Source: Natrinema thermotolerans DSM 11552 (GTDB lineage Archaea > Halobacteriota > Halobacteria > Halobacteriales > Natrialbaceae). From it: a DNA stretch of 34,099 bases. Position numbers and translations under genes: made by a program. Shown here piece by piece: positions 1 through 34,099 of the stretch (positions are counted from its first letter, which is position 1; every line of letters starts with the position of its first letter). The DNA is taken from the NCBI GenBank assembly GCA_000337115.1, contig AOIR01000067.1, positions 1-34,099 of the forward strand, read 5' to 3'. The notes below the pieces were generated by a model. It had not been told where the DNA came from. It saw only the letters and a list, made by a program, of their open reading frames with translations, and did no database searches.

Positions 1-11
1 CGCGCCATCAG

Positions 12-30
12 AGATGTGTATAAGAGACAG
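12..30 (+). other. Tn5/Nextera mosaic-end adapter (library artefact)
   Basis: Bases 12-30 read AGATGTGTATAAGAGACAG, the 19-base Tn5 mosaic end used in Nextera-type libraries. Bases 1-11 do not continue the reading frame of the gene that starts behind it and are probably also non-genomic. Genomic sequence appears to begin at base 31. This marks an untrimmed contig end, not a natural transposon. Confidence 0.95.
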
Positions 31-474
31 GTCACGGACCGTGGCGGTCGCATGGAGCTGGCCGCGGGCCTGTGCGCCGCTCCCGATGATCGCGAGGGTG
101 TCGGCGTCGTCGCGGGCGAGTTCGTCGACGCCGACGGCACTGGCCGCGCCGGTCTTGAACGGGTTCATGCTCGCGCCGTCGAGCAGGGCCAGCGGCGCGC
201 CGCTGTCGGCGTCGAAAAGCGGCGTCATGAACCAGCCGTCGCCGGCACCGAACCCTGCGCTGTACATGTAGCCACCCATCGCGCCCGTCTCCGGGAGGAT
301 GGCGGCGTAGCTCGTGAACATCCCGGCGGGATCCGCACGGAGGAACTTCGATCGTGGGTGGGCCGGTGCGCCCTCGCCGCGCTGTCGATACCCCTCGCGA
401 ACGGCGTCGACGTATTCTGCCGGCGTTGCGAGGTCATCGACGGCGTCGCTGGTCAGAAACAGCGTCTCAGTCAT
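31..474 (-). CDS. Ornithine cyclodeaminase/mu-crystallin family protein, 3' end missing
   Basis: The first 148 codons of a gene start at an ATG ending at 474 and run off the window into the adapter, so the C-terminal half is absent. The protein begins MTETLFLTSDAVDDL. It has the family's substrate-side region (KTGAASAVGVDEL, near residue 115) followed by the start of the Rossmann fold with the dinucleotide motif IGSGAQARGQ near residue 132. Members are NAD(P)-dependent enzymes such as ornithine cyclodeaminase, archaeal alanine dehydrogenase and ketimine reductases. The substrate cannot be read from this fragment. The dense ORFs on the other strand here are codon-bias shadows. Confidence 0.88.
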
Positions 475-527
475 AGACGATCGAACGCGGCGGAGATGGG
501 AAAAGGAACCGAAAGCGGAAGAACGGA

Positions 528-743
528 TCAGTCCGCGTTGATCGGCGGACGCGCCGACCGGGCCTCGTCGGCGGTGTCAGCTGGCGTATTGACGAACATT
601 GCGTGGCCGATGATCCCCATCGCGACGACTGCCCCGAGCGGCACTGCCGCGGTCAGCGACACCCCCACGAACGTCAGGGCCGCGGTGATACCGAGCAGTG
701 CGACTGGGATGAGGCCGAGAACAATGTCGTAATATCCAGTCAT
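528..743 (-). CDS. Small two-helix membrane protein
   Basis: A 71-residue protein of unknown function. Two hydrophobic segments, about residues 5-27 and 29-51, are joined by a very short turn and form a helical hairpin. The tail is hydrophilic and acidic (TADEARSARPPINAD). The start is supported by an A/T-rich TATA-like box (CTTATATGG on the minus strand, around 770-778) about 30 bases upstream, fitting a leaderless or nearly leaderless mRNA. The gene lies 53 bases upstream of the ornithine-cyclodeaminase-like gene on the same strand and could be cotranscribed with it. I do not recognise a named family. Confidence 0.7.
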   Translation of the reverse strand: MTGYYDIVLGLIPVALLGITAALTFVGVSLTAAVPLGAVVAMGIIGHAMFVNTPADTADEARSARPPINAD

Positions 744-1039
744 AATCTATCCTATAGTATGAGGAATAGCCATATAAGTGTTTCCCATAATTATCCCATG
801 GTGGATGAGTTTCTGATTTGCATTATCGAGAGTAGATCTGCATAAGTTATATCGAAGGTACGGATCGGACGAAGGATCGGATCACCGCTCGCTCGAGAGA
901 CGTGACGGACAGACACAGTCTCTGATCGATTACGTTCTCGAGAGACAGGCCGTCAGAAACGCGGTCCCGAATAACGTATCGAATTTCGGATGACTATACT
1001 CTCGAACCGATATCGATCGCGAACCGGCGCGTCGACAAT
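744..1039. other. A/T-rich intergenic region
   Basis: These 296 bases separate two minus-strand membrane-protein genes. Bases 744-860 are clearly richer in A/T than the window average and contain the promoter of the 71-residue gene. The rest lies downstream of the DUF3054 gene. I see no convincing ORF, RNA gene or long repeat in it. Confidence 0.5.
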
Positions 1040-1465
1040 TTACCTCGTCGCTGATAGATAGAGGGTATAGACCAGTCGCCAACCGAGCAACACGGCCAGC
1101 CCGGTCGCGGTGATGACGACCGGAAACGGCCACGTCGTCCCGCCATCGAACAGCGGCGAGCCACGGAGCATGAGCCCGACGTTCGCCGCCGCGATCCACG
1201 CGACGGCCGGCAGTCGGAACTCGCGGCTCGCTCCCGCCCGTTCGGTCGCGTAGACCCCCGCCAGCGCCGCGACGGCGAGCCAGCCGACCACGAACGGCGT
1301 CACCGTCTCGAGCGAGGCGATCGGTTCGGCGATCGGATTGCCGCTGTGACTGATGCGGCCGAGGAGGACGATCCCGACGATACAGAGGACGTCGACGATT
1401 CCGGCGACGAGGCGGTCGCGGTCGGCCGCGCCATCGTGCGTATCCGTCCGGACTGCTGTGTCCAT
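1040..1465 (-). CDS. DUF3054 family membrane protein
   Basis: A 141-residue integral membrane protein that fits the archaeal/actinobacterial DUF3054 family: an N-terminal polar stretch, then four hydrophobic segments, with the LLGRISH motif at the end of the first helix. The second helix contains VVGWLAVAAL, and the last ends with GWRLVYTLYL. The family's function is unknown. The start at 1465 gives the usual family length. A TATA-like element (GTATTT on the minus strand, 1515-1520) lies about 50 bases upstream, so a short leader is possible. The divergent zinc-finger/J-domain gene begins 348 bases away. Confidence 0.82.
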   Translation of the reverse strand: MDTAVRTDTHDGAADRDRLVAGIVDVLCIVGIVLLGRISHSGNPIAEPIASLETVTPFVVGWLAVAALAGVYATERAGASREFRLPAVAWIAAANVGLMLRGSPLFDGGTTWPFPVVITATGLAVLLGWRLVYTLYLSATR

Positions 1466-1813
1466 ACACGATACTCACGACTGCGAGCCCATTGGTGTCC
1501 CGGTTCGATCGTCGAAATACCTGACAGGAGAGGAGGAACTCGGCGGCCGTCGGCCACCGAGTGCCGTCCAACGGACAGCGCGTCTCCGTGCGAGGGGACC
1601 CTCGCACGTCCGGTCCATAGCCGGCCGACTACTTCGTTATCCGTTCCGTTCGGACCGGTCGGCCGTCCGCCCGGTCTCGTTTCACCACGTAGTCGGAGCC
1701 TACACACCGGCCCCGACCGACGGTCGGGGCCTCCCTCCGGGCGAACCGAGCCGTCCGAACCCGTGACTGTCAGCAGAAGAACTAATATGGGACGAACCCG
1801 AACCGCCCGGGTA
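1466..1813. repeat. Intergenic region with palindromes
   Basis: These 348 bases lie between divergent genes. There are two near-contiguous inverted repeats. At 1587-1608 the 10-base arms CGTGCGAGGG and CCCTCGCACG are separated by GA. At 1711-1729 the 9-base arms CCCCGACCG and CGGTCGGGG are separated by one base. A third, imperfect hairpin lies near 1540-1562. They could be operators or RNA hairpins; perfect 10-base arms are more than I expect by chance even at this GC. No ORF here looks coding. Confidence 0.45.
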
Positions 1814-2494
1814 ATGGCAGTGGTCGGTGAACGACAGGCCGGCTGCGACGGATGTGGCCGGACGGTCGCGCTCGAGGACCTCACGACAGTGACGATGCCG
1901 GACGGCGAACGGGTGGCGTGCTGTCCGGAGTGTGAGCCACACGCCAGGGCAGCCGCCCGAAAGGGCGCGTCGCTCGATCAGCGGCGGGCCGCCTGTGACG
2001 GGTGTACCGGCACGTTCCTCGCGACCGAACTCGAGGACGTCGTGCTGTCGGACGGCACCGTGTTGACCTGCTGTCCGTCGTGTGCGGCCGAGGCCCCCGG
2101 TCCCGATGCTGGGGCCGAAAGAGATGGCCCGGCGACCGACGGGAACGCCGACGCGACCGATACCGGCGACACCGACGAGCGAACCCGATGCACACAGTGC
2201 CGGGAGTGGGTCGACGAGGAGCGGTTTCGCGTGACTACGATCGACGAGCGGACCGAACGGCTGTGTTCGGACTGCAAAGCCGATGCCGAGGAGCGCGGCA
2301 TCGTCGCCGACGTCGCCATGCGAAAGACCGAGGCCCGCGACGTACTGGGCCTCGAGCGGGCCGTCAGCGACGAGCGGCTGCGGGAGGCGTTTCACGAGCA
2401 GGTCAAACGCGCCCACCCAGATCGCAAAAGCGGCAGCGAGTCGGCGTTCAAACTCGTTCGGGACGCCTACGACCGGCTTCGGGACGAGGACTGA
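1814..2494 (+). CDS. Triple zinc-finger protein with C-terminal J domain
   Basis: A 226-residue protein. Three tandem Cys4 modules come first: CDGC with CCPEC (about 11-40), CDGC with CCPSC (about 62-95), and CTQC with CSDC (about 128-157). A short J domain follows from about residue 170 to the end, with the diagnostic HPD tripeptide in KRAHPDRKSG. J domains stimulate Hsp70 (DnaK) ATPase, so a DnaK partner is likely; the zinc modules may bind protein or nucleic acid (inference). The start at 1814 is preferred over an in-frame ATG at 1787 because the TATA-like CTAATAT at 1782-1788 sits about 27 bases before 1814, giving a leaderless start. The last 28 bases overlap the convergent TIR gene. Unlike classical DnaJ, the J domain is C-terminal. 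Confidence 0.82.
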   Translation: MAVVGERQAGCDGCGRTVALEDLTTVTMPDGERVACCPECEPHARAAARKGASLDQRRAACDGCTGTFLATELEDVVLSDGTVLTCCPSCAAEAPGPDAGAERDGPATDGNADATDTGDTDERTRCTQCREWVDEERFRVTTIDERTERLCSDCKADAEERGIVADVAMRKTEARDVLGLERAVSDERLREAFHEQVKRAHPDRKSGSESAFKLVRDAYDRLRDED

Positions 2495-3105
2495 GACGCC
2501 GGCACGTTCTCACGACCCATGAAGCCGATCGTCGCCGGCTCGAAGTAGTACGTGATCCCACAGTCCGCACACGAGGCCGTCAGGAACTTGCCGTGTGCAT
2601 GGAGCTTCCAGAGCTTGGACTGATCGTGTTCGAGTTCGAGCGTGACCGGCCCCCTGCAGTCGGGGATCGTACACGGGAACCGGATATACCAGTTCGGAAC
2701 CGACAGCGCGCCCAGCGGCGCGAGTTCGCTTCGGAGCCGACACAGCAGGTTGAAGATCGTCGCGGAGAGATCACCGCGATCGATCGTCACGCCGTCGACA
2801 TCGCCCACGAACCCTCGCCGGTCGATCCCCTCGTCGAACAGCGGCAGTACGGGAATTCCCTTGGCCACCGCGTAGCCGATTTCCTGATTGATCCACTCGT
2901 CGTCGGCCGCCGCCTCGGTCAGTACCGCGACGACGAGGTCGCTGTTGGCGAGTCGTCCCTCGAGTCGCGTTCGCGAGCGGCCGGACTCGACTTCCTCGTG
3001 TGCAATGTGGACGCCGAAGGGGAAGTTCTTGACCGTCGAGAACAGGTCCTGCACGAGGTCAAGATCGTCGGGCGCGTGGGAGACGTACACCTGCTCTCCG
3101 GTCAT
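2467..3105 (-). CDS. TIR-domain protein with C-terminal zinc ribbon
   Basis: A 212-residue protein. Residues 1 to about 120 look like a TIR fold: strand A with the VYVSHAPDDLDL motif (residues 6-17), a middle strand ANSDLVVAVLT (53-63), then WINQEIGYA with Glu75 in the position of the catalytic glutamate of NAD-cleaving TIR enzymes, then GIPVLPLFDE (83-92). Residues from about 130 on hold two cysteine pairs (CTIPDC and CADC) that could bind zinc. TIR proteins in prokaryotes often hydrolyse NAD or make cyclic nucleotides in anti-phage immunity. No partner effector gene is adjacent, so a defence role is inference only. A TTAATAAT box near 3140 fits the start. The 3' end overlaps the convergent J-domain gene by 28 bases. 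Confidence 0.82.
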   Translation of the reverse strand: MTGEQVYVSHAPDDLDLVQDLFSTVKNFPFGVHIAHEEVESGRSRTRLEGRLANSDLVVAVLTEAAADDEWINQEIGYAVAKGIPVLPLFDEGIDRRGFVGDVDGVTIDRGDLSATIFNLLCRLRSELAPLGALSVPNWYIRFPCTIPDCRGPVTLELEHDQSKLWKLHAHGKFLTASCADCGITYYFEPATIGFMGRENVPASQSSSRSRS

Positions 3106-3163
3106 GGAATCGTCTACGACAAGGACTGACGCGAACCATTATTAATCTATCTCCGGGACGTAT

Positions 3164-3604
3164 TTAATCGGTGTCACGTCCGCTGGGCCGGTCCCGGACC
3201 GTCCCGAGGACCAACCCCGAGAACGCCACCTGCGAGAGGTCGTCCCCGAGCCGGTCGAACCACTCACGCTCGACGTGCCAGCGCCCTCGGACCGCCCCGT
3301 CGGTCGCGAACGAGGTCACCTCGAGACGACCGGGCGTCCACGACCGCTCCTCGCCGATCGACAGCAGCGTCCGCAGGACGGCCCCAACCTCGTCGCGCGT
3401 GACCGCGGGCGCGTCGGAAACGGCCTCGTACTCGAGGGCGATCCCGACGCCGTCGTCGGGGGTCGTGGTCTCGCCCTCGCCGTCCAGCCACTCGAACGAC
3501 GTCACGTAGTAGCCGTGGCTCATCAGTCGGTTCTCGAGCGCGACCGAGACCGGATGCGTCGCCGTCTCCGTCCCGCCGTCGGACGCGGAGTTGTTGTCAC
3601 TCAT
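3164..3604 (-). CDS. Conserved-looking haloarchaeal protein, unknown function
   Basis: A 146-residue acidic soluble protein starting MSDNNSASDGGTETATHPVS. It has no signal peptide, membrane segment or cysteine pair. A regular alternation of strands and helices is suggested by SVALENRLMSHGYYVTSFEW, GIALEYEAVS, TRDEVGAVLRTLLSI, RLEVTSFAT and GRWHVEREWFDRLG. The ATG at 3604 is chosen over the much longer frame, whose extra N-terminus is Ser/Arg/Pro-rich and lies over tpiA on the same strand in another frame. The gene ends 58 bases before the start of the TIR gene and follows tpiA by 46 bases, all on the minus strand, so cotranscription is possible. I do not recognise a family. Confidence 0.72.
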   Translation of the reverse strand: MSDNNSASDGGTETATHPVSVALENRLMSHGYYVTSFEWLDGEGETTTPDDGVGIALEYEAVSDAPAVTRDEVGAVLRTLLSIGEERSWTPGRLEVTSFATDGAVRGRWHVEREWFDRLGDDLSQVAFSGLVLGTVRDRPSGRDTD

Positions 3605-3650
3605 ACACACACCTTCGAGCGACAGGGAGAAAAGTGGGACGGCGGGCGGC

Positions 3651-4295
3651 TTACAGTGGCGCGACGAGATCCTCGAGGGCAGCCTTCGGGTCGTCGGCTT
3701 TCGCGACGCCGCTTGCCAGCAAGACCCCGCCGGCACCGAGATCGCCCGCGGCGACGACGTCGTCGCCCGTACTGATGCCGGCTCCACAGAGGACCGAGAC
3801 GTCGGGATCGACGTCGGCCGCAGCCGCGACCGCGTCCTCGACGACGTCCGGATCGGCCTGACTGACCGGCGTTCCCGTTCCGATGAGTTCGGGGGGCTCG
3901 ACGGCGACGGCGTCGGGGCCGAGCGCCGCCGCGGCACCGATCTGGGACGGATTGTTCGCACAGACGATCGTCTCGAGGTCGGCCCGCTGGGCCGCACGGA
4001 CCGTCCCGTCGATGTCGGCCAGTTTCAGTCGCCGCTCGGAGTGGTTGACCAGGGTCCCGACCGCGCCCGCGTCGGCGACGTGTTCCGCGAGGGCGTGGCC
4101 GGTGTTGCTCCCGTGATCGATCGGATCGACGTGCTGGGCCCACGTCTCGGCTCCGGTCTCGGCGACCCGTTCGATGTGGGTCGCCGCGGGTGCGACCGCC
4201 AGGCGTGCGTCGGTCGTTTCGTCGACATCGCGGACGGCTTCCGCAACCGCGACCGGATCACACGGATACGTCTTCAGGTTGACGAGGACGAACAT
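3651..4295 (-). CDS. tpiA: Triosephosphate isomerase (archaeal type)
   Basis: A 214-residue enzyme interconverting dihydroxyacetone phosphate and glyceraldehyde 3-phosphate in glycolysis and gluconeogenesis. The catalytic elements are visible: Asn/Lys in LVNLKTY at the N-terminus, the catalytic His in VNHSERR, and the catalytic Glu in [10 protein letters not shown] followed by the flexible loop. The phosphate-binding end is [10 protein letters not shown] and [10 protein letters not shown]. The length matches the short archaeal class, about 30 residues shorter than bacterial enzymes. It begins just downstream of the aMBF1 gene on the same strand (78-base gap). Confidence 0.97.
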
Positions 4296-4373
4296 ATCCG
4301 CAACCCCACCCGCACGAAAGAAATAGCTTGCGAGTCGGCGGTACGGGAACCGAGGGCGGACCGGACGTCGCCG

Positions 4374-4916
4374 TTAGTCCTTGCGCTTGACGACGTCGCC
4401 GAGCGTGTAACTGCCGGTCGAGGAGCCGCCGGACCACTCCGAGTCCTCGCCGGACGCCCCTTCGGCGTTCAGGTTGATCTCGAGGAAGCTCTCGAGTTCG
4501 GACTGCACTCGGTCGCTCGGGAGGGTATCGCCGCGTTCGATCTTGCGGATCAGGCTCGCCTTCTCGTTGAGTTCGTTCGCGAGTTCGGACTGGCTGAGAC
4601 CCTTGCTCTCGCGGGCGTTGCGAACCCGGTCGTCGTAGTCGGTCGCCAGCTCGTCCATGTCGTCGAACATGTCCGAGCGGCGCTGGCTCGAGCCACCCGA
4701 ACTCGACGAACTCGTGGAGCCGGACGACTGGCCGCCCCCGCTCGAGGACGACGAACTCGAGCCGGTCGAGTACTTCGTCGACGAACTCGAACTCGAGGGC
4801 TGTTTGACCTCGGTGCCGAAGTCCGTACAGTCGGAACACACGTCTAGCTTCGCGCCCTCGACTTTGATCGTCTTCGGGGACGACGTCTCGGCCCCACACA
4901 TCTCACACTGAACCAT
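4374..4916 (-). CDS. Archaeal multiprotein bridging factor (aMBF1)
   Basis: A 180-residue putative transcription or translation-linked cofactor. Residues 4-30 form a zinc ribbon (Cys4, Cys7, Cys27, Cys30). Residues about 38-80 are an extreme Ser/Gly low-complexity linker. Residues about 84-150 are a Cro/CI-type helix-turn-helix (RNARESKGLSQSELANEL, then SLIRKIERGDTLPSDRV). A basic tail ends SYTLGDVVKRKD. This is the standard archaeal MBF1 architecture; eukaryotic MBF1 bridges activators and TBP, while archaeal homologues associate with ribosomes. The Ser/Gly linker is unusually long. The gene precedes tpiA on the same strand. Confidence 0.92.
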   Translation of the reverse strand: MVQCEMCGAETSSPKTIKVEGAKLDVCSDCTDFGTEVKQPSSSSSSTKYSTGSSSSSSSGGGQSSGSTSSSSSGGSSQRRSDMFDDMDELATDYDDRVRNARESKGLSQSELANELNEKASLIRKIERGDTLPSDRVQSELESFLEINLNAEGASGEDSEWSGGSSTGSYTLGDVVKRKD

Positions 4917-4961
4917 GTCCGTTCCTATATCGTGATCAGGGATAAAGCATGCGGCGCGCTC

Positions 4962-4981
4962 CCGCCCGTCAAAAAGGGCGG
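4962..4981 (-). terminator. Possible hairpin with T-run downstream of the hisC operon
   Basis: On the minus strand, 20 bases after the phosphatidyltransferase stop codon, six-base arms CCGCCC and GGGCGG flank a loop holding five T residues. It sits between the operon end and the next minus-strand gene. Archaeal termination mainly needs a T-run, so this is a plausible but weak terminator. Confidence 0.3.
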
Positions 4982-5000
4982 AAGCGGGCCACAGCGGCGC

Positions 5001-5615
5001 TCACTCGAGGGCTTGCCAGGAGTAATAGAAGCGCTGGAGTGCGGTCAGGTGGCCGACGACCGCGAGGAAGACCAACAGGAGCCCAACGAGCGTGAACCCG
5101 CCGACGATCGGCCCCGTGATCGGATAGGCCAGAAAGCCGACGATCCCGATGATCGCCAGCCGGTCGGCGCGCCCGACGAGTCCGCCGTAGACCCGATCGA
5201 GGCCGACGGCCTGTGCCTGCGTGCCGAGATACGAGGTCATCACGACGCCGGTCACGGCCGCGAAGCCGAGCAGATAGTCCTCGACGCCCGCGGCCAGCCC
5301 CGCGATGACGACGATGTCGGCGTAGCGGTCGAGGACGTGATCCAGCAGGTCGCCGCCGGCCGACGCGACCTCCTGTTCGCGCGCGAGCGCGCCGTCGACG
5401 ATGTCGAGCCAGCCATTGAGAAAGACCAGCGCGGCCGCCACGGCGTACCAGACCGGGTCCTCGAGCCCGCCCAGTGCGAACGCGACCGCGGCGAGGATCG
5501 CCATCGCGAAGGCGACGACGCTCACGCCGTTTGGCGTCATGCCGACGCGGTCGAACCCCTTGACGAAGGGGTCGAGAAACCGCGAGACGTACGGCCGGAA
5601 CTTGTCGAGCGTCAT
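5001..5615 (-). CDS. CDP-alcohol phosphatidyltransferase (archaeal phospholipid synthesis)
   Basis: A 204-residue membrane enzyme. The complete family signature D-G-x2-A-R-x8-G-x3-D-x3-D is present (begins DGALAR, ends DLLDHVLD), the site that binds metal and CDP-activated lipid. About five further hydrophobic helices follow. Size and context suggest an archaetidyl transferase such as archaetidylinositol-phosphate synthase or a PgsA-like enzyme joining CDP-archaeol to a polar head group; which one cannot be decided from the sequence. The ATG at 5615 overlaps the stop of the upstream kinase gene (ATGA), so it is translationally coupled as the last gene of the hisC operon. Confidence 0.9.
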   Translation of the reverse strand: MTLDKFRPYVSRFLDPFVKGFDRVGMTPNGVSVVAFAMAILAAVAFALGGLEDPVWYAVAAALVFLNGWLDIVDGALAREQEVASAGGDLLDHVLDRYADIVVIAGLAAGVEDYLLGFAAVTGVVMTSYLGTQAQAVGLDRVYGGLVGRADRLAIIGIVGFLAYPITGPIVGGFTLVGLLLVFLAVVGHLTALQRFYYSWQALE

Positions 5616-6184
5616 GTCAGATACCCCATAAAGTCGACCTCGCCGGCGCTTGGCTCGCGCTCGCCCGCGACGACCGCCTCGAGTGCTGCCGCGACCGCTT
5701 CGGGGTCGCGATCGGTCGTGTCGACCTCGTAGACCGACTCGAGGCCGTGTTCCTCGACCGCCTCGGAGAGGATCACGTCCAGCGCCTCGCTCTCGGCGTT
5801 CTCCTCGGCCTTCGCGGCGGTCTCGCCGCGCTCGAGCAGGCGTTCCTCGAGCGTCTCGGGGTGACACCGCAGGACGACCACACGGTCGGCGTCGAAGTGA
5901 TGGGCGAGGTGGGACTCGACGACGGCGTCGTCCCGGCCGGCGAGCCACTCGGAGAGCGCCTCGAGATCGGCGACCTTGCTTTCGCGGTCGGCGTCGACCT
6001 CGGTGTAGAGGCCCTCTTCTTCGAGGACGCGGTTGAGGTGGATCACCTCGAGATCGGGAGCCGATTCGCCGTCGGCGTCCGTCGCCGCGTTCGGAGCGGC
6101 CTCCTCGTCGGCCAGCCGCGACGCGAGCAGTTCCGTCGCGGTCGTCTTCCCGGTGCCGGGCGTGCCGGTGACGGCGACTCTCAT
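5612..6184 (-). CDS. AK6/Fap7-type adenylate kinase
   Basis: A 190-residue P-loop kinase. The Walker A motif GTPGTGKT lies at residues 7-14, immediately after the first strand. The AK6/Fap7 (hCINAP) pattern follows: VVESHLAHHF in the position of the AMP-side helix and VVLRCHPETLEERL as the lid-proximal strand-helix. Family members convert ATP and AMP to ADP, and the eukaryotic homologue helps late small-subunit rRNA processing together with uS11. A short acidic insertion (about residues 28-42) is typical of halophilic versions. Both ends overlap neighbours by four bases (hisC upstream, phosphatidyltransferase downstream), indicating one operon. Confidence 0.9.
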   Translation of the reverse strand: MRVAVTGTPGTGKTTATELLASRLADEEAAPNAATDADGESAPDLEVIHLNRVLEEEGLYTEVDADRESKVADLEALSEWLAGRDDAVVESHLAHHFDADRVVVLRCHPETLEERLLERGETAAKAEENAESEALDVILSEAVEEHGLESVYEVDTTDRDPEAVAAALEAVVAGEREPSAGEVDFMGYLT

Positions 6185-7326
6185 GTGTCGGCGACCTCCG
6201 TGTCCGACTCGTCCGCCGGGGACGATTCGACGTCGAGGTCGGCGAGGACCTCGTTGAGCGTTGCGACGGCCCGTTCCGTTTCGTCTTCGGTTCCGCAGGT
6301 GATGCGGACACAGCCCGGCAGCCCGAAACTCGAGCAGTCACGAACGATGACGCCGCGTTCCTGCATCTCGGCGGCGACGGCCGAGGCGTCGCCGACGTCG
6401 ACGAGGACGAAGTTGCCCTGACTCTCCCAGACGTGGGCGTCGACGTTGTCGCGCATGTACGCGCGGGATTCGCGGGTAGTTTCGACGGTCCGGACGACGT
6501 GTTCCTCGTCGTCGATGGCCGCGAGCCCGGCCCGACAGGCGAGTTCGCTCGCCGCGAAGGGCGTGTTCACGCGGGCGTAGGCGTCGGCCCACTCGTCGGG
6601 CACGACGGCGTAGCCGAGACGAACGCCGGCCAGCCCGTAGGCCTTCGAGAACGTCCGGAGGACCGCGACGTCGTCGCGGGCCTCGAACTCGTCCCACCCG
6701 TCCAGCAACGCGATGGCGCTTTCCTCGTCGGCGAACTCGCCGTAGGCCTCGTCGACGGCGATCAGGGTTTCCTCGTCGGTCTCGTCGGCGAGGCGTTCGA
6801 TCTCCGCGAGGGGCATCGTCGAGCCCGTCGGGTTGTGGGGGCTCGTGACCCAGATCACGCGCTCGCCGTCGTAAGCCTCGAGGACAGTGTCGGCGTCCTG
6901 CGTGAAGTCGTCGGCTTTCGAGAGAGCGTACTCACGGACGCCGCCGTGGTGAAATCGGGCACTCATCCCGTAGTAGGCGAAGCCGGGCGTGGGAACGAGG
7001 ACGTCATCGGCCGGTTCCAGCGCCGTCCGGTGGAGGTAATCTATCGCCCCGTCGCCGCCGTTTGCCAGCCAGACCTGGTCGTCGGTGACGTTCCAGCGGC
7101 CGGCGACGGCGGTCGTGAGATCGGCGTGGGCGGCTTTGGGGTAGGAACTCACGCTCGAGGCCGTCTCCCGAATGGCGACGGCGGCGGCCGGCGAGGGGCC
7201 GTGGGGGTTCTCGTTCGAGGCGAGTTTGATGAACTCGGAGGGGTCCCGGTCGAGATCGCGGGCGACCTCCTCGATGCCTCGACCCGCCTCGTAAGCGACG
7301 TGATCGGACAGGTCGCGCGGTTGCAT
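6181..7326 (-). CDS. hisC: Histidinol-phosphate aminotransferase
   Basis: A 381-residue fold-type I PLP enzyme that transaminates imidazole acetol phosphate to histidinol phosphate. Visible marks are KLASNENPHGPSP near the N-terminus (substrate contact), TSPHNPTGS, VDEAYGEF (the Asp binds the PLP ring nitrogen), the PLP lysine at about residue 228 in TFSKAYGLAG, and the C-terminal arginine in CVRITCGT that binds substrate phosphate/carboxylate. The ATG at 7326 is preferred because a CTTAAG TATA-like box lies about 25-28 bases upstream (7349-7354). It is the first gene of a three-gene operon with four-base overlaps. The last 20 residues are an acidic tail. Confidence 0.95.
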   Translation of the reverse strand: MQPRDLSDHVAYEAGRGIEEVARDLDRDPSEFIKLASNENPHGPSPAAAVAIRETASSVSSYPKAAHADLTTAVAGRWNVTDDQVWLANGGDGAIDYLHRTALEPADDVLVPTPGFAYYGMSARFHHGGVREYALSKADDFTQDADTVLEAYDGERVIWVTSPHNPTGSTMPLAEIERLADETDEETLIAVDEAYGEFADEESAIALLDGWDEFEARDDVAVLRTFSKAYGLAGVRLGYAVVPDEWADAYARVNTPFAASELACRAGLAAIDDEEHVVRTVETTRESRAYMRDNVDAHVWESQGNFVLVDVGDASAVAAEMQERGVIVRDCSSFGLPGCVRITCGTEDETERAVATLNEVLADLDVESSPADESDTEVADT

Positions 7327-7513
7327 ACGGGAATCCTGTCGGTCGTGGGTCTTAAGGGTGCTTACCTGTCTTCGGCGCGGGGGATCGCCGGTGATCGTCG
7401 CGGTCCGAAACGTTCGGGTCCGAATCCCGCGGCCCCGCCAGCGACGCGTCCCGATCGGCGACGGGTCAGTTCGGGAGTCGTCCAGTCGGCTCGAGGACCG
7501 GTCTCCCCGTCGG

Positions 7514-8014
7514 TCACTCCGATTCGAACGTCCACGTCCCTTCCCGCGAGTGAATGGAGAGATCGTGGTCCTCGAACGACGCGCTCGCCTGATCGTGGAC
7601 CTGAACCATATTGAACTCCTCTCGAGACACCGAATCGTTATGACATCCCTCCCCGTCGTCGTCCCGTCCGTCGATCCATTCCTCGCTACAAACGCCGACC
7701 GTGTAGACGATGGTGTCGTAGGTTCGATCGAAGTCGTCATGTAATTCGTCGGAAACGACCGGTTCTCGGGGCGTGTCGAAGCGGTCCTCCCACTCGGGGT
7801 CGATGAATCTCAGTTCCGGTTCGCCACCCGGCGGGGAACTCAGCCGGACGGACATGATGGGATCGTTTCCCCCGCCGTCAGCCGCAGCGTACCACCCCTC
7901 GATCGACTTCAGTTGCACGTATCCACTGACAGCACCGAGAGACGACAGACAGCCGGCACCTACACCGCCCGTCACGGCACCGACAGTACTCAGAAACGTT
8001 CGTCTGGAGGGCAT
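7514..8014 (-). CDS. Tat-exported lipoprotein, unknown function
   Basis: A 166-residue secreted protein. The N-terminus MPSRRTFLSTVGAVTGGVGAGC has a twin-arginine motif, a short hydrophobic stretch and a lipobox ending in Cys22, so export by Tat and lipid anchoring are expected. The mature part is acidic and contains a Cys pair (GVCSEEW and EGCHND) that could form a disulphide. No known domain is recognised. An in-frame ATG at 8041 would add nine residues; the TATATA at about 8062-8067 suits a leaderless start at 8041 somewhat better, while the signal peptide looks more normal from 8014. The gene stands alone between hisC and the ligase gene, all on the minus strand. Confidence 0.72.
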   Translation of the reverse strand: MPSRRTFLSTVGAVTGGVGAGCLSSLGAVSGYVQLKSIEGWYAAADGGGNDPIMSVRLSSPPGGEPELRFIDPEWEDRFDTPREPVVSDELHDDFDRTYDTIVYTVGVCSEEWIDGRDDDGEGCHNDSVSREEFNMVQVHDQASASFEDHDLSIHSREGTWTFESE

Positions 8015-8143
8015 AGGTCGCCGGTCCGCGTACGACGGCATAAGAATAACTAGTTCTTCTATATATCCGTCCCAGTTGGGTCGCCGTGACTCGTCGACCC
8101 GGTCTCGAGAACGAGGGCGATGCGTCGATTCCACCCCGACTCG

Positions 8144-10897
8144 TCACGCCTGCAGGCGCTGTAAGCGCTCGAGCGAGTCCGCGCCCTCGGGGTTCTTGTC
8201 GTACCGCACGCCCAGAAACCGCGGGAACCGAAGCGCATAGCCCGACGAGTAGGTCGGCGAGGACTGGATCTCCTCGTAGCCGACCTCGAAGACGACCGCG
8301 GGCTCGAGGTCGACCGCCTGGCCGTCCTCCATCGCGATGTGGGGCTCGAGCAACTCGGTCAGCTCTTCTAATTTCTCGTCGGTGATCCCGGTCGCGACTT
8401 TGCCGACGGTCTCGAACTCGTCGCCCGCGCGCACGGAGAGTTCGAAGGTCCCGAGGAAGGTCGCGCGGCGGCCCTCGCCCCACTCGGCACCGGTGACGAC
8501 GCAGTCGATCGTCTCCACGTCCGGCTTGCGCTTGCGCCAGTGTTTCCCGCGTCGGCCCGGCGAGTAGGTCGACTCGGGATCCTTGAGCATGATCCCCTCG
8601 TGGCCGGCCTCGAGGGCCGCGGCGTCGATCGACTCGATCTCGTCGGGATCGTCGGTCAGTCGGAGCAGGGAGAGGCCCTCGATGTCGGAGTCTGCCGTCC
8701 CATCGGTGCCGTCGTCGCCGTCGGAATCGGCATCCGCGAGTACCGACCGGAGCCGGTCGTGGCGGGTCGTCAGCGGGTCCTCGAGCAGGTCCTCGCCGCC
8801 GGCGTGTAAGCAATCGAAAAAGACCGGGCGCACCGAGACGTCCTCGCGGGCCTTCGCGACGTCGTGTTTCCGGCGGAACCGCTTGAGGACTTCCTGGAAC
8901 GGCAGCGGTGAGCCGTCGTCGTCGACGGCGACGACCTCGCCGTCGAGGATGGTGGGCTCCGCGAGGTGTTCCTCACCGAACTCGACGACCTCGGGGAGGG
9001 CGTCGGTGACCTCCTCCATGTTTCTCGAGAAGACGCTGACCGACTCACCATCGAAATGGAGTTGACAGTTGTGTACCGCGGTGAGCGGAACGCAGTAACT
9101 TTCGTCTTCTGCGACCTGTAGATTGTATACCTTTTGGCGCGGGTCTACCTCTCGTGGGTTCTTTCGAGAGAGTTCCGTTTTAGAGAGTATATCGACGACA
9201 ACGAAGTCGTCCTCGATTCGTGCATACCGGTCGGACTGAGATATCGTCAGTCGATAGTACGTTTTGTCGTTCTTTCTCACTCGTCGAATTCCGAAAATTC
9301 GTCCGAACGTCAATCCGATAAGCTGTATTACGGACGCGAGATATCGTTCCTTCGTGGTGATATACCGTCTCTCTTGTGGGTCTTCGTATCCGTCTGCTTC
9401 CTCCCAACCCGTGAGAAATGCATCAAACTGGTCCTCCGACAAGTTCCAAAACCAGTCAGGTACTGTTTTGTCTTTCCATCCATCTTGGTCCTTTTTTCTG
9501 AAATTTCCGCATAGCCATTTGAATAGTGGACCGTCTGTCCAATATATATCGGTCGCACTACCGTGGTCATAGGTGTGGACGTTCTCAGGAGAGATTCCGA
9601 GAGCATCGACGACAATCGACCGGTATTCTTCTAATAAATCCGCATCGGTGTTACTAAACATCAATCCGATTCGGTTGTTGCCGTTGTAGTCGTTCGTAGA
9701 GCCGTCGCCGACCCAATAGCCGAGAAACCGGTAGAAAGACGGCGATAGTTCGAACTCCTTCGTGTAATTATCGATGGTACTGAGTTGCAGGCGGTCGGGA
9801 GGTGTCAAAGTAGGACGGATGGTAGGGACCGGAAAGGCGAGAGTCTCATTCTCGGAAACATCTTCGATCGGAACCCACTCGGTATCACCTGAATCATAAA
9901 CCAACATCTCGTGTCCCTCTGTTATTTTAAACTCTGTACCGAAATACGTTGAGAACTCAAACACTTTCTCCTTGCTATCTATGCTTCGTCTATTTTTTGC
10001 TACGACCTCCCTGAAGCGACCCTCGTGTGTGAGAACGCTGTCCCCGACTTCGACGTCACGAACGGCGATTTGTCCTCGTTCGCGAGTGTAAATCGGCGTA
10101 TACCCAGAAATGCAACGAGCGCCGTCGTATTTCCACTCCACCGCCGCCTCGTCCCACGCCTCGAGGGCGTCGGTCACGGTCCCGGCCTGTGCGAGCATCG
10201 CCTGGACGGGGCGGCCGACCGCGAGGTCCATGGCGTCGAGCCCCGCGACGCCCTCGTCTCGTGCGATTCGGGCGACCCGTCCGTAGTCGTTCGACACCTG
10301 CAGGGCGCGTTCGACGCGGTCCTCGGGGACCTCGAAGGCCGCGGCGATGGCGTCTCGGACCGTCCCCTCGCCGACGCCGATGCGCATCTCCGAGAGGACG
10401 AGCCGAGCGAGATATCGGGCTTCCTCGCTCGAGGCGCGGTTGAACAGGCCAAAGAGGAGGTCGACCTTCCGGTCGTGGCTGCCCGATCCCTCGGCGGCGG
10501 CCAGTTCGGTGAGAGTATCGGCGACCTCGCGGACGGTGAGATCGTCACTGGTGCCGCCGGCGTCGTCCGTGAACGCACCGAGTCCCTGCTGACCGCCGAA
10601 CTCGTAGCTGGCCGCCACGTCGCCGATCTCGCCCACGTCGGCGAGTCGCTCCTCGACGTCGTCGCCGCTGACGTTTTGCCCCGCTGCGCGGGCGATCGCC
10701 TCGTAACACGCGCTCGGGCCGATATCGAGCGTCGTCGAGTCCCAGGCGGGGAATACCCGCCCCTGGACGAACCGCGCGACGACCTCGATCTCGTCGTCGG
10801 CCGCCGCGAGCAGGTCCCTGACGTGGGCGACGATCTCGAGGTCGGCGGGTTCGGCGTCGATCGTCCCGGCACGGTCGGCGAACGTGGCGAACTCCAT
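8144..10897 (-). CDS. lig: ATP-dependent DNA ligase interrupted by an intein
   Basis: The 917-residue precursor contains a 568-residue replicative-type ligase plus an intein. N-extein: DNA-binding domain, then motif I EWKYDGAR with the adenylated lysine at 256 (residues 1-261). C-extein: CQLHFDGESVSVFSRN, motif III LDGE at 651-654, motif IV HEGIMLKD at 766-773, motif V KHWRKRKP at 785-792, then the OB-fold. Splicing would restore KYDGAR-CQLHFDG. The enzyme seals nicks during replication and repair. A halophilic Asp-rich insertion lies near residues 721-740. The start is supported by a TTTTACT box at about 10922-10928. It is divergent from the GCS-like gene (132-base gap). Confidence 0.96.
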   Translation of the reverse strand: MEFATFADRAGTIDAEPADLEIVAHVRDLLAAADDEIEVVARFVQGRVFPAWDSTTLDIGPSACYEAIARAAGQNVSGDDVEERLADVGEIGDVAASYEFGGQQGLGAFTDDAGGTSDDLTVREVADTLTELAAAEGSGSHDRKVDLLFGLFNRASSEEARYLARLVLSEMRIGVGEGTVRDAIAAAFEVPEDRVERALQVSNDYGRVARIARDEGVAGLDAMDLAVGRPVQAMLAQAGTVTDALEAWDEAAVEWKYDGARCISGYTPIYTRERGQIAVRDVEVGDSVLTHEGRFREVVAKNRRSIDSKEKVFEFSTYFGTEFKITEGHEMLVYDSGDTEWVPIEDVSENETLAFPVPTIRPTLTPPDRLQLSTIDNYTKEFELSPSFYRFLGYWVGDGSTNDYNGNNRIGLMFSNTDADLLEEYRSIVVDALGISPENVHTYDHGSATDIYWTDGPLFKWLCGNFRKKDQDGWKDKTVPDWFWNLSEDQFDAFLTGWEEADGYEDPQERRYITTKERYLASVIQLIGLTFGRIFGIRRVRKNDKTYYRLTISQSDRYARIEDDFVVVDILSKTELSRKNPREVDPRQKVYNLQVAEDESYCVPLTAVHNCQLHFDGESVSVFSRNMEEVTDALPEVVEFGEEHLAEPTILDGEVVAVDDDGSPLPFQEVLKRFRRKHDVAKAREDVSVRPVFFDCLHAGGEDLLEDPLTTRHDRLRSVLADADSDGDDGTDGTADSDIEGLSLLRLTDDPDEIESIDAAALEAGHEGIMLKDPESTYSPGRRGKHWRKRKPDVETIDCVVTGAEWGEGRRATFLGTFELSVRAGDEFETVGKVATGITDEKLEELTELLEPHIAMEDGQAVDLEPAVVFEVGYEEIQSSPTYSSGYALRFPRFLGVRYDKNPEGADSLERLQRLQA
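9068..10114 (-). mobile_element. Intein with LAGLIDADG homing endonuclease domain
   Basis: Precursor residues 262-610 (349 residues) form an intein. Block A begins Cys262 (CISGYTPIYT). Block B holds Thr326 and His329 in TEGH. The endonuclease blocks are FLGYWVGDG (391-399) and FLTGWEEADGY (494-504). The C-terminal splicing region has VYNLQVAEDESY, then LTAVHN ending in His609-Asn610, with Cys611 as the +1 nucleophile. All splice residues look intact. Both LAGLIDADG motifs keep acidic residues, so the endonuclease may be active. Base composition is visibly richer in A/T than the flanking ligase and codon choice is less GC-biased, pointing to horizontal arrival. The site is only five residues behind the catalytic lysine. 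Confidence 0.95.
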
Positions 10898-11029
10898 CGG
10901 CGGTGTGTATCGCCGGGGGGAGTAAAACGGTTCTGAGACCGGACGGAGCGTCGGGACCGGACCGACGCGCGGTAGCGGAGAGGAGCCCGATGGCCGCCTT
11001 TAAAGGTGATCGGGTACGCACTCGGTGGT

Positions 11030-12583
11030 ATGTCAGAGGAGGAACTCGCCGCGCGGGTCGCGGACGTCCTGTCGGTCGATGCCGACGACTTCCGCCGGTC
11101 GGCCGAAGCGGACGCCGAGGTGATCAAAGAGGGCGTCGAGGAGGGAGTCTTCGACAATCCGCAGGCGATCGTCGGCCTCGAGTACGAGTTTTACGCGGTC
11201 AAGGCCGACGATTGCGCCCTACGGCGGGTTCCGCGCCGGCTGCTCGAGCTGATCGGCTTCGAGAAGGAGTTGGGGCTGCACAACGCCGAGATGACGACGA
11301 GCCCGCAGCCGCTGAACGCCGACGGGCTGACGGCCCAGGAGGCGGAGGTCAAGGCCCGCCTGCGGACGGCACTCGACGTGACCCAGTCCGAGCGGATGCG
11401 ATTGGTCAGCGACGCGCTCTGGACGCTCCCGCCGGAAGGCGAAGACGCGGCGACCTATCTCACCGACAGCGTCGAGCGGACGACGACGGACGACGATGGA
11501 ACCGAACGCGCGGTCCGGGTCGCGACGAACATGAGCGACTCGGCCCGGTATCACGCGATGGCGAACACGGACCGGGCCGAGGCCGCGGGGATGCGAATCG
11601 AAGCGCCCCACGTCTCGCTGCAGGGCGACACCGTCATGCCCGAGAGCCTGATCACGTCGATCCAGCCCCACTACCAGGTACCCCACGCCCCCGACCTGCC
11701 CGACTACTTCAACTACGCGCTGCGAGTCGCGGGCCCGCTGCTCGCGCTGGGAGTCAACTCGCCGTTTTTCCCCGCCGATCTCTACGACGAGGACGCGAGC
11801 CCCGAGGCGATCCTCCGGGACGGCTGGATGGAACACCGTATCAGCGTCTTCGAGACCGTCCTCAACGATCCGACGACGGGCGAGGGGAAGGTCCGGTTCC
11901 CGCGCGATCTCGCGTCCGTCGACGAGGCGATCGATCGGATCGCCGCCGACGACACCATGGTCCCGATGCCGGTCGAACCCGGCGAACGCTTCGACGATCA
12001 GTTCCCCCACTTCAGCCGCAAACACGGCACCTACTGGCGGTGGATCCGCCCGGTCTTCGGCGGTCCGACGCGCTCGGCGGCCAACGCCCGCATCGAGTTC
12101 CGCCCCATTCCCGCCCAGCCGACGGTCCGCGATTCGGTCGCGTTCCTCGCGGCCTTCGCCGGCCTGATGGAGAGTCTCACCCGACTCGAGCATCCCGTCG
12201 TCGAACTCGACTGGCAGCTTGCCCGGGAAAACTTCTACGCCGCGATGGTCGACGGGCTCGAGGCCGATCTCACCTGGATCACCAACGACGGGAAGGAAAC
12301 GTCCGATTCGCTCGCGCTCTACGAGGACCTGCTGGCCCACGCCGAGGACGGGCTGACCAACCGCGGGCTGAGCGAGGAAGACGCCGCCAAGTACCTCTAC
12401 CCGCTCCGGCGACGCGTCCGACAGGGCGTGACCCCGGCCAGTTGGAAGCGCGAGCAGGTCGAGACCGCGCTCGCGGACGGAGCCGACCTCGAGGCGGCGA
12501 TCGAGACGATGCAGCAGACGTACGTCACCCGCCAGTCGGAGACGCTGCTCGAGGGGAGCTTCGCGGACTGGATCGGCGAGTAG
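11030..12583 (+). CDS. GCS2-like carboxylate-amine ligase family protein
   Basis: A 517-residue protein with glutamate-cysteine-ligase-like signatures: GLEYEFYAV at about residues 49-57, where paired glutamates would bind metal and ATP, and ARIEFRPIPAQPT near 350, the RxEFRP element of the GCS superfamily. It is longer than the roughly 360-residue haloarchaeal gamma-glutamylcysteine synthetase, so it is probably a different member; the substrate is unknown. The ATG at 11030 is chosen over 11006 because TTTAAAG at about 10999-11005 lies 25-31 bases upstream, giving a leaderless start. It is divergent from the ligase gene and convergent with the FAD oxidoreductase. Confidence 0.8.
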   Translation: MSEEELAARVADVLSVDADDFRRSAEADAEVIKEGVEEGVFDNPQAIVGLEYEFYAVKADDCALRRVPRRLLELIGFEKELGLHNAEMTTSPQPLNADGLTAQEAEVKARLRTALDVTQSERMRLVSDALWTLPPEGEDAATYLTDSVERTTTDDDGTERAVRVATNMSDSARYHAMANTDRAEAAGMRIEAPHVSLQGDTVMPESLITSIQPHYQVPHAPDLPDYFNYALRVAGPLLALGVNSPFFPADLYDEDASPEAILRDGWMEHRISVFETVLNDPTTGEGKVRFPRDLASVDEAIDRIAADDTMVPMPVEPGERFDDQFPHFSRKHGTYWRWIRPVFGGPTRSAANARIEFRPIPAQPTVRDSVAFLAAFAGLMESLTRLEHPVVELDWQLARENFYAAMVDGLEADLTWITNDGKETSDSLALYEDLLAHAEDGLTNRGLSEEDAAKYLYPLRRRVRQGVTPASWKREQVETALADGADLEAAIETMQQTYVTRQSETLLEGSFADWIGE

Positions 12584-12618
12584 CGACTCGAAGCGCGGTG
12601 GTCGCGGACGAAAAAGGG

Positions 12619-14016
12619 TTACCGGGCCGGTTCGACGTTCTGGTTCAGCCGGAACAGGTTCTCCGGATCGTACTCGGCCTTGACCTCGGCCAGCCGGTCC
12701 CCGTTCCGCCCGTAAGCGAGGTCCTCTTCGCCCGTCGCCTCGCTGATGAAGTTCGCGTAGACGCCGCCGGTCGCGTGCGGTGCCATCGCGTCGAAGAACG
12801 CCCGCGACCAGGCGATGCACTCGTCGTCCATGGCGGGATCCTCCCAGCGCGTGTGGACGTTCATCGCGTACTCGGCGTCCCGGTGGGGGTACGCCGTCGC
12901 GTCCGACGGGACGCGGGCCATCGCGCCGCCGAGCTGTGCGAAGAAGATCTCGGACAGGGGCGACGGGAGATCGGCTGCGTACTCGACTGCTGTATCGATG
13001 GCGTCGTCGGAGAGTTCACTGAAGTTGTGTGACTTCCAGTAGTTCCGGGACCCCTCGGTGAGTAGCGGATCGAACGCCTGCTGGAAGGCCGCGTACTGGT
13101 GGGGGCCGACGGCATCAGCGATCGGGTCTCCGTACTCACGGAGCGGGGCCAAGACCGCCGCTCCCTCCGCCATGTCACCGGCGTAGAACGTCACGACGAG
13201 GACGACGCCGACGCCGTGGACGTCTTCGGGGAGGAACGGCAGGGGCGGTGCCTTCCGGAGGACGATCCAGACAGCGGCTTCCTCCGGTGCGTCCTCGTTG
13301 AAATCCCGGACGTGCCGGATGACGTCCCGTGCGTCCTCGCCCGCGTAGACGATCGGTCCCGACAGGATCTCGGGGCCGACTTCGTGGAGGTCGAACTCGA
13401 AGGAGGTGACGACGCCGAAGTTGCCGCCACCGCCCCGAATCCCCCAGAAGAGATCCGAATTTTCGTCTTCGCTCGCGTGACGCAGTTCGCCGTCGGCAGT
13501 GACGATGTCCACGGACCGCAGGTTATCCACCGTCATTCCGTACCTGCGAGTCAGCCAGCCGAAGCCGCCGCCGAGCGTGAGCCCCGCGACGCCGGTCGTC
13601 GAATTGATCCCAAACGGCGTCGCCAGTCCGAACGCTTGCGTCTCGTGATCGACGTCCGCGAGGGTCGCCCCCGCCTCGACTCGAGCTGTCCGCTCTATCG
13701 GATCTACGCGAACCGACCGCATCACCGAGAGGTCGAGCATTAGTCCGTCGTCACAGACCGCGTTCCCCGCGATGTTGTGTCCGCCGCCGCGGACCGCGAG
13801 TACCACGTCGTGGTCGCGGGCGAAGTTCACCGCCGCGATCACGTCCGATACGCCCATCGCGCGGAGGATGAGCGCTGGCCGCCTGTCGATCATGCCGTTC
13901 CAGATCGCTCGAGTCTCGTCGTAGTTCGGATCCCCGGGACGGAGCAACTCGCCGTGAAGCCCCTCGCTGAATCCGTCTATTGCACCGTCGTCTACGGGAG
14001 TGGTTGTTACTGCCAT
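12619..14016 (-). CDS. FAD-linked oxidoreductase (berberine-bridge-like, PCMH/VAO fold)
   Basis: A 465-residue flavoprotein. The FAD domain has AVRGGGHNIAGN, where His80 is in the position of the histidine covalently bound to the flavin 8-alpha carbon. TTGVAGLTLGGGFGWLTRR and GIRGGGGNFGVVTSFEF are the pyrophosphate-binding stretches. The C-terminus YDPENLFRLNQNV is the BBE element. The second covalent cysteine of bicovalent oligosaccharide oxidases appears absent from the GGGFGWLT stretch, so a single His linkage is expected. The family oxidises alcohols, sugars or alkaloid-like substrates with O2; the substrate here is unknown. No signal peptide is visible. An A/T-rich box at about 14061-14072 precedes the start by about 45-55 bases. 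Confidence 0.92.
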   Translation of the reverse strand: MAVTTTPVDDGAIDGFSEGLHGELLRPGDPNYDETRAIWNGMIDRRPALILRAMGVSDVIAAVNFARDHDVVLAVRGGGHNIAGNAVCDDGLMLDLSVMRSVRVDPIERTARVEAGATLADVDHETQAFGLATPFGINSTTGVAGLTLGGGFGWLTRRYGMTVDNLRSVDIVTADGELRHASEDENSDLFWGIRGGGGNFGVVTSFEFDLHEVGPEILSGPIVYAGEDARDVIRHVRDFNEDAPEEAAVWIVLRKAPPLPFLPEDVHGVGVVLVVTFYAGDMAEGAAVLAPLREYGDPIADAVGPHQYAAFQQAFDPLLTEGSRNYWKSHNFSELSDDAIDTAVEYAADLPSPLSEIFFAQLGGAMARVPSDATAYPHRDAEYAMNVHTRWEDPAMDDECIAWSRAFFDAMAPHATGGVYANFISEATGEEDLAYGRNGDRLAEVKAEYDPENLFRLNQNVEPAR

Positions 14017-14182
14017 TGTCCCTCGGTATCTATACGCCTCGCTTGGACATGTAGTTGTGCATTATTAATAATTAAGGTGGGTCCGCCGGCGGGAGAGACT
14101 CGCGGACCGGCGTGTCAGGGTAGCTCCGATGAACGAGTCCGTTTTGGGGTACGGAAAGGAGTGTGATCGTATTCCCCTACCA

Positions 14183-14220
14183 ACGAGTCCATCGAACCGG
14201 TATCACCGGGATGGACTCGT
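14183..14220. repeat. Long inverted repeat with nested stem
   Basis: Arms ACGAGTCCATC (14183-14193) and GATGGACTCGT (14210-14220) are perfectly complementary over 11 bases. Inside, CCGG and CCGG pair around a TATCA loop. The nine bases AACGAGTCC also occur as a direct copy at 14132-14140, 50 bases upstream of the left arm. It may be a regulator site, an RNA hairpin, or a remnant of a mobile-element end. Confidence 0.5.
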
Positions 14221-14298
14221 ACATGACCCCGACGACGCGATTCTCACAACATATTCGGGAAAACGTTCATGTTGCTACCGGCAATTCTTCCGATAGGT

Positions 14299-14318
14299 TA
14301 TTTAGGTAGACCTAAATA
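14299..14318. promoter_or_regulatory. Upstream DtxR/IdeR-like palindrome
   Basis: Nine-base arms TATTTAGGT and ACCTAAATA are separated by AG. The core TTTAGGT-AG-ACCTAAA resembles the iron-box half sites TTAGG/CCTAA recognised by DtxR/IdeR/SirR-type metalloregulators. It lies 105 bases upstream of a second, similar palindrome, and 145 bases before the lipoprotein start. Confidence 0.6.
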
Positions 14319-14415
14319 TTCGGTGAAGGATCCGCCGTCCCGATCGCGGACGAGGAATTGAGAGCGCCGCCTGCACTATTATTCTGCCTCTCTGTCCGGA
14401 AAGTATCGAAGACCA

Positions 14416-14440
14416 TTTATACTTTTAGGCTAGCCTAAAA
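14416..14440 (+). promoter_or_regulatory. Promoter and overlapping palindromic operator
   Basis: A TATA box TTTATAC (14416-14422) is followed directly by the perfect 18-base palindrome TTTTAGGCTAGCCTAAAA (14423-14440), and the ATG begins at 14443. The expected transcription start is at or next to the ATG, so a bound regulator would cover the initiation site. The half-sites TTAGGC/GCCTAA match the DtxR/IdeR iron-box pattern. Iron (or manganese) repression is inference. Confidence 0.75.
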
Positions 14441-14442
14441 AT

Positions 14443-16899
14443 ATGCGACAGACACGACGGACGTGGCTGAAGGGGAGTGGTGCTGCAATCGCGAGTCTCG
14501 CCCTCGCCGGCTGTTCCGGGAACGGCGACGGGGACGACGGGTCGACGGACGACGAGGGCCCGAGCAGCGACGAGGAGTCGGTGACGGTCGAGCCGGCCGA
14601 GCGGGCCGTCGCCGCCGAGTGGAACGCGATGCGGGCGCGCCTGTGGGACGCGCTCACGGCGGGTGAAGCCGGGGAGGCCGGAACGGGTGCCGCCATCGCC
14701 GGCGACACGTTCGAACGGTTCGAGACCGCAAGCGGCGAGTACAACGCCCACGAAGTCCTCGAGGAGACGGATCACGACCGCTACGAGGCGTTCGAGGAAG
14801 CCCTCGGCGAACTCCGGACGGAGGGCCTCGATCGCGGGGACATCGGCCGGGCACGCGAGGAGACCGTCATCGGCAGTGACGAACTCGGCCAGGCCCAAAC
14901 GGCGCTCGTCGGCGAGGAGACGGCACAGGCGCTCGACCTCCAGTCGATCGGTACGTCGACGGCTGACGCCGTCGTCGCCGCCGAGGCCGGTGCCTTCGAC
15001 GCCGCCGAAACGGTCGCGACCGACGCACTCGAGCGGTTCGAGGAGGCCGCGGTCCACGACGCGATCGAGGAGGCCGACAGCGAGATCTACGAGCGGTTCG
15101 AGAGCGCCCTCGAGGCCGTCGCGGCGGCCGCGGGAGAAGAAGACCTCGAGGGCGTCCGCTCGAGCGCGACGGACACGCTCGCGGCGGCCAACGAGGGCGC
15201 GTACGCCCTCGCGCCGTCCGAGTCGGCGGCGGGGGCCGGTCAGATCGCTACCTATCAGGCCCGTGGCTGGGACGCCGCGGCGCTTTCGGGTCTGGGCGGG
15301 CCGTCGACGGCGTTCGCACACGCGGCCGCACTGACCGGCTATCGGGCACGGGCACACGACGCCGCCTGGCTCTTCGAGCGTGGATACGGAGACGCAGCAG
15401 GGCGAGTCGTCGAGAACGCCTTCGCCCACTTCGAGGGCGCTCGCGCACACGAGGCCCTCGAGGAAGCCAGCGAGGACGCCTACCACCGGTTCGAGGAGGA
15501 CGGACTCGACGCGCTCGCGACGGCTATCGAAAACGACGACCCAGAAGGCGTCGAGAGTGCCGTCACCGCCGTCGACGAGGGGCTCGTGACCGGAATCGAG
15601 GCGCTGGGAACCGGCATCGAACCCGCCCTGCTCGAGGCGAGCTTCTTCAGGGCCCGGCTCGGCGACGCCGTCGAACGGTACCGGCTCGGCGAGAGCGAGG
15701 TCGCCGCCGAAATCGCCAGCGGGCTGTTCGAGACCTTCGAAGCGAACGAGGCCGACTTCCACGAGACGCTCGAGGAGACCGACCACGACCTCTACGAGAC
15801 GTTCGAGGACGAACACCTGAACGGGCTGATCGACGCGTTCGAGAACGGGGACGACGCGGCCGTCGCCGACCACGCCGACGGCCTCGCGGCGACGCTGCTC
15901 GAGTTCGAGACGACGGCGGGGACGACCGCACAGGTCAGCGCCGTCGAGAGCGCCGCGATGGCGGCTCGGGCGTTCGACGCGGCCGCACTGGACGTCCTCG
16001 GTGCGGCGGATCGTGCGGAAACCGTGCTGCAAGAGATCTTCGAGGACTTCGAGCGCGGTGCCGGCGGCTTCCACGAGGCGCTCGAGGAGGCCGACCACGA
16101 TCGGTATGAATCGTTCGAGGGCGCGCTCGGCGACGCCAGAAACGCCGCCGCCGACGGCGGGGACGTGAGCGCGGCGGCCCGGGCGTTCAACGAGCAGGCG
16201 ATCGAAGCGACCTATACCGTCGTCGCGGACGCGGGCGGCTCGTTCGGTGACGCCGCCGCGTCGCTCGCATCGGACGCGCTCGCGTCGTTCGAGGGAGCGC
16301 GGGCCCACGAACTCCTCGAGGAGGCCGACCACGATATCTACGAGGGCTTCGAGGCGGCGCTCGAGGACTACATCGGTGCGCTCGAGGACGGGTCGGACGT
16401 CGAGGCGGCCGCCGAGACGTTCGCGACGGCGGCACTGCGAGCGCAGTTCGCGGTCGCCGGCGCGCCCGACGCCGCCCCGAGCGGCGACGAAACGGGCGAC
16501 TCCGGCGAGGGGTCCGGTTCGGAGACCGACCTCGAGGGCGGGCCGAACGTCGTCGCGGGCGTCCCGGACGACGCCGACCACGTCGTCGATATGGCGGCCG
16601 TCGCGTTCGAGCCGGAGACGCTTACCGTCGCGCAGGGCGACACCGTCGCTTGGAAACACGCGGCCGGCGAACCCCACTCCGTCACGGCCTACGAGGACCG
16701 AATTCCGGACGATGCCGACTACTGGGCCTCGGGTGGGTTCGACGGCGAGGACGCCGCCCGCGAGGGCTGGGAGAACGGCAAGGGCGCGGTTCAGTCGGGC
16801 GAGTCCTACGTCCACACCTTTGAGACGACCGGCGAACACGAGTACGTCTGTATTCCTCACGAGAAGGCCGGAATGGTCGGGACCGTCGTCGTCGAGTGA
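14443..16899 (+). CDS. Lipoprotein with six helical repeats (DUF5059-like) and a C-terminal cupredoxin domain
   Basis: An 818-residue exported protein. The N-terminus RRTWLKGSGAAIASLALAGC has a Tat motif and a lipobox, then an acidic linker. Six related helical units begin near residues 90, 196, 327, 429, 533 and 613; each has the form FExFE...HExLEExDHDxYExFE, for example HEVLEETDHDRYEAFEEAL. Their conserved His/Glu/Asp suggest metal binding (inference). The C-terminal domain from about 708 is a type I copper protein with His745 (GEPHSV), Cys803, His806 and Met811 (VCIPHEKAGM). The protein probably sits on the outer face of the membrane and carries electrons or handles metal. The leaderless promoter is overlapped by an iron-box-like operator. 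Confidence 0.9.
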   Translation: MRQTRRTWLKGSGAAIASLALAGCSGNGDGDDGSTDDEGPSSDEESVTVEPAERAVAAEWNAMRARLWDALTAGEAGEAGTGAAIAGDTFERFETASGEYNAHEVLEETDHDRYEAFEEALGELRTEGLDRGDIGRAREETVIGSDELGQAQTALVGEETAQALDLQSIGTSTADAVVAAEAGAFDAAETVATDALERFEEAAVHDAIEEADSEIYERFESALEAVAAAAGEEDLEGVRSSATDTLAAANEGAYALAPSESAAGAGQIATYQARGWDAAALSGLGGPSTAFAHAAALTGYRARAHDAAWLFERGYGDAAGRVVENAFAHFEGARAHEALEEASEDAYHRFEEDGLDALATAIENDDPEGVESAVTAVDEGLVTGIEALGTGIEPALLEASFFRARLGDAVERYRLGESEVAAEIASGLFETFEANEADFHETLEETDHDLYETFEDEHLNGLIDAFENGDDAAVADHADGLAATLLEFETTAGTTAQVSAVESAAMAARAFDAAALDVLGAADRAETVLQEIFEDFERGAGGFHEALEEADHDRYESFEGALGDARNAAADGGDVSAAARAFNEQAIEATYTVVADAGGSFGDAAASLASDALASFEGARAHELLEEADHDIYEGFEAALEDYIGALEDGSDVEAAAETFATAALRAQFAVAGAPDAAPSGDETGDSGEGSGSETDLEGGPNVVAGVPDDADHVVDMAAVAFEPETLTVAQGDTVAWKHAAGEPHSVTAYEDRIPDDADYWASGGFDGEDAAREGWENGKGAVQSGESYVHTFETTGEHEYVCIPHEKAGMVGTVVVE

Positions 16900-16998
16900 C
16901 CGGCCGGGTCGCGTCGATCCGACCACGTACACTCCGTCACCGGCCACGCCCGCGGTCGGCCGAAAGCGATTAAGTACCCTCGCTCGAGAGTTGCGGGT

Positions 16999-17991
16999 AT
17001 GGTAACCTTCCTCTCCGGGGGCACCGGCACGCCGAAGCTGTTAGACGGCGCTGCCGCCGCGTTCTCGCCGGAGGAGACCACGGTCGTCGCCAACACGGGC
17101 GACGACATCGAACTCGGCGGACTCTTCGTCTCGCCGGACGTCGATACGCTGTTGTTTCAGGGCGGTGGGATCCTCGACAGGGAGACGTGGTGGGGCATCG
17201 AGGGCGATACGCATCGAACGAACTCGGCGCTGAAAGACATCGCGTCGGCCGCGGGGCTCCCCGACGGCCCGCAGTACCTCCCCGAGGAGAAACAGACCGA
17301 CGGCCGCGACCTCGCGAACTGGCGGCGCTTTTCGGGAGTCGCCGAGTTCATGACGATCGGCGATCGCGACCGGGCCGTCCACATCACACGGACCAGCCTC
17401 CTCGACGAGGGGTACACGCTGAGCGAGGCGACCCGGCAACTCGCCGACGGGTTCGGACTCACGATCGACCTGTTCCCGATGAGCGACGATCCCGTCGCCA
17501 GCCTCGTCCACACGGACGAGGGGCTGATGCACTTTCAGGAGTACTGGGTCGCCCACCGGGGCGAGCCGACCGTCGACACCGTCGAGTTTCGGGGCTCCTC
17601 ACAGGCCGAGCCCGCACCGGGCGTCCTCGAGGCGCTCGACGACACCGTCGTCATCGGCCCCTCGAATCCGGTCACCAGTATCGGACCGATGCTCGCGTTG
17701 CCGGGCGTCGCCGAGGCGCTCGCCGAGACCACGGTCGTCGCCGTCTCGCCGTTCCTCGGGGACGACGCGTTCTCCGGACCCGCCGGCGACCTCATGGCGG
17801 CGGTCAACGCAAAGCCAAGCACTGCGGGGTTGGCGACCGCCTATCCCTTCGCCGACGCCTTCGTGATCGACGAGAGCGACGACGCCACCTTCGAAGCTCC
17901 GGCGGTCAGGACCGACATCGGGATCGACTCCCGAGAGGACGCCGCCCGCGTGATCCGCGCGATCGAGGCGGCGATCGAGCGCGTGGCATGA
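16999..17991 (+). CDS. cofD: 2-phospho-L-lactate transferase
   Basis: A 330-residue enzyme that transfers the phospholactyl group to the deazaflavin Fo in coenzyme F420 biosynthesis. The N-terminal nucleotide-binding motif [13 protein letters not shown], the [19 protein letters not shown] stretch and the [13 protein letters not shown] loop (residues about 217-229) are typical of CofD. A GATTAAGT box at about 16969-16976 gives a leaderless start. The stop codon overlaps the start of the next gene (ATGA), so both are cotranscribed. Confidence 0.97.
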
Positions 17992-18749
17992 GCCACGAGC
18001 TATCGTTCACACCGCCGCTCGCGCTGGCCAGCCTCAGCGGCGAGGCCGACGCCGACTGGGCACGGGCCGGGGCCGCGTACGCGGGGGCCGCGTTCCTCGG
18101 CGGGATCGCACTTGACGACGACTCGCGTGCGGCCGCGCGAGAACTCGTTGCCCGCGATCGGACGGAGTTCCTCCCCGACGATCCGCTCTCTTTTCTCGAG
18201 GGCGAACTCGACGCGCTCGCGGACGTCCCGATCCAGCCGGCGTTCAACGTCCGCAGTACCACGATCGAACCGGTGGTCGACGCCGCCCGGTGCTGTCGCG
18301 ACCGGGACGCGTACCTCGAGATCAACGCCCACTGCCGCCAAGACGAGCTGTGTGCCGTCGGCTGCGGCGAAACCCTGCTGCGAGACGGCGAGCGCCTCGC
18401 AACTTACGTCGCCAGAGCAGCCGACACCGGCGCGACCGTCGGCGTGAAGGTCCGCGCGGAGGTCCCTGGCGTCGACCTGCCCGCCCTCGCCGCCCGGCTC
18501 GAGCGCGCGGGCGCGGCCTTCGTCCACATCGACGCGATGGACAGCGAGTCCGTCGTCGCCGACGTAGTCGATGCGACCGATCTCTTCGTCATCGCCAGCA
18601 ACGGCGTCCGCGACGACGAGACCGTCCGCGAGTACGTCGACTACGGCGCGGACGCGGTCAGCGTCGGCCGCCCCAGCGACACCCCCGCCGTCCTCGAGCG
18701 GGTCCGCGACGCCGTGGATCGACGGCTGGGGCTCGAGGCGAGCCGATAG
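17988..18749 (+). CDS. Dihydrouridine-synthase-like TIM-barrel protein
   Basis: A 253-residue protein with Dus/dihydroorotate-dehydrogenase-type barrel features: [23 protein letters not shown] at about residues 107-129 (the Dus active-site region normally reads N-x-GCP...G.G..L), [13 protein letters not shown] (phosphate/FMN-side strand), FVHIDAMD, and [28 protein letters not shown] at the C-terminus, which would bind the FMN phosphate. It is shorter than true tRNA-dihydrouridine synthases and lacks the C-terminal tRNA-binding helices, so tRNA modification is uncertain; it resembles the archaeal Dus-related group linked to methanogenesis-marker proteins. It overlaps cofD by four bases. Confidence 0.8.
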
Positions 18750-19026
18750 CTCTTCGCGCATGAGCCGGGTTCGACAGCCGGCATGCGGTGGCGCTCGCAG
18801 TATCGCGGTTCGCTGACCGGCGAACCGCGATTCGAACTCGTGCGAGGGATGAGTGAGCGACTGTAAGGAGCGAACGAATCGGCTGGGGAGGGCGTGGCTA
18901 CGCCGTGTTGCCACGATAGCAGGACGGTTGCGGTATTCGAGTGACTCTCAGGATACACTCCGGGACAGGGTTCAGTCGAACGACCACAAAAGTACCACCT
19001 CGAAACCAGTCGATGATTCTAACTGA
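18750..19026. repeat. Intergenic region with strong hairpin; possible dispersed intergenic repeat
   Basis: At 18802-18831 the 12-base arms ATCGCGGTTCGC and GCGAACCGCGAT enclose the loop TGACCG. It is followed by a purine-rich tract (GTGCGAGGGATGAGTGAGCG and onward to about 18895). The arrangement looks like the intergenic repeats seen in many copies in Natrialbales genomes; this is from memory and cannot be tested inside the window, where only one copy occurs. It lies between convergent genes, so it may also terminate both. Confidence 0.45.
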
Positions 19027-19371
19027 TCACAACGGCGCGCCGACCAACACGAGCTTCGCTCGCTCGTCGTACTGGTTCAGGATCTGGCGCGACTCCTCGG
19101 GGTCGAGCCGGATCGCCTCGTCTGTCTCGAGGGTCACGGTCTCGCCCGCGTCGGTTAGGTCGACGTCGACCCGTCCCTCGACAACGTAGTAGACTTCCTC
19201 CTGTCCCGACTCCGCCTCGGCGTGTTCCATCCCCTTGCCGCCGGGCTCGAGTTCGAGGATCGAGATGCCCAGCTCCTCGGTGGCGAGTGGCTCCTTGAGG
19301 AACCACATGCCGCCCCACTCCTCGTCGATGACTGAGTCCGGATCGGTCTTGGCGACGGTGTCGTAGCCCAT
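19027..19371 (-). CDS. Cupin-domain protein
   Basis: A 114-residue single beta-barrel cupin. Cupin motif 1 is loosely GMEHAEAESGQEEVYYVVEG (residues about 46-65) with His and Glu in metal-ligand positions. Motif 2 (LETDEAIRLDPEESRQILN, about 80-98) lacks the usual second histidine, so metal binding may be weakened. The function is unknown; such small cupins are often sugar- or auxin-binding-like or sensory. The start at 19371 is supported by TTTAAG (minus strand, 19397-19402) about 28 bases upstream. The gene is divergent from the CitG-like gene. Confidence 0.88.
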   Translation of the reverse strand: MGYDTVAKTDPDSVIDEEWGGMWFLKEPLATEELGISILELEPGGKGMEHAEAESGQEEVYYVVEGRVDVDLTDAGETVTLETDEAIRLDPEESRQILNQYDERAKLVLVGAPL

Positions 19372-19512
19372 ACGCGATGAATGCTTGCCTCGAGGCTTAA
19401 ATCGATGGGACGGCGAACCCGTTGCAGGGAACGGCCCTCGCCCCGTCGATCGACGCGACTCGAGTCGCCGCGAACCCCCACCCCTAAGCCGCCTCGGCAC
19501 GCAGCGATCCGT

Positions 19513-20364
19513 ATGCGAACGTCGGCCCAGAACGCGGAACTGGCCTTGCTCCTCGAGGTCGCGGGGACGCCCAAGCCGGGCAACGTCGACCGCGACCGCG
19601 ACCTCGCGGACCTGCGGTTCGAACACTTCCTCGCCGGGGCCGTCGGCGCTCGGGACGGACTCGAGCGGGCGGCATCGGGCGCGGCGATCGGGTCGGCCTT
19701 CGAACGGGCCGTCGAGGGGATGGCCGCCCAAGAGGGCGGAAACACGCAGTTCGGGGCGCTCCTGTTGCTCGTGCCGCTGGTTCGGGCCGCCGAGGAAGAT
19801 CTCACCCGATCGGCCGCCGAAGCCGTCGTCCACGAGACGACCGTCGCCGACGCGGCGGGGTTTTACCGGGCGTTCGACCACGTCGACGTCGCCGTCGACG
19901 ACCCGCCGGCGGAACTGGACGCCCTCGACGTGCGCCGGGGGTCCGACGCGGTCCCGGCTCTCGAAGAGCGCGGGCTGACGCTGCTGGATATCATGGAGCG
20001 GTCGGTTCCCGGCGACGGCGTCGCCCGCGAGTGGGTCGACGGGTTCGATCGGTCGTTCGCGGCCGCCGACCGACTCGCCGCGGCCGAGGGCCCGCTCTCG
20101 GACCGGACCGCCACCGTCTTTCTCTCCCTGCTCGCCGAGCGACCCGATACCCTCGTCGCGACGCGCCACGGAGAGGCGACCGCGCGGGAGGTGACCGAGC
20201 GCGCGGCGGCACTGGTCGCCGAGGACGCCCTCGAGACCGATCGCCGGACCGTCGACCGGTTCGCCGACGACCTGGTCGAGCGGGGGATCAACCCCGGGAC
20301 CACGGCCGATATCACGGCCGCGGGACTGTTCGTCGCGCTCGAGCGGGGGTCGATCACGGTATGA
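19513..20364 (+). CDS. CitG-like triphosphoribosyl-dephospho-CoA synthase family protein
   Basis: A 283-residue helical protein. The motif AGTPKPGNVDRDRD near residue 17 is the substrate/nucleotide signature of the CitG/MdcB family, followed by EGGNTQFGALLLLVPL and ERGINPGTTADITAAGLFVA near the C-terminus. CitG proper makes the prosthetic group of citrate lyase, but no citrate lyase genes are seen here. It overlaps the DUF447 gene by four bases, a pairing also found in archaea and methylotrophs, where these families have been tied to pterin cofactor genes. The actual reaction is unknown. The ATG at 19513 has a CTAAG-like box about 30 bases upstream. Confidence 0.85.
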   Translation: MRTSAQNAELALLLEVAGTPKPGNVDRDRDLADLRFEHFLAGAVGARDGLERAASGAAIGSAFERAVEGMAAQEGGNTQFGALLLLVPLVRAAEEDLTRSAAEAVVHETTVADAAGFYRAFDHVDVAVDDPPAELDALDVRRGSDAVPALEERGLTLLDIMERSVPGDGVAREWVDGFDRSFAAADRLAAAEGPLSDRTATVFLSLLAERPDTLVATRHGEATAREVTERAAALVAEDALETDRRTVDRFADDLVERGINPGTTADITAAGLFVALERGSITV

Positions 20365-20957
20365 GCGGCGAGCGCGGATCAGAGACCGGCGACGCCGCGA
20401 CGTGGCCCGTCGACCTCGCCGGCGTCACCGAAACCGTCGTGACCACGCTCGGCCCGAACGGGCTGTGGAACGCCGCAGCGCTCGGGCTCCACGCGGGCGA
20501 TCCCGTCACCGCGCGGACGTGGGGGAACACCCGCACCCGGCGGAACTTCCACCGACAAGGCGAGGCCTACGTCCAGTTCGTCGACGACCCCGTCGTCTTC
20601 GCCGACGCCGCCTGCTCGATCCTCGAGCGCGAGGACCCGATCCTCGAGTCGGCCAGCGCCTGGGCGCGCGTCACCGTCGAGCGGATCGACGCGGGCAGCG
20701 AAGGCGGCACCGAGTGGGAGGAGTGGACGCTTCGCCCCGTCGAGTCGGCGATCGAGCGCGAGACGGTCCCGACGATCGACCGCGGGTTCGGGGCCGTCGT
20801 CGAGGCGACCGTCGCCGCCTCGCGGCTCGGGGTCGACGAATACGACGAGGGCGAGTTACGCGACCGACTCGAGTACTGTGCCGCGGTCGTCGAGCGGGCC
20901 GGTGGTCCCCGAGAGCGGGAGGCCCTCGAGCGGGTTCGCGACCAGTCGCGGTGGTGA
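20361..20957 (+). CDS. DUF447 family flavin-reductase-like protein
   Basis: A 198-residue protein of the DUF447 family, which has an FMN-binding split-barrel fold. The N-terminal half has VTETVVTTLGPNGLWNAAAL and ARTWGNTRTRRNFHRQGEAY, the segment expected to contact flavin. The C-terminal half is helical (VEATVAASRLG, then LEYCAAVVERAGG). Its start overlaps the stop of the CitG-like gene (ATGA), so both form a two-gene operon and probably serve one pathway. No substrate can be named from the sequence. Confidence 0.88.
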   Translation: MSGERGSETGDAATWPVDLAGVTETVVTTLGPNGLWNAAALGLHAGDPVTARTWGNTRTRRNFHRQGEAYVQFVDDPVVFADAACSILEREDPILESASAWARVTVERIDAGSEGGTEWEEWTLRPVESAIERETVPTIDRGFGAVVEATVAASRLGVDEYDEGELRDRLEYCAAVVERAGGPREREALERVRDQSRW

Positions 20958-21067
20958 GGGGACGGCGCGGAACCGACGCGGACGACCGCGGTCGTGGCGG
21001 GGCCGTGGGCGACCGGTCGCCGCCGCAGAACGAATGGCTTTAGGGCGCGCTCCATGAACCACTCGAT

Positions 21068-21259
21068 ATGGCAATCAAGCCGGCCTACGTCAAGAAGACG
21101 GGGACCCTCCTCCTCGAGCGGTACCCGGAGGCGTTCACGACCGACTTCGAACAGAACAAGGAAAGCGTCGCAAAGCTCACCAACGTCGAGTCCAAGGGCG
21201 TTCGCAACCGGATCGCCGGCTACGTCACCCGGAAGAAGGGCTCGGAAGTCCCCGCATAA
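21068..21259 (+). CDS. rps17e: Small-subunit ribosomal protein eS17
   Basis: A 63-residue protein of the archaeal/eukaryotic eS17 family. The sequence [19 protein letters not shown] followed by [20 protein letters not shown] and AGYVTRKKG is characteristic. The basic N-terminal segment contacts small-subunit rRNA. The length equals the archaeal norm (about 60-65), roughly half the eukaryotic protein. GCTTTAGG about 30 bases upstream fits a leaderless start. It is monocistronic here. Confidence 0.96.
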
Positions 21260-21412
21260 CTCGCTTTCTCACCTCGAGATCGATCGCACAAGCCGAGAAG
21301 CGACGCGTCTCCGCCGCGACCGCTGTCGCGGCTACTGTGAGTCATCGTAACGCTGTCGTCGCGCGTTGTGACCGGGCCGCTCGGTGGTCGACGGCCGGGC
21401 CGGCAAACCGAG

Positions 21413-21685
21413 TTACTCGCCGAAGCCGGGCTCCATGTAGAGCGCGGCGACAAGCGCCACCAAGGCGATGCCGAAGGCGAACAGCAGCCCGACGAAGCCG
21501 GTCAGAATGTTCAGTTCGAAGCCCAAAAGCGGGAGCGCCGCCGTCGCCTCGTCGGTGCCCGCGGCGGAGTAGCCCGTCCACGCGAAGAGGACGCCGACCA
21601 GCGCCGCGACGGCCGCAAGCACCGTCGCACCGATACTAAAGGGGGTATCGAACAGCCCGCCAGTACTCGCGGTCGAACTCGTCAT
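21413..21685 (-). CDS. Small membrane protein, two to three helices
   Basis: A 90-residue protein with hydrophobic segments at about 17-37 (IGATVLAAVAALVGVLFAW) and 50-82 (LLGFELNILTGFVGLLFAFG and ALVALVAALYM). The N-terminus is short and polar; the tail is MEPGFGE. No family is recognised. The chosen ATG (21685) overlaps the TGA of an upstream 17-codon ORF in ATGA fashion and is preceded by an AGAGGTGG Shine-Dalgarno-like stretch inside that ORF, so translation is probably coupled. An alternative start eight bases upstream (GTG-type, in frame) would add two or three residues. Confidence 0.72.
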   Translation of the reverse strand: MTSSTASTGGLFDTPFSIGATVLAAVAALVGVLFAWTGYSAAGTDEATAALPLLGFELNILTGFVGLLFAFGIALVALVAALYMEPGFGE

Positions 21686-21735
21686 CGGAACCACCTCTGG
21701 CCTGCCGCCTCGAGTCGGTCCTGTCGGTCGTACAT
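21682..21735 (-). CDS. 17-codon leaderless ORF overlapping a membrane-protein gene
   Basis: The ORF encodes MYDRQDRLEAAGQRWFR and ends in TGA, which shares bases with the ATG of the 90-residue membrane protein. Its ATG is about 29-36 bases downstream of the TATA-like ATATTAAG (21764-21771, minus strand), so it would be the first codon of a leaderless transcript, while the downstream gene depends on an internal Shine-Dalgarno sequence (AGAGGTGG). It may be a leader peptide, a coupled translation starter, or a real microprotein. Nothing indicates a biochemical function. Confidence 0.5.
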   Translation of the reverse strand: MYDRQDRLEAAGQRWFR

Positions 21736-21900
21736 CGATCGATAGGTACCGCTCCGTTTTCTTAATATCTTCTATCCGTTCGGAGCGCCATCCTCGCGGC
21801 CGGTCGGCGGCCGGCGTTGGCGACGTGTGCAACTTCGACGATTGACACTCGCTACCGAAAACCCAAACGGTTTTGCGGACACGACTCGGAGTGCCGGAAA

Positions 21901-22935
21901 ATGGCAGTACGAGTAGGCGTACTCGGTGCGACCGGTGCGGTTGGACAGCGACTGATTCAATTGCTCGACCCCCATCCGGAGTTCGAGATCGCGGCCCTGA
22001 CCGCGAGCGACGCAAGCGCCGGCAAGACGTATCGACAGGCATCGAAGTGGCGCGTCGACAGCCCCATTCCCGAGGACGTCGCCGAGACGACCGTCACGGC
22101 GACCGACCCCGACGAGGTCCCCAACGACGTCGACCTGATCTTCTCGTCGCTCCCGTCGAGCGTCGGTGCGGAAGTCGAACCCGGCTTCTGTGAGGCCGGC
22201 TACGTCGTCTCCTCGAACTCCTCGAACGGCCGGATGGACGACGACATCCCCCTCGTGATCCCCGAGGTCAACGCCGACCACCTCGACTTGCTCGAGGTCC
22301 AGCGCGACGAGCGCGGCTGGGACGGCGCAATGGTCAAAAACCCCAACTGCTCGACGATCACCTTCGTCCCCACGCTCGCCGCCCTGACCGACTTCGGCCT
22401 CGAGAAGGTTCACGTCTCGACGCTGCAGGCGGTCTCCGGCGCGGGCTACGACGGCGTGTCCTCGATGGAGATCATCGACAACGCCATCCCCTACATCGGC
22501 GGCGAGGAGGACAAACTCGAGACCGAGTCCCGCAAACTGCTGGGCGAGTTCGACGGGGCCGAACTATCGCACAACGACATGTCGGTCGCGGCCTCCTGCA
22601 ACCGCATCCCGACCATCGACGGCCACCTCGAGAACGTTTGGGTCGAGACCGCGGACGACCTGACCGCCGACGCGGCCGCCGAGGCCATGCGGGAGTATCC
22701 GTCGCTCGATCTCCGCTCCTCCCCCGAGCCGCTCATTCACGTCTTCGAGGAGCCCGACCGACCCCAGCCCCGGATGGACCGCACGCTGGGCGACGGCATG
22801 GCCATCGCCGCGGGCGGGCTGCAGGAGTCGCCCTTCGGCCTGCAGTACAACTGTCTGGCCCACAATACGATCCGCGGTGCCGCCGGCGCGAGCGTTCTCA
22901 ACGGCGAACTGCTGCTCGAACACGGCTACATCTGA
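21901..22935 (+). CDS. asd: Aspartate-semialdehyde dehydrogenase
   Basis: A 344-residue enzyme that reduces aspartyl phosphate to aspartate semialdehyde, the branch point for lysine, threonine and methionine. The N-terminal Rossmann motif GVLGATGAVGQRL binds NADP, the catalytic cysteine is in VKNPNCSTI (about residue 149), and the catalytic histidine region is in ASCNRIPTIDGH. C-terminal GGLQESPFGLQYNCLAHNTI is typical of the archaeal/fungal-type class. The ATG at 21901 gives the usual N-terminus directly before the first strand; upstream in-frame starts add unrelated sequence. It is divergent from the small membrane protein unit. Confidence 0.96.
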   Translation: MAVRVGVLGATGAVGQRLIQLLDPHPEFEIAALTASDASAGKTYRQASKWRVDSPIPEDVAETTVTATDPDEVPNDVDLIFSSLPSSVGAEVEPGFCEAGYVVSSNSSNGRMDDDIPLVIPEVNADHLDLLEVQRDERGWDGAMVKNPNCSTITFVPTLAALTDFGLEKVHVSTLQAVSGAGYDGVSSMEIIDNAIPYIGGEEDKLETESRKLLGEFDGAELSHNDMSVAASCNRIPTIDGHLENVWVETADDLTADAAAEAMREYPSLDLRSSPEPLIHVFEEPDRPQPRMDRTLGDGMAIAAGGLQESPFGLQYNCLAHNTIRGAAGASVLNGELLLEHGYI

Positions 22936-23059
22936 ACGGCACACGCCGTTCCCCCTCGATCGTCCGCCGAGTGGCCGATCGGTTCTCTCGTCGACACGCA
23001 CCAACCCAGTTAGTGCCGTAGTATAACAGTCCCGGCGACGTACCTCGAGCGAAGGCCCC

Positions 23060-23704
23060 ATGGTACTCATCGTCGAGTTCGAAATCGGGACGCCGATCCT
23101 CCGACGGACCGTCGACGCTGTCTCCCGGATCGACGTCGAGGAGATCTATCAGTCGGAGACGGGGTCGACGAAACTCGTCTGCTGGATGTACGGCGACGAC
23201 CTCGAGAGCGTCGAACCCGCGCTCGCCGACGACACCACCGTCGCGGCCGTCTCGCTGCTCGAGGATCCAGGCGATCGCCGTCTCTACAGCGTCACGCTGT
23301 CGGAGCGGGGACAGGCCCATCTGACGTATCCGACGGCGGCGAAGTACGACATCGGGTATCAGGAGATCACCGTCACCGAAGAGACGAGCATTCGGGCCCG
23401 CGTACCGACCCGAGAGGCGCTGTTCGCATATCGGGACGTCTGTCGTGAGAAAGAGATTCCGTTTCGAATCCAGCGTATCTTCGAGGAATCGGCCGCCGCC
23501 GGGGACCGGTACGGGATCACCGAACGCCAGCGGAAGGCACTGATCGTCGCCCTCGAGGAGGGCTACTTCGACGTACCCCGCGAGACGACGCTCTCCGCGG
23601 TCGCCGCGAAACTCGACATCTCGGATCAGGCGCTGTCCGCCCGCCTCCGGCGGGGGCAGGCCAACCTCCTGCGGAACACGATCGGCGGACCGGCCCCCAC
23701 TTGA
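23060..23704 (+). CDS. HTH-10 (bacterio-opsin activator-type) transcriptional regulator
   Basis: A 214-residue regulator. Residues 1 to about 150 form a Bat-like sensor/N-terminal region beginning VLIVEFEIGTPILRRTVDAV. Residues about 155-205 form the HTH-10 domain: ITERQRKALIVALEEGYFDV, then TTLSAVAAKLDISDQALSAR and LRRGQANLL. Members are haloarchaeal DNA-binding regulators. No GAF, PAS or receiver domain is fused, so it is the short class. GTATAAC near 23021 gives a short leader. The HalOD1 gene follows after 53 bases on the same strand and may be part of the same unit. Confidence 0.92.
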   Translation: MVLIVEFEIGTPILRRTVDAVSRIDVEEIYQSETGSTKLVCWMYGDDLESVEPALADDTTVAAVSLLEDPGDRRLYSVTLSERGQAHLTYPTAAKYDIGYQEITVTEETSIRARVPTREALFAYRDVCREKEIPFRIQRIFEESAAAGDRYGITERQRKALIVALEEGYFDVPRETTLSAVAAKLDISDQALSARLRRGQANLLRNTIGGPAPT

Positions 23705-23757
23705 AGGGTTGGCCCTCCAATCGTGGTTGCTTCCCGCGGCCGGCCGGTATCGTGTGT

Positions 23758-24066
23758 ATGGAAACTGAGCCTACCACAGACCGGTTGACGCTTCACGAAT
23801 CTGCCAGTACGCACCAGGCCGACCCGGACACGCCCCCGAGCGAGGCCGTCATCGACGCGATCGCGGCCGACTCGTCGTTCGACGCCCTCGAACTCGCCGA
23901 CGAGTTCGGCCCGCTGTACGACGTGATCGACCCGTCTGCGCTCGATTCGCTCTTCCAGTCGACGGCGGGGGCCGACCGCTGTGTCGGGTCGGTCACGTTC
24001 GAGTACGCGGGCTACCGGGTCGGCGTCGACCAGACCGGCCGCGTCGAACTCGCCGCCCTCGAGTGA
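23758..24066 (+). CDS. HalOD1 output-domain protein
   Basis: A 102-residue protein consisting mainly of one HalOD1 domain (about residues 22-98): EAVIDAIAADSSFDALELAD, then LYDVIDPSALDSLFQ, then CVGSVTFEYAGYRVGVDQTG. HalOD1 is found in haloarchaea as a free-standing protein or as the output module of two-component proteins; its activity is not known. The ATG at 23758 is preferred over the in-frame 23701 start because the extra residues (WPSNRGCFPRP) do not look like the family. It lies just downstream of the HTH-10 regulator. Confidence 0.85.
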   Translation: METEPTTDRLTLHESASTHQADPDTPPSEAVIDAIAADSSFDALELADEFGPLYDVIDPSALDSLFQSTAGADRCVGSVTFEYAGYRVGVDQTGRVELAALE

Positions 24067-24084
24067 GTGTTTCACGTTTCTCCG

Positions 24085-24516
24085 TCAGTCGTCCGTTCGC
24101 GGGAGCGCGACAACCGGAATCGTGGCCTGTTTGACCAGTCGTCGAGCCACGTCACCGGTAAGTAGCTCCACGAACCGGTTCCCTTCGCGAGGCTCGAAGA
24201 CGACGGCCTCGACATCGCGCTCCTCGGCCGCATCGAAGATCGTTTCGACGACGTCCGTCCCGAAGAGGATCGCCGTTTCGACCGAGGCCGCTCGATCCGC
24301 GAGCGGCCCGCGGGCACGCTCGAAGATCTCCTCGGCGTAGTCCTCGCGCTGTTCGACCGAGGCCTTGTCCGGCGCACCGCCCGCCTTCTCGATGACGTTG
24401 ACGAAGAGTACCGAACTCTCGGGGCCAAGATACGGTGCCAGCGCCGCCGCCGTTCGTTCGCCGTCGTCGGGGTCGGCGACGGGCACGAGGACCCGGCCGT
24501 CGAACGTCAGTACCAT
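24085..24516 (-). CDS. Universal stress protein family (UspA-like)
   Basis: A 143-residue single Usp domain: RVLVPVADPDDGERTAAALA at the N-terminus, VLFVNVIEKAGG as the second strand, EERDVEAVVFEPRE in the middle, and GDVARRLVKQATIPVVALPR at the C-terminus. The classical ATP-binding glycine motif (G-x2-G-x9-G-S/T) is degenerate here, since the last part reads VELLTGDVARRLV, so ATP binding is uncertain. It is convergent with the HalOD1 gene and follows the hydroxyacid dehydrogenase on the same strand after 132 bases. The ATG at 24516 gives the correct Usp length; longer frames are Arg-rich and unlikely. Confidence 0.88.
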   Translation of the reverse strand: MVLTFDGRVLVPVADPDDGERTAAALAPYLGPESSVLFVNVIEKAGGAPDKASVEQREDYAEEIFERARGPLADRAASVETAILFGTDVVETIFDAAEERDVEAVVFEPREGNRFVELLTGDVARRLVKQATIPVVALPRTDD

Positions 24517-24648
24517 CGTCCGCCTCCCGTCCACACGGACGCGTCCGCTCGAGTCACACAGTCTGTGCTGTCCATACGCGCCGTTCGTCGCAAAGGGGCA
24601 AAAAGGTGCGTCGAATCGACTGGCGGCGGACGGCACGGCCGGCGCGTC

Positions 24649-25617
24649 TCAGGGACGGACCTGATTCTCGAGGGCGTCGTCGCCGTTCGCGTGCCGACGG
24701 ACGTTCTCGGCGACGATATCCGCGAGTCGCTCGTAGTACTCGGGCGTGTGACCCGCGTTGTGGGGCGTAATCCGTACGTTTTCGAAGGTCCACAGCGGGT
24801 GGTCCTCCGGCAGCGGTTCGGGGTCGGTGACATCGAGCGCGGCCCCGCGGAGCCGATTCGAGCGCAGCGCCGCGACCAGCGCGTCGGTGTCGACGACGGG
24901 GCCGCGGGCGACGTTGACCAGCACTGCCTCGGGGTCGATCGTAACCAGCGCCTCGCGGTCGATCAGCCCCCGCGTTGTTTCGGTGAGCGGACACGCGAGG
25001 ACGAGGTAGTCCGTCCGCGCGAGCGCGTCGTCGAACGCCTCGCCCTCGAACCCGATCACCTCGTCGGTCGGCCCGCCTTTCTCGGGCGTATATCGCACTC
25101 CGATCGTCTCGACCCCGAACGGCTCGAGCCGCTCGGCGACCGCCTCCCCGATCGCGCCGAGACCGACGATCGTTACCGTCGACCCCTGCAGTTCGTGGGC
25201 CTGATAGTGGCGCCACTCCCGGCGATCCTGTCGCCGCCGGCCGACGTGGAACCGCCGGACGAACCCCAGGATCGCGCCCAGCACGTGTTCGCCGATGTTC
25301 GGCCCGTGGACGCCCGAGGCGTTGGTCACCGCGACGTCCCGCTCTTCGAGTTCCTCGAGGGGGAGATGGCCCGTCCCCGCGTAGGCGCAGGCGAAGACCT
25401 CGAGCGCGTCGGCCGACTCGAGGAGATCGCGCTCGAGTGTCATACCGGTCGCGAACGTCGCCGACCGGATCGCCTCGCGTTCCGCGGCAGGGGTCCGCGC
25501 GAGTTCGACGCTGCGGTCGGGGAGCCGCTCGCGGATCGCGTCGGCATACTGTTCGACCGGCATCCCGTGGGTGCCACGCCGGAGGACCAGCACGTCCGGC
25601 GCGTCGGCCTCACTCAT
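24649..25617 (-). CDS. D-isomer-specific 2-hydroxyacid dehydrogenase
   Basis: A 322-residue NAD(P)-dependent oxidoreductase. The Rossmann motif is VGLGAIGEAVAERLEPFG (about residues 152-169). The catalytic arginine is in LVNVARGPVVDTDAL, the glutamate in DVTDPEPLPEDHPLW, and the catalytic histidine in VRITPHNAGHT, which completes the Arg-Glu-His triad. Candidates are phosphoglycerate-, glyoxylate/hydroxypyruvate- or lactate-type dehydrogenases. It has no C-terminal ACT domain, so it is not the classic regulated SerA. The start at 25617 gives the normal N-terminus (MSEADAPDVLVLRRG). It is divergent from the 42-residue membrane protein. Confidence 0.93.
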   Translation of the reverse strand: MSEADAPDVLVLRRGTHGMPVEQYADAIRERLPDRSVELARTPAAEREAIRSATFATGMTLERDLLESADALEVFACAYAGTGHLPLEELEERDVAVTNASGVHGPNIGEHVLGAILGFVRRFHVGRRRQDRREWRHYQAHELQGSTVTIVGLGAIGEAVAERLEPFGVETIGVRYTPEKGGPTDEVIGFEGEAFDDALARTDYLVLACPLTETTRGLIDREALVTIDPEAVLVNVARGPVVDTDALVAALRSNRLRGAALDVTDPEPLPEDHPLWTFENVRITPHNAGHTPEYYERLADIVAENVRRHANGDDALENQVRP

Positions 25618-25772
25618 GTCCCCATCCTCGTCCAGTGCGATCAAAAGCGTTCGTCTCGCGGCACTGCGGGCGGTCGGGGCCGCCCCTCGAGGGATCGAGT
25701 CACTGGCAGCGTCCCACCCATCAAATGACGTGACCATCACGTTTAAGCGAGCGAGCCACGAACGCCGACAGT

Positions 25773-25901
25773 ATGCCTTCAGACGAGTTTCTCGACGGCG
25801 AATCGCTCACCGGACGACAGGCGGCGATCATCTTCGCGGGCTTTCTCGGGTTCATCATCGGTTCCGGCGTCTTGCTCGTCCTGGCCAGAGGCCTCTTCTA
25901 A
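25773..25901 (+). CDS. 42-residue single-pass membrane protein
   Basis: The protein begins MPSDEFLDGESLTGRQ and continues into one strongly hydrophobic helix (about residues 17-38, AAIIFAGFLGFIIGSGVLLV) and a short basic end (ARGLF). GTTTAAG at 25741-25747 lies about 28 bases before the ATG, a good leaderless promoter. The codon-position GC pattern resembles its neighbours. It is probably a real small membrane protein; the family and function are not recognised. The geranylgeranyl-reductase-type gene follows after 71 bases with its own TATA box. Confidence 0.72.
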   Translation: MPSDEFLDGESLTGRQAAIIFAGFLGFIIGSGVLLVLARGLF

Positions 25902-25972
25902 CTGCGACCGGTCCGTTCGACGGACAGTCCGCCTCGCAGTTTTTATAATGACGCGCTGAGTCCGAACGTCGT

Positions 25973-27364
25973 ATGGAACGCGTAGACGTCGCGATCGTCG
26001 GCGGCGGCCCCGCCGGTGCGTCCGCGGCCGAGCAAGCGGCAGCCCACGGCGCGGAAACCGTGCTCTTCGAGCAGGGGGTCCCCCGAGAGGATCGGGAAGG
26101 AGTGGGTCCCGACTCGACCGACGCCGCCGGAATGCTCGACTACTGGATCGACCTCATGGAGTTCGACTACCGCGAGATTCCCGACGACGTCATCCACCGG
26201 GAACTCGAGGGCACCGAGTTCATCGGCCCGAACAGCGCCGTCGAACTGACCTCGACCGGGATGGACGCCAGCTATCCGAAGTTCGGGTACACCTTCCATC
26301 GCGCCCGCATGGACGACTGGCTCCACGAGCGTGCGACCGACGCCGGGGCCGATCTCCGGGTCGGCGTCGGCGTCAAGGACCTCGAGACGGATCTCCGGGC
26401 CTCGAGCCCGAAGGGGCCGACCCACACGCTGACGCTGTCGAACGGCGACGAGATCGAGGCCCAGTACGTCGTGCTGGCCGACGGCCCCCAGCGCCGGATC
26501 ACGCTCGACGCCCTCGATCAGTTCACCGCGCCCGGCCGCAGCGTCTCCGACCACCTCTCGCCGCCCGAAGCCAACCACATCGCCTATCAGGAGTACCGGG
26601 AGTTCCCGGAAGAACTGTTCGCGGAGTTCGAGGACCGACTCAAGTTCTGGTGGGGGTATATGCCCGGCGAAACCGCCTACCCATGGGTCTTCCCCAACGA
26701 CGGTACTGTCGCCCGCGTCGGGCTGACGATGCCGATCGGGATGACGCTCGAGGACGTCGAGGATCCCGGCTCCTACAAGCTCCTGCGGCCCGACGACGAC
26801 CGGATCCCCTCCGGTGCCGAGTACATCAGCCGCCTACTCGAGCAGGAGTACGGCGACGAGTACGATATCGAGGAAGACATCCCCCGCGTCGAGGACCGTG
26901 GCAAGTCCAAGGGGACCGAGACCTACCCGATCTCCTCGACGCGGCCGATCGACTCGCCCGTCGGCGCGAACATCGCCGTCGCCGGCGGTGCGATGGGTAC
27001 TACCTCGGCTTTCCACGAGGGCGGTTACCACGTCGCCGTCCGCACCGGCAAGATCGCCGGCCGGCTCGCCGGAACGGACTCGCTCGAGAACTACAACGAG
27101 ATCTGGAAAGACGCCATCGGCGACGAGATCCTCCGCAACGTCGCTTTCGCCGACATCGTCGCCGACTACGGCCCCGACGACTGGGACTGGGCGTTCTCGA
27201 CCGTCAACGACATGCAGGGCAACGGCACCGACGACGGCCTGATCGCGCGGAAGTACACCGCCGGGTTCGATGCCGCGAAGATCGCCGCGACCTACAAGCG
27301 CACGAAGTTCACGTACCGCGACGGCGGCTACGTCCAGCTCGCCGAGGACGACTACTTCTACTGA
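25973..27364 (+). CDS. Geranylgeranyl-reductase family flavoprotein
   Basis: A 463-residue FAD-dependent oxidoreductase. The N-terminal dinucleotide motif VAIVGGGPAGASAAEQAA (residues 6-23) binds ADP of FAD. YVVLADGPQRRIT (about 164-176) is the ATG/DG-type second motif. The C-terminal FAD element is VAVAGGAMGTTSAFHEGG followed by ATRTGK-like AVRTGKIAGRLAG (about 335-365). Family members saturate archaeol isoprenoid double bonds or act as related FixC-type dehydrogenases; lipid reduction is the likeliest role but is not proven. TTTATAA at 25941-25947 gives a leaderless start. No signal or transmembrane segment is present. Confidence 0.88.
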   Translation: MERVDVAIVGGGPAGASAAEQAAAHGAETVLFEQGVPREDREGVGPDSTDAAGMLDYWIDLMEFDYREIPDDVIHRELEGTEFIGPNSAVELTSTGMDASYPKFGYTFHRARMDDWLHERATDAGADLRVGVGVKDLETDLRASSPKGPTHTLTLSNGDEIEAQYVVLADGPQRRITLDALDQFTAPGRSVSDHLSPPEANHIAYQEYREFPEELFAEFEDRLKFWWGYMPGETAYPWVFPNDGTVARVGLTMPIGMTLEDVEDPGSYKLLRPDDDRIPSGAEYISRLLEQEYGDEYDIEEDIPRVEDRGKSKGTETYPISSTRPIDSPVGANIAVAGGAMGTTSAFHEGGYHVAVRTGKIAGRLAGTDSLENYNEIWKDAIGDEILRNVAFADIVADYGPDDWDWAFSTVNDMQGNGTDDGLIARKYTAGFDAAKIAATYKRTKFTYRDGGYVQLAEDDYFY

Positions 27365-27442
27365 TCGGCACCGTCGCCGTACGCCGACCCTACCCACGCG
27401 TCCGCAGCGACCCTTTTTCGGCGTCGGCGTGGAAGCGCGCCT

Positions 27443-28342
27443 ATGGGAACCGGTGACGGCTCCGACCGCACTCCGCCCCCTCGAGCCGACGGCTCCGGCC
27501 ATCACGTCCCCGAGGGGCAGGCACCCGAGGAGTACGGCGACCACCGCGGACGCGGTGACGGCGACGACCACGAGCATCGAAGCCGGTGGCCGCTGATCGC
27601 CGCCGCCGGAGCCGCCGGGCTCTACGCCGGCGTCGCGATCGCCGTTCTGGGTACCGAAACCGGGCTCGTGCCACCGCTCGTCGGGGTCGCCCTCGCCGTC
27701 CTCGGAGCGGTCGTCCTGCTGGCCGGCATCGGCGGCTGGCTCCGGGAGGCGTTTCTGGTACCGGCTCGAGACGCGGGGTCACCGGAGTCCCGCGAGTCGT
27801 ACGTCTCGACGACCGTACTCTTCCTGGCGACCGACGTCTCGACGTTCGGGGCGCTGTTCGTCTACTACGCCTTCGTCAGGGTCGGCGCATGGCCGCCCGC
27901 GGAACTCCCGCCGCTCGTGGGCTCGCTCGTCGCCGTCAACACCGCGATCCTGCTCGCCAGCAGCGTCACTGTTCACTACGCGCACACGGCCCTCGAGGCG
28001 GGGAACCGGCGGCGCTTCCTCGGGTTACTCGGGACGACGCTGGTCCTCGGGCTCGTCTTCCTCGCTGGGCAGGCCTACGAGTACTACGAGTTCGTCGCCG
28101 TGGAGGGCTTTTCCCTCGATAGCGGTGCCTTCGGGACTGCCTTCTACGGCCTGACCGGGCTCCACGGGTTTCACGTCGCCCTCGGCGTCGGGGCCATCGC
28201 GGTCCTGTGCTGGCGGGCGCTGCGGGGTCACTACGGGCCGGACCGGGACACCTCCGTCGCGACCGTCTCGCTGTACTGGCACTTCGTCGATCTCGTCTGG
28301 CTCGTCCTCGTGGCCGTCCTCTATGTCGGGGCGTCGGTCTGA
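27443..28342 (+). CDS. coxC: Cytochrome c oxidase-type subunit III
   Basis: A 299-residue membrane protein of the haem-copper oxidase. After a hydrophilic His/Asp/Glu-rich N-terminus (about 48 residues) come two helices, then the five-helix core: VLFLATDVSTFGALFVYYAF, AVNTAILLASSVTVHYAHTA, LGTTLVLGLVFLAGQAYEYY, and GLHGFHVALGVGAIAVLC. The family signature YWHFVDLVWLVLVAVLY is near the C-terminus. Subunit III stabilises the oxidase and guards the proton path of subunit I. It is about 30-40% longer than the minimal core because of the N-terminal extension. A TTTTTC box near 27414 supports the start. Subunits I and II are encoded 2-6 kb further on. Confidence 0.93.
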   Translation: MGTGDGSDRTPPPRADGSGHHVPEGQAPEEYGDHRGRGDGDDHEHRSRWPLIAAAGAAGLYAGVAIAVLGTETGLVPPLVGVALAVLGAVVLLAGIGGWLREAFLVPARDAGSPESRESYVSTTVLFLATDVSTFGALFVYYAFVRVGAWPPAELPPLVGSLVAVNTAILLASSVTVHYAHTALEAGNRRRFLGLLGTTLVLGLVFLAGQAYEYYEFVAVEGFSLDSGAFGTAFYGLTGLHGFHVALGVGAIAVLCWRALRGHYGPDRDTSVATVSLYWHFVDLVWLVLVAVLYVGASV

Positions 28343-28358
28343 TCGGCAGGGGCCGCCA

Positions 28359-28535
28359 CTACGGGAGTTCGTCGGCGTCGGTCTCGAGGACCCGGAGCGT
28401 CGACGAGGGACACTCACAGAAGTCCGACTGGCCGAGCGGTTGAAGCGTTCCGTCGGGCCAGACCTGCACGATACCGATCTCCCCGCAACGCGGACACGTC
28501 GCGGCGGCTCTGTGTTTCTCATCGGTGTTAGCCAC
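28359..28535 (-). CDS. Small zinc-ribbon protein
   Basis: A 58-residue protein with CPRCGE at about residues 13-18 and a second pair, CEC, around 39-41, giving a possible zinc-ribbon, followed by an acidic tail ending ETDADELP. The start is set at a GTG (28535), six bases after a GAGGTGA sequence complementary to the 16S 3' end; longer ATG-initiated versions add Arg/Pro-rich residues with no clear promoter. It ends 16 bases before coxC ends on the opposite strand. Nucleic-acid or protein binding is possible; the role is unknown. Confidence 0.6.
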   Translation of the reverse strand: MANTDEKHRAAATCPRCGEIGIVQVWPDGTLQPLGQSDFCECPSSTLRVLETDADELP

Positions 28536-28853
28536 CGGGGTCACCTCGCGGCGAACCGTACCACAGCCACCGTTGAAAAACCCCGGCCGCCGTTCCGTGA
28601 CGGGGGACCGCGTCGTCTCGAGGAACGCGTATCGGGGGCCCGTCGAGTTCATGGCCATGTCGCCCCCCGACACTGAGGCTCGAGCGATCTCCCCCCGCGG
28701 CGAGTCGGCGACGAGGCGTGGCTCGAGATTGCCGCCTTCGATCCGTCTGCCACGCCATCCGAGTGGTTCGTATCGATTAGTTACCAGCCGGTTACACGTT
28801 CAGTACCGGTCGTAACAGTGGTTTATCACCTCGGTCGTGGGCAGGACCAGTGG
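28536..28853. other. Divergent intergenic region with Mn-catalase promoter
   Basis: These 318 bases lie between the small zinc-ribbon gene and the Mn catalase gene. TTTATC (28822-28827) is about 27 bases before the catalase ATG. A Shine-Dalgarno-like GAGGTGA on the minus strand (just above 28535) precedes the GTG of the zinc-ribbon gene. No other gene or long repeat is seen. Confidence 0.6.
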
Positions 28854-29678
28854 ATGTTCTTCCAAGAACCGGAACTCCAGTACGAGGTCACCGTCGAAGA
28901 ACCGGACCCCCACTTCGCGAAGCTCCTCCAGCAAGCGATCGGCGGACAGGAAGGCGAGATGCGCGTCGCGCTCCAGTACATGTTTCAGGCGTGGGCGGTG
29001 CCGGAACAGCACGAGGAGTATCGGAACTTGCTGATGGAAACCGCCGCGGAGGAACTCGGCCACATCGAGATGCTCGCGACGGCAGTCACGAAGAACCTCA
29101 GAGGGTCCGCCAAGAGCATGAGCGAGGAGGTCCGAGAGACCGCAGACATGGCCGAGTCGATGACCGCGCAGGGCCCGCGACAGTTCCTCTCGGCGGGCGA
29201 GTCGGCGATGCCGGTCGACAGCAACGGCGCGCCCTTTACCGGCAACTACATCGTCGCCTCCGGCAACCTCGCCGGCGACCTCTACGCGAACGTGATGGCC
29301 GAGGCGACCGGCCGTACCCTCGCGACGCGGCTCTGGAACTACACCGACGACCCCGGGATGAAGGACATGCTCTCCTATCTCATCGCCCGGGATACCATGC
29401 ACCAGAACCAGTGGCTCGAGGCCCTCGAGACCCTCGACGATCCGGTTCCAGTTCCCGCAAGCTTCCCACAAGAACAGGAGAATCAGGACGTCAACTACAC
29501 GTTCATGTCGACCCGCCGTGAGGAACAGCCCGACCCCGGCTACCCCTGGACGGAAGGCGAGGCTCCCGACGGGAAAGGCCAGTTCTCCTATGCCGCCGAG
29601 CAGCCGGGTGACGGCGACGTCGCCGCCCCCGATCCGGATCCGATGACAAACGACGACCCGAACCGGACGGATCAGTAG
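28854..29678 (+). CDS. Manganese catalase
   Basis: A 274-residue non-haem catalase that dismutates H2O2 at a dinuclear Mn site. The ferritin-like core shows EGEMRVALQYMFQAW, the helix with ELGHIEML (Glu and His ligands), DLYANVMAEATGRTLATRL and IARDTMHQNQWLEAL (second Glu/His pair). The ATG at 28854 gives the usual family start (FFQEPELQYEVTVEEPDP) and is leaderless from TTTATC; an in-frame GTG at 28818 would add 12 residues unlike the family. The last 50 residues are an acidic, disordered tail. It sits inside the oxidase gene region, so it may protect the respiratory chain. Confidence 0.95.
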   Translation: MFFQEPELQYEVTVEEPDPHFAKLLQQAIGGQEGEMRVALQYMFQAWAVPEQHEEYRNLLMETAAEELGHIEMLATAVTKNLRGSAKSMSEEVRETADMAESMTAQGPRQFLSAGESAMPVDSNGAPFTGNYIVASGNLAGDLYANVMAEATGRTLATRLWNYTDDPGMKDMLSYLIARDTMHQNQWLEALETLDDPVPVPASFPQEQENQDVNYTFMSTRREEQPDPGYPWTEGEAPDGKGQFSYAAEQPGDGDVAAPDPDPMTNDDPNRTDQ

Positions 29679-29720
29679 CGCCGCCCCGCCGAGTGACCGC
29701 CGCCGAACGCGAGCGTCATC

Positions 29721-30305
29721 TCAGTCCGACCGGTCGCGGCCGACCCGCTCCTCGAAGCCGGCCATCTTCCGATAGATCGGCGGCGTCAACACGCCTACGA
29801 TCCCGATCAGGATCGCGATTGCCCCGATCGGGAACAAAAGCGGCGCGACCTCGAGACAGCTGTTTTGGGACGTGATCCGGACGTAGTAGCGTTGGCCCTC
29901 GTACTCGACGACCGCCCCCTCGAGCAGCGCCGCCCGGTTTCGCATCTCGCCGTCGACTTTCGCTTCCCGAAGCGGGCTGTCGATCGCCTCCTCGAGGGCC
30001 CGTTGCTCGGCCGTCGAAAGCGCCGCGGCGGGCAGTTCTTCGACGGTCGAGGGCGAGCCCTCGCGTTCGTCGACCGACGTCGCCGAGATCGTCGGTTCGC
30101 CACAGAGTCCGATCCCGTCCTGAACCACGACGTAGCCGCCGACGATCGCCAGCGGCAGTCCTACTGCGATCAGGACGACACCGAGAAAGGGCACAGCGTA
30201 GGTCAACACCAGCGACTCCGCGGCTGCCGTGGGCTCGAGCGGCCCCGTCCCGTCGGCGGCAGGGGACTCCGTCGTGTCGGTCGCCCGCTCGTCGTCCGCA
30301 CTCAT
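29721..30305 (-). CDS. Membrane protein of the oxidase operon, unknown function
   Basis: A 194-residue protein. The acidic N-terminus (about 30 residues) is followed by a helix (VLTYAVPFLGVVLIAVGLPL, then AIVGGYVVVQDGIGL), an extracytoplasmic region of about 85 residues containing Cys residues (GLCGEP and NSCLEV, a likely disulphide), and a second helix (LLFPIGAIAILIGIVGVLTP) with a basic cytoplasmic end. The start overlaps the stop of coxA by four bases, so it is translated with subunit I. It is probably an accessory subunit or assembly factor (inference). The N-terminal extension in the longer frame is on coxA sequence and is not used. Confidence 0.78.
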   Translation of the reverse strand: MSADDERATDTTESPAADGTGPLEPTAAAESLVLTYAVPFLGVVLIAVGLPLAIVGGYVVVQDGIGLCGEPTISATSVDEREGSPSTVEELPAAALSTAEQRALEEAIDSPLREAKVDGEMRNRAALLEGAVVEYEGQRYYVRITSQNSCLEVAPLLFPIGAIAILIGIVGVLTPPIYRKMAGFEERVGRDRSD

Positions 30306-32584
30306 CCGTCGTCCCCCGTCGACGGACGGCGCTGGCGGCCGCCCAAGACCGCGATCGTCCCGGCCAGACCCAGCCCGTAGACCCAGTGGGCGACGATCAC
30401 GAACAGGACGTACGTCACCAACTCGAGGCCGGACTGACCGGTGTAGAAGGCAAGCGCGAAGCCCGAGGCAATGACCGTCGCGTACCACAGCCCCGTCACC
30501 AGGGTCAACTCGCCGGGCAGGTACTCGCCCAGCGAGAGAAAGAGCAGCGGCCAGACCGTCATCCCCCCGAGGAGGAACAGGCCGTAGCCGAGCGCGAGGT
30601 TCGCCGGCAGCCCGACGAACGTCGCCAGCGTCGCAAACGCCTCGAGATCGAACGATCCCAAGGCTACTGCCACGAGAAGGGTACCGGTCAACAACATCGT
30701 GCCGACGAACCCACCGGCTGCGCCCGTCCCGGCGTCGTTCGCCACCCGCTTTGCCACCGGGACGATCCGGCCGTACAGCGACAGCGGGCGCTCCCCCTGC
30801 GCCGGAACGTACGACGGCCGGACCGCCTCGGGTTCGCTGGGCGGGACGCCGCGCTCGCGCTCGAGGCGGTCCTCGAACCACTGCCACTCGGGGGTGAACT
30901 GCTCGGTCGCTTTCAGGTCCCAGGGATCCGCCGTCTCGACCGGCGTTCCCTGGAAGTACGACCAGAGCATGTTGTACAGCCACATGAGGACGCTGATGCC
31001 GATGAGGAAGGCACCGACGGTCGCGACGACCTGCAGCCCCGAGTACTCGGCCGGATAGGTCGCGTACCGGCGGGGTAACTCGAGGAAACCGAGCGCCATC
31101 AGCGTCATGAACGTGAGCGCGGACCCGACGACCAAAAGCGACGACTGGAAGATCGCGAGTCGGCGGTCGTACATCCGACCCGTGAGCAGCGGATACCAGT
31201 AGTAGCTGGCCGCGAACATCATAAGCGGGATGATCCCCATGAGGATGAGATGGAAGTGACCGACGACGTAGTAGGTGCCGTGATAGACCACGTCGATCGG
31301 GATCACCGCGAGGAAGATACCGGTGACGCCGCCGACGATAAACAGGCCGATCGAGCCGACACAGAGGATCGTCGGCGCGGCCAGTCGAACGTCACCGTTC
31401 CACATCGTCGTAATCCAGTTGAAGACCTTGATCGCGCTGGGGACGGCGATGGCGATCGACGTCGCCATGAAACTCGCCCGGACTCGAGGGTCGACGCCGG
31501 TGACGAACATGTGGTGGGCCCAAACACCAAAGGAGAGGACGCCGATGGCGATCGTCGAGTAGACGATGAACTTGAACCCGAACAGCTTGCGGCCGACGAA
31601 CTTCGGCAAGATCAGACTCATCAGCCCAGTCGCCGGGAGGAAGATGATGTACACCTCCGGATGACCCCAGAACCAGAATAGGTGTTGCCAGAGGATCGGT
31701 CCCCCGCCCTCGACCGCGAAGAAGGTCGTCCCGAAGTTACGATCGAACAACAGCATCAACAGGGCGGTGCCGAGCAACGGGAACGCGAAGATGATGATCG
31801 CACTCGTGACGAGCATATTCCACGAAAAGATATCGAGGTTTGCCCACCCGATCGACTCGTCGCGCTCGTAGACGACCGTCGTGATGAAGTTGAGCGCGCC
31901 GATCGTGGTTGCGATCCCGCTCAGATGCAGTCCTAGCAGCAGAAAGTTCGTCTGCGGGTTCGGTGCCAGCGACAAGGGCGGATACACCGTCCAGCCGATC
32001 GCCGGCTCCTTGAACGCGAGCAAGACCGACAACCGGTCCGCCGGGACCACGACCGCGAGTAGCGCCCCCGTCACCTCGGCGATGATGCCGAACCGAGCGA
32101 GCAACAGCGACGGCGGCAACAGCCAGAACCCGACGGCGTTGAGCCGCGGAAACGCCATGTCGTCGGCCCCGATCAACAGCGGCAGGAAGTAGTTCCCGAT
32201 CCCGAAGAACACCGGCGTCACGAAGAAGATCAACATCGTGAGCCCGTGCATCGTGAACAGTTCGTTGTACGTCCCCTCCGTCCAGAGAGTTGCCTCGGGC
32301 GTCAGCAGATGCGTCCGGATCATCATCCCGTCGATCCCGCCCCAGATCGCCGCGACGGTACCGAACGCGATGTAAAGCAGTCCGATCTCGCGATGATTGG
32401 TCGTCGTCGTCCAACGAACGGCCGCCGCCTTCGCGTCGGCCAGCGAAATCCGTCGCGGCTGCTCCCGGACGTACCCGCCGTCCGGCGACGCCTCCGCTCG
32501 CCACCGGCGGGCGAGCGCGACCGTCAGCAGACAGCCCGCGAGAACGAGGCCGAACAGCGACACCTCCGCGAGCGCACGGTTCAT
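30302..32584 (-). CDS. coxA: Haem-copper oxidase subunit I with N- and C-terminal extensions
   Basis: A 760-residue membrane protein. The core shows TMHGLTMLIFF (low-spin haem His), GADDMAFPRLNAVGFW (D-pathway entry), WFWGHPEVYIIFLP (Cu-B His, cross-linked Tyr, D-pathway Glu), WAHHMFVTG (Cu-B His pair), and GHFHLILMG (haem a3/b3 and low-spin haem His), so it is A-type with all ligands present. An extra N-terminal helix (LFGLVLAGCLLTVALARRW) precedes the core. After about residue 560 a C-terminal part of about 200 residues adds four helices. The ATG at 32584 is preferred over GTG at 32590 because it shares ATGA with an upstream 17-codon ORF. Confidence 0.95.
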   Translation of the reverse strand: MNRALAEVSLFGLVLAGCLLTVALARRWRAEASPDGGYVREQPRRISLADAKAAAVRWTTTTNHREIGLLYIAFGTVAAIWGGIDGMMIRTHLLTPEATLWTEGTYNELFTMHGLTMLIFFVTPVFFGIGNYFLPLLIGADDMAFPRLNAVGFWLLPPSLLLARFGIIAEVTGALLAVVVPADRLSVLLAFKEPAIGWTVYPPLSLAPNPQTNFLLLGLHLSGIATTIGALNFITTVVYERDESIGWANLDIFSWNMLVTSAIIIFAFPLLGTALLMLLFDRNFGTTFFAVEGGGPILWQHLFWFWGHPEVYIIFLPATGLMSLILPKFVGRKLFGFKFIVYSTIAIGVLSFGVWAHHMFVTGVDPRVRASFMATSIAIAVPSAIKVFNWITTMWNGDVRLAAPTILCVGSIGLFIVGGVTGIFLAVIPIDVVYHGTYYVVGHFHLILMGIIPLMMFAASYYWYPLLTGRMYDRRLAIFQSSLLVVGSALTFMTLMALGFLELPRRYATYPAEYSGLQVVATVGAFLIGISVLMWLYNMLWSYFQGTPVETADPWDLKATEQFTPEWQWFEDRLERERGVPPSEPEAVRPSYVPAQGERPLSLYGRIVPVAKRVANDAGTGAAGGFVGTMLLTGTLLVAVALGSFDLEAFATLATFVGLPANLALGYGLFLLGGMTVWPLLFLSLGEYLPGELTLVTGLWYATVIASGFALAFYTGQSGLELVTYVLFVIVAHWVYGLGLAGTIAVLGGRQRRPSTGDDG

Positions 32585-32634
32585 CGCCACCGGTCACCCC
32601 CCATCGCTCGAGCGCCCCGCTCTCGGCCGCACAT
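32581..32634 (-). CDS. 17-codon ORF ahead of coxA
   Basis: An ORF of 17 codons, MCGRERGARAMGGDRWR, ends in TGA overlapping the coxA ATG. Its ATG lies about 27-33 bases behind the TATA-like ATATTTA (32661-32667, minus strand), so it would be the leaderless first codon of the mRNA, and coxA would be reached by coupling or by the GGTGA element inside this ORF. It has the same length and the same arrangement as the ORF at 21682-21735. It may be a leader peptide; no function is known. Confidence 0.5.
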   Translation of the reverse strand: MCGRERGARAMGGDRWR

Positions 32635-32660
32635 AGCGGTTGCCTCACCATCGGTTCCAA

Positions 32661-32667
32661 TAAATAT
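32661..32667 (-). promoter_or_regulatory. TATA-like box of the coxA operon
   Basis: On the minus strand the sequence reads ATATTTA, 27-33 bases before the ATG at 32634. Together with TATAT at 32774-32778 on the plus strand, which is about 26-30 bases before the coxB ATG, it forms a divergent promoter pair for subunits I and II. Confidence 0.65.
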
Positions 32668-32803
32668 GGGCCGGCGTTTCCCTGACTGTCACCGCCCGTG
32701 ATACGCCGTTTGGGAGTATTCACCGCTTACGACCACTACGCGGTCGTGACAGTTTACCGAACCACGAAGGCCGTATATCCCGCCAGTCGTCGAAGCCCCG
32801 TCA

Positions 32804-33559
32804 ATGGACCGTCGACGCACGCTCGTCGCGGCGCTCTCGCTGCTTCTCGCGATGGGCACGGTCGCCGCCCAATCCGAAAACCGTGACCTCATCGACGGCC
32901 TCGAGTACCAACTGCTCTACGTCGCCCTGCCGCTCACGCTCTTTGTCCTCCTGATCCTCGTCTACGCGGCCGTCAAGTTCCACGACAACGACGACCCCCA
33001 ACCGACCACCGAGGATCCCGCCCTCGAGATCACCTGGACCGTCGCGACCGCGCTCATCCTCCTGTTCGTCGGCCTCTCGGGCTACAGCGTCCTCGTCAAC
33101 CCCTACGTCTCCCCGTCGCAGGCCCTCGAGGGCGAGGACACAAGTCAGGACGGGTTCGACTCGTTCGCGGACCTCCCCGACACCGACGACGAAGAGGTTC
33201 ACGTCCGGGGCTACCAGTGGGAGTGGCAGGCCACCTACCCAGAGGCCAACGTCACGACCGAATCCGAGATCGTGATCCCTGCCGACACGGACGTCACGTT
33301 CTGGCTCACCAGCGACGACGTCGTCCACTCGCTTTTCGTCCCCGATCTGGGTGTCAAACAGGACGCCTTCCCGGGAGACTACACTCGCGCCCGCACGACC
33401 GTCTCCGAACCCGGCCGCTACGACGCCGTCTGTGCCGAGTTCTGTGGGGCCGGTCACTCCCGGATGGACGGCTCCATCGTCGTCGTCGAGCGCGACACCT
33501 ACGACGAATGGCTGGCAGCCAACGAGGGCACCATCACGGACGCACCCGACCCCGGTTGA
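32804..33559 (+). CDS. coxB: Haem-copper oxidase subunit II (Cu-A type)
   Basis: A 251-residue protein. It has an N-terminal signal-like helix (LVAALSLLLAMGTVAAQ), then two membrane helices (LLYVALPLTLFVLLILVYAA and IT WTVATALILLFVGL-type), then an extracytoplasmic cupredoxin-like domain. The Cu-A site is visible: His in DDVVHSLFVPDLG, and CAEFCGAGHSRM with both bridging Cys, the Glu, the second His and the Met. RGYQWEWQATYP is the aromatic electron-entry patch. It receives electrons from a periplasmic carrier such as halocyanin and passes them to subunit I. Divergent from coxA; leaderless from TATAT at 32774-32778. Confidence 0.96.
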   Translation: MDRRRTLVAALSLLLAMGTVAAQSENRDLIDGLEYQLLYVALPLTLFVLLILVYAAVKFHDNDDPQPTTEDPALEITWTVATALILLFVGLSGYSVLVNPYVSPSQALEGEDTSQDGFDSFADLPDTDDEEVHVRGYQWEWQATYPEANVTTESEIVIPADTDVTFWLTSDDVVHSLFVPDLGVKQDAFPGDYTRARTTVSEPGRYDAVCAEFCGAGHSRMDGSIVVVERDTYDEWLAANEGTITDAPDPG

Positions 33560-33592
33560 CCTTCCGTTCGCGGACGGGACTGAGCTACAAGA

Positions 33593-33599
33593 GTTAAAC
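33593..33599 (+). promoter_or_regulatory. TATA-like box for the H/ACA RNA
   Basis: GTTAAAC at 33593-33599, 34 bases after the coxB stop, is centred about 26 bases before the first base of the proposed guide RNA (33620-33622). Spacing fits a haloarchaeal promoter giving its own transcript. Confidence 0.5.
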
Positions 33600-33619
33600 G
33601 GGCCACGCGCATAGGTCCG

Positions 33620-33803
33620 GTGCGTGCCTTCAGTCCCCGTCCGAGCAAACCCGTTTCGGGTGCGATGACAGCACGGCGAACCCGGGCACGCGACAGTCAG
33701 TTACTGGAGGGCTCCTCGAGTCCTTCCGCCCGGCACGAGGGTTAGCCAGCCGACGCGGCACGCCGCCACGGGATGAGGCTGGACGTTAGTGTTCCGGGCG
33801 ACA
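33620..33803 (+). ncRNA. Two-hairpin H/ACA guide RNA (23S rRNA pseudouridylation)
   Basis: Hairpin 1: basal stem TGCGTGCC (33621-33628) with GGCACGCG (33685-33692, one G-U pair), followed at once by ACA (33693-33695); upper stem CCGT/ACGG; a GATGA kink-turn-like element at 33664-33668. Hairpin 2: CGCCCGG (33727-33733) with CCGGGCG (33794-33800), then ACA (33801-33803); upper stem CCAGCC/GGCTGG (33746-33751, 33777-33782); GATGA at 33772-33776 opposite GA at 33752. In hairpin 2 the 5' guide arm GAGGGTTA (33737-33744) can pair with UGACCCUC of helix 69 and the 3' arm GTTA with UAAC, placing a target U at the sites known as 1940/1942 in Haloferax. In hairpin 1 AACCC can pair with GGGUU before the site known as 2605. 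rRNA sequences are from memory. Confidence 0.72.
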
Positions 33804-33963
33804 TTTCCACTACTACTGAGATCCTTCGCTACCGACTGCGGGAAAGAACGAGCATGTAATAGGCGGGAATCAATTTTCGGTACTCAGCCCGGTGCAGTAG
33901 CTACCCGATTTCTAATAGCACCGATCGAAGTATCGGAACCGTCTCGGTTTCTGATAAATGCAG
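33804..33963. other. Intergenic spacer between guide RNA and rRNA operon end
   Basis: These 160 bases are richer in A/T than the genes and hold two short hairpins, CCGAT/ATCGG (33921-33936) and AACCG/CGGTT (33937-33949). No coding sequence is supported. The ORF that crosses it continues into the terminator and 5S rRNA and is not a gene. Confidence 0.5.
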
Positions 33964-34004
33964 AAAACCCCGAGCAGCCACTGGATAGCAGTGGCTGTTC
34001 GGGG
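33964..34004 (-). terminator. rRNA operon terminator hairpin
   Basis: On the minus strand a 16-base stem (34004-33989 with 33983-33968, one G-U pair) closes over the loop CTATC and is followed by TTTT (33967-33964). It lies about 19 bases after the 3' end of the 5S rRNA, as expected for the end of a haloarchaeal rrn operon. Confidence 0.85.
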
Positions 34005-34022
34005 GTGAATGTGAGTATGAAT

Positions 34023-34099
34023 GGTGGCGGCGAATCAGATTTCCCAGAGGGTCGCCCACTCCAGTACTGACCGAAACGCAGGCGAGCTTATCTTCCGTG
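34023..34099 (-). rRNA. rrf: 5S ribosomal RNA, 3' part
   Basis: The minus strand reads from the window edge CACGGAAGATAAGC, then GCGTTTCGGTCAGTACTGG, AGTGGGCGACCCTCTGGGAA and finally ATTCGCCGCC, which is the 3' two thirds of haloarchaeal 5S rRNA. About 45 bases of the 5' side lie outside the window. The exact 3' end is uncertain by a few bases (34023-34028). The terminator follows directly, with no tRNA between, so 5S is the last gene of the operon. Confidence 0.95.

Follow-up and report, generated by a model that had tools for sequence, protein, structure and literature searches.

The ATP-dependent DNA ligase LigA of Natrinema thermotolerans DSM 11552 is best explained as the host of a complete class-1 intein that contains a LAGLIDADG homing endonuclease with two motifs, which takes ligase motif I (KxDGxR) as its site, would have spread horizontally and would have been installed together with a co-converted +1 codon; we put the probability of this explanation as a whole at about 0.85. 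Translation of the minus strand of the window (the whole stretch of DNA analysed, 34,099 nucleotides of contig AOIR01000067.1) from 10897 to 8144 gave a 917-aa ATP-dependent DNA ligase precursor containing the intein (Table 1). The insertion lies directly behind KYDGAR, with R/C and HN/C as its junctions, and thereby cuts Lys256 of motif I off from the remaining catalytic domain. The predicted spliced ligase comprises 568 aa and reads KYDGARC at the junction (...YDGAR/CQLHFDGESVSVFSR). The exteins exceed the family cut-off of haloarchaeal LigA (NF041331, LigA_Halo, NCBIfam), scoring 952 bits against a cut-off of 830 in a match that falls into two pieces on either side of the insert. G+C content is 0.49 (GC3 0.54) in the intein versus 0.69 (GC3 0.88) in the ligase parts, and on the basis of this contrast the intein is no random coding drift. 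A preceding sequence-only reading had placed a 349-aa intein (C262-N610, VHN/C junction, 568-aa product) in ligase motif I, five residues behind Lys256; all of its coordinates proved exact on retranslation, and the placement was confirmed by translation and domain matches.

Table 1. Features of the intein-bearing ligase gene, with coordinates as positions in the window.
Feature	Position	Strand	Remarks
LigA (LigA_Halo) precursor gene, 917 codons	8144..10897	(-)	ORF; NF041331 952 bits, over cut-off
N-extein, 261 aa, C-terminal end ...EWKYDGAR	10115..10897	(-)	
Lys256 codon, AMP-accepting lysine, motif I (KYDG)	10130..10132	(-)	aligned to motif I of solved archaeal ligases 3gde, 9df9
Intein, 349 aa (precursor 262-610), Hint splicing domain and two-motif LAGLIDADG homing endonuclease	9068..10114	(-)	
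Cys1 of intein (Cys262 of precursor), first splicing nucleophile	10112..10114	(-)	invariant 18/18
Block B, FKITEGHEML (T65, H68)	9902..9931	(-)	H 18/18, T/S 18/18
First LAGLIDADG motif, FLGYWVGDG (D137)	9701..9727	(-)	D 18/18
Second LAGLIDADG motif, FLTGWEEADG (D241)	9389..9418	(-)	D 18/18; LAGLIDADG_3
His609-Asn610, penultimate and terminal intein residues	9068..9073	(-)	H 18/18, N 18/18
+1 Cys611, first C-extein residue	9065..9067	(-)	V or I where haloarchaeal LigA is uninvaded
Putative co-conversion tract, 12 codons, CQLHFDGESVSV, starting with +1 Cys	9032..9067	(-)	unlike every uninvaded Natrinema LigA
C-extein, 307 aa and stop (precursor 611-917)	8144..9067	(-)	

The window intein could be aligned end to end with 17 other inteins, and across these 18 homologues Cys1, His68, Asp137, Lys216, Asp241, His348 and Asn349 are invariant. 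The earlier view that the splice residues (Cys262, His609-Asn610, Cys611) and both LAGLIDADG blocks are intact was thus borne out, the intein residues and both aspartates being conserved in all 18 sequences. The sequence and fold features of a class-1 intein were found: a cysteine at position 1, the block B motif TxxH as TEGH at intein residues 65-68, a C-terminal His-Asn followed by the extein cysteine (VHN/C), and a Hint (horseshoe) fold according to an AlphaFold model and its Foldseek matches to intein structures. Likewise, the two motifs with the catalytic acidic residues D137 and D241 identify a LAGLIDADG homing endonuclease. Block F has an asparagine (N331) where many inteins have aspartate; since the same residue occurs in 16 of the 18 sequences of the allele, it is, judged by this alignment, the norm of the ligase allele and the sole textbook departure of the window intein. 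Profile searches returned 46 bits for LAGLIDADG_3 (Pfam cut-off 22.5), while the matches to Intein_splicing and Hint_2 were significant, yet under their Pfam cut-offs. The AlphaFold model, built from 11 homologues, reached a mean pLDDT of 86.6 and matched the TliVMA intein best (7qsu, E 7.7e-17), followed by PI-SceI and PI-PfuI, with I-DmoI as the nearest solved fold for the endonuclease part. The window intein thus appears structurally complete, from which we infer splicing and homing activity.

Homologues were collected by scanning one genome per species with a degenerate DNA pattern that describes the left intein junction; a match requires Gly at position 4 in addition to Cys1 and a hydrophobic residue, so that same-site inteins of another kind escape it. 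The haloarchaeal survey covered 391 species, 341 of them with a LigA match; only the window genome carries the intein, and the ligase site is empty in the remaining 28 Natrinema species, in line with the earlier remark that this is not a common haloarchaeal insertion site. Outside Natrinema, same-site inteins were recovered from 15 further fully read loci and one virus. By the left-junction pattern, the site is occupied in Pacearchaeota, Nanoarchaeota, Diapherotrites, Woesearchaeota, Forterrea, Altiarchaeales and Micrarchaeota, in the metagenome-assembled genome (MAG) of Halobacteriales archaeon SW_5_70_135, and in bacterial MAGs assigned to Aminicenantes, Roizmanbacteria and one unnamed lineage, assignments that may be wrong for single MAGs. 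The viral intein (contig L136), 28% identical to the window intein and inserted at the same ligase point, begins CCGA; it therefore falls outside the pattern and was detected by a profile search. Orthologous inteins at this site thus extend, as far as the alignments indicate, beyond haloarchaea to DPANN archaea and bacterial MAGs and, more distantly, to a virus. Everywhere the allele is sporadic, at 2/156 genomes in one DPANN phylum, 1/147 in a second (by ligase frame length) and 1/361 in the order that includes SW_5_70_135. Roughly half of the sequences matching the pattern proved to be ordinary LigD-type ligases of bacteria (KFDGYRC) without intein, and intein-like split LigA matches in a few other haloarchaea were rejected, their gaps measuring at most about 290 bases. 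A search of genome contigs with a single intein protein gave no match, and no report of ligase inteins in DPANN was found in the open-licence literature.

Two of the carrier loci have further features. On the viral contig (IMGVR_UViG_3300003891_000030, L136 667-7032) a single open frame, at least 2122 aa long, combines a nucleotidyltransferase-like region with an ATP-dependent ligase domain and a D12 adenine methyltransferase; apparently three inteins lie in this frame, including the one at ligase motif I. The intein-bearing ligase of SW_5_70_135 (L183 2429-7694) lies near an EstD-like esterase and a gene resembling a ligase-associated DNA damage response exonuclease; this ligase possibly serves in repair.

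Over their whole length, the same-site inteins are 40-60% identical to the window intein (virus 28%), whereas other haloarchaeal inteins reach about 20-31% over part of the length only. In the intein tree, a branch with support of 95/94 separates all 17 ligase-site inteins, as a clade, from other haloarchaeal and viral inteins; the sequence nearest to the window intein is that of the SW_5_70_135 MAG (60% identity, support 99/96). The extein tree places the window LigA within Natrinema and the ligases of the other carriers elsewhere, and mapping the invaded state onto the ligase tree requires eight changes, at least six of them on supported (starred) branches. Taken together, these placements and the eight changes indicate that the intein moved between quite different ligases, and we propose that the allele spread horizontally among haloarchaea, DPANN archaea and some bacterial genomes.

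By the usual description an intein site lies before a host Cys, Ser or Thr (PMC3359363), and a nucleophile at +1 of an invaded gene is expected because splicing requires one; the information therefore lies solely in its absence from uninvaded genes. The +1 residue is V (43) or I (21) in 64 uninvaded haloarchaeal LigA and V (9), M (9), I (5), L (2) or A (1) in 26 uninvaded DPANN ligases, so that none of these 90 ligases has a splicing nucleophile after KYDGxR, and an empty K[YF]DGARCQxH site occurs in none of the 391 genomes of the haloarchaeal class. Invaded ligases, the virus counted, have Cys in 17 of 18 cases; the lone exception, a Nanoarchaeota copy (L182, G402 C8), has Ser after the intein. 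Intein and +1 residue change together in 6/6 phylogenetically independent pairs (p 0.03), a set that was extracted with a Cys requirement and leaves the Ser case out. The sequence-only reading treated the motif-I site as one of the most conserved in ligases; the +1 residue directly behind it is, however, not native. As uninvaded ligases are without the nucleophile, it must have come with the intein, which appears to import its own +1 residue via co-conversion during homing, as described for the haloarchaeal MCM-d intein.

The DNA behind the intein points the same way. At the position of the 12-codon tract, uninvaded Natrinema LigA proteins read I/V-QLH[HY], together with another loop that is mostly longer. 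The altered stretch begins exactly at the junction and stops after 12 codons, just past which the DNA is Natrinema-like again and equals locus L072 over ten codons. This pattern fits co-conversion of a short flank during homing.

The source genome (3.9 Mb in 68 contigs) also encodes the NAD-dependent ligase LigN, a 735-aa frame with the full expected domain set, the search for which the sequence-only reading had recommended. In Haloferax volcanii LigA and LigN are redundant, either being deletable but not both, and cells without ligA are more sensitive to UV (PMC7776575). Given LigN and this redundancy, splicing is probably dispensable for host viability, which weakens the earlier statement that the host would need splicing for a replicative ligase unless it had a second one. 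The first 24 kb of the window are 98.1% identical over 95% to a 987-kb replicon of N. thermotolerans A29 (CP031304.1, with locus L040), which carries the same intein at the same ligase site, with the frame open in both strains. The annotated ATP-dependent DNA ligase of A29 (L040 6133-7974, CP031304.1 639177-641018) begins inside the intein, while its open frame extends back to the true start at L040 5218; the annotation thus drops the N-extein with the catalytic lysine, and the intein is hidden in public annotation. Between the two invaded strains dN/dS is 0.20 for the N-extein, 0.22 for the C-extein and, based on few changes, 0.50 for the intein, compared with 0.21-0.25 for the window ligase against uninvaded neighbours. 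These similar values fit a ligase under normal constraint, and the window LigA is hence probably spliced and working. The C-extein differs by 5.5% between the invaded strains (window 8166-9067 against L040 7048-7949), the N-extein and intein by about 1%, suggesting that the 3' half of ligA recombined once the intein was in place.

Several other explanations were weighed against this reading. Active-site insertions of inteins are common in general (PMC3359363, PMC5874633) and the viral intein is just 28% identical, so the DPANN and bacterial matches might reflect unrelated inteins that inserted convergently at a favoured site; we regard this as highly improbable, because the cellular copies are 40-60% identical over their full length and group in a single supported clade that excludes other inteins of haloarchaea and viruses, and the similarity to other haloarchaeal inteins is low and partial. 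That the intein reached haloarchaea directly from a DPANN symbiont, and not via other haloarchaea or viruses, is suggested by the predominance of DPANN archaea among the carriers found (in a sampling without Nanohaloarchaeota) but seems fairly unlikely, as the nearest relative resides in a Halobacteriales MAG and not in DPANN, whose inteins at 40-50% identity are too distant for recent direct transfer.

It is also conceivable, if unlikely, that mutation had already produced the +1 Cys and the short loop behind it in the Natrinema lineage when the intein arrived, making co-conversion unnecessary. The natural Cys of bacterial LigD-type ligases (KFDGYRC) shows that the position tolerates this residue, a search for a donor of the 12-codon tract found none, and with only two invaded haloarchaeal LigA_Halo genes known here the tract could have arisen in place without one. 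A change from V or I to Cys, however, takes two base changes, Cys is found in no uninvaded haloarchaeal LigA examined, Cys or Ser accompanies the intein in unrelated lineages too, and prior mutation would have to account for an altered stretch bounded so exactly by the junction and the twelfth codon. A structurally intact intein that splices very slowly or not at all, leaving LigN to do all ligation while ligA decays, would agree with the presence of LigN, with the dispensability of LigA in H. volcanii (PMC7776575) and with the 16 amino-acid-changing C-extein codons between the two invaded strains; frames open in both strains, the intact splice residues and a dN/dS of about 0.2 in both extein halves, equal to that of uninvaded neighbours, nevertheless make it quite improbable.

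For an active, horizontally spread intein we propose the following course. The precursor would have no ligase activity, since the intein interrupts motif I just after its lysine. Acyl shifts would be performed by Cys1 and the +1 Cys, Asn would cyclise, and splicing would release the 568-aa ligase plus free endonuclease. The latter would cut the well conserved motif-I DNA of uninvaded ligA, a cleavage that we infer from the sporadic spread and the foreign tract, whereupon repair from the invaded copy would install the intein with a short flank. With V, I, M, L or A at the uninvaded +1 position, splicing could occur only if the converted flank brought in a +1 codon for Cys (or Ser), and LigN would keep the invasion cheap for the host. 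We somewhat favour the broader view of a cross-domain intein allele that travels as a transferable unit including its +1 splice residue, each ligase invasion rewriting the hydrophobic position by motif I to Cys or Ser. If so, a lost intein would leave a Cys scar, and past invasions would be readable in present uninvaded ligases.

These results give a firm footing to a little-described intein site, namely the catalytic motif of ATP-dependent DNA ligases. Being common to haloarchaea, DPANN archaea, some bacterial genomes and a virus, the site may serve as a marker of gene flow between these groups, and with a nucleophile in 0/90 uninvaded ligases it offers a clear test case against the usual rule of insertion before an existing Cys, Ser or Thr. 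As the ligase is probably deletable in haloarchaea with LigN, splicing and homing at an active site become open to genetic study.

Regarding known systems, TliVMA (7qsu, 7qss), PI-SceI (1vde) and PI-PfuI (1dq3) share the Hint domain with inserted LAGLIDADG endonuclease, but belong to other host proteins and are only 10-18% identical (TM-score about 0.45-0.62). The SW_5_70_135 ligase intein (L103/L183) agrees in site, key residues and +1 Cys, although its host ligase scores only 485 bits for LigA_Halo (cut-off 830). Also close is the 'ligase' allele of Soucy et al. 2014 (PMC4071816), an intein in ATP-dependent DNA ligase I of a halobacterium listed in 1/118 halobacteria, 0 bacteria and 0 other Euryarchaeota. 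The window intein is very probably this allele, and its carrier was perhaps the same species, since Haloterrigena (now Natrinema) thermotolerans was part of the survey. A ligase intein of haloarchaea was therefore already on record, so that novelty does not lie in the extein; the main text of that survey names neither insertion point nor carrier, and its relevant passages do not discuss the +1 residue. The search for prior descriptions that the sequence-only reading had advised thus retrieved the 2014 allele but, as far as searched, no earlier description for ligases of the site-level picture or of the imported +1 residue. New here, on the basis of the sequences compared, are orthologous inteins at one ligase site across DPANN archaea, a MAG of Halobacteriales and bacterial MAGs and, more distantly, in a virus, as opposed to the haloarchaeal range given in 2014. 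The MCM-d intein of Haloferacales (PMC10643990) likewise has a non-nucleophilic uninvaded +1 residue (Pro), Ser in invaded genes and a requirement for flank co-conversion; it differs in host gene and intein, and was studied within one order, where the uninvaded residue is mainly Pro, whereas the ligase site contrasts V/I/M/L/A with Cys/Ser across phyla. The principle of an imported +1 residue is thus known from MCM-d, and the ligase site represents a second case with a wider host range.
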